Shown here: positions 1 to 64,000 of the stretch, piece after piece | Numbering within the stretch: position 1 is the stretch's first letter | How the letters are laid out: each line of letters starts with the position of its first letter | Virus record (IMG/VR): IMGVR_UViG_3300033148_006239 | Location: 1-64,000 of that record | Direction: 5' to 3' (one strand) | Source of the DNA: a virus | DNA length: 64,000 bases | Made by a program: the position numbers and the translations under genes | The notes under the pieces: model-generated | What the model saw: only the letters and a program-made list of their open reading frames with translations | Told to the model about the DNA's origin: nothing | Databases searched by the model: none

Positions 1-12
1 ATTCTTTTTCAT
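1..12 (-). CDS. 5' end of a leftward gene, cut by the window edge
   Basis: Read on the minus strand, an ATG at 12-10 is preceded by GGAGGAAAAT (13-22), the same SD spelling used by the early rightward genes. Only four codons (M-K-K-N) are inside the window, so nothing can be said about function. It makes the first 2 kb a divergent intergenic region. The entire upstream region of this gene out to 485 has no C on its sense strand. Confidence 0.55.
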
Positions 13-485
13 ATTTTCCTCCAAAACATTTTAAATCCTCACTTTATCCCATCACACCCACAATCAAATCCTTTTTTTAACCTCCATCCATAAACATAAT
101 AAAACATATTAAAAAAATCAACCTTATTTAAAAAAAAATACTCTTTTTTCAACAAAAACACTAAATCTTCACAACCTTACTATTTTATCACAACTTTAAC
201 ACATAATCTTCACTAAATCTTCACATTCTATCAAAAAAAATTTTTTTTAATTTTATAAAAAATTAAAAACTCAATATAATTCAAAATACTTCCAACATCT
301 CAAACACACCCTACCACCTCTCTACATCCATCCCTCAAATAACCCTACCACCACAAACCATCCTACACTTCAAATAACCATCCCTTTATTATCTCAACAT
401 TTTATCTTAAAATTACCTACATATCAACTTTTTATCACATCTACCTCTTAATTATATCCAAATCTAATACTTACCATAAAAAATC
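1..485. other. 485-base tract with no G on the + strand
   Basis: Every base from 1 to 485 is A, C or T; the first G is at 486. C is common and runs of A and T occur, so this is not a homopolymer. Read leftward it is a C-free leader of the gene starting at 12, so that RNA could form no G-C pair. No ORF or known signal was seen apart from the SD and start at 10-22. The boundary at 486 is abrupt. An origin, a packaging signal, an unstructured leader or a base-conversion event are all possible. Confidence 0.9.
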
Positions 486-910
486 GCCGTACGAAACACG
501 ACAGAAGCGATTTCGGTCATCAATCATCTCGAATAGTTTTCTTACCATGACTCTAACCACGCCGATTGAAGCGTGATTGATTACAGTTCAGATCTCTATC
601 TATCTCTAACCAATCTCTAACCGTCGCAATCTGATCAATTCATGCCATTTCGGATTTCTGTCAATCTGATAAAAGATAGAAACTAAGAATATATTAGTTT
701 CTTGATTGAAAAAAGTACTTTTATATGAAGTTAGAACAAAAAATCATTCAAAAAGACAGAAAATAGAAATTAAATTCGTATCGTGACTAAAGAATTAATT
801 ACTTTTCTGTCAAAAAGACTGATTTTAAAACGCTTTTGTATAGGGTAGATAAAAACTATCATTTCAACAACAATTCTTTAGAAAATAATATGAATTATAT
901 GTTTCAATGC

Positions 911-1026
911 GCCGAAATGAGTCAAATGACCGCTTTTCGAGCGAAGAAATGACCGTTTTCGGCACAGAAATGATAAAAACACGTCGAAAATGACTCAAAT
1001 CCGCTCTTTTTGATCGAAAATGAACC
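911..1026 (+). repeat. Imperfect ~43-base direct repeat pair with GAAATGA iterons
   Basis: The stretch 911-955 recurs at 982-1026: both run C-G-x-CGAAA(A)TGA, then G/C-TCAAAT, then CCGCT-TTT, then CGA, then a second GAAA(A)TGA and CC. A further copy of the core lies between them. The core GAAATGA or GAAAATGA starts at 914, 946, 967, 986 and 1016. Such spaced short repeats are typical of protein-binding iterons near replication origins. A leftward frame across 864-1076 looks like a by-product of the repeat. Confidence 0.55.
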
Positions 1027-1255
1027 CAGACAGCATGAAACCAAGACTTTTGATACGAAATTGATATAAATATCAAAAATCGATCAAATTAATGGAAAAC
1101 CGTGATTAGAAGTACTGATCAAGACAAGAATCAGATATATAAAGAGCGCCGTTTGCAGTCAGATTATATATCATTTTCTGTGCTTTTACTTATACTTATC
1201 TATTCCTCTATTCTTATATAGATTATGAAGAAGTCTATGGAGGTAACTAAAGAAT

Positions 1256-1405
1256 ATGATTAGAATGATTACCTTTCAAATGACTTCCTTTCTTTTCATA
1301 TTTTTTGCGATCTCGGAGAGTTCCATTGCAAGATTTGATATATATATTACGTTTCTTTATGACCGAAGACTAATGAATGGTTTACTTCGTTTCTATCTAG
1401 ACTGA
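1256..1405 (+). CDS. Candidate 49-residue hydrophobic protein (doubtful)
   Basis: ATG at 1256, with GGAGG ending 12 bases upstream (rather far) and stop TGA at 1403. The first 20 residues are hydrophobic with Phe-rich character, like a signal or membrane segment, followed by a basic tail. No family is recognised. Codon use includes CGA and other codons unlike the downstream genes. It could equally be a chance frame in the control region. Confidence 0.2.
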   Translation: MIRMITFQMTSFLFIFFAISESSIARFDIYITFLYDRRLMNGLLRFYLD

Positions 1406-1426
1406 TTCTATTATAAATATTAAATC

Positions 1427-1483
1427 GATTCAATTTGATAAGATCATTAAATCGTTCACTATATCGATCTTATTAATTGAATC
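1427..1483. repeat. Imperfect inverted repeat
   Basis: The arm 1427-1445 (GATTCAATTTGATAAGATC) pairs with 1466-1483 (GATCTTATTAATTGAATC) apart from one small mismatch/bulge. The spacer is 20 bases. It directly follows the stop of the doubtful 1256-1405 ORF and has no T-run after it, so a protein-binding dyad or cruciform is as likely as a terminator. Confidence 0.5.
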
Positions 1484-1604
1484 AAATAATATCTAAAGAA
1501 ATAACAATTGATCAAATGACTGATAGAACCTATATCTATCTTATGATTATTTTTTTTATTTTTTTAATTCTTTTGGGAAACTGGTATTTTCTTTATTAAT
1601 CTAT

Positions 1605-1620
1605 TTTATTATATTTATAT
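1605..1620 (+). promoter_or_regulatory. Possible promoter related to the early consensus
   Basis: TTTATTATATTTATAT resembles the TTTATTATATTATAAATA element found before other early genes (4387, 5348, 6136, 9731). It lies about 360 bases upstream of the first solid rightward gene and could drive that operon. There is no GCCTATTT box ahead of it as at 5325 and 9708, so support is weaker. Confidence 0.25.
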
Positions 1621-1659
1621 TATAATTTTTATTTATTAATTTAATAAATAAAAATTATA
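1621..1659. repeat. Perfect 19-bp AT-only inverted repeat
   Basis: Arms 1621-1639 and 1641-1659 are exact reverse complements with a single T between them. No G or C is present. It overlaps the stop codon of the doubtful leftward ORF 1636-1779. The near-zero spacer suggests a DNA-level dyad (protein site or cruciform) rather than a classical terminator. Confidence 0.7.
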
Positions 1660-1779
1660 AAGAATTGGGGTTCCATATCCATCATCCCCGTTAGAGCCAA
1701 AGAAAGTGGTAGATTCGAAAGGATATCGATCTTTATATAAGAATGCTAAATCCTGTTCGGAACGTACAAGAGCCTCCAT
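1636..1779 (-). CDS. Candidate 47-residue protein (doubtful)
   Basis: The frame begins at ATG 1779, whose A overlaps the TGA of a two-codon ORF (ATG at 1787) that carries the strong SD GGAGGAGAAATATAT. The minus-strand leader also contains an 8-bp hairpin (1825-1845). The peptide has a mixed protein-like composition with a Gly/Asp-rich centre and ends inside the 19-bp palindrome. No family is recognised. The odd start arrangement and untypical codon use keep confidence low. Confidence 0.25.
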   Translation of the reverse strand: MEALVRSEQDLAFLYKDRYPFESTTFFGSNGDDGYGTPILYNFYLLN

Positions 1780-1824
1780 CAGGTCATATATATTTCTCCT
1801 CCAAAAATATTCTGGTCGGGGGAG

Positions 1825-1845
1825 GGAACTAATTCTATTAGTTCC
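1825..1845. repeat. 8-bp hairpin, loop of 5
   Basis: GGAACTAA (1825-1832) pairs exactly with TTAGTTCC (1838-1845). On the minus strand it would sit in the leader of the doubtful 1636-1779 ORF. On the plus strand it is followed by a T-rich stretch and could be a weak terminator. Confidence 0.5.
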
Positions 1846-1890
1846 TTCCTTTGATTAGTTTATTTAATATATTTCTAGTGTTTCAATATG

Positions 1891-1979
1891 GATCTCCTGA
1901 TCACAGGATCTTTTGATTCAGAAGATCGTTTAGTTCAGGAGGTCTTTATGGGAACATTAGCTTCCCATGGAGGAAAATT
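1891..1979 (+). promoter_or_regulatory. Leader 1: two hairpins before the first early gene
   Basis: An outer hairpin (GATC-CCTG at 1891-1899 with CAGGATC at 1904-1910, one bulge) is followed by ATGGGAA (1948-1954) pairing exactly with TTCCCAT (1962-1968). The SD GGAGG at 1969 abuts the stem and ATG follows at 1980. It belongs to the leader family at 2481, 2787, 3503 and 3860. It differs in carrying a small reading frame inside the second hairpin. Confidence 0.6.
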
Positions 1980-1983
1980 ATGA
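1948..1983 (+). CDS. Possible 11-residue leader peptide
   Basis: ATG at 1948 follows the SD CAGGAGG (spacing 5). It encodes M-G-T-L-A-S-H-G-G-K-L and stops with TGA at 1981-1983, overlapping the ATG (1980) of the next gene. The frame spans the whole 7-bp hairpin and the SD of that gene. Ribosomes translating it would melt the hairpin, so it could couple or attenuate downstream translation. This is inference from position only. Confidence 0.35.
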   Translation: MGTLASHGGKL

Positions 1984-2486
1984 ATGAATTACATCCGATC
2001 TTTGCATCTATTCATGAGATTGAGGATATAACATTCAATGTCTACGGCATCAAAGTCGAAGACTGTGTTATATCAGGTATCTATAACAATCTATCATTTT
2101 CATGTAAACTTTCTATTACGGATTTCCATGTCGATCTATCTCATTTTATCAATATGGACAATCATGTGAAAGTTACGGTTTCTAATAAAATTCGTACTCT
2201 TTTAGGATACGAACCTTATTATGAAGATATTTCAATGCATGAACAAGAGATCAACGACTTTCCAAAACTTTGTCAGGATTTCGCTGACCACGTCAAATCG
2301 TTATTCAAATTCGCAGAATCGAACTCTTTATCTCCTGATCAATTCAAAAGATTTAGAATTAATTATATCAAGGATTTTAAAAACTTCGATACTTTCCACG
2401 ATCTATTTTTTCACGTTGGCTACATTCTATCTGAATCTACGGAACAAGATATCATGGATCACCTTGAAGAATATTATTCAAAGTAA
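1980..2486 (+). CDS. Early protein, paralogue of the 2882-3508 product
   Basis: 168 residues, no recognised family. The N-terminal half has 'VISGIYNN-SFS', echoed as 'IVSGLYHDKPFS' in the 3930-4220 product. The last ~85 residues align by eye with the C-terminus of the 2882-3508 product: shared order M-x-E/D-x-x-x-x-D/N-FP-K, a DFAD, an FK-F-x-IN-IKD motif and a final ILSE segment. It is the first gene of the early rightward operon and has the GGAGG SD directly after a hairpin. It is likely a small early host-takeover protein, by position only. Confidence 0.8.
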   Translation: MNELHPIFASIHEIEDITFNVYGIKVEDCVISGIYNNLSFSCKLSITDFHVDLSHFINMDNHVKVTVSNKIRTLLGYEPYYEDISMHEQEINDFPKLCQDFADHVKSLFKFAESNSLSPDQFKRFRINYIKDFKNFDTFHDLFFHVGYILSESTEQDIMDHLEEYYSK

Positions 2487-2550
2487 TCAAATTCAAGCTA
2501 CTTCTAACGAGGTAGCTTCTTTGAGATTATTTAAATCTCAGGAGGAAAAT
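2481..2550 (+). promoter_or_regulatory. Leader 2: conserved box, two hairpins, SD
   Basis: The box AAGTAATCAAATTCAA (2481-2496) contains the stop codon of the gene before. Hairpin A is AAGCTAC (2495-2501) with GTAGCTT (2512-2518). Hairpin B is TGAGATT (2522-2528) with AATCTCA (2534-2540), loop ATTTA. GGAGGAAAAT follows at once. The same order recurs at 2787, 3503 and 3860 with different stem sequences, so pairing rather than sequence is conserved. Confidence 0.7.
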
Positions 2551-2790
2551 ATGAAATTAAGATCAATTAAATTCGAAAACTTATTCTTGGTCTGGTACGA
2601 ATGGAAAGAAGGTGAACATGAATTTCACGGTCTTTTCAATGGAAAACACTTCAAAACAACAACATGGGATTACGAACTCTATGACAAATTTGAATCCGAA
2701 GAAATCGATTTCTATAGCCAAGAAAGAAATGATCTACATGAACAAATTAATGAAGCGTTTGATTATTATTTTTCTAATGTTGAAAAATAA
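2551..2790 (+). CDS. Small early protein, unknown
   Basis: 79 residues starting at the ATG that follows the SD GGAGGAAAAT. The frame is open further upstream inside the previous gene, but that part is out of register with any SD. The middle reads 'EFHGLFNGKHFKTTTW', reminiscent of the 'SGLYxxKPFS' pattern in the 1980 and 3930 products. The C-terminus is acidic with aromatic residues. No known domain. Probably one more member of a diverging early gene family. Confidence 0.75.
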   Translation: MKLRSIKFENLFLVWYEWKEGEHEFHGLFNGKHFKTTTWDYELYDKFESEEIDFYSQERNDLHEQINEAFDYYFSNVEK

Positions 2791-2881
2791 TCAAGTAATT
2801 CAATTGAGATTCATAAAATATTTAAAATTATTTAAAAACATTATGGATCTCGATGGGTTTATTTAACCCTCGGAGGAAAAT
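2787..2881 (+). promoter_or_regulatory. Leader 3: conserved box, hairpins, SD
   Basis: It follows the stop of the previous gene with a variant box (AATAATCAAGTAATTCAA). An outer GAGAT/ATCTC pairing spans an AT-rich insert. The inner hairpin GGGTT (2855-2859) with AACCC (2865-2869) has loop TATTT. The SD GGAGGAAAAT starts at 2872. It keeps the architecture of leaders 2, 4 and 5. Confidence 0.6.
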
Positions 2882-3508
2882 ATGGAAACTATACATCAAA
2901 TTCTAGAACGTCAACACATTACAAAAGGCTTAGGAAATGGTTATGAAGGTGAAACAGTTAAAACTTTCTGTTTTAACGATATTTTAAACTCAATATCATT
3001 TTCACTTGCAAATGATTTAATTGGTTCAAAATATGCTGGAGAATTACTTCAACGAGCTACTGAAAATCTATCTAGCATATTTAAAGATCTTAATGTAGTC
3101 GGTGATCTAATTATTAATCGTGTTTCAAATCAAAATGAAGGATCAACTACTCTTCATACTGATGAAAAAAATATCGTAATTAATTATTCTGAATCACCAA
3201 ATTTGTTTGCGGTTCGTATGAAAATTCACGATATTGAAAAATATCACAATGAAGTTTCAATGTATCAAGATGATGTTGATAATTTCCCAAAAAATGTCAA
3301 AGACTTCGCAGATGAAGTTTTTGAAACTTGGGAACTTGCTCAGAAACATTTAACCGAACAGGAATTTAAGCAATTCCAAATTAATTTCATTAAAGATCTG
3401 GGTAGTTCAAGTACAATGTTTGATATGATGTTCGGTGTAAGGTTCATATTATCAGAAGAAGATGATAATATGATTGTTAATCAAATCAAAGAAAATTACA
3501 TCAAGTAA
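2882..3508 (+). CDS. Early protein, paralogue of the 1980-2486 product
   Basis: 208 residues, no recognised family. Its last ~100 residues resemble the C-terminus of the first early protein (shared DFAD, QFQIN-FIKDL, FDMMF and FILSEED-type motifs). The N-terminal ~100 residues differ and are Ser/Asn-rich. The start is set by GGAGGAAAAT with 2-base spacing. The two proteins probably share a C-terminal domain on different N-terminal domains, suggesting duplication within the early operon. Confidence 0.8.
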   Translation: METIHQILERQHITKGLGNGYEGETVKTFCFNDILNSISFSLANDLIGSKYAGELLQRATENLSSIFKDLNVVGDLIINRVSNQNEGSTTLHTDEKNIVINYSESPNLFAVRMKIHDIEKYHNEVSMYQDDVDNFPKNVKDFADEVFETWELAQKHLTEQEFKQFQINFIKDLGSSSTMFDMMFGVRFILSEEDDNMIVNQIKENYIK

Positions 3509-3576
3509 TCCAATTCAAATCGCTTGGTATTTATCAGGCGATTTCTTTGGGATTATTTTATCCCAGGAGGAAAAAT
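3503..3576 (+). promoter_or_regulatory. Leader 4: conserved box, two hairpins, SD
   Basis: AAGTAATCCAATTCAA (3503-3518) holds the preceding stop codon. Hairpin A is AAATCGC (3517-3523) with GCGATTT (3538-3544). Hairpin B is TGGGAT (3548-3553) with ATCCCA (3560-3565), loop TATTTT. AGGAGGAAAAAT follows directly. Stem sequences differ from leaders 2, 3 and 5 while pairing is kept. Confidence 0.7.
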
Positions 3577-3840
3577 ATGATTTTAGAATTAAAAGATACT
3601 AATGAATTTATGCGTCTAGATGATGACGATCCTATAACTGGGATTGAAGACCTATTCAATTTTTATTTAACAACACTTAATACAGATTATTCAAAATCTG
3701 TATTAAAAGATCTTAAATTCCCTTTAAATCTTTATTGGGGTTCAATTTATGATTCTTTAGAAGATGCTAAATTGAATGATCCAACTAATGAATCTGCATC
3801 GGGTTGGACAATTGATAAATTTATTGGTAACCGGCTATAG
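3577..3840 (+). CDS. Small early protein with a probably frameshifted end
   Basis: 87 residues from the ATG after AGGAGGAAAAAT. An upstream TTG start at 3547 would lie inside the leader and is rejected. No family is recognised; it is acidic at the N-terminus. The stop TAG at 3838 lies about 20 bases before the leader-5 box AAGTAACC, where sister genes have their stop codon. In another frame the sequence continues V-T-G-Y-S-N-D-G-N-L-I-K and stops exactly in that box. This suggests a one-base indel truncated or replaced the original C-terminus. Confidence 0.65.
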   Translation: MILELKDTNEFMRLDDDDPITGIEDLFNFYLTTLNTDYSKSVLKDLKFPLNLYWGSIYDSLEDAKLNDPTNESASGWTIDKFIGNRL

Positions 3841-3859
3841 CAACGATGGAAATCTAATT

Positions 3860-3929
3860 AAGTAACCAAATTCAGATCCATTCATTGTAAGTGGATCACT
3901 TTGTGGTTATTTGCCACAAGGAGGAAAAT
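3860..3929 (+). promoter_or_regulatory. Leader 5: conserved box, two hairpins, SD
   Basis: AAGTAACCAAATTCAG (3860-3875) is the box, here outside the annotated preceding gene. Hairpin A is GATCCA (3875-3880) with TGGATC (3892-3897). Hairpin B is TTGTGG (3901-3906) with CCACAA (3914-3919), loop TTATTTG. GGAGGAAAAT follows, with ATG at 3930. Confidence 0.7.
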
Positions 3930-4220
3930 ATGAAACAGGTTATTTTTCAAACACGAGATTTAGTTCTTGAGTTTCAAGAAATAGAACTCGACAACATTAT
4001 TGTTAGTGGTTTGTATCACGATAAACCATTTTCAGGTGTTATTTCACGAACAGCATTTGAAAAATTTGATTATAACAATACCTTTTCATCTAAAGAATTG
4101 GATGATCTTTTTGAAGATATTAAAAAATCAATTGATATTTATTATTTAGATGCTGAAGATGAAGATGAACCTTTATCTGATTATGTTTTAGAAATTTTTG
4201 GAGGAGAAATTGTTCAATGA
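3930..4220 (+). CDS. Small acidic early protein
   Basis: 96 residues, no recognised family. The segment 'IVSGLYHDKPFSGVIS' matches the pattern in the 1980-2486 product, so they may be related. The C-terminal third is strongly acidic. The SD-adjacent ATG at 3930 is chosen over an in-frame upstream start in the leader. The stop TGA overlaps the next gene's ATG (ATGA), implying translational coupling. Confidence 0.75.
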   Translation: MKQVIFQTRDLVLEFQEIELDNIIVSGLYHDKPFSGVISRTAFEKFDYNNTFSSKELDDLFEDIKKSIDIYYLDAEDEDEPLSDYVLEIFGGEIVQ

Positions 4221-4345
4221 TTATAAAAATAACAACTCTACCATCAAAAGATCTACCAGTATATCATCTCATTAAACGTTACCATAAAAAATCTTATCCT
4301 AAAGTGTCATTTAAAGAAATTTTACTTGAAGCTTTAAATAAGTAA
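4217..4345 (+). CDS. 42-residue basic protein
   Basis: ATG at 4217 overlaps the upstream stop by 4 bases, and the SD GGAGGA at 4200-4205 is well placed. The peptide is basic in the middle (H-L-I-K-R-Y-H-K-K) and amphipathic at the end. It ends with AAGTAATC, the same stop-context word as its neighbours. Unknown function. Too short for a domain call, but start, SD and coupling support translation. Confidence 0.6.
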   Translation: MIIKITTLPSKDLPVYHLIKRYHKKSYPKVSFKEILLEALNK

Positions 4346-4386
4346 TCTTTTAGTTGTAGAACTTAAATTTCATCTTAGAAAATCTA

Positions 4387-4404
4387 TTTATTATATTATA
4401 AATA
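4387..4404 (+). promoter_or_regulatory. Early promoter element
   Basis: TTTATTATATTATAAATA lies 30 bases before the SD of the 4435 gene. The element recurs nearly unchanged at 5348, 6136 and 9731 (+) and at 12477 and 14130 (-), each time in a gap just upstream of a gene. The GCCTATTT box seen at 5325 and 9708 is not present here. Confidence 0.55.
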
Positions 4405-4434
4405 GGTAAAAATTTCATTTTACTTGGAGGAAAT

Positions 4435-4638
4435 ATGGTTTGTCGTACAGAAAACTATGCTTTCAAACTCAAAAATGGTCAAGAAGTAAAAGCTCATTAC
4501 AGAGATTTCTTAGAAACAGAAAATGGTAAAATCTATTGCGATGATCTTGCCGAAGAACTTTGCTATGATAATAAAACAATCAAGATTAAAGATGAAAATG
4601 GTGACTTTTCAGAAGCCATTGAATTGTTTGTTTTATAA
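4435..4638 (+). CDS. 67-residue protein, unknown
   Basis: Starts 31 bases after a promoter-like element with a TTGGAGGAAAT SD. It is a small beta-rich acidic protein with three Cys residues but no zinc-ribbon spacing. The pattern 'KLKNGQEVKAHYRDF' suggests a compact beta-barrel, but no family is recognised. It heads a run of short genes continuing to 5248. Confidence 0.7.
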   Translation: MVCRTENYAFKLKNGQEVKAHYRDFLETENGKIYCDDLAEELCYDNKTIKIKDENGDFSEAIELFVL

Positions 4639-4662
4639 TTAATTTATTTCATTGGAGGAAAT

Positions 4663-4881
4663 ATGAATTTTGAATTACAATCGGCTATTAATCAACTTGA
4701 TAGTGCCGCAGAGAGCTTAAAAAGATATTCAGAAGAATTAGAAAGAACTATCAAAAGCCTTAAAGATGGTAAAAATCCAAACCCTAATACTTTGGGATTA
4801 ACAACATTCATCGGTAATCTTACATCAAATATATCAAATAAAATTGCTCTTGCAATTTGCAATCTCTGTGAGATTAAGTGA
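4663..4881 (+). CDS. 72-residue helical protein
   Basis: GGAGGAAAT SD with ATG at 4663. The first 40 residues have heptad-like Leu/Ile spacing and form a probable coiled coil, followed by a Gly/Asn/Pro turn and a second short helix. No family is recognised. The stop TGA overlaps the next ATG (TGATG). Confidence 0.7.
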   Translation: MNFELQSAINQLDSAAESLKRYSEELERTIKSLKDGKNPNPNTLGLTTFIGNLTSNISNKIALAICNLCEIK

Positions 4882-5027
4882 TGAATGATTACAATTATCA
4901 AAAACAACTTGATGAAGCTTGGGAACAACAAATCTTCTTCGAAGAAAAACGTATCAAATGTGGATGTAAAATTTGTTTAAATGAAGAATCTGAAGATCCA
5001 TGTCAAGATGTATTAGATTTATGGTAA
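4881..5027 (+). CDS. 48-residue Cys-containing protein
   Basis: The start overlaps the previous stop (TGATG at 4879-4883). The N-terminal half is a charged helix. The C-terminal half has C-G-C-K-I-C and a fourth Cys 10 residues on, which could bind one metal ion. Function unknown. No gap separates it from the genes around it. Confidence 0.6.
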   Translation: MNDYNYQKQLDEAWEQQIFFEEKRIKCGCKICLNEESEDPCQDVLDLW

Positions 5028-5041
5028 ATAAATGAGAAACT

Positions 5042-5248
5042 ATGAAAATCTTTAGAGAAGAACCTGGCAAAAATAGCTTTACAATTTCAGGATTAACTCT
5101 TGGTAAGCTTAATCTTATTAAAAGATTAATCATTTCAGCTTCTGAAAATTCTGATTCTGCTATTGTTGAAGATTTAAAATGTTTTTTAAATCAATATGAT
5201 CTAAAAAACACGAACACTTATGACGGCGACGTAAAATCAAATTCCTGA
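5042..5248 (+). CDS. 68-residue protein, unknown
   Basis: ATG at 5042 is preceded by the weak SD GAGAAACT. It contains a beta-strand start and a Leu-rich helix. No recognised family. It is the last gene before an AT-only hairpin (5251-5283) and a promoter (5300-5365), so it probably ends the preceding transcription unit. Confidence 0.6.
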   Translation: MKIFREEPGKNSFTISGLTLGKLNLIKRLIISASENSDSAIVEDLKCFLNQYDLKNTNTYDGDVKSNS

Positions 5249-5250
5249 AT

Positions 5251-5283
5251 AAAAAATTATCCTTTATAATAATATAATTTTTT
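5251..5283 (+). terminator. Probable terminator (AT-only stem)
   Basis: AAAAAATTAT (5251-5260) pairs with ATAATTTTTT (5274-5283). The second arm itself ends in a T-run. It sits between the stop at 5248 and the promoter at 5300-5365. Weak stem, but the position fits. Confidence 0.45.
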
Positions 5284-5299
5284 AATTCGTAAAACTGAT

Positions 5300-5365
5300 A
5301 ACTTTTTTTGATCTCACGAAAATCGCCTATTTACTTTAGTTTCTCAATTTATTATATTTTAAATA
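5300..5365 (+). promoter_or_regulatory. Two-part early promoter, copy 1
   Basis: AACTTTTTTT at 5300, GCCTATTTACTTT at 5325-5337 and, ten bases on, TTTATTATATTTTAAATA at 5348-5365. The copy at 9683-9748 has the same three blocks at identical spacing. The middle block could be the upstream contact and the AT block the melting region. The 5398 gene follows with its own hairpin leader. Confidence 0.6.
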
Positions 5366-5369
5366 TATA

Positions 5370-5397
5370 ACACTGTAATACGGTGTTTGGAGGAAAT
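5370..5397 (+). promoter_or_regulatory. Leader hairpin before the 5398 gene
   Basis: ACACTG (5370-5375) pairs with CGGTGT (5381-5386, one G-T pair), loop TAATA. The SD GGAGGAAAT follows after two T's. It fits the hairpin-then-SD pattern of leaders 1-5 but lacks the upstream box. Confidence 0.5.
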
Positions 5398-5526
5398 ATG
5401 AAAAATATAAACATTCAAGATCTCTTTGATGACTATGATGAAGAAGATTATGACGATTATCATTGTCAAATTACTGATCTTGACGATGATCAAATTTCAA
5501 TTGAATGTCAGCAATTAGATTATTAA
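5398..5526 (+). CDS. 42-residue acidic protein
   Basis: ATG at 5398 with the strong SD GGAGGAAAT. About 40% of the residues are Asp or Glu, with a D-D-Y-D-E-E-D-Y-D-D-Y centre and two Cys. Such very acidic small early phage proteins can mimic DNA or bind basic host proteins, but nothing specific is recognisable. It has its own promoter and leader and is followed by a 15-bp hairpin, so it may be a single-gene unit. Confidence 0.65.
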   Translation: MKNINIQDLFDDYDEEDYDDYHCQITDLDDDQISIECQQLDY

Positions 5527-5533
5527 CATTCTA

Positions 5534-5573
5534 CCTTGAAGCTTATAAGATTATAAGATTATAAGCTTCAAGG
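5534..5573 (+). terminator. 15-bp perfect hairpin, terminator or processing site
   Basis: CCTTGAAGCTTATAA (5534-5548) and TTATAAGCTTCAAGG (5559-5573) pair perfectly around a 10-base loop. The loop and inner arms form a TTATAAGA repeat. No T-run follows, so it could be an RNA-stability or processing hairpin rather than a terminator. A second small stem CCGATT/AATCGG follows at once, before the next gene's leader. Confidence 0.55.
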
Positions 5574-5614
5574 CCGATTGTTAATCGGAACCATTAATTT
5601 TATTGGAGAAAATT

Positions 5615-6052
5615 ATGAAAAAGAAAAACACAGTAATCAAAGAAGAAGCAGTCAAAAAAACTGCTCCTGTAGTAATTGACAAGCCAAAAACTAAAACAAT
5701 TACAAAACCTGCTCAGAAAGAAGTAATCGTAAAAAAGAACAAAAAGAACAAAGCTTCTAAAGAGCAGATTCAACAAATTTGGACAACAATCCAAACTCAG
5801 ATTGATGAAAACATTAATAAAGGTAAAGAAATCAATTCTGAAATTAAAAATTCAATTGCTGAACAATTACACAAAACGATAAAGGTATATCCTAATCAAG
5901 GATATTATCTTTATTACATCAACAAATATGTCAACGGTGACATTCCAATCAATCAAAGCAAAAATGGTGTAGCCTTAGATAAAGATGCACAGAAAAAGCA
6001 AGTCACTACCCAAATTGAATCTCTCAAAACACAACTTGGAAAATTAAAATAA
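5615..6052 (+). CDS. Lys-rich protein with helical domain
   Basis: 145 residues starting at the ATG 8 bases after TTGGAG; an earlier TTG at 5603 is rejected. The first ~50 residues are Lys-rich and probably disordered (K-K-N-K-K-N-K). The rest is predominantly helical with a Tyr-rich centre (YPNQGYYLYYINKY) and a C-terminal coiled segment. The basic tail suggests nucleic-acid binding. No family is recognised. It is flanked by hairpins on both sides, so it is probably one transcription unit. Confidence 0.75.
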   Translation: MKKKNTVIKEEAVKKTAPVVIDKPKTKTITKPAQKEVIVKKNKKNKASKEQIQQIWTTIQTQIDENINKGKEINSEIKNSIAEQLHKTIKVYPNQGYYLYYINKYVNGDIPINQSKNGVALDKDAQKKQVTTQIESLKTQLGKLK

Positions 6053-6055
6053 TTT

Positions 6056-6105
6056 ATACCCTCTGTAGATTTATAAGGCTGATCTACAGAGGGTATTTAT
6101 ATATA
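6056..6105 (+). terminator. Rho-independent terminator
   Basis: A 15-bp stem, ATACCCTCTGTAGAT (6056-6070) with ATCTACAGAGGGTAT (6082-6096), loop of 11, followed by T-rich TTATATATATTTT. It lies immediately after the stop at 6052. Confidence 0.85.
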
Positions 6106-6135
6106 TTTTATTTTAATTTTTCTACAAACATCAAT

Positions 6136-6153
6136 TTTATTATATTATAATTA
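6136..6153 (+). promoter_or_regulatory. Early promoter element
   Basis: TTTATTATATTATAATTA between the terminator at 6056 and the gene at 6174. It matches the element at 4387, 5348 and 9731. It probably drives 6174 to 9681. Confidence 0.5.
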
Positions 6154-6173
6154 ATAAAATTAAGGAGGAATCT

Positions 6174-6401
6174 ATGATATTCGGTGTAGATTTTCAACAA
6201 GCATGTAAAGCAACTACTACAGGTCATAAAGTTAAAAGAGCAAATGGTGCGAATGTATATACATTTCTATCACCTGCTCATGCAATGGTCTTACAAACCA
6301 TAAGGGACAAATTTGGAAACGCAACAGAAAGTAAACCTGTCGCAACATTAATCTCAACAAACGATCAACAGGAAAATGACTGGATGATGTATCAAAAATA
6401 A
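6174..6401 (+). CDS. DUF2829/Tad2-like small protein (tentative)
   Basis: 75 residues, strong SD AAGGAGGAATCT. The layout 'DFQQACKATTTGHKVKRANG' near the start and 'NDWMMYQK' at the end resembles the DUF2829 pattern (F-x-x-AL-x-x-G-x-x-V-x-R ... DW). Some members (Tad2) bind the Thoeris signal molecule and block defence. The usual R-x-GW is replaced by R-A-N-G, so this is tentative. It is first in its operon behind its own promoter, suiting an early counter-defence role. Confidence 0.45.
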   Translation: MIFGVDFQQACKATTTGHKVKRANGANVYTFLSPAHAMVLQTIRDKFGNATESKPVATLISTNDQQENDWMMYQK

Positions 6402-6413
6402 CCGGGAGAAAAT

Positions 6414-6773
6414 ATGACTTATAAAGAAAAATTTATCGAAAAACTTCAGATTTATAATCTTAGTAAATCTGAAGACTTAGAACATGACGTAATTGCTCAT
6501 CTAATAAATTGGGCAGAAAAAGGTAATGACTTCGCTTATAATTTATTAAGGTTAAATTTTGATACTGCCGAATCATTAATTCATAAATTTTATGAATGGG
6601 AACTGGATAAAAACGAAGTATATCCCATGGACACAGAACTTATTCTTGAGATGTATTTTATAAAAGCAAAAGGAATTGCAAAAAAATCTGGAATCTGCAT
6701 CGAGAAAATAAAAACAACACATATGCATATCATTTTCTATTTAATAGAAAATGAATTTCTAAAATTATTTTGA
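6414..6773 (+). CDS. 119-residue helical protein, unknown
   Basis: ATG after the SD CGGGAGAAAAT, 13 bases past the previous stop. Predominantly helical, acidic in the first half. No recognised motif. Part of the 6174-9681 operon. Confidence 0.7.
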   Translation: MTYKEKFIEKLQIYNLSKSEDLEHDVIAHLINWAEKGNDFAYNLLRLNFDTAESLIHKFYEWELDKNEVYPMDTELILEMYFIKAKGIAKKSGICIEKIKTTHMHIIFYLIENEFLKLF

Positions 6774-6780
6774 GGTAATT

Positions 6781-7659
6781 ATGAAAAAATTATACAAAGT
6801 TTTTGATCCAGGTTTGATCAGCCCGTATCAGAATTTTAAATACAAAAAAGATAAAGAATATCATTGTGATAATTTTGACTATGATCAGTCGGATCATTGT
6901 AGTAATGGTTTCTATGCCGTCCCTATCGAAGGATTAATTTACACTTACCGCAAAGGTAAACATGTATACGAAGTCAATGTATGGGGTGATGAAATCATTA
7001 TAGATCAATTTAAGCAACGATACGAATATATTAATATTGGTAACAGAATACCACTGAAACAATTAAAACAACTAGTCAAAGAACAATCTAATAAAATGGA
7101 TTACAATTTATATCATACAATGTTCCCAATTGATCCACAGATAGTAAATCGTAAATTAAACAATAATGATAGTAAAATATTAGAAAAATGGGATTGTGTG
7201 AGGGATTCTGTGAGGACTTCTGTGTGGAATTCTGTGAGGGATTCTGTGAGGGATTCTGTGGGGGATTGTGTGTGGAATTCTGTGAGGGATTCTGTGAGGA
7301 CTTCTGTGAGGGCTTCTGTGTGGAATTCTGTGGGGGATTGTGTGTGGAATTCTGTGAGGGATTCTGTGTGGAATTCTGTGGGGGATTCTGTATGGGATTC
7401 TGTGAGGGATTCTGTGGGGGATTGTGTGTGGAATTCTGTGAGGGATTCTGTGGGGGATTGTGTGGGGGCTTATATATCAAACCTATTTCCATGCATGAAA
7501 AAATGGAAATATATAAATCATAAGCCAAATATTAATCCATATCAGTCATGTATTGATTTATGGCATCGTGGGTTTGTGCCTTCATTTGACGGTAAAATAT
7601 GGCGATTACATCAAGGCAGAGATGCTAAAATAATCTACGAATGGAAAGCAAAACAATGA
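6781..7659 (+). CDS. Protein with long SVxD/SVxx tandem repeat (DUF7666-like)
   Basis: 292 residues. The N-terminal ~100 residues (Y-K-V-F-D-P start, 'SNGFYAVPIEG', 'YEVNVWGDEI') resemble a domain found in phage proteins carrying the same kind of repeats. Residues ~138-227 are about 22 copies of a four-residue unit x-x-S/C-V (SVRD, SVWN, SVGD). They are encoded by a 12-base minisatellite and probably stack as a beta-solenoid. The last 60 residues are non-repetitive with Trp and Cys. Function unknown. Antisense frames here are products of the repeat. Confidence 0.75.
   Translation: MKKLYKVFDPGLISPYQNFKYKKDKEYHCDNFDYDQSDHCSNGFYAVPIEGLIYTYRKGKHVYEVNVWGDEIIIDQFKQRYEYINIGNRIPLKQLKQLVKEQSNKMDYNLYHTMFPIDPQIVNRKLNNNDSKILEKWDCVRDSVRTSVWNSVRDSVRDSVGDCVWNSVRDSVRTSVRASVWNSVGDCVWNSVRDSVWNSVGDSVWDSVRDSVGDCVWNSVRDSVGDCVGAYISNLFPCMKKWKYINHKPNINPYQSCIDLWHRGFVPSFDGKIWRLHQGRDAKIIYEWKAKQ
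7188..7467 (+). repeat. 12-base minisatellite
   Basis: About 22 tandem units of the form GATTCTGTGAGG / AATTCTGTGTGG / GATTGTGTGGGG inside the 6781-7659 gene. Every unit is 12 bases, so copy-number changes keep the frame. Variation is concentrated at the first, fifth and last bases. G is locally far more frequent than in the flanking DNA. Confidence 0.9.
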
Positions 7660-7847
7660 TTATTTATTTAAAAAAGAGTGAACATAATATACCTGAATGG
7701 TTTAAAAACCCTAGATATACTTTGAAACATGATACATATAAAGACGAATATATTCTAGGTGATGCTGATCGTCTAATTTATTTCAGAGTACATAAATTAA
7801 ACAAAGCAAATTTCAAAAAATTTAAAAAACTTTTGGAGGAAGAATGA
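7656..7847 (+). CDS. 63-residue protein, unknown
   Basis: ATG at 7656 overlaps the previous stop (ATGA); an in-frame ATG at 7641 lies inside the previous gene and is less likely. Basic, with a Trp-Phe-Lys-Asn-Pro motif and a Lys-rich C-terminal helix. Its own stop overlaps the next start. No family is recognised. Confidence 0.65.
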   Translation: MIIYLKKSEHNIPEWFKNPRYTLKHDTYKDEYILGDADRLIYFRVHKLNKANFKKFKKLLEEE

Positions 7848-8248
7848 ATCACGACATTTATATTTCTGGACCTTTTAAAGATCCAAATAATTTAAAACTT
7901 GTAACAGAAATTAATAATCTTTGTGAATCAAATGGATTTAAAACTTTTCATACATTAAAAGATGGAATTGTTTTAGATGAAGATTCAGATAATGATAAAA
8001 TACGTGAAGCTATTAGATTGGGTATAGATGCTACATTACACGCAAAGATTTTTATAGCAATAGGACTAGATCCAGGTGTCATGTTTGAATTAGGATTAGC
8101 ATGGCGCTATGGAAAAAGAATTATATATTTCTCAAAAAATAAACCAAACAAAGTTATTTCAGCAATATCTAATTATGTAATAGAAAAAGATTTTGGTGAA
8201 CTAAATGTAGCTTTACAGATTCTTGGAGTAGATTATGACAGAAATTAA
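7844..8248 (+). CDS. Nucleoside 2-deoxyribosyltransferase-like protein
   Basis: 134 residues. It opens with 'DIYISGPF' (first strand and loop of the fold), has 'DATLHAKIFIAI' and then 'DPGVMFELGLAW', where the Glu matches the catalytic/substrate position of the family, and continues 'YGKRIIYFS'. The family transfers deoxyribose between bases or hydrolyses deoxynucleotides. In phages it is linked to nucleotide salvage or base-modification supply. It overlaps genes on both sides and precedes DNA ligase. SD GGAGGAAGA. Confidence 0.75.
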   Translation: MNHDIYISGPFKDPNNLKLVTEINNLCESNGFKTFHTLKDGIVLDEDSDNDKIREAIRLGIDATLHAKIFIAIGLDPGVMFELGLAWRYGKRIIYFSKNKPNKVISAISNYVIEKDFGELNVALQILGVDYDRN

Positions 8249-9521
8249 AACAATTCTTGAAGAAATTGCATCTGAATCTAGTACAAATAAAAAAGTAGAA
8301 ATTTTACAATCTTATAAAGATAATAAAAAATTACAATCATATCTAAAAATGACTCTCGATCCTATGATTAATTTTAATGTAACTAAAAAATCGTTCAAAG
8401 ATAGATTTGAAATCTGGATTAATGATAGTGAATCTAATAATATTAATTGGTTTGAACTCAAAAAATATGTTTTAGATAAATTATGTTCAAGAGAAGTTAC
8501 TGGTCATAAAGCGTTACAATTATTTATTGATCATTATGTTGGAAATGAAATTGTTCTTAATATTATCTTCGATATGTTCCAAAAAAAAGTATGGAAAGCA
8601 AATATCTCTATTCAATTAATTAATCGTGTTTGGCCCGATGTTATTGATAAATTTCAAGTTCAATTAGCACAAAAATATTCTAAAGCTGAATTACCTTTTG
8701 ATATTACTTATGCATCCAGAAAACTTGATGGTACAAGAGCATTAATATTTATTTATGAAAATTCAATAAAAATCTTTTCAAGAAATGGAAAAGAAATACA
8801 CACCTTAGAATCATTCAAAAAAGATTTACTTAAACATATACAAGAATCTCATTATTCACGTATTATTCCATGTGTCATTGATGGTGAATTGTGTGTTGTT
8901 GATGAAAATAATAATGAAAGTTTTCAATCTATCATAAAACAATTACGTAGAAAAGATTATGATATAAAAAATGCAACATTTTATGTATTTGATTGGCTAT
9001 TAGTAGACGAATTCTATGAAAATATAAAATCTCCACAATTCAGTTATAGACTAAATGCTTTAAACTATTTTTGTAATACAATTGATTATGACAAAGTCAA
9101 AGCATTAAAACAGATCGTAGTCAAAAGAGAAAGCCATTTACAAAGATTAATTGAATCTGCATCAGAAAGAAATTGGGAAGGAATAATGCTTAAAAATGGT
9201 GAAAGTATTTATAAAGGAAAAAGAACTAAAAATCTGCTAAAAGTAAAGAAAATGAGTGATAACGAATATACAGTCACAAGATTAGAAGAAGGGTCTGCAA
9301 AATATATTGGAAGATTAGGTGCGGCAATAATTATACATAAAGATAATGAAGTTCATGTAGGTAGTGGCTGGTCTGATTCAGAAAGAGATTACTATTGGAA
9401 AAATAAAAATGAATTAATCGGAAAGAAAATTACAGTTCAATACTTTGAAGAAACTAAAAATCAACTAGGAAAATATTCCCTTAGATTTCCAGTCTTTAAA
9501 GGAGTAAGAGATTATGAATAA
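8235..9521 (+). CDS. ATP-dependent DNA ligase
   Basis: 428 residues. Nucleotidyltransferase motif I 'SRKLDGTRA' has the AMP-accepting Lys near residue 163. Motif III-like 'FSRNGKEI', motif IV 'VIDGELCV', motif 'WEGIMLKN' and motif V 'LLKVKK' follow in order. The C-terminal OB part contains 'HVGSGWSD'. An N-terminal helical ~130-residue domain precedes the core, as in T4-like ligases. It seals nicks during replication and repair. It overlaps both neighbours by a few bases. Confidence 0.92.
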   Translation: MTEIKTILEEIASESSTNKKVEILQSYKDNKKLQSYLKMTLDPMINFNVTKKSFKDRFEIWINDSESNNINWFELKKYVLDKLCSREVTGHKALQLFIDHYVGNEIVLNIIFDMFQKKVWKANISIQLINRVWPDVIDKFQVQLAQKYSKAELPFDITYASRKLDGTRALIFIYENSIKIFSRNGKEIHTLESFKKDLLKHIQESHYSRIIPCVIDGELCVVDENNNESFQSIIKQLRRKDYDIKNATFYVFDWLLVDEFYENIKSPQFSYRLNALNYFCNTIDYDKVKALKQIVVKRESHLQRLIESASERNWEGIMLKNGESIYKGKRTKNLLKVKKMSDNEYTVTRLEEGSAKYIGRLGAAIIIHKDNEVHVGSGWSDSERDYYWKNKNELIGKKITVQYFEETKNQLGKYSLRFPVFKGVRDYE

Positions 9522-9681
9522 TAAAAAAGAAATTGAAGAAATTATTGAAAAATATTTAATTGAGAAATTAATAATTTCTTTTGATCGTTATACAAATAAT
9601 TGTGGTGATGAAATAATAGAAATTGAAATTTCTTTAAAAGATACAAAATTTTCCATAATTAAATCAATAACAGTAAATTGA
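9514..9681 (+). CDS. 55-residue protein, unknown
   Basis: ATG at 9514 overlaps the ligase end, with SD GGAGTAAGAG. One helix (I-E-E-I-I-E-K-Y) then two to three beta-strands with a single Cys. Resembles no family I can name. Last gene before the second copy of the two-part promoter. Confidence 0.6.
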   Translation: MNNKKEIEEIIEKYLIEKLIISFDRYTNNCGDEIIEIEISLKDTKFSIIKSITVN

Positions 9682-9682
9682 A

Positions 9683-9748
9683 AACTTTTTTTAATCAAAT
9701 AAAATCAGCCTATTTTCTTTGTAAAACTTATTTATTATAATATAAATA
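9683..9748 (+). promoter_or_regulatory. Two-part early promoter, copy 2
   Basis: AACTTTTTTT at 9683, GCCTATTTTCTTT at 9708-9720 and, after ten bases, TTTATTATAATATAAATA at 9731-9748. Block spacing is identical to 5300-5365, although the sequence between blocks has diverged. It precedes the 9791 gene. Confidence 0.6.
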
Positions 9749-9759
9749 ACAAAATAAAA

Positions 9760-9790
9760 GGTTATTACTTAATAACCAATGGAGAAAAAT
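9760..9790 (+). promoter_or_regulatory. Leader hairpin before the 9791 gene
   Basis: GGTTATT (9760-9766) pairs with AATAACC (9771-9777), loop ACTT, then AATGGAGAAAAAT and ATG. Same hairpin-then-SD layout as the first early genes. Confidence 0.55.
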
Positions 9791-10264
9791 ATGATAACTA
9801 ATTTTATTTCAAACAGAAATCTTCAAGACTTACTTCTAGGTGAACCTCAAATTGAAATTTTCAAAGACCAAAATAATGAATTTCATTTTATTCATTTTGA
9901 AGATATTCATATTGAAATATGGGAAGATGATTCCCTAAAACAACAATCTCATTCTAATAATGTTTCATCAATAAACGAACAAGATTTACTTAATAATGAA
10001 ATTGTTATTGCAAACAATATAGAAAATGTTAAATTAGTTCTTGAAGAAAGACTTCAAAACAAATACTTTCTTGTAATCTCAGAAAAGAAAACATACAAAG
10101 TCAAGATTAAAGCAACATTTGAACTTGAAACGACAATTGAAAATACAACAGAAGAACTAGCAAAAAGAGAAGCAGAAAAATATGAAATTGAATGTAGCTG
10201 CGACAGTGAACTTGAAGTAATAGATGAAGACTTTAATATTGAAGTAGAGGAAGAGGGAGAATAA
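9791..10264 (+). CDS. Acidic 157-residue protein, unknown
   Basis: Start chosen at the ATG 7 bases after GGAG; the upstream in-frame ATG at 9779 overlaps the SD. The second half reads 'YKVKIKATFELETTIE', then an alternating Glu-rich strand/helix with C-S-C-D, resembling a compact alpha/beta domain. The C-terminus is very acidic (E-E-E-G-E). No family is recognised. The stop overlaps the next ATG. Confidence 0.7.
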   Translation: MITNFISNRNLQDLLLGEPQIEIFKDQNNEFHFIHFEDIHIEIWEDDSLKQQSHSNNVSSINEQDLLNNEIVIANNIENVKLVLEERLQNKYFLVISEKKTYKVKIKATFELETTIENTTEELAKREAEKYEIECSCDSELEVIDEDFNIEVEEEGE

Positions 10265-10917
10265 TGAAAATAATAAATAACTGGTCAATAGTAGATGGAA
10301 TCGGTATTTATGTTTCACCTCAAGCTATAAATTATCATATCTATCTCATAGGTAGTATCGAAGGTGTTAATACACAAACATCATATATTAAGAAATTAAT
10401 ACTTTACGACAATAAAATTGAAACACTAAATAGCGTTTATGAATTAGGTCAAAAATCAGAAAATTATTCAAGATTTCTATCTGAAGAAGATCTATCAATT
10501 ACAGATGCATATCCAAATAGTGATCTAATTGATTTATTCATTAAAAATGAATTAAAATTAGGAACACTAAAAGGTTGTCTAAAAACGGGGTGGTATGATT
10601 GGTTTTGTGAACCTGAAAAAATACCAAGCAAAACAAAAAAATTATTAAGACTGCTTTATGAAATTAGAAATACAAAAAAGTTTGATATTTCTAATACAGC
10701 AGTAATGTTCAAAAATAATTGTCATGTAGATTATGGACTGTACGATGATTTTAGAATATTGGATTTATATAAACAATCTTCAAATCCAATATTCACAATA
10801 ATACCATATTATCCACACATTAAGCAATCAGCAGTTTATGGACCTGAAAATAAGTTTGAAGAACCATTGGTGAGTGGAACATGGAACGACGTTTTAAGAT
10901 TTTTTAATAAGGAATAA
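10264..10917 (+). CDS. 217-residue phage protein with GWYDWFC motif
   Basis: The central block 'GWYDWFCEPE', followed by a K-T-K-K-L helix and then 'VMFKNNCHVDYGLYDDFRI', looks like a conserved recurring phage family, but I cannot attach a function. No membrane segment. Start overlaps the previous stop (TAATGA). It may act with the preceding protein. Confidence 0.75.
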   Translation: MKIINNWSIVDGIGIYVSPQAINYHIYLIGSIEGVNTQTSYIKKLILYDNKIETLNSVYELGQKSENYSRFLSEEDLSITDAYPNSDLIDLFIKNELKLGTLKGCLKTGWYDWFCEPEKIPSKTKKLLRLLYEIRNTKKFDISNTAVMFKNNCHVDYGLYDDFRILDLYKQSSNPIFTIIPYYPHIKQSAVYGPENKFEEPLVSGTWNDVLRFFNKE

Positions 10918-10962
10918 TATTTATATTATTCTCAAATTTTGTTCAAAAACAAGGAGTAACTT

Positions 10963-11310
10963 ATGGACAACATTGTAGAAACTTATCAAGATATATTGGA
11001 TACAATGAGTTCAAATATTGACGAATTCTTTGAATCACAACCAATCTCTAAAAAAGCGATTGAAGAAATTCAAACTGAATTTGATGATCTCAATTGTGAC
11101 AACGTTCTTGTCAACGAAAAGACAAGATGCCTTGTCTTTTTAAACGAAAAGACACTCAAAAATTGGAGTGAAAAAACTCCAATAAAACCAAAGAACATTA
11201 TTAACATGGACAGTGCATTTGTTGCTTACCAACGTATACCATCAAATGCAAATAAAGAAGTTAAAGGATTTTTTCAGTTAATCACAGGTGAGAGAAAGGC
11301 AAATGTATAA
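10963..11310 (+). CDS. 115-residue protein, unknown
   Basis: SD AAGGAGTAACTT. A small 5-bp hairpin (TTGTT/AACAA) stands directly before the SD. Acidic first half, basic Lys-rich C-terminus. No family is recognised. Last rightward gene before a triple hairpin region. Confidence 0.7.
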   Translation: MDNIVETYQDILDTMSSNIDEFFESQPISKKAIEEIQTEFDDLNCDNVLVNEKTRCLVFLNEKTLKNWSEKTPIKPKNIINMDSAFVAYQRIPSNANKEVKGFFQLITGERKANV

Positions 11311-11325
11311 TATGATTTTACTTTA

Positions 11326-11365
11326 TTAATCAGTTTTATTAGGTTATTAACTGATTAAGTCCTTT
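11326..11365 (+). terminator. Terminator 1 at the convergent point
   Basis: TTAATCAGTT (11326-11335) pairs with AACTGATTAA (11349-11358), followed by GTCCTTTTT. It comes 15 bases after the stop of the last rightward gene. Confidence 0.65.
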
Positions 11366-11369
11366 TTAT

Positions 11370-11423
11370 ATGAAGTTTAATTATATATTCCTCCCAGTAC
11401 AATAATTAAACTTCATTTTTTTC
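11370..11423 (+). terminator. Terminator 2 at the convergent point
   Basis: ATGAAGTTTAATTAT (11370-11384) and ATAATTAAACTTCAT (11402-11416) pair perfectly over 15 bp, then TTTTTTT. The 17-base loop contains CCTCCC, complementary to an SD sequence. Confidence 0.85.
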
Positions 11424-11448
11424 GCAATACTGTAACATATTTTTCTCC

Positions 11449-11485
11449 AAAGGGGCATGGTACTCACTTTCCATGCCCCTTTTCT
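11449..11485. terminator. Terminator 3 (GC-rich hairpin)
   Basis: AAAGGGGCATGG (11449-11460) and CCATGCCCCTTT (11471-11482) form a 12-bp stem with T's after it on the plus strand. It lies between the convergent gene blocks and could stop either direction. The rest of 11486-11620 shows no gene or structure. Confidence 0.8.
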
Positions 11486-11620
11486 AGACTTAAAATGTGG
11501 TTGAAAAATTTTAATAGGCAGGAGATTATTTATATTTATTTAATATAAACCTATATTAAATATAAAAAGATTCAATAGAGATAATTCTGGATTCAGAGAT
11601 AATAATTAAAATTAATTAAA

Positions 11621-11923
11621 TTAGCCACCACAACAACCACTTGGGACATGTTTTTCTTGTTTATATTGATTTATTTGTTCGTTGATGTCTTTCTTCATTT
11701 TCTTTAAAGTTTCAGTAATCATAACTATTTCATTGTCATTTCTTGCATGATCTCTTTTATATAATGCTCGTTCAACAAAAAACATCATTTTATTCACATA
11801 ATCTTTAGGTAAATCTTTACCTATAAGATAACCATCAACATCAATAACTACTTTCTCTTTTAATAACTTAGTAATAATTAAAATTTCTTCATTGAAATCA
11901 TTAATTAATCTTTCTTTTAACAT
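11621..11923 (-). CDS. 100-residue protein with Cys-Cys-Gly-Gly tail
   Basis: Start taken at the ATG after TTGGAGTATTATC; an in-frame ATG at 11944 lies inside the upstream palindrome. Helical and highly charged, with a C-terminal S-G-C-C-G-G that could bind metal or be modified. No family is recognised. It is the last gene of the leftward block, facing the terminators. Confidence 0.65.
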   Translation of the reverse strand: MLKERLINDFNEEILIITKLLKEKVVIDVDGYLIGKDLPKDYVNKMMFFVERALYKRDHARNDNEIVMITETLKKMKKDINEQINQYKQEKHVPSGCCGG

Positions 11924-11935
11924 GATAATACTCCA

Positions 11936-11957
11936 ATGGCTCACATATGTGAGCCAT
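11936..11957. repeat. 22-base perfect palindrome before an SD
   Basis: ATGGCTCACATATGTGAGCCAT is self-complementary throughout. On the minus strand it ends one base before TTGGAG, the SD of the 11621-11923 gene, so it repeats the hairpin-then-SD layout. It may also terminate transcripts of the upstream gene (stop at 11973). Confidence 0.7.
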
Positions 11958-11972
11958 CTAAGTCTATAATTA

Positions 11973-12452
11973 TTATTCTGATAAGTAATCGTTTATTTCA
12001 TTAAGAATCTCATCTTCTTCATCAAACCAAGCTTTAATCCTACGAAGTAATTGTTTATATTTCTCTATCTGTCCTTCAAGATTTTCTATAATTTGATTAA
12101 GACTTTCGTTGTCTCTTTGAACTTGTGCAACAAGAATATCGAGAGCTTCTTTGTCTTTCTTTAACTGATCCAAAGTTTCAATTATATCTCTAGCCTGCTC
12201 TTCGTATTTAACTGCTTTTTCTTCTAAAGTATCAACTTGTCCATTTAATGTATTATTTTCATTTTCAAGATTAGCGTTGTCTCTTTGCAAACCCTTAATC
12301 ATATTAAAAAGTACATCAAACAATGACTTACCTTCTGCCACTACTTGTTCGGCAGATTGCTCTTCTTCTTGAGATTCATCTTGAGCAGCAAATACTGGTG
12401 CTGCAATAAACATTATACATAAAAGAATTAAAATTGAAAAATATATTTTCAT
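11973..12452 (-). CDS. Exported coiled-coil protein
   Basis: 159 residues. Residues 1-22 are a signal peptide or anchor (hydrophobic L-I-L-L-C-I-M-F-I-A-A then A-F-A-A). Residues ~45-140 are a long coiled coil. The tail 'KAWFDEEDEILNEINDYL' resembles the tail 'ADWMSYEGDIINEIDEIF' of the 48617-49051 product. SD AGGAGGCTTCT with a short palindrome just before it. Likely periplasmic or surface-located. Function unknown. Confidence 0.75.
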   Translation of the reverse strand: MKIYFSILILLCIMFIAAPVFAAQDESQEEEQSAEQVVAEGKSLFDVLFNMIKGLQRDNANLENENNTLNGQVDTLEEKAVKYEEQARDIIETLDQLKKDKEALDILVAQVQRDNESLNQIIENLEGQIEKYKQLLRRIKAWFDEEDEILNEINDYLSE

Positions 12453-12476
12453 AGAAGCCTCCTAATTAATTAGCTA

Positions 12477-12493
12477 TATTAAATATAATAAAA
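12477..12493 (-). promoter_or_regulatory. Leftward promoter element
   Basis: On the minus strand this reads TTTTATTATATTTAATA, close to the early consensus, about 25 bases before the start of the exported coiled-coil gene. Confidence 0.4.
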
Positions 12494-12532
12494 TATTAAA
12501 AAAAATCATAATACCATTAAAATTTTTCATAT

Positions 12533-12712
12533 TTAATAATCTACTTTTTTTATTTTTAAAAAAGTATTTTTCTTTTTATAGTAATTAATAACGTATTTCA
12601 GATTTTTTCCTATTGTCCATTTAGCTATATTAGCGGCATCAATAATAATTTCATTTTCAACTTCTAATCCAAAACAGGCATATTTCAATGTAATTTGATA
12701 TAAATATCTCAT
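12533..12712 (-). CDS. 59-residue basic protein
   Basis: ATG at 12712 overlaps the end of the SEC-C gene region. The sequence starts M-R-Y-L-Y-Q-I-T-L-K-Y and ends in a Lys/Tyr-rich stretch. Codon use fits its neighbours. Function unknown. Translation is supported only by continuity and packing. Confidence 0.5.
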   Translation of the reverse strand: MRYLYQITLKYACFGLEVENEIIIDAANIAKWTIGKNLKYVINYYKKKNTFLKIKKVDY

Positions 12713-12713
12713 A

Positions 12714-12920
12714 TTATTTATTTAAACAACACTTCTTATATTTTTTACCAGACCCACAAAAACATTGATCATTTCTTCCTATTTTTTCTTTATTAATAAT
12801 CTGTTTCTTAGCTTGTAATTCATTTCTACAATCTTTAGTATACTGTCTATTGATTTTAACCCACTCGTCTAAAGAAATATTGGGAAATGAATCATCTTTT
12901 ATCTCTATTAAGTCCATCAT
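12714..12920 (-). CDS. SEC-C motif protein
   Basis: 68 residues. The C-terminus '[18 protein letters not shown]' is the SEC-C zinc-binding motif (C-x-C-x8-C-C). The N-terminal ~45 residues are charged. The motif is known from the SecA tail and many small proteins and typically mediates protein or nucleic-acid contacts. Overlaps the upstream gene's stop. Confidence 0.85.
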
Positions 12921-13429
12921 ATTTTAATTTTTATAGATTTTAATTTAGATGTTAATTCCTTAAATGATTCAATCGTATCTTTAAGCATTTCTATATGATC
13001 CTCTACGACACCTTCTGTTTCATCAAGATCATCTAACATTTTGTCATACAATTTTTCTTGTTTTCTGTTAAACGCGTTATCAGATTTTTTATCTATTTGA
13101 TTATATTTTTTCTTTATTTTTTTATCTAATTGTTTACAATATTTTAGTTCATTTTGTATTGAAAGTAAAAAATCTGATTTATTTGTAGTAGCGACATTAT
13201 ATTCTTCTACGTCGATATTATTATCATGCTCTAATAATATTTGATTGTTATTTTTCGCCACGGCTTTATATCTCATTCTTAATAGCAAAATATAAAGTAT
13301 AATAATTTGTAATGATATTGAGCATACATATATATGTAAAAAACTATCAGTACTAATTAAAACAAGCGTAGCTAAGATTATGTTAATTACTGCTATAGCT
13401 ATACATAATTTAATTTTTAAATTTCTCAT
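12917..13429 (-). CDS. Two-helix membrane protein with coiled coil
   Basis: 170 residues. Two hydrophobic segments (about residues 8-26 and 30-50), then a long charged cytoplasmic or periplasmic coiled coil to the end. No family is recognised. No SD directly before the ATG beyond AATCATGAG context. Confidence 0.65.
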
Positions 13430-13520
13430 GATTCTTAATACCTATTATAGTTTAATATAATTCTTTTACAATACATATTTTCATAATTAAATAATCATAT
13501 ATTTATTCTCCTAACTTAAA

Positions 13521-13835
13521 TTATTCTTCTGTAGATTCAGTGATTTCTTCGATATGCTCAACAGATTCTGCGGCTTGTTTTTCTGCGGCTTGTTTTTCTG
13601 CTTTCTGATTTTCTAATTCAGCATTTAGCTGTGTTGCTATCCATGTAGCTTTAGATTCAAGTGTTTTATCAGCAAATATTACTTTTGTCTCTTTAAATTG
13701 TAAAAATTCCCACAGTGACATCTTATAAATTAACTTATCACATATGACTGTACTAAAATTTGCTTTAAAGTTAAATGTATCTAAATCACCAACAAAGATA
13801 ATTAACTTCTTTTTTTCATTTTTAATGTTATCCAT
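13521..13835 (-). CDS. 104-residue protein, Glu/Ala-rich tail
   Basis: The first ~75 residues look like a small alpha/beta domain ('KLIIFVGDLDTFNFKANFS'). The tail repeats A-E-K-Q-A-A-E-K-Q-A-A-E. No family is recognised. One base separates it from the 13837-14100 gene. Confidence 0.65.
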   Translation of the reverse strand: MDNIKNEKKKLIIFVGDLDTFNFKANFSTVICDKLIYKMSLWEFLQFKETKVIFADKTLESKATWIATQLNAELENQKAEKQAAEKQAAESVEHIEEITESTEE

Positions 13836-13836
13836 T

Positions 13837-14100
13837 TTAAAATCCTATATTTTCAATTACATCATTTAAAAAATTAAACTGATTCTGTGTTTCTGCAAAA
13901 TCACTAGCTGATTTATTTTCATACCACTCATCTAAAACTTGAGTAAATTTATTTATTTTATCGTGTTCCCAATTATCTACAATATACATCTTTATTTCAC
14001 GAATAAATTTATTTCCATCATTTATATTTGCTTTTTTAATAGCATCTTTTAAGTGACCAGGATGATGCAATTCAACAGCAGATATTATTTCAATAATCAT
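13837..14100 (-). CDS. 87-residue protein, unknown
   Basis: SD ATGGAGTCAAT, about 30 bases after a promoter-like element (14130-14147). Helical, no recognised motif. First gene behind that promoter. Confidence 0.65.
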   Translation of the reverse strand: MIIEIISAVELHHPGHLKDAIKKANINDGNKFIREIKMYIVDNWEHDKINKFTQVLDEWYENKSASDFAETQNQFNFLNDVIENIGF

Positions 14101-14129
14101 ATTGACTCCATCTAAACACGTAACTTTAC

Positions 14130-14147
14130 TTTTATAATATAATAAAA
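14130..14147 (-). promoter_or_regulatory. Leftward promoter element
   Basis: On the minus strand TTTTATTATATTATAAAA, nearly identical to the rightward elements at 4387 and 6136. It stands in the 60-base gap between two genes. Confidence 0.5.
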
Positions 14148-14161
14148 GATATTAAAATTAT

Positions 14162-14488
14162 TTAATCAAAAGTTTTACTAAAAGGCGATTTTAAATCATC
14201 TAAACATTTTTGATATAATACACAAAATATTTTATAAAGTCTCTTAAACCAATCATCTGGTTCAATAGTATTAGATTTAAAAAATTCAAACCATGTACTA
14301 TCTTTATTTTCAAATTCTTCTTTGTTATATTTTGAAAACCCTATCTTTGTTGTTTCTAAAGGATCGTTAATATAAATAAGTTTTACTAAATTATAATCAT
14401 CAACAACTCCTTGAGTTATTATTGGAGTAACCTCGCAAATACACTCTTCATCTAATCCTCTTTTACTGAATGCTGACATTCTTTTCAT
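14162..14488 (-). CDS. 108-residue protein, unknown
   Basis: Contains 'CICEVTPIITQG', a Trp-rich middle and no recognised domain. Overlaps the upstream gene by four bases. Confidence 0.6.
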   Translation of the reverse strand: MKRMSAFSKRGLDEECICEVTPIITQGVVDDYNLVKLIYINDPLETTKIGFSKYNKEEFENKDSTWFEFFKSNTIEPDDWFKRLYKIFCVLYQKCLDDLKSPFSKTFD

Positions 14489-14724
14489 TTTTTAGCAACT
14501 AATTTCTTTAATTGATCAACAATTTCTTTATATTTGTTATGTTCATATTGTTTAATCTTAAGATTTATTTCTTCAAAATATTCTTTAACATGATATTTTC
14601 TATTATTAATAAATTTTATTTCAGTAACTTGATGTCCTTCAATATCAACATATTCAATAGTTAAAATATTATTATAATTAACCAATATCGTTTTATTAAA
14701 TGATACTTCTGTCAATTCAATCAT
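14485..14724 (-). CDS. 79-residue protein, unknown
   Basis: Mostly beta-strands in the first 50 residues ('TILVNYNNILTIEYVDI') followed by a Lys-rich helix. Overlaps both neighbours by 4 bases, so translation is probably coupled. No family is recognised. Confidence 0.65.
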   Translation of the reverse strand: MIELTEVSFNKTILVNYNNILTIEYVDIEGHQVTEIKFINNRKYHVKEYFEEINLKIKQYEHNKYKEIVDQLKKLVAKK

Positions 14725-15056
14725 TTCTGTATCCCTATAGATTTCAATTCTTTTCTAAGATTGTTACACCGCTCTCCGTCAATAGAAAAATTTCTACATA
14801 TCATAGGCCTATCCTCATAAATCTCACACAAAAATCCTTCAATATGATTTCCCACCAAAAACACACACCTAGACATATTATTATAAAAATCATCATGTTT
14901 TACCTTTAAATAACCTTTGCCTTCTTTATCAAAAATAATATGTTCTTCAGAAAACATTTCTATTTCTCTATCCTGAAGACGAACATATTTCTTAGGAAAC
15001 CCAGGCATCATACAACAAATTCCACATTCTTGACAATTATATTCATTCATGATCAT
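14721..15056 (-). CDS. YkgJ-type zinc/iron cluster protein
   Basis: 111 residues. The N-terminal 'NCQECGICCMMPGFPKKY' is the C-x2-C-x2-CC signature of the YkgJ/FliB-like family (PF03692). Further Cys residues follow in 'SRCVFL', 'FLCEIYEDRPMICRNF' and 'GERC'. The family coordinates a metal centre. Some members methylate flagellin lysines, but most lack known function. Start overlaps the previous stop. Confidence 0.8.
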   Translation of the reverse strand: MIMNEYNCQECGICCMMPGFPKKYVRLQDREIEMFSEEHIIFDKEGKGYLKVKHDDFYNNMSRCVFLVGNHIEGFLCEIYEDRPMICRNFSIDGERCNNLRKELKSIGIQK

Positions 15057-15468
15057 AATTCTCTATATTTCCTTCAGGAAATAGTTCTAAATGCTCTTTT
15101 TCATATGCGTCTAAAACAGCAATTATTTCTTTAGGTGATTTACCGGCAAGTGTTTGAATATTTATATTAAACATTTGTCTAATACTTTTAACAACTTCAT
15201 TGGTATATCCAATAGTATTACACATTAATTGTTCTACTTCTGATCTTGTATTAACAAGACTTTCGTAGATCATATTTTCAACCAAAACATCTTGAAATTC
15301 ATCATAGGCATCATATTTAGCACCTGCTAATCTAACTTCACAATCAACCCATTTATATGCAAAAAATATAGAAAGCAATATTGAAAGAACAAAAATACCT
15401 TTAAATACCCACGTGGGCATTATAAGACTATTTTTTAGTTCTTTTATAACATCATCAGGAATTTCCAT
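15043..15468 (-). CDS. Single-pass membrane protein
   Basis: 141 residues. A hydrophobic segment at about residues 22-40 ('GIFVLSILLSIFFAYKWV') is followed by a ~100-residue soluble helical domain. No family is recognised. SD GAGGAGCAAT just upstream. Confidence 0.65.
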   Translation of the reverse strand: MEIPDDVIKELKNSLIMPTWVFKGIFVLSILLSIFFAYKWVDCEVRLAGAKYDAYDEFQDVLVENMIYESLVNTRSEVEQLMCNTIGYTNEVVKSIRQMFNINIQTLAGKSPKEIIAVLDAYEKEHLELFPEGNIENYDHE

Positions 15469-15477
15469 AATTGCTCC

Positions 15478-15990
15478 TCAATTTACACGTTTAGGTGTAG
15501 TTTTATTTTCATCATCTCCATGGGCCATATCTTTTTCTTGTACTTCTTTTTCTTTTGCTTTAGCCTCTTCCATTTTTCTTTTATTTTCTTTAACTATATT
15601 TGAACCTTTTGGAGGTGTTCTTTGAATAAAATTACCTTTATCATCTTTTGAAGATAAAAGATACATCATAGGTGCTTGTTCAAATACTTTAAATTCTTCT
15701 TTAGTTGAAATACCTTCAAATTCATTTAAACATATTTTACGTGCAATACGTAAATTCATTCTAATTTCTTCTTCATCGAGAGATGTCATTTCTTCTTCTA
15801 ACTGAAATAGATATGTTACTAATACAGTCAATAACGTTTGAGTTGATTGCCTAGTAGCTACTTCGGCACCTCTAACTTTTACTAATCTTAATATTAAATC
15901 ACCTGTATTTTTTCTAACATATCCTTTAGAATCTTTTTTCTCTTTTTTTTCTTTGCTATTTATTTCAACTACTTTTTCTTCATCTGACAT
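15478..15990 (-). CDS. 170-residue charged protein, unknown
   Basis: Lys/Glu-rich ends surround a central helical domain (about residues 30-115). SD AGGAGATTTTTT follows the hairpin at 16006-16027. Possibly a nucleoid or virion-associated protein from its charge, but nothing specific is seen. Confidence 0.7.
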   Translation of the reverse strand: MSDEEKVVEINSKEKKEKKDSKGYVRKNTGDLILRLVKVRGAEVATRQSTQTLLTVLVTYLFQLEEEMTSLDEEEIRMNLRIARKICLNEFEGISTKEEFKVFEQAPMMYLLSSKDDKGNFIQRTPPKGSNIVKENKRKMEEAKAKEKEVQEKDMAHGDDENKTTPKRVN

Positions 15991-16005
15991 AAAAAATCTC
16001 CTATA

Positions 16006-16027
16006 CTAGGGCCAATTAAGGCCCTAG
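16006..16027 (-). promoter_or_regulatory. Leader hairpin before the 15478-15990 gene
   Basis: CTAGGGCC (16006-16013) pairs exactly with GGCCCTAG (16020-16027), loop of 6. On the minus strand TATAGGAG follows directly. It could also attenuate readthrough from the HU-like gene, whose stop is at 16037. Confidence 0.6.
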
Positions 16028-16036
16028 ATTTTTGAA

Positions 16037-16405
16037 TTATTTTTTCTTTTTTGAAGTCTTTTTAGCTGCTGGTTTAGCAGCACTTTTTGAAGATGTTCTT
16101 TTAACTTTTTCAAACTTTCCAATTTTCACGGCTTCGCGAGTCACATTTGAAAAAATAATCTTAGGAACAGTTTTTGCTGGAATTTTAATCTTTTCACCAG
16201 TTGAAGGATTAACACCATTTCTAGCCTGCTTGTCTTTAGGATAAAACGTACCAAAACCAGTGATTTTGACACGTACTTTTTTAGCCAAATTTTCTGTAAT
16301 AATATCAAAGATTGCTCTAGTGATTTTATTAACATCAGAAAATTTAACTTCAGTCTTAGTAGAAACAGCTTTTTCAAGCTCGAACATGTTTAATGTCTTA
16401 GACAT
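16037..16405 (-). CDS. HU/IHF-like DNA-bending protein
   Basis: 122 residues. HU fold signature 'GFGTFYPKDKQARNGVNPST' is followed by G-E-K-I-K-I-P-A-K and 'PKIIFS', with a Lys/Ala-rich tail (A-A-K-P-A-A-K-K-T) beyond the usual ~90 residues. Binds and bends DNA. It would compact phage DNA or assist replication and recombination complexes. SD AAGGAGTG. A second, more divergent HU-like gene lies at 17150-17440. Confidence 0.9.
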   Translation of the reverse strand: MSKTLNMFELEKAVSTKTEVKFSDVNKITRAIFDIITENLAKKVRVKITGFGTFYPKDKQARNGVNPSTGEKIKIPAKTVPKIIFSNVTREAVKIGKFEKVKRTSSKSAAKPAAKKTSKKKK

Positions 16406-16415
16406 AATACACTCC

Positions 16416-16919
16416 TTAAATTTTTAAAATTTTTCTGAAGACGTTTTTATTCACACACTCTATAAACAGCATTGAATAATTAGTTAAATCTATTATTGAA
16501 TCTAATAAATCATCATGTTTTTGATGTGTTAACATATAAACAATTCTTTGTAATTTAAAAATTATTAACACATATATTCCTGGTGAATTACATAATTTAT
16601 ATGCATCACCATATTTAGTATTCCTCTCTTCTAGAATAGAAATACATACATCTCTAAAATAAGTGTCTTGATTTATTTTATTATTGTAATACTTTTGTGA
16701 TAAAATAATTGCACAAAATAAAAGTTTAAAAAGTTTTTTCTTTTTTAAGAAAATAAAAAATGAAAATTTAAACGAACTCTTAAGAAATTGATCAAGAAGA
16801 TGACTAAAATATTCAATATCTGCTTGTGAATCAAAATCTGAATCTAAGCCTGAATACATAATCTCAGATTTTGACATTGCTTTATTATATATTTCTTTAA
16901 CTTTTTTTATGTTCACCAT
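16416..16919 (-). CDS. 167-residue helical protein, unknown
   Basis: Start at the ATG after GAGGAGCAAA rather than the in-frame ATG at 16931. Contains a strongly basic, aromatic stretch (F-L-K-K-K-K-L-F-K-L-L-F). No recognised family. Confidence 0.65.
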   Translation of the reverse strand: MVNIKKVKEIYNKAMSKSEIMYSGLDSDFDSQADIEYFSHLLDQFLKSSFKFSFFIFLKKKKLFKLLFCAIILSQKYYNNKINQDTYFRDVCISILEERNTKYGDAYKLCNSPGIYVLIIFKLQRIVYMLTHQKHDDLLDSIIDLTNYSMLFIECVNKNVFRKILKI

Positions 16920-17148
16920 TTTGCTCCTCATTTAAACTTACTACTTTAATTTGTCTATTAGAAGGGTCAATATTATCATTAGATTCAGTGATAATTAAAA
17001 ATTTATCATCAGGAATATACTCAGAAAAATGAACTTTTGTATTATTATTACAAACAATACAAGCTACAGTATTTTCTTTAATTAAACTACTCATTTGTTC
17101 TAACCATTCGATCCATTTAGCAAGATCTTTATCACATTTATTTTGCAT
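16897..17148 (-). CDS. 83-residue protein, unknown
   Basis: Start at the ATG after GAGGAATAAT. Contains 'ACIVCNNNTKVHFSEYIP', a possible single C-x2-C site, and no more. Overlaps the downstream gene. Confidence 0.6.
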   Translation of the reverse strand: MQNKCDKDLAKWIEWLEQMSSLIKENTVACIVCNNNTKVHFSEYIPDDKFLIITESNDNIDPSNRQIKVVSLNEEQNGEHKKS

Positions 17149-17149
17149 A

Positions 17150-17440
17150 TTATTCCTCATTATAATATTTAATCATTGCTCTAAATTTGCTTGACGGAAC
17201 AAATCTAACAAATATGTAACCCTTTTTCAATAAAAATTCTTTACCTTTCAATTTAATTTTTCTATCCTTTTTTCTAAAGAACGTCTTTAGAGATCCTACT
17301 TTACCTATATGAACGTCTGAATTGTTATTTAATATCATATCGATAATAACATCATTTGCCTCATTTAAAATACGTCTAACACTTCTCTCTGATATCTTTG
17401 TTCGTTTATGTATATTTCTAACAAGGAGGTTGAATGTCAT
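17150..17440 (-). CDS. Divergent HU/IHF-like protein
   Basis: 96 residues. N-terminal helices ('KISERSVRRILNEANDVI') then 'VHIGKVGSLKTFFRKKDRK', which matches the HU G-x-G-x-F-x-x-x-x-x-x-x-R region in order, and 'FVRFVPSSKFR'. The usual proline at the arm tip is not evident. It probably binds DNA and may pair with the 16037 product. Overlaps the UvsW-like gene by 23 bases. Confidence 0.65.
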   Translation of the reverse strand: MTFNLLVRNIHKRTKISERSVRRILNEANDVIIDMILNNNSDVHIGKVGSLKTFFRKKDRKIKLKGKEFLLKKGYIFVRFVPSSKFRAMIKYYNEE

Positions 17441-18890
17441 CTAAATATCCATTTTCTATACCGACATAAGATTCCCTACTGTCAGTAATGTAATAATTAT
17501 ACTGTTTATAGTGAAATTGTCTTGAGTTTTTCATGCCTTGAGATCTCGCATCAGAATCAACTATATCATAGACGTGCGGCTTTTTCTTTTTTGAAAAATT
17601 TCTTCTTATCCTACCAGGAACTTGCTTAGACAAAATTTTGTCTGAAAATGGTGTAGTCAATATTTCAGTATCAAATTGTGGAAGATCAAATGCTTCACTC
17701 ATTAAATGATATGACGCATATATAACTCTCGTAGAATCATCTATTTTAACTTTTCTTTGAGTCTTTCCTGTATACTTAATTACATATTTTGATAAATTTG
17801 GATGATTTTTATTAAAGTCTTCTATCAAAAAATCAATATGCTTAATCCTATGACTCAGAATAATAATCTTTCTACCCTGTTTTAAGCATTTAAATACAAT
17901 ATTATTGATTAAAGAATTTCTTTCTTTACTATTATAAATTGCTTCTAAATAAACGTTGAAATCATCATGACTGAAATTGATATTAGTATAAATAAATTTG
18001 ATTTTAACATTCAATGCATCTGTTTCTTCAACGTTGAATATTCTTTTACCAATACTCCACATAAAAACATTAAAATTATCATTACGTTTCGGTGTCGCAG
18101 TACACCCTTTTCTTAATTTTGCAGCAAATCTATCAATTGATTTTCTAAACTCGAATGAACCAAAACGATGTGCTTCATCAAAGATAACTAAACCAAAATT
18201 ATCATAAAATTCACAATGATCTTTGTTATATGGCATTCCAATAAGTGTTTGAACCGTACTTATACAAATATCTTCACCTTTATATCTTTTACCTGATCCT
18301 TGTATACCTATACTTTCAGTATCTGTAAATTCTAATATCTTCTCTTTCCATTGTCTAATTAAAAAATCTTGATTTACAACAATGCATGTTTTCTTTTTTA
18401 ATCTACACATGACCTCAATCATCATTATTGTTTTACCACTACCAGTATCTGAAACTAATACATCTGTTTTATTTTGTACTAGACTATTTACAGGCTTTCT
18501 TTGAAATTTCTTTAATTTAATTTTTGAATTTATAACAATAGTATCACCTTCTATTGTTTCATCTTTAACATTTAATTTAGAATAATTATAATATCCTCTT
18601 GGAACTGCAAACAAATTATTAGTACGATGATAAATTTTAATTTTCTCATCAATATCTTCAAGTAAATATGTCATTTGCCTAGCACGTTTCTTTAAATTCC
18701 TTTGCTCTACTGTTTCTGGTTTATCTATATTAATTGAATCTATATATTGTTTAGTTTTTACATATTCTGGATTATCTAAAATAAGCTCAGACTTTAATCT
18801 GAGAATTAGATTTTTATATCGCTTGAAATCACCTTTGTCTTTCTCAAATGTTAAAAAGCGTCGTACTACCATATCAATATCCATATTCAT
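17418..18890 (-). CDS. uvsW: UvsW-like superfamily 2 DNA helicase
   Basis: About 490 residues. Motif I 'VSDTGSGKT', motif II 'VIFDEAHRFGS', motif III-like 'GCTATPKR', and in the second RecA-like domain 'IILSHRIKHI', 'VIYASYHLMSEAFDLP' and 'SKQVPGRIRR' (motif VI). This order matches T4 UvsW, which drives branch migration and moves replication from R-loop to recombination-dependent mode. Start at the ATG of 18890; the track to a TTG at 18893 adds nothing. Its start lies inside the end of the HNH gene upstream. Confidence 0.88.
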   Translation of the reverse strand: MNMDIDMVVRRFLTFEKDKGDFKRYKNLILRLKSELILDNPEYVKTKQYIDSINIDKPETVEQRNLKKRARQMTYLLEDIDEKIKIYHRTNNLFAVPRGYYNYSKLNVKDETIEGDTIVINSKIKLKKFQRKPVNSLVQNKTDVLVSDTGSGKTIMMIEVMCRLKKKTCIVVNQDFLIRQWKEKILEFTDTESIGIQGSGKRYKGEDICISTVQTLIGMPYNKDHCEFYDNFGLVIFDEAHRFGSFEFRKSIDRFAAKLRKGCTATPKRNDNFNVFMWSIGKRIFNVEETDALNVKIKFIYTNINFSHDDFNVYLEAIYNSKERNSLINNIVFKCLKQGRKIIILSHRIKHIDFLIEDFNKNHPNLSKYVIKYTGKTQRKVKIDDSTRVIYASYHLMSEAFDLPQFDTEILTTPFSDKILSKQVPGRIRRNFSKKKKPHVYDIVDSDARSQGMKNSRQFHYKQYNYYITDSRESYVGIENGYLDDIQPPC

Positions 18891-19305
18891 CAATTAAATA
18901 ATTACGTAATTCTTTATATTCTTCATCTGTTAATTTATACTTTTCATTTTTTAATTTTTTGTCAAGTTGTTGATCTTTTGCAGTTCCCCATAATAAATTA
19001 GAAACATGATTATTTGATGGATCATTATCTAAATGCCTTGTTTGTAAACCTTTACTCAAGCCATCACCTAAATTTGATTTAAATTTCCATAATACTAAAT
19101 GATGTACCGCAATTCTTTTTGAATTAATATATCCCGTTTTATTATCGTGAAATAATCTAACTCTTTTATATCCACAATGATCAATATCAAATTTTAATAA
19201 TTTCCTATAAACACCTTTGACATTACCATAATTAGATACAGAATATCTACTAAATATACCTTTTGGTATTTCATCAATAACTTTCCATATCTCATCTCTA
19301 ATAAT
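18874..19305 (-). CDS. NUMOD4/HNH homing-type endonuclease lacking a normal start
   Basis: The frame is open from just after a stop at 19315-19317. It reads 'DEIWKVIDEIPKGIFSRYSV', then S-N-Y-G-N-V-K (NUMOD4 pattern), then 'RIAVHHLVLWKF' and 'RHLDNDPSNNHVSNLLWGT' (HNH). No ATG, GTG or TTG precedes the NUMOD4 part; only ATT codons (19300-19305) could start it, and the first TTG is at 19059. It may use a rare start, be coupled to the upstream gene, or be 5'-damaged. Free-standing homing endonucleases invade phage genes. Confidence 0.6.
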   Translation of the reverse strand: MIRDEIWKVIDEIPKGIFSRYSVSNYGNVKGVYRKLLKFDIDHCGYKRVRLFHDNKTGYINSKRIAVHHLVLWKFKSNLGDGLSKGLQTRHLDNDPSNNHVSNLLWGTAKDQQLDKKLKNEKYKLTDEEYKELRNYLIDEYGY

Positions 19306-19306
19306 A

Positions 19307-19534
19307 TTACTCGTTTACTTTAAATTCATGTTTTATTTCTGTTTTCTTTTTTAAATTATAATTTTCTTTTTTTGTATCTTTTTTAGAAATATTTTTTATT
19401 AATGTTTTTAATGTTCCTTCCGTAGGATATTTCTTTTTTCTTATAAAATACTTAGCAATATTTTCAGAAAAAATTACAAATAATAATAACAATACTGCTA
19501 CTATTATTAATATTAATGTCATTATATCAATCAT
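19307..19534 (-). CDS. Small membrane-anchored protein
   Basis: 75 residues. Residues 4-26 are a transmembrane helix (I-L-I-I-V-A-V-L-L-L-L-F-V-I). The remainder is a Lys-rich cytoplasmic tail. No family is recognised. Its stop is two bases from the possible ATT start of the HNH gene. Confidence 0.65.
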   Translation of the reverse strand: MIDIMTLILIIVAVLLLLFVIFSENIAKYFIRKKKYPTEGTLKTLIKNISKKDTKKENYNLKKKTEIKHEFKVNE

Positions 19535-19556
19535 ATTTATCTCATAATCTCCTGTT

Positions 19557-19751
19557 TTATTTGCTATTGTACAATCGAATCACTGCACTTAATCCGCTTC
19601 TAACAATAACACAATTTGATTTTAATAATCCCCTGATAGCCGTTGCGTTTAAATTAACATCTTCATCGTTAAGAAAGTCATTTAATAATTTAGTTGCCTC
19701 AAGGGCGACTTGAGCTTCTTTTTCGTGTTCTTTGGCGTTTTCTTCAGTCAT
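19557..19751 (-). CDS. 64-residue protein, unknown
   Basis: Two short helices, Ala/Leu-rich, no motif. SD TGAGGTAATCA. Base composition here is a little less AT-rich than its surroundings, as in the next gene. Confidence 0.55.
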   Translation of the reverse strand: MTEENAKEHEKEAQVALEATKLLNDFLNDEDVNLNATAIRGLLKSNCVIVRSGLSAVIRLYNSK

Positions 19752-19759
19752 TGATTACC

Positions 19760-19954
19760 TCACTCTGTCTGTGTACCTACAATCTGCTTTTTTATCAAAT
19801 CCTCAATCCAGTCAGGGATAGATTCACCTATCGTTATATCTATTTTGCTACTATTATGCTGAATCAGTAGAATTAATTTAGTCTGCCAGTCATACGCCTG
19901 TTTATAGCGCTCCACTTCTTCCACTGACATCTCGTACAAGTCTTTTATTTTCAT
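19760..19954 (-). CDS. 64-residue protein, unknown
   Basis: SD AGGAGTATAGA. Starts with an acidic helix; contains 'YDWQTKLILLIQHN' and 'IPDWIEDLI'. No family. Codons such as GAG, CGC and CAG are used more than in neighbours, suggesting a recent arrival. Confidence 0.55.
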   Translation of the reverse strand: MKIKDLYEMSVEEVERYKQAYDWQTKLILLIQHNSSKIDITIGESIPDWIEDLIKKQIVGTQTE

Positions 19955-19971
19955 TCTATACTCCTATTCTA

Positions 19972-20409
19972 TCAAAATGCTTTACCATGCTTAACGGGTC
20001 TTTTCTTATTTATCTTGATCTTCTCTTTGATTTTATTTAAGATTTTAGGTTCCATTATCCCACAAAAACTAAATAATCTGATAAATGTATCAGCTATTTC
20101 TTCTTTAAAATTTGCTTTATCAGATATAGTATAAGAAAAACTTGGCATATTATTTTTATTTGCAGCTCTAAATGTTTCAAACTCTTTCATTAGAGTAATA
20201 AATCTTGCAATAACATCAACAACGTAAGCATCTTGTTCTGTCACGATAGTATTTTCTTTTGGTATAACTACTTCAAGACATTCTGCCATCTCTGATGCAA
20301 CTAAAAGTAATTGCTCAGGTACTCTTGAAACATCAAACTTTTTAGTCTTTGTTATTGATGCACAACATTTCATTATATCATCAAATTTTTCTAATTCAGA
20401 TATTTTCAT
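19972..20409 (-). CDS. MazG-like nucleotide pyrophosphohydrolase
   Basis: 145 residues. The helical pattern 'LLLVASEMAECLEV' (E-x3-E), then 'FKEEIADTFIRLFSFC' (E-E-x2-D) and the tail 'KKRPVKHGKAF' are characteristic of MazG-like all-alpha NTP pyrophosphatases. These bind Mg through the acidic residues. Phage members hydrolyse dUTP or other (d)NTPs or alter ppGpp-like alarmones. It lies next to the ribonucleotide reductase operon. Confidence 0.75.
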   Translation of the reverse strand: MKISELEKFDDIMKCCASITKTKKFDVSRVPEQLLLVASEMAECLEVVIPKENTIVTEQDAYVVDVIARFITLMKEFETFRAANKNNMPSFSYTISDKANFKEEIADTFIRLFSFCGIMEPKILNKIKEKIKINKKRPVKHGKAF

Positions 20410-20410
20410 A

Positions 20411-20662
20411 TTAATATATTAACCTCGACTTAATATTGAAACTAATCTTTTCTCTTTGCTTCAAATAAAAATTGTTATACAATCTTTTTAATCCTATAAA
20501 ACTTTTTGTTTTTGTTTTTACTCTTGCAGAAGTATATAACTTGGGTATATACTTTGCAACTAATTCTTCTAAACCTGTGTCATAATAACAAAAAAAATCA
20601 ACATAATCATCATGCCAATGTACTTCAAAATAAATATTCTTTTTACGTTTTGCTTTTGCCAT
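20411..20662 (-). CDS. 83-residue basic protein, unknown
   Basis: Starts M-A-K-A-K-R-K-K-N-I. Contains 'VHWHDDYVDFFCYYDTG' and a basic C-terminal half. SD AAGGAGAAAATT stands three to four bases after a 6-bp hairpin (20678-20696). No family is recognised. Confidence 0.6.
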   Translation of the reverse strand: MAKAKRKKNIYFEVHWHDDYVDFFCYYDTGLEELVAKYIPKLYTSARVKTKTKSFIGLKRLYNNFYLKQREKISFNIKSRLIY

Positions 20663-20677
20663 AATTTTCTCCTTACA

Positions 20678-20696
20678 TAAGATAATAACAATCTTA
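20678..20696 (-). promoter_or_regulatory. Leader hairpin before the 20411-20662 gene
   Basis: TAAGAT (20678-20683) pairs with ATCTTA (20691-20696), loop of 7 that reads TGTTATT on the sense strand. The SD AAGGAG follows. Same layout as the early rightward leaders. Confidence 0.45.
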
Positions 20697-20714
20697 GAAG
20701 AAAATTAACATAAT

Positions 20715-23700
20715 TTAACCACAACTACCATCAGAATTACCACAATTTGGACATGTTTTACATCTTCCTGTTTGTTCCATCAATGTTCCACATTTACTAC
20801 ATGATTCACCAGTTTCTTTTTGAACTTGTGTAACATTTTTATCTAAATATTTCATTAATAAATATTTACCTAAATAGTCTGAAGGTGAATTAACAAATCT
20901 TAATTCATTGATACTGCTTGATGTAATTCCAGCAGGTTCATATTTCATATCAATTAATGAATTACATAATTCTTCTAAAGGAACTTCGTATTGTAATGCC
21001 TTTGATATTATCTTTGCAAGTGAATCCATTAAACCAGCAGTCGTAGATCCTTCTTTATTCATAATTATAAATAATTCTGCTAAACTACCATCATCAAATT
21101 CACCTGGAATTATATACATTGTTTGTTTATCAATCTTTACTTTATGTACTGAGGCATTTCTTGTATCATCAAGTGCTTTCTTTTTATTGCTTTGACCAAT
21201 AAAACCTTTATTATTACCAGTATTCAGTGGCTGAGTCATTTTACTTCCATCTCTGTAAATTGTAATACCTTTTAATTTACTTTTCCACGCAAACATAAAT
21301 GCATCTTTAACATCATCAACTGTAGAATCTGAACTCATATTTATTGTCTTTGAAATCGCACCACTGATAAAGGGTTGTACTGCAGCAACCATCATTATAT
21401 GTGCTTCATAGCTAAGCATATTCCCAGCTTTATCGGGTAATGAACATTCAAATACTTTTTGATGTTCTTCTTTCAAAAATTTACAATCACTTAAATCATT
21501 ATTCTCTGACAGATGTTCTAGAATATTTCTCGTATAATTTTCATCATATCCTAGTGCTTTCAATGCATTTTGTACCGAATCATTTATTAAAATTTCTGTA
21601 GTACCACTTATTAATTTCTTATACTTTATTAAAGCTAAATCAGACTCAATACCTGTCGTATCACAATCCATTAAAAATGATATTGTACCAGTAGGAGCTA
21701 TTACTGTAACTTGAGCGTTTCTAAATGTTAAACCTTCCGATGTAATAAATGACCAATTATCAAGTGCTTCGTCGTACAATTCATTATAATTAAAATCTAT
21801 CTTTAATTGAGGAAAATTTATTCTTTTGTGTTCTACTAAATGCTTCTTAAGAACCTTTCTGAAAGAAGATTTATTTTTTTCAAAATATTTAAATGGTTCT
21901 AAAAATTCAGATACTTCAGAGCTTACAGCATAAGCAGTAGACGTCATTAAACTAGTGATAAGAGATGCGATTAATCTTCCATCATCTGAATCATAAGGAA
22001 TACCTAATGTCATTAACAGTGATCCAAGATTACTAAAGCCTAATCCTAATGGTCTAAAATCTTGTGAATTTTCTTTTACTGATTCATTTGGATATTCAGA
22101 AATCTCACATATAATATCTTGCGAAATTACAAATAATTTTATAATGTGCTTGAATTTATCAATATCAAATTTATTACCATCTAGAAGTTTTATTAAATTA
22201 ACCGATGCTAAATTACATGCACTATCATTAAGAAAAACATATTCACCACAATTATGTATAATAACAAATCCCTTCTCAGATCCAGCAGCAAAATTTCCCA
22301 ACGAAGGAACAGATAAATCATAAACATCTTCACGTTTACGTTTTCTTACATAAATAACTTTATGATTATATTGTAAACATTTTTCTTTAAAATCATCCCA
22401 ATCTAAACCTTGAACTCTTCTTTTATAAGTATGACCAATAGGAGCTTTACCTCTATAGCGTTCTTTAACTATTTTATTCCATTCATTTAATTCTGATCTA
22501 TTAACTCTCTTATTTTTAGAATAATTTTCTAAAGCTTCAACCATTATATTATATAATAGTTTAGCGTCACAATCCATAAACATACCATTATTAACACCTT
22601 TCCTAGCACAATTTTCTTTCCAAAGATCATATTTTTCTTTATTCGTATTCTTCAAAATACGAATAGGATTATTATCTCCCATAACATGATCTCTAGCATG
22701 CTTTGACTTTGAAATAACTTCTAAATTATTTGGATCATCATTGAGCTTATCATGATCTTTATGATGTACATGAAATTGTCTATCACTTCTATCAAAATCT
22801 AATATATCGTTAGCAACAACTCTATTACACTTTTGTAATGGATATTCACCATCCAAAAGATTCATTCTTCTATACCCAAATTTATCAACTCTACAATAAA
22901 ATGGTGTCAAAGAATCACCTTGTTTTAAATCTTTTGCTTTTTTATATTTACCGTTCTTTAATAAAAATCTATGATCTGGTGTACAATCTATATAGCCACC
23001 ACTACCGAACCCGACTCTTACTGTTTCTGTATTAACTTTTGTTTTAACTATCTTATTGACTTTTCCAACTGAAATCCTTTTCCTATCATAAGAATAACCA
23101 TAAACATATAAATTATCATAATCATTAATAAGTTCATCAACTCTTTTCGGACCACGCGTCGTAAATATTAATGTTGATCCAGTAACACATGGATTACTAG
23201 ATTCTATCTTACCACTTCTCTTGCACGTGTGCCAATCATTAACTCTCGTATCAAAGAACAAAGCAGGATCTCCACAAAAATGTGAATATTCACAAATTTT
23301 ATTAAATACTTCTTTTGCATTCAAAATATCAATTTGATCACCAGTTGTTCTTGCCACTGTGGCGTACGTATTATTTTGCACTACTCTTTCCATAAAATCG
23401 TCAGTTACGGAAACAGAAAAATTACTGTTCTGAAAATTAACATGTTTATATGCACTATTTTTACTAGAAAAATCTGTCGAATATTCTCCTGTAGAAGCTA
23501 ATAATCTTGCTTTAATCTCTTCTTTATATTTAGCTTCAATAAATTCAATAATATCAGGATGGTCGTAGTTCAATATTTCCATTTTTGCGGCGCGACGTGT
23601 ATTTGAAACACAAATTCCTTTACCATAAATATCACTTTTATTATCTAACGACCATATAATATAATTATGACCAGAATTTATAGATTTATCATCTAAAGAA

Positions 23701-25214
23701 TCGCAATCAACTTCAACAGAATATACTTCTTCTTCTTTTAATTTTATTATTTCAATAATTTTATGATTATTTTCATTTACTGTTTTTAAAAAATTTTCAT
23801 AATCACCAAAATAATTTTCGATACTTCTTTTTAATCTTGGTACACTGTCAAATTTACCAATATATTTTAATCTATTTTTTACATATAAATCAAATGTATC
23901 TATATTTCCACCTGCATTAATAACTCTATATGCAGTATTCATTAATTTAGTTTTAGCTGTTTTATCAGAATATTTAACTTTTCTATTTTTTCCTGAAATA
24001 CTCAATTTTTCTTTCCAATTTTTAACTTTTTCTTCGTCTTTATGAAAATTATTTTTCTTATGCATTCCATTTTTTTCACCTTTTTTAGGCAAAGGTTTTA
24101 ACCATGGATGACTTTTATTTTTTACATATTCATCATTATGAATTTTTGCATGTTCTTTTTGTGTTAAAATTTGTAAATTATTTAAACTATTATTATGTGT
24201 ATTACTATCTTTATGATGAACTACTTTACCTTTTAAATCTTTATTTAAAATATCTTTACTGATTAATCTATATAGTGTATCTCTTCCTTTTTTACCATCC
24301 ATTAATCCAATTCTCATTTTCTCATCGATATTAAATGAAAATAATCTCATTCCAACTTCTAAGTCTATTGTATGTATAAACTCACCTGTTCTCAATTTAA
24401 TAGGATGATCATAACTTAAATCAAATGTACCTTTATCTGTTTTAATCCTATAGCATTGTTTGATACCTGAACACCACGCTTTAGCACTTTTAACCATATA
24501 TCTATTTTTTTTAGGATCAAAACTACAAACATAAAATTTATCTTTTGTTAATTCATCAATCCTTTTTGCTCCGTCAATAGTATAAATTTTTTGGTGACCT
24601 GGTAAACATTTACCGCCCGACTTAACTACCGCAGCTGTCTTATCGTATAATTCCATAAACGAAAGAGGACCTGATGGAACACCACCACCTGACAATTTCT
24701 CTCTAAATGATCTAATCTTACTTCTATTAGAACCTATTCCTGATCCATATTTAAATATCTTAGCTTCGTTTGCAACATTATCTATAATTGAATCTATAGT
24801 GTCTTCAGAATCAACTATAAAACAAGCACTTAAAAATCCTTTTTTATCATTACCTAAGTTGAATAATACTGGACTATTAAACATTGTAATTTGATGAATT
24901 AAAATGTACATCATTTCATTATAAAAAGTTTCATGATTTTTAGTATCAAAATATTTTAATCTGACACCATTTTCGCATAATCTCGAAACAATTCTATCAA
25001 ACATATCAAAGATTGAATATTCATTTTCTGTTAAATAAAATTTTGTTGCAATTCTAACTGCTACATCAGACCAAAAATCTGGATATTCTATAACCTTTTT
25101 ATAATTATGATCATTATCATCGCTATATTCTATTTCTTTGCTTATCCAATTGCAGAAATCTTTCTTCTTCATTATTGAAAATTTACGTGTGTAAGCATTA
25201 TTTATCTTTATCAT
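20715..25214 (-). CDS. nrdJ: Class II (B12-dependent) ribonucleotide reductase with two inteins
   Basis: 1,499 residues as translated, about 850 after removal of two inteins (residues 203-538 and 676-988). Extein features: 'FKYGSGIGSNRSKIRS', 'SGGK/TRRAAKMEIL', 'NP/CGEYVFLND', 'CNLASVNL', 'APTGTISFLMDCDTTGIE' and a C-terminal zinc ribbon C-S-K-C...C-x2-C-x2-C. This set fits adenosylcobalamin-dependent NrdJ, which makes deoxynucleotides in one subunit without oxygen. No nrdB-like partner is present here. The start overlaps a small membrane-protein gene by 3 bases. Confidence 0.93.
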   Translation of the reverse strand: MIKINNAYTRKFSIMKKKDFCNWISKEIEYSDDNDHNYKKVIEYPDFWSDVAVRIATKFYLTENEYSIFDMFDRIVSRLCENGVRLKYFDTKNHETFYNEMMYILIHQITMFNSPVLFNLGNDKKGFLSACFIVDSEDTIDSIIDNVANEAKIFKYGSGIGSNRSKIRSFREKLSGGGVPSGPLSFMELYDKTAAVVKSGGKCLPGHQKIYTIDGAKRIDELTKDKFYVCSFDPKKNRYMVKSAKAWCSGIKQCYRIKTDKGTFDLSYDHPIKLRTGEFIHTIDLEVGMRLFSFNIDEKMRIGLMDGKKGRDTLYRLISKDILNKDLKGKVVHHKDSNTHNNSLNNLQILTQKEHAKIHNDEYVKNKSHPWLKPLPKKGEKNGMHKKNNFHKDEEKVKNWKEKLSISGKNRKVKYSDKTAKTKLMNTAYRVINAGGNIDTFDLYVKNRLKYIGKFDSVPRLKRSIENYFGDYENFLKTVNENNHKIIEIIKLKEEEVYSVEVDCDSLDDKSINSGHNYIIWSLDNKSDIYGKGICVSNTRRAAKMEILNYDHPDIIEFIEAKYKEEIKARLLASTGEYSTDFSSKNSAYKHVNFQNSNFSVSVTDDFMERVVQNNTYATVARTTGDQIDILNAKEVFNKICEYSHFCGDPALFFDTRVNDWHTCKRSGKIESSNPCVTGSTLIFTTRGPKRVDELINDYDNLYVYGYSYDRKRISVGKVNKIVKTKVNTETVRVGFGSGGYIDCTPDHRFLLKNGKYKKAKDLKQGDSLTPFYCRVDKFGYRRMNLLDGEYPLQKCNRVVANDILDFDRSDRQFHVHHKDHDKLNDDPNNLEVISKSKHARDHVMGDNNPIRILKNTNKEKYDLWKENCARKGVNNGMFMDCDAKLLYNIMVEALENYSKNKRVNRSELNEWNKIVKERYRGKAPIGHTYKRRVQGLDWDDFKEKCLQYNHKVIYVRKRKREDVYDLSVPSLGNFAAGSEKGFVIIHNCGEYVFLNDSACNLASVNLIKLLDGNKFDIDKFKHIIKLFVISQDIICEISEYPNESVKENSQDFRPLGLGFSNLGSLLMTLGIPYDSDDGRLIASLITSLMTSTAYAVSSEVSEFLEPFKYFEKNKSSFRKVLKKHLVEHKRINFPQLKIDFNYNELYDEALDNWSFITSEGLTFRNAQVTVIAPTGTISFLMDCDTTGIESDLALIKYKKLISGTTEILINDSVQNALKALGYDENYTRNILEHLSENNDLSDCKFLKEEHQKVFECSLPDKAGNMLSYEAHIMMVAAVQPFISGAISKTINMSSDSTVDDVKDAFMFAWKSKLKGITIYRDGSKMTQPLNTGNNKGFIGQSNKKKALDDTRNASVHKVKIDKQTMYIIPGEFDDGSLAELFIIMNKEGSTTAGLMDSLAKIISKALQYEVPLEELCNSLIDMKYEPAGITSSSINELRFVNSPSDYLGKYLLMKYLDKNVTQVQKETGESCSKCGTLMEQTGRCKTCPNCGNSDGSCG
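22251..23189 (-). mobile_element. Intein 2 of the ribonucleotide reductase
   Basis: 313 residues from Cys676 ('CVTGSTLIFTTRGPKRVDEL') to 'GFVIIHN' before Cys989. It splits NP/CGE, the active-site loop. Block B-like 'DCTPDHRFLLKNGKYKKA' and the canonical His-Asn end are present. The HNH endonuclease 'HVHHKDHDKLNDDPNNLEV' sits in the middle. It is related in plan to intein 1. Confidence 0.92.
23601..24608 (-). mobile_element. Intein 1 of the ribonucleotide reductase
   Basis: 336 residues beginning at Cys203 ('CLPGHQKIYTIDG') and ending 'GKGICVSN' before Thr539. It interrupts SGGK/TRRAAK, a conserved NrdJ site. Splicing blocks include 'SYDHPIKLRTGEF' and 'SGHNYIIWS'. The penultimate residue is Ser rather than His. 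A central HNH homing endonuclease is visible ('VVHHKDSNTHNNSLNNLQIL'). Confidence 0.9.
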
Positions 25215-25339
25215 TCATCTTCCTTTAAATTACCAAATAGTTTTTTATTTTCTAAATAAATGATTACAATAATCCCAACTACACAAAATAAAAGACATGC
25301 AAAAATAAATATTGTAAATAATAATTGTAATATTGTCAT
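25211..25339 (-). CDS. 42-residue membrane peptide
   Basis: Residues 3-28 are almost all hydrophobic (L-L-F-T-I-F-I-F-A-C-L-L-F-C-V-V), followed by a charged tail. The ATG overlaps the stop of the DHH gene (ATGA) and the stop overlaps the RNR start, so it is translationally coupled on both sides. Function unknown. Confidence 0.6.
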   Translation of the reverse strand: MTILQLLFTIFIFACLLFCVVGIIVIIYLENKKLFGNLKEDE

Positions 25340-26277
25340 TTATTTTCCTTTAAAATTTTATTAATATCATCTATTTGAAATCCTGCAGCTTGTTTATGTC
25401 CACCACCACCCATTACTTTTGCTATTTTAGAACAGTCTATATGATCGTGTGTTGTATAAAGACTCACTGTCCATGTACCATTTTTATTCAGATAGAATGG
25501 CACCATCAAATCGTGTGTTGCGGGATCATAAACAGAATCAAACACCATAGAATTACCAAGTGCACGATTAATAACAATCGCATTCATTGTAATATACCCA
25601 GTAATATCTAAAGTGTGTGGTAATTCAAATAAAACACGATGTTCATAATTATAACGAATTTTCATTTCAAAGGCTGTTTGTGTTGCGTATTTAGCATTAT
25701 CAGAATTAACATATTTTAATATCAGGTTACCTTCCGAAATAATCCTCTCGGTCATTTCACAACATAATTGATCGTTAGCGAATAGTTTTTTCCAAAAATC
25801 CATATTATCTGTTAACCCGGGTGTAGTAAATGGATACATTCTTAATCCATATTGAAAAGGTAATGTATCTGTATTTGATTGATCCCAAATATCATAGCGG
25901 CCTAGCAATCTTACTACCTTTGGCATCGGTATTTTAGGATATATATATTCCCATGTTAATTCACATCCAGCCTTGTCAAGAGCAAAATAAAATTTAAAAT
26001 TGCTAGGCTTATCTTCCATTTTCTGAAGCTCTTCGTCTGTTGTTTTATGATGGTCGATAAGAACAAGCGTGTCGCACATATCCGCTAATTTCAACATATC
26101 CACAAACGGTTGTAGACAAAAATCAACAAAATAAATCGTTTCATCCGATCTAATCGAATCCCAGGGAAAAGGGTCACAATAATTTATACCGATCATTTCG
26201 CATCCTGGATATTTGTGTTTGACGATTGCACCCGAAGCATGACCATCAAGATCTGCTGAGTGATAAAAACATTTCAT
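25336..26277 (-). CDS. DHH/DHHA1 family phosphoesterase
   Basis: 313 residues from the ATG after AAAGGAGAAAAAATT. Motifs in order: 'HSADLDGHASGAI' (D-x-D), 'FVDFCLQP', 'LVLIDHHKT' (DHH), 'RYDIWDQS', and C-terminal DHHA1 'GGGGHKQAAGF'. The family uses two metal ions to cleave phosphodiesters in nano-RNAs, pAp, cyclic dinucleotides or DNA (RecJ). Length suits NrnA-like enzymes rather than RecJ. It could recycle short RNAs or degrade signalling nucleotides. Confidence 0.85.
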   Translation of the reverse strand: MKCFYHSADLDGHASGAIVKHKYPGCEMIGINYCDPFPWDSIRSDETIYFVDFCLQPFVDMLKLADMCDTLVLIDHHKTTDEELQKMEDKPSNFKFYFALDKAGCELTWEYIYPKIPMPKVVRLLGRYDIWDQSNTDTLPFQYGLRMYPFTTPGLTDNMDFWKKLFANDQLCCEMTERIISEGNLILKYVNSDNAKYATQTAFEMKIRYNYEHRVLFELPHTLDITGYITMNAIVINRALGNSMVFDSVYDPATHDLMVPFYLNKNGTWTVSLYTTHDHIDCSKIAKVMGGGGHKQAAGFQIDDINKILKENK

Positions 26278-26741
26278 AATTTTTTCTCCTTTAAATACCA
26301 TTGTACCATACAATAAGCATCACATAAATTATCATCATCAAAGTTCTTTTTATATTTACGCAATGCTTCTTTAAGAATCATATCTTTTTTAATATTACCT
26401 TTACCAAGAGCACCTTTCTTCCATGTACCTATCGCGACAATAATTATTTTTTCTAAATCAAATGATTTTTTTAGATAACAATACAAAGAACCTCTAAACT
26501 CTGCTAGAGCTGTTACTGATCGTGCTTGTGATCCATAAGCATAGTCTTCAATTATTAAAATATCAGATTGTTTCTTTTTAATATATCGAGAAACTCTTTT
26601 AGCCATCTCTTGTATTCTAACAATAGGTTTTAATTTTTCTTTCGTTAAATCAAATAATTTATGTTTAAATATTTCTTTCTCACTATCATAATAACATAAA
26701 CCACATTTAATTGTACCAGGATCAATTGCTAATATCTTCAT
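26274..26741 (-). CDS. ruvC: RuvC-like Holliday junction resolvase
   Basis: 155 residues, the normal RuvC length. Acidic residues of the RNase H-like active site: 'ILAIDPGTIKCG' (first Asp), 'ILIIEDYAYG' (Glu) and 'DDDNLCDAYCM' (C-terminal Asp pair). Resolves four-way junctions during recombination-dependent replication or before packaging. Overlaps the DHH gene by four bases and sits near the SbcCD/UvsX genes. Confidence 0.85.
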   Translation of the reverse strand: MKILAIDPGTIKCGLCYYDSEKEIFKHKLFDLTKEKLKPIVRIQEMAKRVSRYIKKKQSDILIIEDYAYGSQARSVTALAEFRGSLYCYLKKSFDLEKIIIVAIGTWKKGALGKGNIKKDMILKEALRKYKKNFDDDNLCDAYCMVQWYLKEKKL

Positions 26742-26747
26742 TATACC

Positions 26748-27074
26748 TCACATATTATTAAATTGTATTTCTAAAAATTCTATTCTATTTTGAACAAATT
26801 CTATTGCTTTTCTTACACCTTCACAAAAATGGCACTCAATCATAGTAAATGTTTCAGATTGAATATGTTTACTATCAACATCATTAGAATTAGCTTCTCT
26901 ACATATATATTGTGGATTATATTTATTTTTCAAAAAAATAATTTCAAATCTACTAAAACTGTCACAATCTTCATCAAAAATTCTTTGAAAAACTACTAAT
27001 TCGCGTTTATAATCATTATAATATTTAATATCTTTTTCTAATTGCTTTAATACTTTTAATTTATCAGTTGTCAT
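26748..27074 (-). CDS. 108-residue protein, unknown
   Basis: Starts one base after the stop of the small membrane gene. Helical, with three Cys including 'ECHFCEGV', a possible C-x2-C. Has a coiled C-terminal helix. No family. Confidence 0.6.
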   Translation of the reverse strand: MTTDKLKVLKQLEKDIKYYNDYKRELVVFQRIFDEDCDSFSRFEIIFLKNKYNPQYICREANSNDVDSKHIQSETFTMIECHFCEGVRKAIEFVQNRIEFLEIQFNNM

Positions 27075-27227
27075 TTAATTCTCCGAAATAATAATTTCAC
27101 TTAAACAATTGACAGTTTCTTTTAATAAAATAACTGATTTTTCTAAATCTGATATCCGCAGCCATAAACCTACAACCATTACTACTAATCCCAATATTGC
27201 AATTCCTAAAAATACATAATCTAACAT
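27075..27227 (-). CDS. 50-residue membrane peptide
   Basis: Residues 4-24 form a transmembrane helix (F-L-G-I-A-I-L-G-L-V-V-M-V-V-G-L-W-L), followed by a soluble helix. It fills the gap between two genes exactly; its stop abuts the next ATG. Function unknown. Confidence 0.6.
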   Translation of the reverse strand: MLDYVFLGIAILGLVVMVVGLWLRISDLEKSVILLKETVNCLSEIIISEN

Positions 27228-27508
27228 TATTCATACCCCAATTTTTGTATATATGCTCTAGCTATTTTTCTAATTTTAGCCGATGAATAAACACGCATTT
27301 TAAAATCATGATTATCATGCAATTTTCTATGACACCAAAAACAAAGTGTAATAAGATTTCTTAATTTCCATCTGCATTTTCTATTACCTCTTGGAACTAT
27401 ATGATGTGGAGCTAAATTATAATTCTTACCGCATATAAGACATTCACCATCACGCTCTATTACTTTTTTAGAGATATTGATATCTCTTTGTTTATCTTCA
27501 GGAGTCAT
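27227..27508 (-). CDS. HNH endonuclease
   Basis: 93 residues. 'CLICGKNYNLAPHHIVPRG', then N-L-I-T-L-C-x2-C-H-x3-H, is a complete HNH nuclease core with paired C-x2-C zinc sites. Free-standing, no intein or NUMOD domain. It may be a homing nuclease or a packaging/recombination nuclease. Its start overlaps the previous stop. Confidence 0.88.
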   Translation of the reverse strand: MTPEDKQRDINISKKVIERDGECLICGKNYNLAPHHIVPRGNRKCRWKLRNLITLCFWCHRKLHDNHDFKMRVYSSAKIRKIARAYIQKLGYE

Positions 27509-27846
27509 TACATTTCATAAGACTTATTATCTAAAACATCAAAAAATACTTTAGATATCCAAGCAATTAAATTTTCAATGTTTGTAAAAACTGATTCTTG
27601 ATAATTTTCAGTTTCTATATCAAGTGTAAACTTTAATTTATACCCTCTAATTTGATCTCTATCATTATCAGGATTTATATTGACACCTTCAACTGTATAT
27701 TTACCATGTTTATAATGATAAGTAATATCTGTAATAGGATAATTATATCTTTCAAAATCATACATTTCATGAATTAGATTTTTTATATGATCATTTTTTG
27801 ATAAACAATAGCATTGTTTTTTATTTTTACAAATACATTTATTCAT
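27508..27846 (-). CDS. 112-residue Cys-rich N-terminus protein
   Basis: Starts 'MNKCICKNKKQCYCLSKN', four Cys in 14 residues, possibly a metal site. The rest is alpha/beta with a beta segment 'YHYKHGKYTVEGVNIN'. No family. It is directly downstream of SbcC. Confidence 0.6.
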   Translation of the reverse strand: MNKCICKNKKQCYCLSKNDHIKNLIHEMYDFERYNYPITDITYHYKHGKYTVEGVNINPDNDRDQIRGYKLKFTLDIETENYQESVFTNIENLIAWISKVFFDVLDNKSYEM

Positions 27847-29943
27847 TTAAATAACTCTTGCGTCTGATATTTCACCATCATACTCGACAAGTATTGTATT
27901 TGGGAATGAATTATTTATTTCAGGCACATGTGATATTACAAAAATCTGTCTATATAAATTTGACAAATAATTCAAAATCTCAAATATCTTTTCTCTACCA
28001 AACTTATCAATACTTGCAAATATTTCATCTAAAAATATGAATTGTGGTCTAGCGTTATTAATACCTATAAAACAATTTGATACTCCCAAATGTATTGCAA
28101 AATTAACAATTGTTCTTTCACCACCACTCAAAGACTTATACTTCATTAACTTACCATTCTTAACAATATCTAATGGAGACTTAGATTTTTTTGCATCAGG
28201 ATCTCCATTAAAAACTATTTCAAAATTTGAATAACTTAAATCAGATAATATCTCATTTGTATTGTTTTCAATATTAACAAATGTTGAATCTACAATGTCA
28301 TTTTTAATAGACGTAAATCCCTGTTTAATAGTGTCATATATACTTTCAATCGTACCCAATTTTTTATATTGTTTCTTTACTGATAAAAGCTTTTCGTTGT
28401 TCTCATAATATACTTTTATTTCAGATTTTGTATGTTCGTAATTCTTTAATTCTTCTTTAAATCTTGAATCATATTTCTTATATGATTGTAATTGATTATT
28501 TATTTGTATTTTTAAACTATCAATTCCAGTATCGTCAACATCAATTTCTGAATATTTTTGTTTTAAATTTTTAATATCTTTAACTAGTTTTTGTTTCTTT
28601 GCTTCTAGCTCTATTAGATTATTTGTTTTCTCTTTTAAAGAATTAGTCATACCATTGAATTTTTCTATTGTTGATTCTAATGTACTTTCAATTAATAATT
28701 TCTCTGTCTTCATATCTTTTAGTTGTTCAATTACTTGTAAATATTCTTTAGATTTTAATGCTAGTTTTTCAAGTTCATTCATTGTTTCTTTAGTTTCAAA
28801 TTTTCTATTTTTTAATTCTTCTTTTAATAAATCGATTTTATCTGTTTTATAACCATGTTTAACTTCTTGTTCACAAGTTGGACATATAGAAAGTTCATCA
28901 AATTTTCGAATTGTATCTTTTATAGAATTATATTCATTTTGCAATCGATGCAATTGTGCTTCTGTAACTTTTATCTTCTTTTCTGTTTTTTGAAACTTAA
29001 TCTCAGACTCATCAATTTTAGAATCATCAACATCCATATTATTAAGTTTTTCAGTTATTTTTGTAATTTTATTTTTTAATCTTATTTCATCTTTCTCTAA
29101 TTCAATTTTCCTTGTTTTAGTTTTTTCAATCTCATTACTTATTTCTTCGAGATTCCATCTTTTATCTTTGATCTGTTTTTTATAATTATCTTTTAATTCA
29201 GTTGTAGCTTCAATCTCTGACAATTTTGTTTTTGAATTAACATATTCTTTATTGTGTTTTATTGATAACTTCTCATATTTATTCATTAAATCTTTATATT
29301 CTTCTGATTTACTTTCTAAATTATTTAAATGTGTTTCATCGTCATATTTTTTGTAGTCATCGATAATACCAATTAAAGCATTCTTATTCGCCTTAGTCTC
29401 TTTAAGTTTATCATTTGTATTATCAGCACATAAATCATAAAAATTATGTCCAAATATATTTGAAATATAATTTCTCATTACAGTAGGTGTTGATTTAACA
29501 AATCCGTCACTCTCGTGTTGCATAATACAAACAGAATTTTCAAACGATTGTCTATTCATAGAAATCATTCTTAATATTCTATTTTGTGTATCAGTGATTG
29601 AATCAATATTATGTCTTTCTTCATTATTAACGTATAATTCAATACTATTTTTTTTATTATCTTTAGCTCTAATTATTCTTAATTCTTCGTTGTTCAAATC
29701 ATAAGTAGCATCAACACACATTTGTGTTGTACTATTTCTTACTAAATCATTTGTGCTACCAGTTCTTGAAAAATCAAAAATATTATAAAGAAATGATTCA
29801 ATGATAGAACTTTTACCAGAACCATTAGATCTATCTTTGTTATTTTTAAACTGACCAACTATGCCACAGATACCTTCAGGGAAAAATAGTGTTGTCTCCT
29901 TATAACTTTGATAGTTGTTTAATATTAATTTTTTAATATACAT
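27847..29943 (-). CDS. sbcC: SbcC/Rad50-like ATPase (T4 gp46-like)
   Basis: 698 residues from ATG 29943. N-terminal 'RSNGSGKSSIIESFLYNI' (Walker A). Long coiled coils on both sides of the zinc hook 'LSICPTCEQEV' near residue 360. C-terminal signature 'SLSGGERTIVNFAIHLGV' and Walker B 'PQFIFLDEIFASID'. With SbcD it forms the Mre11-Rad50-type nuclease that resects ends for recombination-dependent replication. Its start overlaps the SbcD stop. Confidence 0.92.
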   Translation of the reverse strand: MYIKKLILNNYQSYKETTLFFPEGICGIVGQFKNNKDRSNGSGKSSIIESFLYNIFDFSRTGSTNDLVRNSTTQMCVDATYDLNNEELRIIRAKDNKKNSIELYVNNEERHNIDSITDTQNRILRMISMNRQSFENSVCIMQHESDGFVKSTPTVMRNYISNIFGHNFYDLCADNTNDKLKETKANKNALIGIIDDYKKYDDETHLNNLESKSEEYKDLMNKYEKLSIKHNKEYVNSKTKLSEIEATTELKDNYKKQIKDKRWNLEEISNEIEKTKTRKIELEKDEIRLKNKITKITEKLNNMDVDDSKIDESEIKFQKTEKKIKVTEAQLHRLQNEYNSIKDTIRKFDELSICPTCEQEVKHGYKTDKIDLLKEELKNRKFETKETMNELEKLALKSKEYLQVIEQLKDMKTEKLLIESTLESTIEKFNGMTNSLKEKTNNLIELEAKKQKLVKDIKNLKQKYSEIDVDDTGIDSLKIQINNQLQSYKKYDSRFKEELKNYEHTKSEIKVYYENNEKLLSVKKQYKKLGTIESIYDTIKQGFTSIKNDIVDSTFVNIENNTNEILSDLSYSNFEIVFNGDPDAKKSKSPLDIVKNGKLMKYKSLSGGERTIVNFAIHLGVSNCFIGINNARPQFIFLDEIFASIDKFGREKIFEILNYLSNLYRQIFVISHVPEINNSFPNTILVEYDGEISDARVI

Positions 29944-31058
29944 CAAGATTCCTGTTCGAACTTATAATTATCATAAGACATATCTATAATTTTATTGCAT
30001 TCCTTTAATGCATATTGTAATTTTTTATTTTTTAATTTATCTTTAAGAAAATCACTCATCATATCTTTAACAGACTTATTCTTTTTTATTTCTGTTTTAT
30101 TTGTTTCAAAATCAATACAATTAATAATAATCTTTGAAATTGATTTTACATATTTACCAAATATATCTCTCACGTCATTTAAATTTAATATTTTCTTATT
30201 TTCATTTGTGACTTTTATTTCTATATATGCTATACAATTATGACACTTCTTAGCATAATATTCTAAAACTGAAACACTAATTTCTTCAGTAAAATCAATT
30301 TGAACTTTCTTATATTTTGTAACTTCCAATTCATGAAACTTATATTCAAGTTTTTTATTTAATTCAACAAATCCTTTTTTATCATTTCTTTCTGTTACGT
30401 CAAATTGTATAGGAGATCCACAATAAATTACAGGTATTTTATTATTACTAAACGTTTGATACTTATGAACATGTCCTGAAATAACTAAATCAACTTTTTC
30501 AATCTTATTAAGTTTATAATCTTTACCTCTCATTATCTTTCTTTCTGCACCAACAACTGCTCCATCTATAGTATGATGACAAAATACAATATTACTTGAT
30601 TTTTTAGTAATATGCCGTTGTATTGAAAATATAGCATCACTAGCACTATATTCTTGTGTGTAAGGAACAAATATACAATTAATATCATTAATAAATTGTT
30701 TCTCAATATCTAAAATAACTTTTATATTTTTATAATCTAGCATTGCTATTGGATCCATAGCACCATCAAAAAATGAATTACAATCATGATTTCCAGGAAT
30801 TATATATGTTTGAACATTGAGTGATTTTAAAAAATTTAAAAACTCTATAAACTTAGTAAGAAATATTGGATCAGGTTTATTTGTATGAAATATATCACCC
30901 AATATTATAAGCTTACAACCATTTTCATGACAATAATTTGCAATAAAATAAATATTCTTTAATACTTCTTCTGTTTTAGTAGGTAATCCATTTTTCTCAA
31001 TTTTAGAATCAACAGATATACCCAAATGAAAATCAGACGTTATAACTAAATTACCCAT
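29943..31058 (-). CDS. sbcD: SbcD/Mre11-like nuclease (T4 gp47-like)
   Basis: 371 residues. Metallophosphoesterase motifs 'ITSDFHLG' (D-x-H), 'LIILGDIFHTN' (G-D), 'TYIIPGNHDCNS' (GNHD), 'IVFCHHTIDG' and 'LVISGHVHKYQ' (GH-x-H) in order. The C-terminal region is the capping and SbcC-binding domain. It overlaps the small upstream gene and is coupled to sbcC. Confidence 0.92.
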   Translation of the reverse strand: MGNLVITSDFHLGISVDSKIEKNGLPTKTEEVLKNIYFIANYCHENGCKLIILGDIFHTNKPDPIFLTKFIEFLNFLKSLNVQTYIIPGNHDCNSFFDGAMDPIAMLDYKNIKVILDIEKQFINDINCIFVPYTQEYSASDAIFSIQRHITKKSSNIVFCHHTIDGAVVGAERKIMRGKDYKLNKIEKVDLVISGHVHKYQTFSNNKIPVIYCGSPIQFDVTERNDKKGFVELNKKLEYKFHELEVTKYKKVQIDFTEEISVSVLEYYAKKCHNCIAYIEIKVTNENKKILNLNDVRDIFGKYVKSISKIIINCIDFETNKTEIKKNKSVKDMMSDFLKDKLKNKKLQYALKECNKIIDMSYDNYKFEQES

Positions 31059-31308
31059 TATAAACTTCTTTATATAAAGAATCTGTAATTGCCGTTATTT
31101 CACCTGTCATTTTTTCATCTCTATTTTCTTCAGTTATTTTGTTTTTTATCATATAATCTATGATAACGTTAAAATAAATCATTTGAAAAGAAAAATTTAT
31201 ATCATCTAATTTTGAATAATCAAAATTATTTTTCTGAATAAATATTATTCTGAATAATCTGAATACCCATTTTATAAAAGGAACAATTAATTTTGTTGTT
31301 TTATTTCG
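31051..31308 (-). CDS. 85-residue protein between recA and sbcD
   Basis: ATG 31308 overlaps the RecA/UvsX stop by 8 bases; an earlier in-frame ATG at 31332 lies deeper in recA. Basic amphipathic N-terminus, then a helical domain. No family. It may be a recombination accessory by position only. Confidence 0.6.
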   Translation of the reverse strand, partial: RNKTTKLIVPFIKWVFRLFRIIFIQKNNFDYSKLDDINFSFQMIYFNVIIDYMIKNKITEENRDEKMTGEITAITDSLYKEVYNG

Positions 31309-32359
31309 CATTAAATTCTTTCTCTTTCTCAATTAATTCATTAAAAATTGTTTTATACAATTTGTTGTCTTTTATATGACCCATTAATTTCTTTAATGTT
31401 ACAGCTTTTCCATCGTTTAATCCATGATAAATAACTTTCTTTTTTGGACCTTTTGCCATAGCACCAAATAAAATACAAGTTTCAATTAAATCTCTAATTT
31501 TATTAATAGGTTTTCCATATTCAACGAAAAATTTAGCCTTTCTAAAAGGTGGATATTGTCGTGATTTTTTTGCTTCAGCATTTACAATTGCACCAATCTG
31601 AACTATTTCTTTTGTTAGTCTATCTGTTTTCTTAACAAGATCTTTACTTGTAACTTTTAATTGTATATTGATCCATGCATAAAAATGTAAAGCTATTCCT
31701 CCGGGTCTTGTTTGTTGTCCTCCATATCCACCGATTTTATATCTAACCTGATTTATACAAATAAGTGTAGCATTTGTCCCATCAAGTATACCAACAATTT
31801 TTCTTAAAAATCTACCCATCAATCTCGCAAAAACACCCATTGAGTTTTCATCCATTGTTCCTTGTAAAATAACTTTAGGAACTAATGAGTCAAGAGAATC
31901 AATACCAATCATACCGATGTTTAGATCACTGATATTGTTTGCAAATTCAAATACAATATCAAAAGTTTCCTCAGCGTCTTCTGCGTTAATTAAAATAACA
32001 TTACTTAAATCAATTCCACATTTTTCTGCCAATGCGTTATTCCAACTTCTTTCGCCATTAACGTGTAAAACTTTATAACCCTGTTTTTGAACATCAACAT
32101 AGACCATCATTAATACTAATGTTTTAAAAGTCCCTTCTAATCCATAGATTTCTATAACTTTGCCTTTAGGCATTCCTACTTCAAAATTACCACTCATTTG
32201 ATAGTTCATATATAAACTACCAAATGAATAAGCATTGCTAGAATCTATTTGTTTGTATTCTTCATTAGTATTAATTAATGAAATTTTACCTTTGTACTTT
32301 TCAACTAATGAATCAATTGTAATTTTTTTCTTTGATTTCTTTTTTTTCTTGTCTGACAT
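31301..32359 (-). CDS. uvsX: RecA/UvsX-like recombinase
   Basis: 352 residues. The Walker A variant 'YGLEGTFKTL' resembles the F-K-S/T form of UvsX rather than bacterial G-K-T. Walker B-like 'IGMIGIDSLDSLVP', then 'LICINQVRYKIG' (L2 edge) and 'GGIALHFYAWINI'. Catalyses strand invasion. N-terminal Lys-rich leader of ~12 residues. Co-oriented with SSB, pol, SbcCD and a UvsW-like helicase, forming a T4-style recombination set. Confidence 0.9.
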   Translation of the reverse strand: MSDKKKKKSKKKITIDSLVEKYKGKISLINTNEEYKQIDSSNAYSFGSLYMNYQMSGNFEVGMPKGKVIEIYGLEGTFKTLVLMMVYVDVQKQGYKVLHVNGERSWNNALAEKCGIDLSNVILINAEDAEETFDIVFEFANNISDLNIGMIGIDSLDSLVPKVILQGTMDENSMGVFARLMGRFLRKIVGILDGTNATLICINQVRYKIGGYGGQQTRPGGIALHFYAWINIQLKVTSKDLVKKTDRLTKEIVQIGAIVNAEAKKSRQYPPFRKAKFFVEYGKPINKIRDLIETCILFGAMAKGPKKKVIYHGLNDGKAVTLKKLMGHIKDNKLYKTIFNELIEKEKEFNAK

Positions 32360-32367
32360 ATATTATA

Positions 32368-33393
32368 TTACCTAATATCATCAAGATCGTCATCGTCATC
32401 ATCGTCATCGTCTGAATCATCGTCATCAAGATCGTCATCATCTTCAAGATCTTCATCGTCTTCTAAATCGTCATCATCAAGATCTTCTTCATCATCTTCT
32501 TCAATTTTTACTTTTTTACTAGATTCTTTTTTCTTGTCTTTCTTTTTCTTATCTTTCTTTGATTTACTTTCAGTATCGTCGTCTTCTATATCGATATCAT
32601 TTTCTTCTTCATAATCTTTAATAATTTGTTCAACTTCTTTACTATCGAGTAAACCAAAATATTTTGCAAGATCTTTTTCTTTAAGTTTTAATTGTTCTAA
32701 TTGATCTTTGCTTAATTCAAGATTAGCTTTTATCGAAGTAATTTTAGGTACAATTTTACCATATTGATTTTGTTTTGTTGCACCTTCTTTATAAAAGTTA
32801 ATAATATATTTAACAAGATCTGATGCTTTTTTAATATGAGTAACTTCAGGATCTAATATAAATTGCTTCATACCTGCCCAATGTTTCTTAGAAATTCTTA
32901 ATTTTTGTACAGGTAATGGAAATGTATTACCATCATCATCTGGTTCAGTAGTAAAAATAGCACTCTTCTTTTCAACATTTTTACCTTTTTTATTTTTCTT
33001 CATCTCTGTAATCTCTCTGCCCTTAACACCGAGAAATATATAAGCCAATGATGCTTTAATTTCACTTGCCTTATTTTTCCAAATTTTTTCCATATTTTTA
33101 TCAGAATCTTTAAATGTTGAAGCTATCTTATATATCTTATTAGCCAAAGCACATACTTTGCACTTTCGTGGTGCATATCCTTCACCTTCTATACCCGCTT
33201 CACATGGTATAAACGTTTTCATACCATTGGTTTCAATAAAATGTCCATATCCTTCTTCAAGTTTTTTTGAAGCTAATGCGACATAATTCCTACCCTTATC
33301 GATTTGAATAAAATCTGGTGAATACTCATCATCCTTACCAGCTCTTTCCCAACTCTCATCAACTTGTTTTTCATTACCTAAATCAATAGCCAT
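32368..33393 (-). CDS. Single-stranded DNA-binding protein with acidic tail
   Basis: 341 residues. The N-terminal 230 residues contain 'IPCEAGIEGEG' and 'KCKVCALANKIY' (a Cys set that could bind zinc as in gp32) and 'LAYIFLGVKGRE'. The last ~95 residues are Lys-rich then almost purely Asp/Glu. An acidic C-terminal tail that recruits partners is usual for phage SSBs. It lies directly upstream of uvsX. Assignment is by context and tail; the fold is not certain. Confidence 0.7.
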   Translation of the reverse strand: MAIDLGNEKQVDESWERAGKDDEYSPDFIQIDKGRNYVALASKKLEEGYGHFIETNGMKTFIPCEAGIEGEGYAPRKCKVCALANKIYKIASTFKDSDKNMEKIWKNKASEIKASLAYIFLGVKGREITEMKKNKKGKNVEKKSAIFTTEPDDDGNTFPLPVQKLRISKKHWAGMKQFILDPEVTHIKKASDLVKYIINFYKEGATKQNQYGKIVPKITSIKANLELSKDQLEQLKLKEKDLAKYFGLLDSKEVEQIIKDYEEENDIDIEDDDTESKSKKDKKKKDKKKESSKKVKIEEDDEEDLDDDDLEDDEDLEDDDDLDDDDSDDDDDDDDDLDDIR

Positions 33394-33403
33394 AATTTAC
33401 TCC

Positions 33404-33658
33404 TTAATTTATATCGTTCGAAAAATATAAAAAGACTTTTTTCTTTTTATGATAAAGATGAGCGGTTAACTCTTTATCATAATCTTCAAGTGATATTATT
33501 TCACCAATAATATCCCATAGTTTTTTATTAGACTCTTTGAGCCATCTTGAGGCTTTTCTATAGGCTACATCAGCATCATCACTAATATCGATTAAAGGCT
33601 TTATAATCTCGCATTCTTCATCAGTCAATTCTATGGTTTTAAAAAGTTTACCGTCCAT
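33404..33658 (-). CDS. 84-residue protein, unknown
   Basis: Acidic N-terminal helix, basic C-terminus (Y-H-K-K-K-K-V-F-L-Y-F). Immediately upstream of the SSB gene. SD AGGAGTAAACAG. No family. Confidence 0.65.
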   Translation of the reverse strand: MDGKLFKTIELTDEECEIIKPLIDISDDADVAYRKASRWLKESNKKLWDIIGEIISLEDYDKELTAHLYHKKKKVFLYFSNDIN

Positions 33659-33669
33659 ACTGTTTACTC

Positions 33670-34200
33670 CTAATTATCAAGATCATCTAAAGAATGTTCA
33701 TCTCCATCACTAAATTCTGGTATGTCTGGATTTGACATTTTCATTTCACTTCGTCTCATAGCTCCTATAGACTGTAGCATCTTAAATAACACTTCGAATG
33801 ATTTTATAACATTAGAAATTGTTTTTAATTTAAATTCTTCTTCTCTGATTTTATCTGTCTTTGTCTTATAGACAGATATTTCTTTACCTTTCTTCGACAT
33901 TTTCTTTTGTAACATTACACTTTCTTTTACACTTGTTTCTGTTACTGCTTTTCCTACAGATTGTCTTACCTCTCTTTTAGCATTTGAAAGCCAAATATCA
34001 AAACTATCTTTTAATTCAGAAACAATTCTATTTTGTTCATTCTGAATCATCAACCAATAACCATAGATAGCCGGAGTTTCACACATTTTTTTAGCTAAAT
34101 CGACTTTGTTGTAATTAACCTTTAAACTTTCTGAAAGTTTTTCATTAATTACAAAGTCTTTAACTTTCATATTAATTGTATCAAAATCTTCAAGACCCAT
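33670..34200 (-). CDS. 176-residue helical protein, unknown
   Basis: Predominantly helical with a basic middle ('KKMSKKGKEISVYKTKTDK') and an acidic tail. No family. Could be a replication accessory from context. Confidence 0.65.
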   Translation of the reverse strand: MGLEDFDTINMKVKDFVINEKLSESLKVNYNKVDLAKKMCETPAIYGYWLMIQNEQNRIVSELKDSFDIWLSNAKREVRQSVGKAVTETSVKESVMLQKKMSKKGKEISVYKTKTDKIREEEFKLKTISNVIKSFEVLFKMLQSIGAMRRSEMKMSNPDIPEFSDGDEHSLDDLDN

Positions 34201-34202
34201 AA

Positions 34203-34571
34203 TTATTGACCCTCAACTTCATCCCAATCATCATTTGTGATTGTTTCATTATTTTGTTTTTTTACTTTAGACTTTTTCTTTTTTCTAAATTGTGCCTGTT
34301 CGGGATTTCTTTCTTTTTCCTTTTTACTAATACTTACAATATATTTTTTAATTTGTTCAGTATCATATTCTTCAGGAAAATCAAGATCTTTTAAATACAA
34401 AGATACAAGCAATGATTTAACAACTATTTTATTGAAGCCACCAAATGACTTTTTTGACTTTAATTTACCACTGTTAATCCAGTTATTAACTGTAGGAACT
34501 GAAACACCCATTAATTTTGCAACCTTTGTTGTTGTTAAAAGTTCATTTAACCTTTCTTTAGTATTGCTCAT
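34203..34571 (-). CDS. Helix-turn-helix (HTH_17/excisionase-type) protein
   Basis: 122 residues from the ATG after GGAGAAACATA; an in-frame ATG 18 bases upstream is less well placed. 'LTTTKVAKLMGVSVPTVNNW' followed by I-N-S-G-K-L is a MerR/excisionase-like winged HTH. The Lys/Arg-rich tail may add DNA contacts. Probably a DNA-binding regulator or replication accessory. It follows the poly-Asp gene closely. Confidence 0.75.
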   Translation of the reverse strand: MSNTKERLNELLTTTKVAKLMGVSVPTVNNWINSGKLKSKKSFGGFNKIVVKSLLVSLYLKDLDFPEEYDTEQIKKYIVSISKKEKERNPEQAQFRKKKKSKVKKQNNETITNDDWDEVEGQ

Positions 34572-34585
34572 TATGTTTCTCCTCA

Positions 34586-35269
34586 TCAATCATCATCTTC
34601 GTCATCGTCATCAAGATCTTCGTCGTCCGAATCAGCATCTGAATCATCGTCATCGTCATCTGAATCATCGTCATCGTCATCTGAATTATCGTCATCGTCA
34701 TCTGAATCATCGTCATCGTCATCTGAATCATCGTCATCGCCATCCCAATCATCATCGTCATCGTCATCATCGTCATCGTCATCATCGTCTGAATCATCGT
34801 CATCATCTGAATCATCGTCATCATCTGAATCATCGTCATCGTCTGAATCATCTGAATCATCGTCATCTACCGAATCAACAATTTCGTCATCATCAAGATC
34901 ATCATCGTCAAAATCTTCTAAGTCTGCTGTTAGTTTAGGATCGTCGTCTGAAATATCATTTTCAGGTTCTTTCTTCTTTTTAGATTCTTTTTTCTTTGTA
35001 GCTTTTGGCTTAGATATACTACTTTTTCTTTCTTTTTTAGCTTCAAACCCCTCATCTTTTGCAGTCACTTTGATATAATATTCATACCAAACTCTTTCTT
35101 TACCTTCTGCTACACCTTCAGGTGGAACTTTATCAATAACACTATCAATAATAGTATCAAGATTTGTTTCACCCTTTTTCATTAATTTCAAAGCTTCATC
35201 TTTTACATTAGCAATCACAGACGAAATCTTCTTTTTTACTGTTATTTCTTTTTTCTTTGCTTTGCTCAT
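34586..35269 (-). CDS. Protein with ~100-residue poly-Asp/Ser tail
   Basis: 227 residues. Residues 1-85 form a compact helical plus beta domain ('ERVWYEYYIKVTAKDEG'), 86-105 are Lys-rich, and the last ~115 are S-D-D-D-D-D-type repeats with hardly any other residue. The tail mimics nucleic acid charge and could bind HU-like or other basic proteins. Immediately downstream of DNA polymerase. The repetitive GATGAC-type codons create long but meaningless antisense and other-frame ORFs. Confidence 0.75.
   Translation of the reverse strand: MSKAKKKEITVKKKISSVIANVKDEALKLMKKGETNLDTIIDSVIDKVPPEGVAEGKERVWYEYYIKVTAKDEGFEAKKERKSSISKPKATKKKESKKKKEPENDISDDDPKLTADLEDFDDDDLDDDEIVDSVDDDDSDDSDDDDDSDDDDDSDDDDDSDDDDDDDDDDDDDDWDGDDDDSDDDDDDSDDDDDNSDDDDDDSDDDDDDSDADSDDEDLDDDDEDDD
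34590..34890 (-). repeat. Low-complexity Asp/Ser-codon repeat
   Basis: Tandem repeats of the (GAC/GAT)n-TCA type (ATCGTCATC on the plus strand) encode the acidic tail of the 34586-35269 product. A shorter related stretch (32378-32500) encodes the SSB tail. Such DNA is prone to slippage. Confidence 0.85.
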
Positions 35270-35316
35270 AAATTTGCTCCTTTTAATTAAATAACATTAA
35301 ATTAATAAATTTAACA

Positions 35317-38300
35317 TTATTTTTTTATTAGTCTTGTTTTATAATTATTATCTAATAAAAGAGAATAATTACCATTATATTCATTAACATTAACTCTTGA
35401 AATATAGAATCCATTTTTCTTGAAAATATCATCAAGTGCAGACCATAACGAAGAAAAAATTGTTAAATCATATTGATTACCATTAAACAATTCAATCTTT
35501 ACAAAAGCCATTTGATTTCCACGTTTATCATTTGTTTTTCTAATTTCAATAACTCTATATAAAACAATATATTTATCATCAGTTTCTTCTAATATTATTT
35601 CATCTGTTAAGTCATACTTTTTACTTATTTTATTATACTTATCTTCACCCAAAAACGCAATAAATGGATTACTAAAATTATAACCAAATAATCTACTTTC
35701 AGTCTCAATTAAATTATCTTGACCATAATGTTCAAAGATTTTTAATTTATGTCTTCTTTGCTCTGTTATAATTTTGTTATCAGGTAATCCCTCTTCGTTA
35801 TACTTATTAATATAATAATCAAAAACTTTTATATTTTCTTTTTGTTTTTTAGTTGCTTTACTTTTTCTCATTCCCCATAATAAATAAGCACCATATATCT
35901 CTTTATAAGTATAACCAAAAGAATCAAAAAGCCCTGCTTCGATCATTATTTCAATGATCTTAATAGTAACTCTTCTCCAACTAATTTTACTATCCATATT
36001 AAAAAAATCATTAATTGTATTATAAGGTCTATTTGTATTTAATTCAAAAGCAGCCTTATCACCTATACCTTTTACATTCTCAAAGCCAAATATAATTGAC
36101 TTATCAATAATAGAAAAATTAGAGTGAGATTTTGTTAGATCTGGTTTTGATATTGAAAACTTATTATTATATTTAAGAAACTCATTAATAATTGTTTTAA
36201 AGTCTTCAAATTTAGAATTAATTAAAACCGCACAATAAAATTCTAAAGTCTTATAACACTTTAACCATGCCGATTGAAAAGCTACCATAGCATAACTAAC
36301 AGAATGTGCTCTATTAAATCCATATAAAGAAAACTTTTGCATAAAGTCCCAAATTATTTTAGACTTCTTTTTATCAATATCATGTTCTTCAAAACCTTTA
36401 AAAACAACTTTCTTCATATTATCTAAGTTTTCAAAATGCTTACGATAATCATCAGGTTTTATTTGTTTCATCCTTGCCAAAGAACGTGCATCATATTTAC
36501 CTAATATTTTTCTTAATTTATCTGTTTCCTCAAGAGATAATCCACCTATTACATTGGCTATCTCCATAACTTGCTCTTGGTATATTAAAACACCAAATGT
36601 TTTTTCAAGAACAGGCTTTAATTTTTCATGTGGATATTCGATATCCTTAGGATTATTGTAATTATTTATAAAAGTATCAACAACACCACCATATATTGGG
36701 CCCGGTCTATATAAAGCATTTATTGCAGCAATATCTTCAAATTTATCAGGAAGCATTTGTTGAATTACTTTTCTAATTCCATGTCCTTCAAATTGAAATA
36801 CTGCAACCATAAAATCTTTCCAAAAGATTTTTTTATAAACTTTAATATCATTAATATCAACAATATCAGGATGTATTTTCAAATAATATTTTCTATAAAT
36901 CTTTTTATCACCATTTGAAATTAACTTTAAAACATCATCAATAATTCTTAAAGTCTTTAGTCCTAAAATATCGTATTTGACATGACCTATTGCCGTTAAT
37001 CCTCTTGCATATCCTCCCTCTTGAGGACTTAATTGTAATTGCATTAAATCACCACGGGGTGCGTATGTTGCACAAGTTTCATATATATTTGGATAAACAA
37101 TAATTCCAGACGCATGCTTACCTATATGTTTAATTTTACCTGTTAGCTTCTTCATTGTTATTGCTAATTCTTCATTTTCAGGTTTTTCAATAAACTCTCT
37201 AAACGAATCGCAACATTCAATCGCATCAGCAAAATAAATATTATGTTTATCATCTCTAGTATTTTCTTCTTTTTTAATCCAAACATCAAAAGCAGTTTTA
37301 ACATCTTTAGCAATACTATTTACAAGTCCAATATCTATATTATATATTCTACAAACATCTCTAAAAACACCTTTAAATTGAAATGTTCCATAATTAGATA
37401 CTAAAGCGACTGATGTATTTACAATTTCACCATCTTCATTTTTCTTATTAAAATATTCAAACATAAAATCTTTAACAAAATTATTATCACTGAAATCAAT
37501 ATCAATATCAGGTAATTCATTTCTACCAGGATTTAAAAATCTTTCAAAATATAACCCAAATCTTATTGGATCTATTTGAGTTATTCCCAAGCAATACGAA
37601 ACTAGACACCCTGCCGCACTGCCCCTCCCAACTCCAACAAGTATTCCACGTTTCTTAACTTGCTTAACTAAATCAAAAACAGATAAAAAATAATCATATA
37701 TTTTTTTATCTTTTATGACAATTAATTCATATTCTAATTGTTTTTTATATCTTTCTTCATCATAATCTTTAATCGATTTAGATCTTTTTTCAAGTCCAAT
37801 AAATGATTGTTTCTTTAAAAAATTAAATCTTTCATCTTCATCTTTGTCTTCAAATCCAACAGGAACAATTAATTTATTTGTACAATCATATTCGATATCT
37901 TTAATCTTTTCAAATATTTCAACTGTATTATCACATAATTCATTTAAAACATTATCACTATTATCAGAACCATATTGCTCACTTGAATTAAATACTTCAG
38001 ATCTTGATTTTATATAAAGTTGTTTAGCATCAAATTCCCATAATAATTCAGATGATTTTTTATCTTTATCTGATATATCACCAGTTGTTTTCTTAATACC
38101 TGATTGTAAATACAAAAGATTTCTGTGTGTTATATAATCTTCTTTATCAACATAATGTGAATCAACTGTAATAATTGGTTTTATATCAAATTTTTTAGCA
38201 AACTTTAATAATCTTTTATTAGATTTATTTTGATCAGCTATTTCATTAAATTGAAGTTCTATATAGAAATCATCACCGAATAACTTTTTATAACGTTTAA

Positions 38301-38775
38301 CAAATTTAATTGCATCTTCTTTATTATTGTTCAAACAATGTTGTTGTAATTCACCCGCAATACAAGCAGTTGAAACAATTACATTTCCTACAAGTTCATC
38401 TCTAAATGATTTTATTAATTCCCAATCTATTCTTGGTCTTGAATAAAAATACTTATGTGATTCATAAAGTAATTTAAACAACATTCTTAATCCATCGTAA
38501 TTCTTAGCAAGCATCAATAAATGATTTCTCTTTTCATTTTTAATTCTTGTGTTCTTGTCTTTAGTAACATAAAACTCAATACCATAAATAGGTCTTATAT
38601 CTTTATCTTTACAAAAAGAATGCATTTCAGACCATGCACACATATTACCGTGATCAGTTATAGCTATTCCTTTTTGTTTCAAATCGATAGCTTTTTGTAT
38701 TATTTGATCAGGGCTATTTAATCCATCTCTAAATGAAAAATGCGAATGTGTATGCAAATGAATAAAATCTTTCAT
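35317..38775 (-). CDS. dnaE: DNA polymerase III alpha subunit (DnaE-type)
   Basis: 1,152 residues. N-terminal PHP domain 'HLHTHSHFSFRDGL' (residues 6-19), 'ITDHGNMC' and 'TVDSHY'. Family C polymerase core 'GVGRGSAAGCLVSY' (381-394) and catalytic 'LPDIDIDF' (421-428). Fingers 'YRPGPIYGG' and 'YQEQVMEI' follow, then a C-terminal HhH/OB part ('RVIEIRKTNDKRGNQMAFVK'). It is the replicative polymerase of this phage; phages more often use family A or B. No sliding clamp gene was recognised in the window. Confidence 0.95.
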   Translation of the reverse strand: MKDFIHLHTHSHFSFRDGLNSPDQIIQKAIDLKQKGIAITDHGNMCAWSEMHSFCKDKDIRPIYGIEFYVTKDKNTRIKNEKRNHLLMLAKNYDGLRMLFKLLYESHKYFYSRPRIDWELIKSFRDELVGNVIVSTACIAGELQQHCLNNNKEDAIKFVKRYKKLFGDDFYIELQFNEIADQNKSNKRLLKFAKKFDIKPIITVDSHYVDKEDYITHRNLLYLQSGIKKTTGDISDKDKKSSELLWEFDAKQLYIKSRSEVFNSSEQYGSDNSDNVLNELCDNTVEIFEKIKDIEYDCTNKLIVPVGFEDKDEDERFNFLKKQSFIGLEKRSKSIKDYDEERYKKQLEYELIVIKDKKIYDYFLSVFDLVKQVKKRGILVGVGRGSAAGCLVSYCLGITQIDPIRFGLYFERFLNPGRNELPDIDIDFSDNNFVKDFMFEYFNKKNEDGEIVNTSVALVSNYGTFQFKGVFRDVCRIYNIDIGLVNSIAKDVKTAFDVWIKKEENTRDDKHNIYFADAIECCDSFREFIEKPENEELAITMKKLTGKIKHIGKHASGIIVYPNIYETCATYAPRGDLMQLQLSPQEGGYARGLTAIGHVKYDILGLKTLRIIDDVLKLISNGDKKIYRKYYLKIHPDIVDINDIKVYKKIFWKDFMVAVFQFEGHGIRKVIQQMLPDKFEDIAAINALYRPGPIYGGVVDTFINNYNNPKDIEYPHEKLKPVLEKTFGVLIYQEQVMEIANVIGGLSLEETDKLRKILGKYDARSLARMKQIKPDDYRKHFENLDNMKKVVFKGFEEHDIDKKKSKIIWDFMQKFSLYGFNRAHSVSYAMVAFQSAWLKCYKTLEFYCAVLINSKFEDFKTIINEFLKYNNKFSISKPDLTKSHSNFSIIDKSIIFGFENVKGIGDKAAFELNTNRPYNTINDFFNMDSKISWRRVTIKIIEIMIEAGLFDSFGYTYKEIYGAYLLWGMRKSKATKKQKENIKVFDYYINKYNEEGLPDNKIITEQRRHKLKIFEHYGQDNLIETESRLFGYNFSNPFIAFLGEDKYNKISKKYDLTDEIILEETDDKYIVLYRVIEIRKTNDKRGNQMAFVKIELFNGNQYDLTIFSSLWSALDDIFKKNGFYISRVNVNEYNGNYSLLLDNNYKTRLIKK

Positions 38776-38776
38776 A

Positions 38777-39001
38777 TTAATTTAAATCTCTTGTTATAAC
38801 GTCTGCTTTAAACTCGTTTTGACTAATTGTATAATGAATATCAATTACAACACAATTCTTTAATCTATGCTCTTTGATAAATTTTTCATTTAAAAAATAA
38901 TCAAGAGATTTATTTAATTCCCAATTATAATTGGCATGAATTGTAACAATAAATTGTTTCTCTAGTTGATTATCTTTTATTCTAAATAAATTAGTTTTCA
39001 T
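38777..39001 (-). CDS. 74-residue protein, unknown
   Basis: Start at ATG 39001, just after the methyltransferase stop; the frame is open upstream but overlaps that gene. Beta-rich, contains 'CVVIDIHYTISQNEF'. No family. Confidence 0.6.
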   Translation of the reverse strand: MKTNLFRIKDNQLEKQFIVTIHANYNWELNKSLDYFLNEKFIKEHRLKNCVVIDIHYTISQNEFKADVITRDLN

Positions 39002-39002
39002 A

Positions 39003-39794
39003 TTAATTTCTTTCCCAGACACTAGGTCTATTATTCCAAAATCCTGTTTTAATAGGACTATATCCATAATCTTTCAATATAAAACTAAATAACTTTGATA
39101 AAGATCTCCTTGAATATAATTTTCCTTCATATATTGTTTCATTAAAATGTCCTGTTTGTACAATATTAAATCCATTTGCAACTACAAATATTCTTGGATT
39201 ACATTGTACTATAATAGACTCTAAATGATCGATTGTATTTTCTATATGTTCAAAATATTCACTACAAAAAGCAATGTCACATTCAGATAATTTACTATAA
39301 TTATGTTCTATTTTTATATTGTCATTTTTTCTTGCAACAAATCTAGCTATTTTATATTGCTTTGATTGTTTTAAATTTGTACCAATAATATTTGCCTCTG
39401 AATAAGCTTCAGACAATGCACATGTTGTAAATCCTATACCACATCCAAAGTCTATAACTGTTTCTATATCCTCATAATTTAATGTTGCTAATCTTTTAAC
39501 ATAATTTTTAGAATCAAAAAGCCATCCATATAAAGCTATTGCTAAATAATATGATCCATCATATACTGAATAATCAGGTATTGCTAATTTCAAAGATCGA
39601 TACCAACGATTTATATATTTAAATCTTGACTCAAATGGATCAAAATTATTTCCTTCTTTAATTTCATCTATTGCAAGTTCTTCATTTTTATTAATTTCCT
39701 CTTCTGTAATATCATTAAATAATCCCATTATAATTTTTTTAAAATATTTTTTTGTAATTTTTTGATTTGAATTTAAAAAATTAATATCGTGCAT
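39003..39794 (-). CDS. Class I SAM-dependent methyltransferase
   Basis: 263 residues. Motif I 'VIDFGCGIGFTTCAL', acidic loop after beta-2 weak ('ANIIGTNLK'), motif IV-like 'CDIAFCSEYFEHIE'. Substrate unknown; there is no N-P-P-Y or P-C motif of DNA N6/C5 methylases, so a small molecule, nucleotide or modified base is more likely. It belongs to a run of nucleotide-enzyme genes 39-45 kb. Confidence 0.8.
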   Translation of the reverse strand: MHDINFLNSNQKITKKYFKKIIMGLFNDITEEEINKNEELAIDEIKEGNNFDPFESRFKYINRWYRSLKLAIPDYSVYDGSYYLAIALYGWLFDSKNYVKRLATLNYEDIETVIDFGCGIGFTTCALSEAYSEANIIGTNLKQSKQYKIARFVARKNDNIKIEHNYSKLSECDIAFCSEYFEHIENTIDHLESIIVQCNPRIFVVANGFNIVQTGHFNETIYEGKLYSRRSLSKLFSFILKDYGYSPIKTGFWNNRPSVWERN

Positions 39795-40784
39795 TTATTC
39801 ATCCATAAATAATGATTTTTCATAATCTGATAATCTATTAAAACTATCTCTATCTGAACTAAAATTGATCCAATCATTTGGGTCATTTATTGGTAATCCT
39901 AATTGATCTTCTAAAGTCTTTTTATCAGTACAGCTTTGATTAAAAGTTGAATAATCTGTACCTGAAGAATGTCTACCGCATGATGAAAATAAACATCCAA
40001 AAGCATTACTTAAATGATCATCTTTTGAATAAGTACATTTTTTTGATCTATCACATCCAGGTCTTAACGTATCTGCAATCAAACTTAATCCTAACTTTTC
40101 GATTTTATATCTAATCAACCAATGTAATCCAACAATAAATTCTTCTTCACAAAATTGCATTCTTCTATTACACTGACCCATCAATGCTAATAAATTTTGT
40201 GTAAAATGATAAGGATGATGATAACTCATAGGTAATACAGATCTAGCTGCTTGCCATGTACCTTGATCTTCTTTAACTATCATTTCATAAATATCTTTCA
40301 TTTGTTTAAAATGTTCGATAATAATATCTCTTAATTGTGCATCTTCTTCAAATAATTCTTTATAATATGTATATAAAATAATTGATGCATCTAATTTATT
40401 ATTGTCTCTACAACCGCTTGACCCAAACCCAGTTCCTATTCTTGCTCTTGCGTGTTGATCAAAACAATGTCGTGGTAAACCTGTAACTTTAAAAGTAAAC
40501 GTAACTGATTCTAAAGCTGTTGGTAATGTATTACCAGTCAAAGCAGATAATACAACAAAATATCTATTCAATGGATCTAATTCATTCCATTTATTAATAT
40601 AATCATCATTACCCCATGTTGCAGTAGCTATTGCAAAAATTGATTTATATGGATTTTCATTATAATCAATTATTTCAACATCAAGTTTTTCACACCCAAA
40701 ATATATATATGTCTCTTTTACAGGTCTTTCAGATGGCAATGTTCCCATTGCTTCTCTTAATTCATTAATTCTTTCATTTGTCAT
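39795..40784 (-). CDS. thyX: ThyX-like flavin-dependent thymidylate synthase family protein
   Basis: 329 residues from ATG 40784, after AAGGAGTAAAT. 'FKVTGLPRHCFDQHARARIG' with 'FGSSGCRDN' corresponds to the ThyX motif region (R-H-R-x7-S-x-R), clearly altered. 'ARSVLPMSYHHPYHFTQN' matches the second ThyX signature. It is longer than ThyX (~230). It may make dTMP or, given the changed motif and neighbours, add another one-carbon group to dUMP or dCMP. No other thymidylate synthase is seen. Confidence 0.75.
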   Translation of the reverse strand: MTNERINELREAMGTLPSERPVKETYIYFGCEKLDVEIIDYNENPYKSIFAIATATWGNDDYINKWNELDPLNRYFVVLSALTGNTLPTALESVTFTFKVTGLPRHCFDQHARARIGTGFGSSGCRDNNKLDASIILYTYYKELFEEDAQLRDIIIEHFKQMKDIYEMIVKEDQGTWQAARSVLPMSYHHPYHFTQNLLALMGQCNRRMQFCEEEFIVGLHWLIRYKIEKLGLSLIADTLRPGCDRSKKCTYSKDDHLSNAFGCLFSSCGRHSSGTDYSTFNQSCTDKKTLEDQLGLPINDPNDWINFSSDRDSFNRLSDYEKSLFMDE

Positions 40785-40786
40785 AT

Positions 40787-41761
40787 TTACTCCTTCATAC
40801 TTTCCCAAATTTTATCTATTATATCTGCATAATTTTGATATTCTATAGAGTATTCATCATAAATTCCTTCAAACATTTCTTCTAGATAATCCATATCACA
40901 TATATGATCACCTAAATAATCTCCAGTATCATGTATATTAATACTATTATTCCAACCGTATGTACATTTTATATAATCAACTATATCTTCAAATTTAACA
41001 GGCACACCTTTGGCTAAATTAATACTTTTATGAATATACTTTTTTGTTATTAACAAATTTTTAGTATATTCATATTCAGTAAATGCATATATATCTAATA
41101 TAATTGACAATAACTTTGAAAAATCATCGATATAAAAATAATCTTTATATTTATTATATTCTAAATAGATATCAAGTTTCTCTTTTTTATGAAAACGAAT
41201 ATGTCTTAGTATTAAATTTATCATACTTGAATTATCGTAAGGATAATCACCACATACAAAAACAGGTCTAACATTAAACCAATCAATATCTTTATTTATA
41301 AATAAAATATCTTCAGCTGCTTTTTTAGTTATACCATATAACGAAGGATGATTTTCAAATGGTTTAGCGTTATTGCAAAATCCACCAATAGAAGTATCAA
41401 ATTCAAATGGATCAAATATAGTTGTGCTACTAAAATTGATTAAAGGTAAATCGAACTCTCTACATATTTTAATAATATTCTGTGTCCCTAAAACGTTTGT
41501 TAAAATAGTTTCTTCTTCATTGTTTATACATCTATGTGTTCCTACAACTGCGGCTATATGTATAATAGCATCAGGTTTCCAATCATTAATTGCATTTCTC
41601 ATTTGAGTATAATCTTTAACATTAAAATGAAATCTTTCTGTATCTAATCCGTCATTATAAGTTGGATAAATATCTGGCATAATATCATATTTATGACTTA
41701 ATTGTTTATCTAAGCCACGTGCAATCATTCCATTATGACCTGTTAAAAATAATTTATACAT
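40787..41761 (-). CDS. NAD-dependent epimerase/dehydratase (extended SDR)
   Basis: 324 residues. N-terminal 'LFLTGHNGMIARGL' (T-G-x2-G-x-I), 'PDAIIHIAAVVGTHRC', 'INFSSTTIF' and catalytic 'YGITKKAAED' (Y-x3-K). Such enzymes usually act on nucleotide sugars. In a phage replication region this suggests a sugar for DNA or capsule modification. The start follows the kinase-like gene by about 10 bases. Confidence 0.85.
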   Translation of the reverse strand: MYKLFLTGHNGMIARGLDKQLSHKYDIMPDIYPTYNDGLDTERFHFNVKDYTQMRNAINDWKPDAIIHIAAVVGTHRCINNEEETILTNVLGTQNIIKICREFDLPLINFSSTTIFDPFEFDTSIGGFCNNAKPFENHPSLYGITKKAAEDILFINKDIDWFNVRPVFVCGDYPYDNSSMINLILRHIRFHKKEKLDIYLEYNKYKDYFYIDDFSKLLSIILDIYAFTEYEYTKNLLITKKYIHKSINLAKGVPVKFEDIVDYIKCTYGWNNSINIHDTGDYLGDHICDMDYLEEMFEGIYDEYSIEYQNYADIIDKIWESMKE

Positions 41762-41771
41762 TTATTTTACC

Positions 41772-42275
41772 TCAATCATCGTCGGGATATGCACCTCTAG
41801 AATACCAAGAATCATCATCAAGATCATTATTGATAACATCATTCATATCATCGCAAATCTCCATAAAATTTTGTAATTTATTAACACAAGCGTCAATATT
41901 ATTTGCCGATGTATTTATTTCAATAAAATTCGCCTTTAGTTTATTGACAATATCAATGAAAATTGTTTGTTGATAAAATAGACTGCGTCTTGAAATAGTA
42001 TGACACTTCATTTCATCAGTAGATTCAATTCTCTCAAGAAAATCATTCGCATTTACTATACATAAAACTATTACAGAATGTTTACAAATATCTTTACTTA
42101 TTTTATATAAAATATCATTATCATGTTCTCTTTTATAAACTTTATTATATACTAATTGTGAAAGAATACTTCTGTCGTGACAAACATATTGATAATTATT
42201 TTGTAATTCAAAATTACGTCTCAATGTTGATTTACCTGACTTATCAATACCTTCAAAGAATATTAATTTACTCAT
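41772..42275 (-). CDS. dNMP/thymidylate kinase-like P-loop protein
   Basis: 167 residues. 'LIFFEGIDKSGKSTLRRNF' is the P-loop of thymidylate-kinase-like enzymes. 'CHDRSILSQLVY' corresponds to the D-R-x2 motif. A LID Arg-rich segment is weak and the C-terminus is acidic. It may phosphorylate dTMP or a modified dNMP; related P-loop kinases act on hydroxymethyl-dU in phage DNA. ATG at 42275 overlaps the previous stop. Confidence 0.75.
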   Translation of the reverse strand: MSKLIFFEGIDKSGKSTLRRNFELQNNYQYVCHDRSILSQLVYNKVYKREHDNDILYKISKDICKHSVIVLCIVNANDFLERIESTDEMKCHTISRRSLFYQQTIFIDIVNKLKANFIEINTSANNIDACVNKLQNFMEICDDMNDVINNDLDDDSWYSRGAYPDDD

Positions 42276-42486
42276 CAATACCTGCTTTTGTTACTGTAAA
42301 ATCTAATTTAATTTTTTCAATTATTTTTTTTGGTTTAATATAAATATCAACATAATTATCATTATAATTATCGTTATCGTTTAAATCAAATTCAAAATCA
42401 TCAATAATATCTTCATCTTTTAAGTCTTGCAAAAGCAATAATATTTTAATTTGAAATATAAAAAAATCAATATTAAATTTACTCAT
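42268..42486 (-). CDS. 72-residue acidic protein, unknown
   Basis: Helix, then Asp/Asn-rich loop (D-N-D-N-Y-N-D-N-Y), then beta-strands. Overlaps genes on both sides. No family. Confidence 0.55.
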   Translation of the reverse strand: MSKFNIDFFIFQIKILLLLQDLKDEDIIDDFEFDLNDNDNYNDNYVDIYIKPKKIIEKIKLDFTVTKAGIDE

Positions 42487-43057
42487 TAGTGTATGCCTTA
42501 TAAAGAGTATCTAATATATGTTTATAATCATCTACACTCATTCCACCATAAGATAAAACATAATTAGGATGATTTATTGGAAAAACAATTGCTTCTCTAT
42601 CATTATATTCAAATATAGATTCTTTATATAATTCTGCATCAAAAAATTTAGCAACTTGTTTACCTAAAGGAACGATTACTTTTGGTTTTAAAATCTGTAT
42701 TTCTTTTAATAGAAATCTATTACCACATTTATTAATTAATCTTTCATCAATCTTATTATTTTTTGTACTGCATTTAACAATATTTGTTATTGTACATTCA
42801 TTTAAATAATTGATCATTCTTAAAAATTCTAATCCAAAACCTCCATCAAAAGCAAACGTACCATATATCCCTCTAACATTTGATGGATTCATACCAACAA
42901 ATAAGAAATTATTTCCTATATGTAATCCTTTTAATTTACCAAACCCATATCTTATATCTTCTGTATTAAATTCTTCATCGCATAAATTTTTACATCGTTT
43001 ACATGTGCATAATCCGTAATAAAGTTTGTGAATCTTACTTTTCATATTTACTTTCAT
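42479..43057 (-). CDS. Uracil-DNA glycosylase superfamily (family 4-like) protein
   Basis: 192 residues. N-terminal 'CTCKRCKNLC' could carry the Fe-S ligands of family 4. 'FLFVGMNPSNVRGIYG' takes the place of G-E-A-P-G. 'TITNIVKCSTKNNK', 'KVIVPLGKQVAKF' and 'FPINHPNYVL' (His loop) follow in the right order. The catalytic loop differs from uracil-specific members. It may excise an abnormal base or, as a relative, act in base modification. It lies between MazG-HAD and a kinase-like gene. Confidence 0.8.
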   Translation of the reverse strand: MKVNMKSKIHKLYYGLCTCKRCKNLCDEEFNTEDIRYGFGKLKGLHIGNNFLFVGMNPSNVRGIYGTFAFDGGFGLEFLRMINYLNECTITNIVKCSTKNNKIDERLINKCGNRFLLKEIQILKPKVIVPLGKQVAKFFDAELYKESIFEYNDREAIVFPINHPNYVLSYGGMSVDDYKHILDTLYKAYTNE

Positions 43058-44031
43058 AAATTACTCATTATAGTATCAAAAGTAAAAAATGGAATAATAG
43101 TATCAATCTTTTTAATTCTTTCAATATACATATTGTTATAAGGTGTTATTTTCAAATAAACATCTACAGGCATTGATTTTGCAATCTTAATTGCATTATC
43201 TGCATCGTCTTCGACAACAAAAGATACATTTTTTAAATCTTTAATTATTCTATGCTCTTTCTTTTCATCCCAAAAAATCATATCAATAGGTAAATTATTA
43301 CTTGTTATCCATTTTAAAGTATCAGAATAGATTCTACTATATTTATGATATGGTCGTGCAGTTATTAATACAGTTATATAATCTTTTTTATATAAATATT
43401 GTAAAAATTCCTTTGCTCCAGGAACAAAATCCATTTCGGCTTTAACACCTGATTGTCTATATCTATCTTTTAATATTAATTGTACTTCTAAATCAAGATT
43501 TAAAAAATCATTAAAATCAATTATTTTTTCATTAATAGAAACATTATCTAACATACCATAATTAGACATAATATTCGAATATTCATTAATCCATTTAATA
43601 AAAAAATCAGGCCAATCAGCAATAACTCCATCAATGTCAATAACTGCAATCTTTTTATTTGAATCGATATTGTTTATAAATTTTTCTTGATTATACCTTG
43701 CTTCAACAACAGTTGTTTTATTTAAAAAATTCTTATAAAAATCTTCATCATTAATTCCCCACAAATTACACAACCCAACAAGAAACTTAAATATATCAAT
43801 CAATTCTTCAGAAATATTTGATCTAATTATATCGCCATCAAATTTTCTATGCATTTTAAATGGCATTTCATGTAATAATTCACCTATTTCAGAATAAAGA
43901 TGTAAACAAAATTCCTTAGACCAAAAAACTAACTCTTCTTCAGTTAAATTATTTATATCAAATCCTTTATCTTTAAAAACTTGATTATTAAAGTCAAGTT
44001 GTTTTTCCCAAATTTCTTTTAATTTATTCAT
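43054..44031 (-). CDS. MazG-like/HAD phosphatase fusion
   Basis: 325 residues from ATG 44031. Residues ~1-125: all-helical NTP pyrophosphatase pattern ('LHLYSEIGELLHE', 'SEELIDIFKFLVGL'). Residues ~130-325: HAD domain with 'IAVIDIDGVIADW' (D-x-D), 'TVLITARPY' (motif II) and 'VSFVVEDDADNA' (motif IV). The pair could convert a (d)NTP to nucleoside: first to dNMP, then dephosphorylation. This would remove a canonical nucleotide from the pool. Confidence 0.82.
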   Translation of the reverse strand: MNKLKEIWEKQLDFNNQVFKDKGFDINNLTEEELVFWSKEFCLHLYSEIGELLHEMPFKMHRKFDGDIIRSNISEELIDIFKFLVGLCNLWGINDEDFYKNFLNKTTVVEARYNQEKFINNIDSNKKIAVIDIDGVIADWPDFFIKWINEYSNIMSNYGMLDNVSINEKIIDFNDFLNLDLEVQLILKDRYRQSGVKAEMDFVPGAKEFLQYLYKKDYITVLITARPYHKYSRIYSDTLKWITSNNLPIDMIFWDEKKEHRIIKDLKNVSFVVEDDADNAIKIAKSMPVDVYLKITPYNNMYIERIKKIDTIIPFFTFDTIMSNL

Positions 44032-44965
44032 TTCCCCACCCATAAGCCATAACGTGATCAACAAAATCTTTTAACTTATCACACAATGTGTGAAACTGTA
44101 TAGAATGATCCCATGACGCATATCTACCAAAACATTTTATATCACCAATATGATCTAAACAATGATTCTCTAAAAAATAGCCATACTTTAACGTACCATA
44201 TTGTAATATACCACTAGACATAAAAATCTTTTTAAGTATACAGACATTATCTCGATCAATTGATTCATACGTAATTGTTTTATCTTTATTATCTGTAACT
44301 CTTATAAAAGGAATATCTTTATCAGCATAATATATATAATCATAATCGTTAAACATCAAACCATTTATTTTAACAAAATATTTGCTTTTATATTCATATT
44401 TAAAATAAGGATTTACATCAAATAATTTACAAAAATCAGGAGCAGGAATTGTATTAATAATATATTCATGACTAGTTCTAATTGAATAATTATTATCTAA
44501 ATGAATTGCAACGTGATTGTTATCATAATAGTCAACACGTTCAATTAAACTGTTATAATATGTAGTACCTTGAGACCACAAAAATCTACAAATTGTTTCA
44601 ATAAATTCTTTCTGTGAAAAATCAAAATATTCAAAATTATTACCTCCCGACGCGGTACTATCATAGTGTTTTCCATCTCGTGTAATTCTTGAATACTCTA
44701 ATAAAAATTCTTTTGTTGCATAATCTTTAATTTCATCATTGTAACAGAAACCAATGTTTGTCTTTTTAACATTTTGCTTGATATTAAATTGTCTTAAAAT
44801 CTTTTCTACTTCATCAGAAACATGTAAATATCTCGGACCAAAAGCGTTCTCATATTGACCATATAATTTTCCAATTATAGTTACATTACAATTGAGATAT
44901 TGTTTTAAATAATAAGCCGTTAATAGTGCTGCAGGACCAGCACCAATAATAATTATATCATTCAT
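44024..44965 (-). CDS. FAD-dependent oxidoreductase (amine oxidase/UGM-like)
   Basis: 313 residues from ATG 44965, which puts 'IIIIGAGPAALLTAYYL' (G-x-G-x2-A dinucleotide fold) right at the start; an ATG at 44989 with a better SD (GAGG) is an alternative. The C-terminal 'IKCFGRYASWDHSIQFHTLC' recalls the FAD-contact end of UDP-galactopyranose mutase and amine oxidases. Substrate unknown. It heads the nucleotide/sugar cluster, directly after the sigma-like gene. Confidence 0.75.
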   Translation of the reverse strand: MNDIIIIGAGPAALLTAYYLKQYLNCNVTIIGKLYGQYENAFGPRYLHVSDEVEKILRQFNIKQNVKKTNIGFCYNDEIKDYATKEFLLEYSRITRDGKHYDSTASGGNNFEYFDFSQKEFIETICRFLWSQGTTYYNSLIERVDYYDNNHVAIHLDNNYSIRTSHEYIINTIPAPDFCKLFDVNPYFKYEYKSKYFVKINGLMFNDYDYIYYADKDIPFIRVTDNKDKTITYESIDRDNVCILKKIFMSSGILQYGTLKYGYFLENHCLDHIGDIKCFGRYASWDHSIQFHTLCDKLKDFVDHVMAYGWGNE

Positions 44966-44978
44966 AATTAATTTCTTA

Positions 44979-45536
44979 TCAATGGGCATAATTAATTTGC
45001 CTCATTACGTTATTAGTTTTTACAAATAAACAAGGTTGTACATCATCATAATCAATAAAATAATTTCTTATACATTTCCTAACGTTTTCAAATTCATTAG
45101 TAATTGATGAAATACATTTACTTTTAATATTTGCAATTTCAGTAGCGCTAAATCCCTTTAAATAAAGTTCAATAATTTCTTTTGCCTTTACTCTATCTAA
45201 ATTATTTAACATTCTTTCAAAATCAATTGTAACATCTGCATCAGGTTCATCATAAGCAATTTGATCTTGATAATTATCTAAATTGGCGTTCTTATATTTA
45301 TAATTTCTATAAGCGTTGTCCATAATTTTAAATGAACTAAAACTCAATGTTTGATTTATAAAACCAGATAAACTACCCTTTTCTTCATCAAAGTTATTGA
45401 TATACTTTAATAATAATATTGATAATTCCTGCTTCGCGTCGTCAAACTCAACTGGAGATTTATGTGAAACTTTATATGCATATTTACATATCAGTCTATC
45501 ATAATCTCTAAATACTTGGTTAATGTCAATAATCAT
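44979..45536 (-). CDS. Sigma-70-family (ECF-like) factor
   Basis: 185 residues. Residues ~10-85 match region 2: 'RLICKYAYKVSH', 'DDAKQELSILLLKYINNFDE' and 'GSLSGFINQTLSFSSFKIMD'. Residues ~110-165 look like region 4: 'VKAKEIIELYLKGFSATEIA' followed by a recognition helix. It would steer host RNA polymerase to phage promoters, plausibly for middle or late genes. SD TTAGGAGATTGT, preceded by a 7-bp hairpin (TAGTAAT/ATTACTA). Confidence 0.75.
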   Translation of the reverse strand: MIIDINQVFRDYDRLICKYAYKVSHKSPVEFDDAKQELSILLLKYINNFDEEKGSLSGFINQTLSFSSFKIMDNAYRNYKYKNANLDNYQDQIAYDEPDADVTIDFERMLNNLDRVKAKEIIELYLKGFSATEIANIKSKCISSITNEFENVRKCIRNYFIDYDDVQPCLFVKTNNVMRQINYAH

Positions 45537-45607
45537 ACAATCTCCTAATAAAATAGTAATTAGATATTACTACTTTTTTTAAAGTTTGTAAAATCTTTTT
45601 AAAAAAA

Positions 45608-46744
45608 TTAAATATCAATACCAGTTTCAAGTTTCACAAATTCAACTTCTGATTTTTTTTCAAGTTTTTTATGATCTCTCTTAATTGAATTAACTAATTT
45701 AATCATTGCTTTACTCTTCTTTAATCCTGCACAAATCATATACCCAGTAATTTTATCGACATTACTAGAATAGAAATAACTAACATACGAATTTGGAGTT
45801 CGAGTCATCACTTCAATTCTTTTAGAAATTAATTCTGCTTTTGTATTCATTGTATGTTTATCACTTCCCTTAGGTAAGACAATTGCCAATATATAATTCG
45901 TTGTTGTATTTATATCAAATGATCCATAATACATTGATTCTGTATTTAATTTACGTATAAACTCATCATCAATACCTTCATCCAATTGAAAATATCTGAA
46001 ATCAACAAACCCAGAATTTTTATTATAAAGTACCCTTTTTAAATCAGACATATCTATATTCGCATTATTACCACTTAAAAAGTCATAATTTGATTTAAAT
46101 GTAAAATCATAAAACATTTTTAAAGGATTAATAATGTGATAATTAATTCTATCATAATGTGTTTTCTTCATTTTAAATCTATCATATAGTAATTGATTAT
46201 CCGCAAGAATAACATTGACATAATCAATATCTTTCAAAAAGATATTTTCAATAAACCAATTAATTAATTTTATTGTATTGTTTTTTCTCTTAATACCTTC
46301 ATTCTTTTTTGGAGTTGAAATAATTACTAATATTTTTTTATTTAATTCAACCAATAGCTCAACAATAACTCTTGTAATTCCATTTCCACTACCCCCACCA
46401 CCTGATGTATAAATAATTATATATTCATCATCATCAACAATTCTTGGACCGCATATTTCTCCATCGACATCTTCATATTTTTCAAATAAAAATTTATTTA
46501 TTTTATCAATCTTATTTCTAGCTATCATTTCACCTTTATCAGGATCATTTCCAGTTCCATCTACACCTAAAAGCATAACATCTTCAATACTAAATAATTT
46601 GATATTATCAACTGCAGTATTAGATACAACAGTTTTTGTATTTTTAAAAAATTTACTATGTTGCTTTGCAAGCATAGTCCCACATTGACCATTACCAAAT
46701 ATTTTATCACTTATGGTTAAATCTAAAAACTGTTCCATTTCCAT
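45608..46744 (-). CDS. FtsZ/tubulin-like GTPase
   Basis: 378 residues. 'IFGNGQCGTMLAKQ' (residues 15-28) corresponds to tubulin's A-G-Q-C-G-N. 'YTSGGGGSGNGITRVIVEL' (112-130) is the tubulin/FtsZ GTP signature loop. 'VNVILADNQLLYDRF' is the H7 helix, and 'ANIDMSDLKRVLYNKNSG' (228-245) the T7 loop with N-x-D-x2-D needed for GTP hydrolysis. Phage tubulins (PhuZ, TubZ) build filaments that centre or move phage DNA. This one seems closer to FtsZ at T7. Confidence 0.85.
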   Translation of the reverse strand: MEMEQFLDLTISDKIFGNGQCGTMLAKQHSKFFKNTKTVVSNTAVDNIKLFSIEDVMLLGVDGTGNDPDKGEMIARNKIDKINKFLFEKYEDVDGEICGPRIVDDDEYIIIYTSGGGGSGNGITRVIVELLVELNKKILVIISTPKKNEGIKRKNNTIKLINWFIENIFLKDIDYVNVILADNQLLYDRFKMKKTHYDRINYHIINPLKMFYDFTFKSNYDFLSGNNANIDMSDLKRVLYNKNSGFVDFRYFQLDEGIDDEFIRKLNTESMYYGSFDINTTTNYILAIVLPKGSDKHTMNTKAELISKRIEVMTRTPNSYVSYFYSSNVDKITGYMICAGLKKSKAMIKLVNSIKRDHKKLEKKSEVEFVKLETGIDI

Positions 46745-46745
46745 A

Positions 46746-47036
46746 TCAATTACCCATTTTTTGAATTTCTTTTAGCGATTCAAAGACACTTTTAAATCTT
46801 TCATCGTTTTCAATTAAAAGCTCAAACATTTCATCTTCATATTGAGTCATCAAGTCGTTAACACTCTTATAGACTTCATTAAAAGTTTTAATTCTTGATA
46901 GATATCTAATATCTTGAGATTTCATTGGATCATTATTTTGACTAGGTTCAACATGACTTTTAAAATATAAAAAATCATTAATCATTGACAAATAATTAAC
47001 TATATTTATTTTCAATATCAAATTTTGAGTATCCAT
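46746..47036 (-). CDS. 96-residue protein beside the tubulin-like gene
   Basis: Start at ATG 47036 after TTGGATAATACT; an ATG at 47051 overlaps the primase end. Helical throughout, acidic C-terminus. No family. Tightly linked to the tubulin-like gene (one base gap), so it may be an accessory such as a filament adaptor. This is inference. Confidence 0.6.
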   Translation of the reverse strand: MDTQNLILKINIVNYLSMINDFLYFKSHVEPSQNNDPMKSQDIRYLSRIKTFNEVYKSVNDLMTQYEDEMFELLIENDERFKSVFESLKEIQKMGN

Positions 47037-47040
47037 AGTA

Positions 47041-47976
47041 TTATCCAACATCCTTTAGTTTAATTTGTAAATCTTCATAACTTAATTCATCTGGATCACA
47101 ATCTATTTTAATCTTCTTTACAAAGAAATAATTACTAAGTTTTGAATAAATTTGACACAAATTTTTATATTTAAACTCATCTTCATAAACATCACCATCA
47201 AACATTATATAAATATTATCAATATCTAATTTAGTCAATTTATCAAATTGAATAGAAGACATAATTATACCTAATAATGCGATTGCATTATAACCATATT
47301 GTTGTAAATAAATAGCATCAAATTCACCTTCAACAATAACAATATAATCTGTTATCTCTTCTATATTGTTTAATCCAAATAACGCATGTTTAGAATCACT
47401 ATCTTTTAATTTTATTGCTTTGGGTTTTCTACCGTAAATAGATCTAGCATCATATGATATTAATCTATTTTTTTCATCATAGATGGGAATAATTATTCTA
47501 TTTGATAAAACACCTTTATCACAACATTTAATATTAAAAATATCAATATACTCTTCGATTATTCCTCTATCGATTAAATAATCTTTATACTTATCATACG
47601 GTTCTTTAAATTTTTCTAAAATTAATTCATCGTAAATCTTAACATATTCATAATTATTAAACTTTTTATTATATAAATCAATAATATCATCTAGCTTAAT
47701 CTCATCAATATATTGAGATCTTAATTTATCAAGTACTGTATAAATACTGCATTCATCTAAATAAGATAATAATTTTATTAAATTACCATTTTCACCACAC
47801 GACCAGCATTGAAATAATCCTCTTTTATAAGAAAAATCAATTCTAATTCCAAATGAAGGATTTGATTCACCATGATATGGACAACAAATCATCAAATTCT
47901 GATTAGATACTTTTCCCTCATATCCTCGTTGTGAAAGTTCATTAATAATATCAATATTTCTTAAATCAATATTCAT
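47041..47976 (-). CDS. dnaG: DnaG-type DNA primase
   Basis: 311 residues. CHC2 zinc domain 'CCPYHGESNPSFG' with 'QCWSCGENGN' in the first 65 residues. TOPRIM core 'YIVIVEGEFDAIYLQQYG' and 'IYIMFDGDVYEDE' follow. Shorter than bacterial DnaG because the helicase-binding C-terminal domain is missing. Synthesises primers for the DnaE-type polymerase, working with the DnaB-like helicase at 50180. Confidence 0.9.
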   Translation of the reverse strand: MNIDLRNIDIINELSQRGYEGKVSNQNLMICCPYHGESNPSFGIRIDFSYKRGLFQCWSCGENGNLIKLLSYLDECSIYTVLDKLRSQYIDEIKLDDIIDLYNKKFNNYEYVKIYDELILEKFKEPYDKYKDYLIDRGIIEEYIDIFNIKCCDKGVLSNRIIIPIYDEKNRLISYDARSIYGRKPKAIKLKDSDSKHALFGLNNIEEITDYIVIVEGEFDAIYLQQYGYNAIALLGIIMSSIQFDKLTKLDIDNIYIMFDGDVYEDEFKYKNLCQIYSKLSNYFFVKKIKIDCDPDELSYEDLQIKLKDVG

Positions 47977-47982
47977 CAATAA

Positions 47983-48174
47983 TTATTTTTTAACTAATTC
48001 ATTATTTATATTTTTTAAAATATTTGCTAAAAAGCCAGGATGAGATTGATCATATTCATGCAATATATTTAGTGTTCTATCAATTTCATAGCAACATTTA
48101 GCGCAAATATCTTTAGTTATATTAAACTGATGTTCAAACATATCACCACATCTTTTACATTTAATTTTATCCAT
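47983..48174 (-). CDS. 63-residue zinc-ribbon protein
   Basis: 'IKCKRCGDMFE' and 'DICAKCCYEID' supply two C-x2-C knuckles. The rest is a helix. Likely zinc-binding nucleic-acid or protein adaptor. It stands just before primase. Confidence 0.7.
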   Translation of the reverse strand: MDKIKCKRCGDMFEHQFNITKDICAKCCYEIDRTLNILHEYDQSHPGFLANILKNINNELVKK

Positions 48175-48211
48175 ATTACTTATCTATAATATATCCTAAT
48201 AATTATTCAAA

Positions 48212-48430
48212 CTAATCAATTGAACGATTATTCCATTGTTCAACTAACTCACTTTTAGCTTCTTTATGAGTAGTCGCATTAATTGGATTATAAATTAACG
48301 TCGCGTTACAATCCAAACACTCAATCCAATATTTATAATATAATTTATCACCACTATGCATCGCATTTCTTCTTATTTTTAAATTCATACTCTTACAAAG
48401 AATGTTTGGACATGGCTGTAATTCTTTCAT
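48212..48430 (-). CDS. Lar-like restriction alleviation protein
   Basis: 72 residues. 'LQPCPNILCKS', later 'WIECLDCNATL' and the ending 'AKSELVEQWNNRS' match the Lar family layout (C-P-x-C, C-x2-C, then E-A-x-x-x-W-N-R). Lar proteins modulate type I restriction or stimulate methylation. The N-terminal knuckle here is C-P-x3-C. Could be a counter-defence gene. The structured RNA candidate ends about 30 bases before its start. Confidence 0.65.
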   Translation of the reverse strand: MKELQPCPNILCKSMNLKIRRNAMHSGDKLYYKYWIECLDCNATLIYNPINATTHKEAKSELVEQWNNRSID

Positions 48431-48460
48431 TCTATACCTCTATATAATTTTAATACCATA

Positions 48461-48609
48461 CACCCGCCAGGATTACATACCCAGACTACATCTCACGGTA
48501 AATGCAGACTGCCGCTCTTTTTTAAGCCTTATACCACTCCTCGGGGACCGTACCCCCATTGAAGAGACTGAAAACCGAAACTGCACATGCGTTACTTCCG
48601 CCACGGGTG
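48461..48609 (-). ncRNA. 149-nt structured RNA candidate
   Basis: A GC-richer island between two co-oriented genes. The ends pair (CACCCG at 48461-48466 with CGGGTG at 48604-48609). Inside, GGGG (48543-48546) pairs with CCCC (48554-48557), extended by CTCCTC/GAAGAG (48537-48542, 48561-48566). That extension has a G-U on the minus strand but a C-A clash on the plus strand, so a leftward transcript is favoured. It could be a riboswitch-like leader of the Lar-like gene or an independent small RNA. No known class is recognised. Confidence 0.55.
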
Positions 48610-48616
48610 CATTAAA

Positions 48617-49051
48617 TTATTCTTCTTGTTCAGGTAACATAATAAATATCTCATCTATCTCATTGATAATATCACCTTCATATGACATCCAATCTGCTAC
48701 CTTTTTAACTAAAACACCTAATCTTTGAATATTTAATTCAAGATATTCTATTCTTGAATCAAGACCTTCAATCTGTTTATCTTGATCTTCAGCCGTAGTA
48801 AGTAAAAGTTCACTATCACCTAATAGTGAATCATATCTTTTTTTTACTTTACTTAATTCTTTTTCATTTATAGCAATTTCATCTTTTAAAGTATTAATTA
48901 GTTTATTAGCATCATTTAATTCAATGTTTAATTGTGCTAATTCTTCTTTACCAGAACATTGAGATGTAACACATATCAATACTCCTACAAAAAATAATAT
49001 TACTATTAATAGTGTCATATCTATAATTTTTTTTCTTGTCTTGTAATTCAT
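48617..49051 (-). CDS. Membrane-anchored coiled-coil protein
   Basis: 144 residues. Transmembrane segment about residues 10-30 ('MTLLIVILFFVGVLICVTS'). Long coiled coil (35-115), then 'ADWMSYEGDIINEIDEIF', similar to the tail of the 11973-12452 product. A Cys right after the hydrophobic stretch might be lipidated but lacks a clear lipobox. Function unknown. Confidence 0.7.
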   Translation of the reverse strand: MNYKTRKKIIDMTLLIVILFFVGVLICVTSQCSGKEELAQLNIELNDANKLINTLKDEIAINEKELSKVKKRYDSLLGDSELLLTTAEDQDKQIEGLDSRIEYLELNIQRLGVLVKKVADWMSYEGDIINEIDEIFIMLPEQEE

Positions 49052-50140
49052 TTATCCCTCCAAATGTTTGAAACTTCTAAGAAATTTTGTATATTGATCT
49101 TTTATTTTCTTTAATTCATAATAATCTAATAACTCGAATGATCTTTTAGAATTTACATTTCTTTTAGTAACATTTACATCGACATATCTCATTTTCACGA
49201 GTTTATAATTTTTAATAATATGTTGTTTATTCTTTTTAATAATATCATCTTTACAATTGCGTATTAAATCTTTTACATTTTTATATTCTTTTGCATAATT
49301 CATAGATATTTTTTTATCAAACCCGTTAACTTTTTCTATTACATCTCCTTTTTGACCCATCAAAGAATTATAAATTAACCAACTATAATCATGTGGCTTT
49401 CTTAAAAATACATTATTATTATTCCCTTTCGGATGCATAACATGTATTTGTTTATTTACAATTTGATCAAAATCATCATCGTTGCTAATAACTAAAATTA
49501 ATTCATCGTTACTTAATCTCTTAGACAATTTCTTTGCAGCACTATAACATAAATCATCTGATTCATACCCATCTAATGCTATTGAAGTAATTCCAAAATA
49601 ATTAAAATACTGATGAAGAGTTTCAATTTGAATAGACAATTGATCCTCATCAGTATATTTTGATCCATCTCTGTTAGATTTGTAATTCTTATCAATTTCC
49701 CTTCTGAAATTGAATCTAGAATCCCAACAAACAATTAAATGATCAACATTGTTTTTCATTGCTTGTGATAATATAGTATTTAAAGCTCCATGTATAATAC
49801 CAGTTTTTTCACCTTTTGTTGTTTTCCATTGATTAAACGGTGGTCTTTTATATCTGAAGACTAAATTATTACCATCAAATATTATAGCCTTATATGTTTT
49901 TAATTGTTCTATATTCATATTAAATTTCCTGCATATTTCTTTTCTAATTGATTTAACACTTTGACAACTTGTATGAGCTAAATAAATAATCTCATGTGTA
50001 ATTTTATTATGTATTGCAATTGAAGGATACTTATAATGTTTAACAATTGCAATAAAATATTTTGAATCAAAATCTTCACACTTTCTAATTATATTAATTA
50101 AGCTAATACATCTTTTTGTTAAAGACTTTTTTCTTTTCAT
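49052..50140 (-). CDS. 5'-3' exonuclease / flap endonuclease with N-terminal extension
   Basis: 362 residues. Residues 75-362 are a PIN/FEN nuclease: 'AIIFDGNNLVFRYK', 'HLIVCWDSRFNFRRE', 'SIALDGYESDDLCYSA' and 'ILVISNDDDFDQIV' bear the metal-binding acids; an H3TH part follows. It removes RNA primers and flaps. Residues 1-74 form an extra small domain. The internal ATG at 49918 has a good SD (GCAGGAAATTTAAT) whereas the first ATG has none, so a 288-residue form may be the main or a second product. Confidence 0.85.
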   Translation of the reverse strand: MKRKKSLTKRCISLINIIRKCEDFDSKYFIAIVKHYKYPSIAIHNKITHEIIYLAHTSCQSVKSIRKEICRKFNMNIEQLKTYKAIIFDGNNLVFRYKRPPFNQWKTTKGEKTGIIHGALNTILSQAMKNNVDHLIVCWDSRFNFRREIDKNYKSNRDGSKYTDEDQLSIQIETLHQYFNYFGITSIALDGYESDDLCYSAAKKLSKRLSNDELILVISNDDDFDQIVNKQIHVMHPKGNNNNVFLRKPHDYSWLIYNSLMGQKGDVIEKVNGFDKKISMNYAKEYKNVKDLIRNCKDDIIKKNKQHIIKNYKLVKMRYVDVNVTKRNVNSKRSFELLDYYELKKIKDQYTKFLRSFKHLEG

Positions 50141-50179
50141 AAAATAATAACAACTTAATTAATATTTTAACATTAAAAA

Positions 50180-51556
50180 TTATAAATCATCTAAACTTTC
50201 TATCTGAACTATTTCATCGTTAATTAACATAATATCAAATTGTGGCCTAAGTAAAATTGGTTTAAATCTTTCTCCATCTCTTGTTTTAATCAATTGTAAT
50301 TGCATTGTTCCTTCTAGTTTATTATCTTTTGTTTGTTTTAGTCCATAAACAATAGAAGAATTTTCAACTGTCCCTCTTGAATATTTTATATGTTGTGTAT
50401 CTAAAAACTCAACCTTTTTTGATTCATCGGTCAATTGACAAGGCGTTATTACAGGTATACCTTTCCCATTTAAATTACCAGATAACTTTCTTAATCCCCA
50501 TGATATATCAGCTTGAGCCAATGCATCTCTTGACGATGCTTTATTATCGTCACCTGCATACATTAAATTTAAATAGTCAACAATTATTTCGTCTGCTTCT
50601 TCGTTATATTCATCTTGTATTTCATAAATTAAATTTTCAATATTATCTACGGTACAATCATTTGTTAAATGAACAATTTCTAACCAATTCTTTTGAGTCT
50701 CTTTTAATAATTTAATTGACTTTTTCCATTTATCAAAATCATTTTGTATAAAATCCCCTAGTCTAAACTTTGTATATTGTATACCTGTTAATCTTGATTC
50801 AATTCTAAATTGAACTTGATGTTTTCTCATTTCTAATGAAAATAGAATTACATTTTTACCAGCAAGATAAGCATTTGCTGCTAAATTTTCAACAAAAATA
50901 CTTTTTCCTATATTTGTCTCACCTCCAATTAAAATTAATTCATCTGCCATAAATCCACCTGTAATATTGTCCAATTTAGTAATTCCAGATGGTATTCCAA
51001 TACAACCTTCACCGGATTCATATTTTTCTTTTCTTTCTTTTACAACTGCAACTCTTTCTTTATAGTCTTTTAAAAACTCACCCCTTGAATTGTCTCTAGA
51101 TTCTGATATATCAATTCTTGATGCTTCACTTAATATTTTTTTTGCATTATCATTATCAAAAGATCCATCTTCGTCTACTGAATTTATTACTAATTTAACT
51201 TTATTAAAAATTTCTCTTGATTCACATAATTTTTTAAGAACATTAAGTAATTCATTTATTGAATTATCATCATGTTTTTCTAAATCTACATTATAAACTT
51301 TTTCAACAAACTTAGAATAATTTTTAAATTTATTTCCTACTTTATTCTTAACTAAAATAGTAAATGATTCTTTATCATAATGAATATTTTTCTTTTGTAC
51401 TAAAGAGAGAAATGATCTAAAAGGTGATATTGTAAAATAATTCTTCTTTAAATGTTTCTTGAAAATATTATTTTTTCTCAAAACATAAGCGATTATTATT
51501 TTTTCAGCAGATATATTTCTAAAATGTGATTCTTCGGCTTTTTCTTCTATATTCAT
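50180..51556 (-). CDS. dnaB: DnaB-type replicative helicase
   Basis: 458 residues. N-terminal helical domain, then RecA-like core: 'LILIGGETNIGKSIFVEN' (Walker A), 'ILFSLEMRKHQVQFR' (motif 1a, S-L-E-M), 'DEIIVDYLNLMYAG' (Walker B), 'GIPVITPCQLTDESK' and 'LQLIKTRDGERFKPI'. Unwinds DNA at the fork. With primase and the loader it forms a bacterial-style replisome. Confidence 0.92.
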   Translation of the reverse strand: MNIEEKAEESHFRNISAEKIIIAYVLRKNNIFKKHLKKNYFTISPFRSFLSLVQKKNIHYDKESFTILVKNKVGNKFKNYSKFVEKVYNVDLEKHDDNSINELLNVLKKLCESREIFNKVKLVINSVDEDGSFDNDNAKKILSEASRIDISESRDNSRGEFLKDYKERVAVVKERKEKYESGEGCIGIPSGITKLDNITGGFMADELILIGGETNIGKSIFVENLAANAYLAGKNVILFSLEMRKHQVQFRIESRLTGIQYTKFRLGDFIQNDFDKWKKSIKLLKETQKNWLEIVHLTNDCTVDNIENLIYEIQDEYNEEADEIIVDYLNLMYAGDDNKASSRDALAQADISWGLRKLSGNLNGKGIPVITPCQLTDESKKVEFLDTQHIKYSRGTVENSSIVYGLKQTKDNKLEGTMQLQLIKTRDGERFKPILLRPQFDIMLINDEIVQIESLDDL

Positions 51557-51786
51557 TAAAAATTTCTTTCATAATATTTTTTAGATTCTTCATCGCCAGG
51601 ATAAAATTTTTCTTTAAAATATGAATCACTACAAAATTCTATAAAACCATCACTATGGATAACAATCCAATCACCTAGTTCTTTAATTGAATATGTACCA
51701 TCTTGCATAGTGCAAATAGTTGTAGGTTGTTTTATTATTTTAAAAGCATCGTAAATTTTTACATCTCTTTTTTTAAATTTAGCCAT
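51556..51786 (-). CDS. 76-residue protein, unknown
   Basis: SD AAGGAGAAATCA. Beta-rich: 'TICTMQDGTYSIKELGDWIV'. No family. Overlaps the helicase start by one base. Confidence 0.65.
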   Translation of the reverse strand: MAKFKKRDVKIYDAFKIIKQPTTICTMQDGTYSIKELGDWIVIHSDGFIEFCSDSYFKEKFYPGDEESKKYYERNF

Positions 51787-51806
51787 TGATTTCTCCTTAT
51801 AACAAA

Positions 51807-52016
51807 CTATATACTTTGATAATCAGATTTTTGTATAGTTTTTATAGAAATTTCATAATTAATATTTAATACTACACCACAATGTATACAACAACAATCA
51901 AACCAACCATAAGGATTTTTTGTTTTATATTCACGAAAAATTATATCATAGTCAAAAATTTCATCTGCTTCTTTTAAATCAAATTCTTTATTGCATTCAA
52001 AACATTTAATTTTCAT
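51807..52016 (-). CDS. 69-residue zinc-ribbon protein
   Basis: 'IKCFECNKEF' and, 30 residues on, 'WFDCCCIHCGVV' give two Cys knuckles. Probably a structural zinc protein. SD AAAGGATAAAATA. Function unknown. Confidence 0.65.
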   Translation of the reverse strand: MKIKCFECNKEFDLKEADEIFDYDIIFREYKTKNPYGWFDCCCIHCGVVLNINYEISIKTIQKSDYQSI

Positions 52017-52027
52017 TATTTTATCCT

Positions 52028-52801
52028 TTACTCATATAATGTTTGATAATATTTATGATATATTGAAGCATATTTTATTATATGATTACTTTTCATATAA
52101 TCATCTATTTGAACTTCTTCATTCTTATGAGATAATGATTCATCACCATGATCAATCTCTTTCAAATTTCTATTCATAATAGATACAATTGAAAAATCAC
52201 CAAATATATCTTCACCTGTTTGCATATCACTATTAGAACATACAAATATAGGACAATTATTCATAAATTTATTTCTTAAAAATGTTTCAACTTCTCTTAA
52301 AACAAAATCACTACCTTTTTTAATATAAACTTTATCAAATTCATCTACTAATAATACGTCTGCATTTTTTATCATATATAAATACATAGCAGTACTATCA
52401 TCTGGTTCATTAGACATTTCATTGTATAATGCATTTACATAATTACTCAATAAAAAATAAACTACCTTTTTACCTCTCGTCATAAATCTTTTGCCTATTT
52501 CACACAATGTAGTTGTTTTACCTACCGAATAATCACCATAAATAAAAAATCCTCTGCCATTTATGTAATTCTCTTCAAAATTACTAAAATATTTCTTTAT
52601 TTCATCTTTTAAAACTAAATCATAATTTACATGCCAAAATTCTTTAGGTATCTTACTTTTATATAATTCTTTTAACCATCTAAACGCCTGCATACAATCA
52701 CAATCATCTTTCTTATAAAATCCTAATCCTTTACATTGTTTATGATTATCTACTATTTTTGTCTTTAAAAACTTTAAATAATCAAGATCTTTTTTTGTCA
52801 T
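52028..52801 (-). CDS. dnaC: DnaC-like helicase loader (AAA+)
   Basis: 257 residues. N-terminal Cys-containing part ('CKGLGFYKKDDCDCMQAF'), then 'FFIYGDYSVGKTTTLCEIG' (Walker A), 'ADVLLVDEFDKVYIK' (Walker B), sensor 1 'CPIFVCSNS' and an Arg-containing 'SIMNRNLKEI'. This fits DnaC/DnaI/IstB-type ATPases that load DnaB. Close to the helicase and primase genes. Confidence 0.85.
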   Translation of the reverse strand: MTKKDLDYLKFLKTKIVDNHKQCKGLGFYKKDDCDCMQAFRWLKELYKSKIPKEFWHVNYDLVLKDEIKKYFSNFEENYINGRGFFIYGDYSVGKTTTLCEIGKRFMTRGKKVVYFLLSNYVNALYNEMSNEPDDSTAMYLYMIKNADVLLVDEFDKVYIKKGSDFVLREVETFLRNKFMNNCPIFVCSNSDMQTGEDIFGDFSIVSIMNRNLKEIDHGDESLSHKNEEVQIDDYMKSNHIIKYASIYHKYYQTLYE

Positions 52802-52991
52802 CTAATTTTGCCTTCATATTATCTATAATTTCTTTATCAAACATTGCAGCACAATTGACACATACATAACAGTTAAATATATTTTCTACTATTTCTTTGT
52901 GATACATATAAGGTCTTGTTATTGGTTTCTCTGTCAATTCCTTATATCCACAAATAGGACAAGGATAATTAAATTCATTTTCTTTTGTCAT
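52782..52991 (-). CDS. 69-residue zinc-ribbon protein
   Basis: 'YPCPICGYKEL' and 'CYVCVNCAAMF' form a four-Cys zinc site. It overlaps the loader start by 20 bases, so the two may be co-translated. Confidence 0.65.
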   Translation of the reverse strand: MTKENEFNYPCPICGYKELTEKPITRPYMYHKEIVENIFNCYVCVNCAAMFDKEIIDNMKAKLDDKKRS

Positions 52992-53201
52992 TTAAAACTC
53001 ATTATCTACTATTTTCTGAATTTCATTATTAATACGATCCCACCATTCATCAAATGTTTCGTTTAGTTTATAACTTAAAAAATCAAATGAATCTTGAACT
53101 ATATCTTGTTCATTAAAAAACCAATTTATAAGCTGTTTATCTACCATTTTAGCTCTTTGATATCTAACTCTTCTTTCACTTGAGCTTTCTTCTGAAATCA
53201 T
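52992..53201 (-). CDS. 69-residue protein, unknown
   Basis: Basic N-terminus (S-S-E-R-R-V-R-Y-Q-R-A-K) and two Trp-containing helices. No family. One base from the zinc-ribbon gene. Confidence 0.6.
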   Translation of the reverse strand: MISEESSSERRVRYQRAKMVDKQLINWFFNEQDIVQDSFDFLSYKLNETFDEWWDRINNEIQKIVDNEF

Positions 53202-53222
53202 TCGTCTAAACCTTGTTTTGCA

Positions 53223-53321
53223 TCAAATCAAAATTACTGTCGTATAAAATACTGACCAAATAATAATTAACAATATTATAAGTATTTTAACACATTTATT
53301 TTTAATTCCATTACCATTCAT
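53223..53321 (-). CDS. 32-residue membrane peptide
   Basis: TAA-ATG junction with the upstream gene. Basic first ten residues, then a hydrophobic helix (I-L-I-I-L-L-I-I-I-W-S-V-F). Resembles the other one-helix peptides in the window. Supported only by packing and composition. Confidence 0.4.
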   Translation of the reverse strand: MNGNGIKNKCVKILIILLIIIWSVFYTTVILI

Positions 53322-53654
53322 TTACTTCTCCAATATATCTATTGCATAATCTAAATATTCTACAATAGATTTATCAACATTGATATCAATATCATATTTG
53401 AATGATTTCATGTGGCTTATACTAAGATGAAATTCTTTCAATTCATTTATTTTATAGATTAATTTTAATTTCTCTATATTAGAAATATTATCTACATTTA
53501 GTTTCTTAATCTCAAAAGTCCGTGCATGATTTTTAAAAATCTTTAAAGAGATTGCATCTGTATCTAAAGAAAGTTTAAGAATCTGCCAACTATTCTTTGT
53601 AATTCTTTTTGATTTGATACAATCTATTGTTTTAAGATAAAAATTTAGATTCAT
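53322..53654 (-). CDS. 110-residue protein, unknown
   Basis: Mixed alpha/beta, Lys/Ile-rich, no motif. First gene after a 130-base gap (53655-53783) that holds an AT-rich promoter-like stretch but no clear element. Confidence 0.6.
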   Translation of the reverse strand: MNLNFYLKTIDCIKSKRITKNSWQILKLSLDTDAISLKIFKNHARTFEIKKLNVDNISNIEKLKLIYKINELKEFHLSISHMKSFKYDIDINVDKSIVEYLDYAIDILEK

Positions 53655-53783
53655 TTTATACCTTAGTTTCTCAATTTCTTTTCATTTAAAGACGTAGTGA
53701 AACGTAATATTATATATTGATAAGATTTTTTCTTGGACGGCTATTGAATATAACATCAAAGTTGACTTTTTAACATGCGTGTT

Positions 53784-54314
53784 TTAAAAAAGTGATAAAT
53801 TTACTTTAATACCAAAAGAATATATTACAGAATTAAATAACGCATATCCTAAATTTCCAAAGACACCAACTTTTAACCTTTTATATTGTATAGGCATCCA
53901 GCTCAATCCTGCTGATCCAAAGTAATATTGATTGAACCCTATATGTGTAAATATATCAAAGTTCAAAAGTGGATTCTTCTTGCGACTTAAAACTTCAATT
54001 AAAACAATCATTGTTTCTATTTCATTAACTAAGTCATCTATTGTATTAACTTTTTCTTCTAGCAATAAGATACTTTTACTGAATTCTGTAGCCATTAATT
54101 CATGTTTACTATTAAGTAATTCAAAATCATTTAATAAAATAGAATATGTACCATTTAAATTATCATATTTCTGTGCTAAATCAATGTATTCATTATATAA
54201 CAGTGTATAACATTGTTTTAATTCTTCGTGATTTTCTAAATCAACTTCAGGGTACAGAAGGTCTGAAATCATTAATAACACTATTGATATAATCAATATT
54301 ATTACTTGTTTCAT
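53784..54314 (-). CDS. Exported coiled-coil protein, spanin-like candidate
   Basis: 176 residues. N-terminal hydrophobic segment (residues 3-20) acting as anchor or signal, coiled coil 30-110, and a C-terminal beta-rich domain ('NQYYFGSAGLSWMPI', ending 'IKVNLSLF') that looks outer-membrane-like with a terminal Phe. Its start overlaps the upstream membrane gene by 68 bases in another frame, recalling nested Rz/Rz1 spanins, but there is no lipobox. SD AAGGAAATTTTAC. Confidence 0.6.
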   Translation of the reverse strand: MKQVIILIISIVLLMISDLLYPEVDLENHEELKQCYTLLYNEYIDLAQKYDNLNGTYSILLNDFELLNSKHELMATEFSKSILLLEEKVNTIDDLVNEIETMIVLIEVLSRKKNPLLNFDIFTHIGFNQYYFGSAGLSWMPIQYKRLKVGVFGNLGYALFNSVIYSFGIKVNLSLF

Positions 54315-54633
54315 GTAAAATTTCCTTATAATTTTTAATCTTTTCTAAATTTTCATAAGCGAATTGCAATTCGTTATTAATATACTTAACTGTATTTGCT
54401 ATATATTCGATATCACATTTTTGTTTTTCTAAAATATTATTAATTTTTATATCAAGTCTATTTAGATTCGCATTGACATAATCATCGTTAGTAATATTTT
54501 TATCATCATATAAAGTAAAATTTCCTCTTATAAGCCATCCAATAAATAATAATACGATAATTCCTATTATAACTAATACAATTTTGAAATATTTTTTATT
54601 TGTTTTAAAATATGTTTCATCTAAATTGATCAT
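54247..54633 (-). CDS. Inner-membrane coiled-coil protein, i-spanin-like candidate
   Basis: 128 residues. One transmembrane helix (about residues 15-37, 'YFKIVLVIIGIIVLLFIGWL') and a periplasmic helical domain. This topology fits an inner-membrane spanin subunit. It overlaps the 53784 gene and sits in the endolysin/holin cassette. Start follows AAAGGAACGTTA. Confidence 0.55.
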   Translation of the reverse strand: MINLDETYFKTNKKYFKIVLVIIGIIVLLFIGWLIRGNFTLYDDKNITNDDYVNANLNRLDIKINNILEKQKCDIEYIANTVKYINNELQFAYENLEKIKNYKEILHETSNNIDYINSVINDFRPSVP

Positions 54634-55100
54634 TAACGTTCCTTTCTAATATCTTCTATTAAAAGCTCTATTAATTTATCAATTTTATCATCTTTATTAT
54701 TTGTTTCTGGCGTATAAAAGATAGTAAAAAATGATATTATAAATGCAATTAAAACGCCACCAATGACAGAAGCCCAAATTCCCATTCTCCATTTTTGTTT
54801 TTTTTCTATATCTGTATCTTTTTGTTCTATTATTTTAACTCTATTTACTAAATCGTTTGTTTTACTTGTGAGTTCTTTATAGCCTTCACATGTTTCATAA
54901 GGTTGCTGAAACGCACCCGCTGTTAATTCATCTTTTAAGCTTTGTATTAATTTTCTTATTTCTTGAAATTCACTTGTTGCACTTTCTTTATTCTGAAGAA
55001 GAAAGTTTACATTTTCTTCTAATGCTGTTAATTTTTTATCTAAATCATTGATCTTACTAAAAATCTTGCCAATTGTATGGGTTGTTTCAGCATCTGTCAT
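54633..55100 (-). CDS. Coiled-coil protein with one membrane helix
   Basis: 155 residues. Coiled coil 10-95, basic linker, transmembrane helix ~107-128 ('GIWASVIGGVLIAFIISFF') and a short acidic tail. Resembles phage holin-associated or antiholin-type proteins by topology only. It is translationally coupled to both neighbours. Confidence 0.6.
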   Translation of the reverse strand: MTDAETTHTIGKIFSKINDLDKKLTALEENVNFLLQNKESATSEFQEIRKLIQSLKDELTAGAFQQPYETCEGYKELTSKTNDLVNRVKIIEQKDTDIEKKQKWRMGIWASVIGGVLIAFIISFFTIFYTPETNNKDDKIDKLIELLIEDIRKER

Positions 55101-55489
55101 TATTTTTTCCCTATGAACTTTTGTAAGAGATCAGTAATCGCTTTAGTATCTATTTTTTCTGTACTTTTTAATGCTTTAAGTAAGCCAGTAAGACCTACAA
55201 ATGTACTTAGTGTCATCCACCACCATTGATATTTATCAATAAATATTCCAAGAGTCTCTATAGCTTTTTTAAAATGTTCAGCACCAGTAATTAAATACAA
55301 TATCATGCTTATTAAAAACACTATAAAAATTAACAAAAACGTTATAATAGAAGTGAATTTACCAACCTTTTTAATTCTCATTGTTAAAATTTCAGAATCT
55401 TTTTTTAATTTATCTAAATCTGTTTCATCTATATCAATATCAACTTTTTTTATTTCTTTGTCTTTATCGTCTTTAAATGTTATATTCAT
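55100..55489 (-). CDS. Holin-like membrane protein
   Basis: About 129 residues from ATG 55489, which overlaps the endolysin stop (ATGA). Soluble acidic N-terminus, hydrophobic helix ~46-66 ('FTSIITFLLIFIVFLISMIL'), a second segment ~85-105 ('WWWMTLSTFVGLTGLLKAL') and a basic tail. Two membrane passes directly after the endolysin fit a holin. Confidence 0.6.
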   Translation of the reverse strand: MNITFKDDKDKEIKKVDIDIDETDLDKLKKDSEILTMRIKKVGKFTSIITFLLIFIVFLISMILYLITGAEHFKKAIETLGIFIDKYQWWWMTLSTFVGLTGLLKALKSTEKIDTKAITDLLQKFIGKK

Positions 55490-56271
55490 TTTAGCAAATT
55501 TTTCCATGTGTTTTTACCTACAATACCATCAGAAGTTAAATCATTGTTCTCCTGAAATTTTTTGACAGCCTTTGAAGTGTTTTTACCAAAAACCCCATCA
55601 AAATCTAAACCTAATAGCATTTGAATATCCTTGACATTATTCTGGATCGTACCAAACCTTAATGTTGGGTTAAAATTACATTGATCATCTAAAAAATTTA
55701 AATAATCTTTGCCATGCCATACTGTAAATGGAAATTCATCTTCATAACTCATATCGGCATAATTCATTAAAGATTTCCAATAATTACCATTCCAGCCACC
55801 AAAGGGTCCTAAACATCCTGCACTATTTTTACCAATATTTTCTCCTATACCCATTGCATGGCAATTGACACCTGTATTTCTAGCATATTCAAAAATATCA
55901 CCATCATCTATTATATAGTTTCGATTATAGTCTCTAACGATCCATATTTTTTCATCTTTTGCACGTAGTGCTTTGTATTTTCTATGATGTAACCCTTTAA
56001 CAAATTTATGTTGTCCAAATGCTACATGTGCTGTACCTTTTGAATTTAATGGATTTTCTGAATAATATAATCCGGGATCAACTGTTCCGGGCATTATTTC
56101 TATTATATCGTCTTTTAAACATATAATTAAATCATTATATTTATCAATTTCATCATTATTAACAATAATTCTATCTCTATTACATGTAACACCTTTTAGA
56201 CATAAAATATTTAATTGATTTCTTTCGATATATTCAAAAGACAATGCTTTAATAAATTCTGCAAAAAACAT
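55486..56271 (-). CDS. Endolysin-like protein with peptidoglycan-binding domain
   Basis: 261 residues. Residues ~60-195 carry 'GVNCHAMGIGENIGKNSAGC' (His137-Cys153 pattern H-x-G...S-x-G-C). This resembles the active-site spacing of L,D-transpeptidase/YkuD-like enzymes. Residues ~203-261 are a peptidoglycan-binding repeat ('VKDIQMLLGLDFDGVFGKNT'). It probably cuts or remodels cell-wall peptides during lysis. Followed by holin-like and membrane genes. Confidence 0.7.
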   Translation of the reverse strand: MFFAEFIKALSFEYIERNQLNILCLKGVTCNRDRIIVNNDEIDKYNDLIICLKDDIIEIMPGTVDPGLYYSENPLNSKGTAHVAFGQHKFVKGLHHRKYKALRAKDEKIWIVRDYNRNYIIDDGDIFEYARNTGVNCHAMGIGENIGKNSAGCLGPFGGWNGNYWKSLMNYADMSYEDEFPFTVWHGKDYLNFLDDQCNFNPTLRFGTIQNNVKDIQMLLGLDFDGVFGKNTSKAVKKFQENNDLTSDGIVGKNTWKNLLK

Positions 56272-56285
56272 TATTAGCTCCTAAA

Positions 56286-56525
56286 TTAAGCAGATTCTAA
56301 TTCTGTAATATAAGTACTAAGTTCAGTATTTGTTCGATATGCTCCCATTTTTTCCCATGCAACATCGGCAACACCCTGAACTGTAGCCAGCGCTGTTGCT
56401 TCATCAATTGCATCAACCATAATTGAAGCTACCATAGTCATACGTTTTTCTTCGATAATATCTACCATCCATTTATCGGTATATATATCGGTTCTTAATT
56501 GGTATAGTTTTAATGTGAAAGTCAT
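56286..56525 (-). CDS. 79-residue protein after the tail fibre
   Basis: Small alpha/beta protein with Thr/Ala-rich middle ('DEATALATVQGVADVAW'). It overlaps the fibre stop by one base. It may be a fibre chaperone or assembly factor by position. No family is recognised. Confidence 0.6.
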   Translation of the reverse strand: MTFTLKLYQLRTDIYTDKWMVDIIEEKRMTMVASIMVDAIDEATALATVQGVADVAWEKMGAYRTNTELSTYITELESA

Positions 56526-59500
56526 TAATAATGGATCTCCTTTATAGTAAAGTTATAATTTGTCGTAGTTAATGGATTTAAATTGTTAAAAAATATACTA
56601 TAAAATTCTGTAAAAGAAGTATAATCTAACGGTGGATAATCTACTTTAACCCCTTCTAGTGATCCATTATCAACAACTTCAATAGCTGAAGATTTCCATT
56701 CTGCAGAACCCGTAGAATCCGCCTGAATGGGATAAACCCAATAAATTTCAGAACTACTATCACCCCTCATTTGTTTATGAAGAGAAACTATACCATTATT
56801 ATTGTTTATAGTATACCAAACACTACTTTGAGCATTAAATAATGTTTTCTTTGCAAAAAATCCTGAATATATAGGAAATAATAATTCATGTCTATTAACA
56901 GCAAAAGTAGTTCTTATAAAATTCCACTGTCCATGATTAAAAATAAAATTATTATCTTTAGATAAATCTGTAGTATAACCAGATCCAATTATTTTATTAC
57001 TTCCTGCAGAATTAATAAATGAAAACGGAAAACCAAAAAGAAAAACATAATTATCTGTAATATTTGTTTTACCTAAATCAGTATAAGTTCCAGGGATAAC
57101 TCCTCCAGGACGATGTGCTAGCAATATTTTACCTGTAGTATTAGTAAAATTTGTTCCTCCAAATGTGTTTCCTGATCCTGCTTCTGATAAAATATCTACA
57201 GTTATTGTTTGATCTGAAGAATGTGTCCCTCCAGAAATTGCTGTAATTTGTACAGTGTGCCAAATATTATTTTGATCGAAGGAAGACTCCGATTCAGCAT
57301 TTTCTTGTATAATAGCTATATCTCCAATTTTCCATTGATATTTATTACTTCTTGCATGTGAGTTTAAAGTTATTGTTTCACTAGTATCTCCACCTTGACC
57401 TGTTCCCGTTAAAGCTACAATAGATTCGGGACCACGATATACTCCCATACCTTTAAATTCATTTGTTGAAGAATCAAATAATGCGTAAACGGCCATATTA
57501 ATTTCAGATTGTGTATATCCAGTAATTGGCATATTATCTAATATTCCACCCGTATCAGTTAATAAATCAATAGTTGTTGTTTCAAAATCAAATGTCCATT
57601 TTGCTATATTAGTTATAAATACTAATTCTTTTTGTGTATTAAAAACAAAACCACTTGATCCATTACCAAAATGATTTTTTAATAAATAAAACTTTGATTC
57701 ATCTGCAAGATCATAATATCCACCTCCATGTACAACATTTTCTAACATACCATGAAATGGAAGATTTGTATTTGATATTTTACCATTTGCATCTAATTGT
57801 GGAATCCCGTTAGGTTGATTTATATCAGTTATTTTAGCCGGAGTAACTACGTTATCTTTAATATGTCTTGTTTCAACTTGATCACTTGCTAATTCTGATA
57901 ATCCTTCAAACCAATGAATATTTTTGGCAATCTTCATACTAGAAACGCCAACAACTAAACCATCATTTAAATTATCTTTTCTATATAAAATAATAGGTCT
58001 ATTATATGCAGTAGTAATCGCCGTTAATGTTGAATTTGTAGCTGTTATTATTCTAATATTTAATCCTGTAGTTACATATTCACTTACATCAATATCTGCA
58101 TAAAAGCAATCATTATTTTCTAATGTTACAGAATCACCATCTTTACTTACAAAATGTATTCTTATGAATCTTTCTGGATTATTTTTAATATGTATTGTAA
58201 TATATCCACCAACACCTTGTTGAAGATCAGTGTTGTTTATTGGACCTGCTTGATCATCTATTAAAAATAATCTTGTTTGTTTTATATTAAAAGGAAACGT
58301 TAAAGATTTTTCAAAACCAATAAATTGATAATGCTCAGTTGCACCAGATTTCCAAAAACTATTTGAAAATATCTCATAATTACCCGATGTTGTAATTAAT
58401 GTATCTGGGCCAGATACAGCACCTGTTGATATTTCTCTATAATGTAAATTACCTGTAGATTGATCATCAAAAACAATTGAAATATTATCAATTGTATCAT
58501 TCCAAACACCACCTAAGGTACCTAATACATTACTACCAGCATCAAACGACACTAACACTATCGCAGCGGCACTATTATCGGATATAACTCTTAATACATC
58601 GACTTGATTTGTTGACGTATTAAACCCTGTAATAAGACAATAATCAGTTCCTGTATTATTATTACAAAATACCAAATTAGCCATAACAAAATTTGATGTT
58701 GATAATGTCCGTTCTGTTCCTAATGCTAAAGCATCGTCAATTGTATTTGTTAAAAATGTAGTACTTGCATCACTATATGCTCCAAATAAAAACAATGACC
58801 CATTATAATCTATACTTACACCATCATCTGGAACAACTGATGTAGATATCGTAGTCAATGTTCCTAATGTATCTGTTGTATTAACAATGGCTCTAAAAGC
58901 GAGTGAAGAGCTTTGTGCCCATATAATACCAATTTTATCATTAGCAGTATCATAAGCTATATCATAGGCTTTTTTATATCCAGAATAATGAGGATTATCA
59001 TTTAGTGTCGCAATAACATCTTGAACTGGATATGTTCCAAATGCATTAATATTATCAATTGAATTAGTCAATGTCAGTGTTAAAACTCCACCTGAATCAT
59101 CTAAAGATAATTTTCTTGATCTTATTTCAATTTCTGCAGTTGATGACGTTTGATGCAAATAAAAAACTATATAATCTGTTCCAACAATAATTGTTTTAGG
59201 ACTATGAACAATGCCCTCGTCGACTATAAGTTCGTTACTATACGTATCTGTTGTTTTTTTATAGATTCTACAAATTATTTTATGATAATCAGGATCTATT
59301 TCACTTTGAATTGCGTAAAAATGATATGTACCATCTGTGTTAATTGATGAATCTATCGGATTTAATATTTCTTTATTTGCACTATATAATTTATCATTAT
59401 CTTTGTCAAAATATAAAGAAATATTTTCAGATCCAAAACTATAATATCTACCATATAATTCACTTAAATTTGTATCAAAAGCTTCTACAGTTTCTAATCT

Positions 59501-60208
59501 TTCACCTGCTTCTTCTAAGGCTTCGTCTACATTATCAACTGATGGTGCGTAAAATGCTCCAGTATTATTAAATCCAATATTGGCGGCGTTACCAGATGTT
59601 ATAGATTCTTTTCTATCTCTATAAATATCTGCTTCTGCTATCTGAGTCATTCCATAATATTTTAAAATATCACCTAAATAAATCCAATTTGGTTCAGTAA
59701 AAGGTTTATCTTGTCTATAAACTTTCTTTTGTTCAAGAGTTAAAGCTGCTGGATCAAACTCTGCTCCTTTAAGTACTTTTATTACAAAACTATCTTCAAC
59801 AATATGCCAAAATCTATCACCGCGTGCATCGATCTGTTGATCACTTAAATCAACATCATAAGCAATAAAAATAGTATTCCATGCTTCAAAATCTATAGTC
59901 GTAACATTTGTTGGATTTTCATCAACATCTTGACTTATATCAATATCATTAGTTGATTCAACATTTATACTTTTTCCATTTAATGCTCTTGATGTACCAG
60001 GAAGTAAATCAAGTGTCATATCTGGTGATGGACTATTTTCTATTAATGCTAATTCTCTTTGATTTTCAGGCAATGAAACTGTTTCTAATATTCCATTTAT
60101 TTGTGCATCAATAGCGATACTTTCAGCTGCTTTTTCAATTACATCAAATATTTGTTGTAAATCATCATTAGCAAATAAATATTTATATCCATATCGAAAC
60201 CTATCCAT
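56525..60208 (-). CDS. Tail fibre / receptor-binding protein
   Basis: 1,227 residues. Repetitive beta-rich sequence with Asn/Thr/Ser bias. The stretch 'VETRHIKDNVVTPAKITDIN' followed by 'GIPQLDANGKISNTNLP' (about residues 785-815) is a linker typical of phage fibres. No peptidase or chaperone domain seen. It follows the gpI-like baseplate gene, as in P2-like and T4-like tails, and would bind the host surface. Confidence 0.85.
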   Translation of the reverse strand: MDRFRYGYKYLFANDDLQQIFDVIEKAAESIAIDAQINGILETVSLPENQRELALIENSPSPDMTLDLLPGTSRALNGKSINVESTNDIDISQDVDENPTNVTTIDFEAWNTIFIAYDVDLSDQQIDARGDRFWHIVEDSFVIKVLKGAEFDPAALTLEQKKVYRQDKPFTEPNWIYLGDILKYYGMTQIAEADIYRDRKESITSGNAANIGFNNTGAFYAPSVDNVDEALEEAGERLETVEAFDTNLSELYGRYYSFGSENISLYFDKDNDKLYSANKEILNPIDSSINTDGTYHFYAIQSEIDPDYHKIICRIYKKTTDTYSNELIVDEGIVHSPKTIIVGTDYIVFYLHQTSSTAEIEIRSRKLSLDDSGGVLTLTLTNSIDNINAFGTYPVQDVIATLNDNPHYSGYKKAYDIAYDTANDKIGIIWAQSSSLAFRAIVNTTDTLGTLTTISTSVVPDDGVSIDYNGSLFLFGAYSDASTTFLTNTIDDALALGTERTLSTSNFVMANLVFCNNNTGTDYCLITGFNTSTNQVDVLRVISDNSAAAIVLVSFDAGSNVLGTLGGVWNDTIDNISIVFDDQSTGNLHYREISTGAVSGPDTLITTSGNYEIFSNSFWKSGATEHYQFIGFEKSLTFPFNIKQTRLFLIDDQAGPINNTDLQQGVGGYITIHIKNNPERFIRIHFVSKDGDSVTLENNDCFYADIDVSEYVTTGLNIRIITATNSTLTAITTAYNRPIILYRKDNLNDGLVVGVSSMKIAKNIHWFEGLSELASDQVETRHIKDNVVTPAKITDINQPNGIPQLDANGKISNTNLPFHGMLENVVHGGGYYDLADESKFYLLKNHFGNGSSGFVFNTQKELVFITNIAKWTFDFETTTIDLLTDTGGILDNMPITGYTQSEINMAVYALFDSSTNEFKGMGVYRGPESIVALTGTGQGGDTSETITLNSHARSNKYQWKIGDIAIIQENAESESSFDQNNIWHTVQITAISGGTHSSDQTITVDILSEAGSGNTFGGTNFTNTTGKILLAHRPGGVIPGTYTDLGKTNITDNYVFLFGFPFSFINSAGSNKIIGSGYTTDLSKDNNFIFNHGQWNFIRTTFAVNRHELLFPIYSGFFAKKTLFNAQSSVWYTINNNNGIVSLHKQMRGDSSSEIYWVYPIQADSTGSAEWKSSAIEVVDNGSLEGVKVDYPPLDYTSFTEFYSIFFNNLNPLTTTNYNFTIKEIHY

Positions 60209-60218
60209 AATAAACTCC

Positions 60219-60830
60219 TCAATTTAATCTTGATGTTTCTTCTAATTCTGAAAAACCTAATTGAAATCTATCGTCAATATCAATAAGATCTGATAATTCC
60301 CAACTAAAAACATATTCATGTGTTATAGCTCTTAAATATGTAACAATTCTTTTAATATCTCTTTTTAATGCATCTGTTAAAACACCATCATATGATAACA
60401 ATGTTTTAGAGATAAAAGTATGAACATCTGATAGATATGTACTAAATCCTAATTCTGAAAAATCTAATAACCATAGTCCTTCTTCTTCTGCGGTTAATTC
60501 TTTAAATTCTAATTCAATATTATAAAGCAGTCTTACAACATTAATAATAACTTGAGTCGTTCCTCTTGTTTTATTTATAATAGGTAAAAACTGTAATAAT
60601 TTTCTTTTTTGTATTTCTGTTAAATCTAAATCTAATGTCCAACCTCTTTCTAAGATATAATTCCATAAATAAACTTCATCTCTTTCAAATAAATTTGATT
60701 GTTCTCTTAATCTTAAAAAATCAGTATATGCTTGACAAATAACTTCTTCTAAGATTTCTATATATAACTCAACATTAGTATCTGTTAAAAGAAATTCTGG
60801 AACATATTTTTTTAAATCAAATATCGCCAT
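60219..60830 (-). CDS. Baseplate/tail protein I (gpI-like)
   Basis: 203 residues. 'KYVPEFLLTDTNVELYIEIL' at the start, 'ILERGWTLDLDLTEIQKRKL' and 'KTRGTTQVIINVVRLLYNIE' match the P2 gpI/phage tail protein I layout. It joins baseplate to fibre. The start overlaps the J-like gene stop by one base. Confidence 0.8.
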   Translation of the reverse strand: MAIFDLKKYVPEFLLTDTNVELYIEILEEVICQAYTDFLRLREQSNLFERDEVYLWNYILERGWTLDLDLTEIQKRKLLQFLPIINKTRGTTQVIINVVRLLYNIELEFKELTAEEEGLWLLDFSELGFSTYLSDVHTFISKTLLSYDGVLTDALKRDIKRIVTYLRAITHEYVFSWELSDLIDIDDRFQLGFSELEETSRLN

Positions 60831-62497
60831 TATAGTGCCAATTGAGTTCCATCTTTATTAAATGCAGTCAAAGTAATATTAATCAATCTTGGAATTGATA
60901 ATTGATCAATTGCTAAATCATCTACAGGACCATCAAGTAAAACTTTAGTTACACCATAACCTCTAAAATTTTCTATTAAAGCTATTATTCTACTTCTTGG
61001 TATTTCTTCAAGTTCTGTACCCCAATTTATTGAAAAACTTCCATCAATTTTTTTTGATGTAAAACCAAAAGATGTTTCAAGAGATCCTCTAATTAAGTTA
61101 ATTGTTGATAACCACGGAGAATTATTTTCAAAAAAAACTCTAGCGTCAATATCCCAATCTTGATAAATTGCTTCTGTTATAATTGTATTAGACGCGACAT
61201 TACCAAATGTTGGTCTTTTTGATGCATCCGTATAAATATCAATAATACTATTCTTTAAAGTATCATCTACTGCTATTCCTATTCCAGGAACAACATAAAT
61301 TAGAACTTGAAATTCATCTAAAGAGAGTGGAATATCTTTTTCTCTAGTATATGGATTGTCAATAACAAATGCTCTTTGTATATCTGCTAAAGCAACTGCG
61401 TTTATTTCAAATTCTTCTCTTGTAATACTTCTATTTGATGACGCATTCCAAACTGATATATTTTTTCTTCCACTTTCAATTGTTTCTCTATTTTCTCCAC
61501 CAGTCGGAGCAAATCTATTTGTTACAGTTAAATCATTTACTGATTGTGCTTCAGAATCAAATATTGTACTTGTAATCTTATTTATTTGTCCAGTTTGAAT
61601 ACTATTAGCACCAATACCACCACCAAACGCGTATCTAACTAAGATTTGTTCTTCAGGAATTTTTCCATAATCGTCATTATTGCCAAATACAACAAACATA
61701 TTTTCATCTTGAGTATATTCTAATGCATAAAATTCTTCACCTGGTGGAGCAAGCAATATTGATTCTATTAAGGTCCATAATTTATTACCAACTGTGACTA
61801 CGACTGTATCATTTATAACTCCTATATTATTTAAAGGATATCTTTGATCTTTAATTCCAATTTGACCATTAAATAAATTACTTGTACTAATATGATTTCT
61901 AGCATTAACAGTAATAGATCTTGATCCTGCTAAAATTACTGCATATTGTAATGTTTCAAATTTACGTAAACCATCAGCAGATGACACAACAGTTTTTTCT
62001 GGAATAACAACATCAAAACTATGTACTGTATCTAATTTAAATAACAAATTTACAATTGCAGACTTTCTTCCTTTTAAAGCATATAAATATTCTTGTGCTT
62101 TCCAAATTAAAGACTCATAATTATTTAGTGTAGGTAATGTATTATTAGTAAATATTTGATCACCTAAATAAAATAATTTATCTAATTGAGCAGACATTAT
62201 CTCTAAAATAAGTGTTCCGACTTCTCTTTTATTAAAATTAGTCCACTCAGGAAATCTTTTACTTGCGGCGTCTATAGATTCAAGCATAATACCATAAAAT
62301 TCTTTTTCAAAGAATGATGTTTTAATAGGTTCAATACTATCTAAACTCGTTGATAAATCTCTAACTGAACTAATAACATTAAATACTAATTGCTTATCGT
62401 CTTCTGTAACAATATCTTCAGGAGAATTAATATGATTAATATCATTAATTTTTAGAATTGATTCTAATGAATTTTTAACTATTTCACCTGGTTTCAT
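60830..62497 (-). CDS. Baseplate wedge protein (gpJ/gp6-like)
   Basis: 555 residues. 'LMLESIDAASKRFPEWTNFN' then '...GTLILEIMSAQLDKLFYLGD' early, the central 'APTGGENRETIESGR' with 'REEFEINAVALADIQRAFVI', and 'FQVLIYVVPG' are characteristic of baseplate J/gp6 proteins. It forms the wedge ring around the tail hub. It overlaps both neighbours. Confidence 0.88.
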   Translation of the reverse strand: MKPGEIVKNSLESILKINDINHINSPEDIVTEDDKQLVFNVISSVRDLSTSLDSIEPIKTSFFEKEFYGIMLESIDAASKRFPEWTNFNKREVGTLILEIMSAQLDKLFYLGDQIFTNNTLPTLNNYESLIWKAQEYLYALKGRKSAIVNLLFKLDTVHSFDVVIPEKTVVSSADGLRKFETLQYAVILAGSRSITVNARNHISTSNLFNGQIGIKDQRYPLNNIGVINDTVVVTVGNKLWTLIESILLAPPGEEFYALEYTQDENMFVVFGNNDDYGKIPEEQILVRYAFGGGIGANSIQTGQINKITSTIFDSEAQSVNDLTVTNRFAPTGGENRETIESGRKNISVWNASSNRSITREEFEINAVALADIQRAFVIDNPYTREKDIPLSLDEFQVLIYVVPGIGIAVDDTLKNSIIDIYTDASKRPTFGNVASNTIITEAIYQDWDIDARVFFENNSPWLSTINLIRGSLETSFGFTSKKIDGSFSINWGTELEEIPRSRIIALIENFRGYGVTKVLLDGPVDDLAIDQLSIPRLINITLTAFNKDGTQLAL

Positions 62498-62898
62498 TAA
62501 GCTACCCTCTTTAGTTCAAATCCACCATCTGTTCTTGTAATCGTCAATGTATTTACAATTTCAGGATTTTGTATATCTTTCCATTTTATATCAACAAATA
62601 AATCTTCTTTTTGATAATCAGTTATTACGTCAATTAATTCAATTTCAGGAACAAATTCAAGTAAAGGTTCTTGAATCCATTGAAATAATAAATTATCCAT
62701 CAAAGCAGGATCAGAATTATGATAAGGTACTAAATGTAATTTGCTTCCAAATTCAGGAAACATTTCTCTACTTCCAATTGGTGTTAATAATGTTACAGCA
62801 ATAGCAGATTCTAATTCATCTAATCGTGTTATATCAGAAAAGCTACCACTATTGAAATTAAATGGATATGTAATTGTAACAGTAGCATTACCTGACAT
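62497..62898 (-). CDS. gp25/W-like baseplate protein
   Basis: 133 residues. 'LDELESAIAVTLLTPIGSRE' with 'FPEFGSKLH' is the gp25 signature (E-P-R-x-G here L-T-P-I-G-S-R). 'DPALMDNLLFQWIQEPLLEF' and 'VDIKW' follow. It links baseplate to sheath initiation. Confidence 0.9.
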   Translation of the reverse strand: MSGNATVTITYPFNFNSGSFSDITRLDELESAIAVTLLTPIGSREMFPEFGSKLHLVPYHNSDPALMDNLLFQWIQEPLLEFVPEIELIDVITDYQKEDLFVDIKWKDIQNPEIVNTLTITRTDGGFELKRVA

Positions 62899-62899
62899 A

Positions 62900-64000
62900 T
62901 TAACCCTTTACTATATCAACAAATTCTGAATCTAATCCATCTAAATCGAACGAATTTAAAGAATTAAGTACTTGAGTAACTTCTTTAAACTCTGAAATTG
63001 CTTGTTTTGTTTGCTCTTTATCTTCATCTTCTTTTATAAATAATTCAATAAAATTTATTAAAGAAGTTATATTTGCAGGATCTAAACCACCAGCAACTAA
63101 AAAAATTCCTCCAATATAATTAGAATCTCTTTTTTGTTTATTACTAATTCCATTTGTATTTGCGATATCACTAATAAATTTATTTATTCCACCAAGTTGT
63201 GGTTGAATTGTTTTTATAACTAAAAATTCGCCATTAATAGACAATGTTAATTTATCCAATAAAATTAATATTCTATTTCTTATTGAATCAACTACGTTTG
63301 TTACAGTTTCTATTTTTTCTGATAGTGAATTTGAAATTGCATCAAGAAGATTTTCTTTTCTACCTATTTGTTCATATAGACTATCAATAAAAAATTTTAT
63401 TTCATTTTTTAATGTTTCTATTTCAGGAATTAACCATTGTAAAGTTGTTCCAAACCAATCACCATCACCAAAATTTCCAAAAAATCTTTTCTTTAAGAAA
63501 TCGACACCATCAGTTCTTTGTAATGGAACAATTTGGCTTGTTTCATTTGTATTAATTATTTGTGTTGCATCAAAATTACCAAAAGTTGTTCTATCGATAT
63601 GTCTTCCGAGTAAATCAGTAAATACTAATGTTTCAATTAACGATAAAGATTCTCGCAATTTAGCTGCAACTTGTGGAGCTGTATAAAGTTCTATTGCTGC
63701 TGTATATTCATGACCATATAAAATAGGTATATCATCAATACGATTAATATCTAGTTCTTTTTCACCAATATTTTTATATATACCATCTTCGGGTAAATTA
63801 AGATCAACTAATATATCTGTAACTTTATTTGATTCAATATCTCTAGCTTTTATTGATGTAACTTTAATCCAATGTGGAAAACTCAATTTATCCCATTCTA
63901 ATGATAATGAATTTTTATTAAAAATACTTGTAAATCTGAATTTTAAATTCGCATCAATTTCTTTTTGTACTTGTATATTTGAAAATGTTATAAAATTTAT
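62900..64000 (-). CDS. Baseplate/tail protein, N-terminus outside the window
   Basis: The frame stays open to the right edge (64000). A TTG codon at 63886 is not a credible start because protein-like sequence continues upstream ('SLSLEWDKLSFPHWIKV'). The visible 366 residues include beta-rich N-terminal and helical C-terminal parts ('FFIDSLYEQIGRKENLLDAI'). A structural tail protein by position. Family not recognised. Confidence 0.7.
   Translation of the reverse strand: MNFITFSNIQVQKEIDANLKFRFTSIFNKNSLSLEWDKLSFPHWIKVTSIKARDIESNKVTDILVDLNLPEDGIYKNIGEKELDINRIDDIPILYGHEYTAAIELYTAPQVAAKLRESLSLIETLVFTDLLGRHIDRTTFGNFDATQIINTNETSQIVPLQRTDGVDFLKKRFFGNFGDGDWFGTTLQWLIPEIETLKNEIKFFIDSLYEQIGRKENLLDAISNSLSEKIETVTNVVDSIRNRILILLDKLTLSINGEFLVIKTIQPQLGGINKFISDIANTNGISNKQKRDSNYIGGIFLVAGGLDPANITSLINFIELFIKEDEDKEQTKQAISEFKEVTQVLNSLNSFDLDGLDSEFVDIVKG

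Follow-up and report, generated by a model that had tools for sequence, protein, structure and literature searches.

A phage genome tract of 2.3 kb with no cytosine on one strand, and its possible role in replication control

The tract and its surroundings

The window analysed here is the stretch of bases 1-64000 (64,000 nucleotides) of a 105,324-base virus record, IMGVR_UViG_3300033148_006239. Over its first 485 positions the + strand lacks G altogether, the first G being at 486. Direct counting confirmed this observation of an earlier note on the same DNA, and the leftward ribosome-binding site and start codon that it described are present as CCTCC (the Shine-Dalgarno complement) at 18-22 and CAT at 10-12. 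However, positions 1-485 are merely the right-hand end of a larger feature: to the left of the window the G-free run goes on into the record end, and G content is not restored there. Record bases 105211-105324 are an exact repeat of 1-114 (114 bases, compared base for base), which implies that the map closes to about 105,210 bp. This overlap looks like circular closure, and we know of no usual k-mer length of 114 bp; a terminal or packaging signal, which the earlier note had listed, finds no support. With the map taken as circular, the G-free run of the + strand measures 2,316 bp (record 103380-105210 joined to window 1-485), an almost fivefold enlargement of the 485 bp first noted. The features of the window that bear on the tract are as follows:

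1..485, - strand: cytosine-free leftward strand, window part (direct count; the remainder is record 103380-105210)
1..12, - strand: opening four codons of ORF1, a 141-aa gene whose remainder is record 104797-105210 (from sequence)
18..22, - strand: Shine-Dalgarno sequence GGAGG, 5 bases before the ORF1 ATG (from sequence)
23..485, - strand: cytosine-free leader ahead of ORF1, with G 27%, T 41% and A 33% (sequence and composition count)
234..247, no strand: A7T7 palindrome (from sequence; the record has only two others, at 104138 and 104377)
399..427, - strand: sigma-70-like promoter match TTGATA-17-TAAAAT, inside the tract (motif match)
485..503, - strand: terminator-like hairpin with a T6 run after it, placed precisely on the right boundary of the tract (predicted folding not above that of shuffles)
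486..1979, no strand: non-coding flank preceding the first rightward gene, ordinary and balanced in composition (composition count)
5612..6052, + strand: early gene, ordinary in composition, with a protein weakly related to that of ORF1 (VY..YYLYYIN in both; protein comparison)

The leftward strand of the tract is composed of two parts, namely a 1,670-bp part made of A, G and T (record 104026 to window 485) and a 646-bp part made of A and T only (record 103380-104025). The sole exception in the latter is one G on the leftward strand, i.e. a C on the + strand at 103658, and this part is the longest A/T-only stretch of the genome. The earlier account of a cytosine-free leader heading a leftward gene holds with respect to the leader, Shine-Dalgarno sequence and ATG, but the cytosine-free strand extends much further, spanning the leader, ORF1, another small ORF, a non-coding stretch of 575 bp and the 646-bp A/T-only part. 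Both edges are abrupt, with CCCC directly to the left and a G+C-containing hairpin-like element directly to the right. The tract sits at the divergence of the leftward and rightward gene blocks, and the GC skew of the + strand switches sign there. Three direct repeats, each of 38 bp, lie a short way to the left of the A/T-only part (record 103158-103311), the repeat being found elsewhere only in an identical contig of the same phage. In the 1.5-kb non-coding flank on the right there is a perfect 20-bp inverted repeat with a 1-base centre, consisting entirely of A and T (1620-1660). Both assemblies of the phage are interrupted within the tract, as would happen if this DNA is hard to assemble.

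Judged by its baseplate genes, the phage is a tailed, probably contractile one. Its replication genes encode a PolIII-alpha-type polymerase, DnaB, a primase, a DnaC-like loader, UvsX, SbcCD and an SF2 helicase, and its nucleotide genes a ribonucleotide reductase, ThyX, a dUTPase, a thymidylate kinase and a nucleotide pyrophosphohydrolase. The searches made brought up no close relative: the terminase recovered one identical contig in IMG/VR (IMGVR_UViG_3300033143_007280) and remote matches only in phage records, the relatives of the DNA polymerase are about 30% identical, and there was no match for the ligase in IMG/VR or for the putative tail sheath in phage records. The large subunit of the ribonucleotide reductase (20715-25214, - strand; 1,499 aa) contains HNH-endonuclease-like insertions resembling two inteins, while a uracil-DNA glycosylase-like protein (42479-43057, - strand) adjoins a dUTPase/5'-nucleotidase-like protein (43054-44043, - strand). 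A Tubulin/FtsZ-family protein (45608-46744, - strand; PF00091, E 1.7e-9) could be a partition or spindle protein. The protein encoded at 6781-7659 (+ strand) displays a long run of SVRDSVWNSVGDCV-type repeats, and the corresponding DNA has long open frames also in other frames and on the opposite strand. The protein at 34586-35269 (- strand) ends in a long Asp/Ser low-complexity tail, and its neighbor at 32368-33393 is also acidic-tailed. Lar-like restriction-alleviation domains are present in three proteins from record ~95-103 kb and window 39-56 kb, and small leftward proteins from the same regions give a weak Tad2-like (Thoeris anti-defence) match.

Coding, composition and sequence elements

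The ATG of ORF1 is at 12-10, and its frame crosses the join of the record ends. Because its strand has no cytosine, the protein entirely lacks Ala, Thr, Pro, His and Gln, and thus provides a natural example of a protein held to 15 amino acids by its nucleic acid. As all three stop codons stay available without C, open frames in cytosine-free DNA are short: simulations from the non-coding parts of the tract gave a mean of 46 and a maximum of 106 codons (n=20,000), against the 147 codons of the ORF1 open frame. In a single comparison the ORF1 protein matched that of 5612-6052 at 37% over 52 aa (E 6e-5). ORF1 looks like a real, functional coding gene. Neither its protein nor that of 5612-6052 had a match in IMG/VR or phage records, and its predicted structure is all-helical with a mean pLDDT of 47, too low for use. 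ORF2 (41 aa, record 104604-104726) has GGAGG ahead of its ATG, and its 53-codon open frame, reached in 23% of the simulations, is not above chance in length.

The A/G/T part of the leftward strand has the composition A 0.380, C 0, G 0.259 and T 0.361, while the non-coding flanks have C at about 0.15, G at 0.11-0.155 and G+C at 0.26-0.30. Hence, G+C is kept near 26% in the tract, yet all G:C pairs are oriented alike, with G on the leftward strand, where it roughly doubles. Among the purine-ending codons of ORF1 (six pairs) 34 of 89 (38%) end in G, compared with 1,248 of 8,617 (14.5%) for the same six pairs in the other leftward genes (p = 4e-8). The third base of its V and G codons is G in 10 cases, A in 9 and T in 4, whereas at four-fold sites of leftward genes G amounts to only 5-7% and T to 42-50%; T at these ORF1 codons therefore falls rather than rises. 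The early genes of the + strand have a third-position G+C somewhat above that of the leftward genes, so part of the gain of G in the tract may reflect gene class. In the non-coding parts of the tract C is down and both G and T are up on the leftward strand. The pattern of a displaced strand (C and A down, T and G up) fits the leader, but A does not fall in the 3' non-coding part.

The octamer ATCTACAC is found in six irregularly spaced copies at record 104202-104927 (0.73 kb), with six more in the rest of the record. This is above the 99th percentile of tract simulations, which is five copies for any 8-mer with at least two C; the single orientation of the copies is forced by the G-free strand. 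No initiator gene was identified to go with these repeats beside the A/T-rich segment. A 35-bp element also occurs twice in the tract (94%). A simple or tandem repeat as cause of the tract was rejected, since the A/C/T part has only short scattered repeats. The A/T-only part lies downstream of leftward promoter-like matches, and promoter-like matches in this region are themselves not above chance. Likewise, an ECF-type promoter at 490-514 was discarded as the match count was not above shuffles. No structured RNA was recovered by Rfam at the gathering threshold over record 102000-105324 (including window 1-114), and no DnaA-type box (TTWTNCACA) is present in the tract or its flanks. In terms of duplex stability the A/T-only part stands at -0.83 kcal/mol per bp versus -1.1 to -1.2 nearby, and RNA of the A/G/T part folds less than its neighbors (-9.5 versus -14 to -17 kcal/mol per 100 nt). 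G-quadruplexes or G clusters offered nothing special, the clusters not being enriched in the tract. R-loop energetics also failed as a sufficient cause: the best hybrid-favouring 1-kb windows lie outside the tract, and within it only ORF1 is favourable, so that RNA:DNA hybrid energy does not single it out.

Rarity of complete base exclusion

Outside the tract G constitutes 10.9% of the + strand, and under independent draws a G-free run of 2,316 bp has a log10 P of about -116. In order-3 Markov simulations of 103 kb the longest G-free run had a mean of 88 and a maximum of 116, and the second-longest real run in the window is 90. For comparison, other genomes were surveyed for G-free 200-mers without an anchor, in groups picked by genome availability, which makes the result a yardstick rather than a census. 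Such 200-mers were present in 19 of 150 Campylobacterota, 4 of 200 Bacillota and one of eight assorted genomes, and none was detected on either strand of 44 virus records with homologous polymerases. The long runs in the surveyed genomes were mostly tandem repeats, the longest measured being a 745-bp repeat tract. Non-repetitive runs measured 201-231 bp, with one low-complexity ATC/TTC-rich run of 255 bp; across the approximately 0.8 Gb of Campylobacterota and Bacillota they were no longer than about 255 bp. Two Campylobacterota genomes (G146 and G090) have in common the phrase CATATCATAATACACAT, which lies within or heads G-free runs of 364 and 218 bp.

Anchored searches with the G-free stretch around AAAAAATTTTTTTC gave no match to that anchor in IMG/VR or GTDB contigs, and the Shine-Dalgarno-anchored stretch gave none to its own anchor in IMG/VR. 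Phrases on base-free tracts recovered only unrelated or short cases from the open-access literature. The statement in the earlier note that no phage element of this description was known is in line with these searches, none having turned up. As a class, an element in which one base is completely excluded from one strand, in coding and non-coding DNA alike, was without counterpart in these searches, and no known genetic element that we could find lacks a base on one strand over 2.3 kb of leader, genes and spacer.

Possible explanations for the absence of cytosine

The tract probably marks a replication or transcription control region, any function assigned to it being an informed guess. Something appears to tolerate no cytosine on the leftward strand, be it a replication intermediate, a transcript or a host defence, and the tract provides exact coordinates for telling such readings apart.

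That it might instead be an artefact of assembly or of converted (e.g. bisulfite-like) reads, as the earlier note had considered in respect of assembly, is very unlikely. It is true that both known contigs of the phage end within the tract (the record at its 114-bp overlap and the identical 54-kb contig, IMGVR_UViG_3300033143_007280, at ~record 103620), and that the A/C/T part is covered by no independent sequence. Yet the 54-kb contig agrees with the record at 100% identity over 19,620 bp, of which 241 bp belong to the A/T-only part, and the remaining genome has ordinary C and G. Moreover, ORF1, with its Shine-Dalgarno sequence and weak relative elsewhere, stays open across the join well beyond the simulated maximum although every stop codon is C-free, and conversion of reads would make Gln codons stops and raise T, not G. 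Also improbable, if slightly less so, is the loss of C, with no selection for its absence, through a mutator confined to one strand, for instance an enzyme that deaminates cytosine in single-stranded DNA. Sharp edges, the restriction to one strand in the A/G/T part and the shift of purine-ending codons from A to G, the change expected of adenine deamination, are all compatible with it. Judging from base counts, the C-to-T rate in the A/G/T part would need to be over 200 times that of T-to-C, versus about 2 times in the flanks, so that an enzyme would be needed; no deaminase is among the matches listed for the phage proteins scanned, which make up part of the proteome. The retained G+C and doubled G oppose this reading, as C-to-T change alone should lower G+C and raise T, and so do the fall of T at four-fold sites of ORF1 and the uracil-DNA glycosylase-like protein that the phage encodes. 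The same compositional facts, together with the codon shift towards G, contradict, in its plain form, the strand-specific C-to-T conversion raised in the earlier note, which predicts none of them, and led to the rejection of cytosine-deaminase hypermutation in the simple form in which loss of C equals gain of T with G unchanged.

Selection for zero cytosine might act on a transcript rather than on the DNA, an explanation that we regard as possible but doubtful. A C-free RNA could be synthesized despite a shortage of CTP or its replacement by a chain terminator like ddhCTP, would remain uncut by a C-dependent RNase, and would offer no C-rich loading site for Rho. The exclusion is absolute even within codons, as expected if no C at all can be present without harm. 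The tract carries ribosome sites of its own and two ORFs, and is bordered on the right by a terminator-like hairpin; the weaker folding of the A/G/T RNA fits such selection. Avoidance of Rho would favour G as well as disfavour C, but would not require zero C, and the extra G at synonymous sites is not predicted by CTP shortage or a C-specific RNase. Further, the tract extends about 1.2 kb beyond ORF2, an extent left unexplained by transcript selection, and the best promoter match is inside it, meaning that DNA upstream of the promoter is also C-free. With comparable reservation, the tract can be viewed as a strict base-exclusion element, in which selection maintains a 2.3-kb control region, with its genes, free of cytosine on one strand as any C in the exposed strand or transcript would be destroyed or could not be made. 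If so, the phage might be evading, through sequence alone, a cytosine-targeting defence or a nucleotide shortage not yet described. Causes other than the readings discussed here retain a sizeable minority share of the probability.

The reading that we propose, with a probability of about one in three, is that the tract is the replication-control region of the phage, in which the leftward strand is exposed as a single strand. From the observed composition, boundaries, coding, repeats and position between divergent gene blocks we infer origin activity, a transcript, single-stranded exposure and a need for the absence of C. Leftward transcription would start inside the tract and cross the C-free stretch into the 646-bp A/T-only segment, which could serve as an unwinding element; replication might begin in this segment and proceed leftwards into the long arm. 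The leftward strand would then be the non-template strand, displaced and exposed. Lacking C, it could form no G-C hairpins and would present no target to any primase, nuclease or deaminase that requires C, and might thereby stay open and bindable. Primases do use trinucleotide recognition sites (PMC3290774), and a primase with a C-needing trinucleotide would find no start on such a strand, leaving the displaced strand unprimed. C would be missing from the displaced strand where a transcript or the leading strand covers the other, and from both strands in the melted A/T segment; the observed loss, which affects a single strand of the A/G/T part but both strands of the A/T part, is as expected if exposure differs between them.

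This replication-control reading is favoured by the divergence of gene blocks, the skew switch, the A/T-only stretch, the ATCTACAC and 38-bp repeats and the genes for UvsX, SbcCD, the SF2 helicase, primase, DnaB and the DnaC-like loader. Counting against it are the ordinary hybrid energy, the lack of G-cluster enrichment and of a DnaA box, the absence of visible replication-linked skew at four-fold sites along the genome, the fall of T at V and G codons of ORF1, unlike deamination, and the protein gene occupying part of the tract. Of the origin or R-loop element listed in the earlier note, the origin stands as the best guess, but the R-loop energetics do not set the tract apart.

The closest parallels come from systems with exposed or skewed strands. 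In T4 oriF a promoter, a transcript and an unwinding element lie in line, and the non-template strand is exposed (PMC3016281). The in-line layout proposed here is similar to the R-loop origins oriF and oriG, and the phage encodes T4-like recombination-replication proteins; those origins are, however, not reported to lack a base (PMC3016281), whereas the phage tract is 2.3 kb without C and has a gene inside. In insect mitochondria an A/T-rich control region adjoins a deaminated displaced strand with C down and G and T up (PMC2939890). The phage likewise has an A/T-rich segment beside a C-depleted, G/T-enriched strand, but the mitochondrial asymmetry is graded and incomplete while that of the phage is absolute and abrupt-edged, with T falling at four-fold sites of ORF1. 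Neither of these two precedents shows zero C or abrupt edges, which also weighs against the origin reading. GC-skewed R-loop-forming regions have a G-rich, C-poor non-template strand (PMC6442632), as does the leftward strand of the phage; in contrast to them, the phage tract has a hybrid energy ordinary for its genome and no enrichment of G clusters. The guanine-free leader of tobacco mosaic virus is under 70 nt. This 5' leader (PMC11861069) is comparable in that one base is absent, but it is an RNA leader without sense-strand G, as opposed to 2.3 kb of DNA without sense-strand C, coding sequence included. Finally, a Bacillota genome (G241, contig L207 1469-1699) has a non-repetitive 231-bp C-free leader that ends in a Shine-Dalgarno sequence ahead of a gene with a weak match to the Replic_Relax replication-protein family. 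Though similar in these respects, it is ten times shorter, its gene contains C and the A/T-only part is absent; the contig was rejected as a relative of the phage, the two being unrelated. This leader adjoins a G+C-rich palindrome, and it possibly belongs to a plasmid-like replicon in a chromosome.
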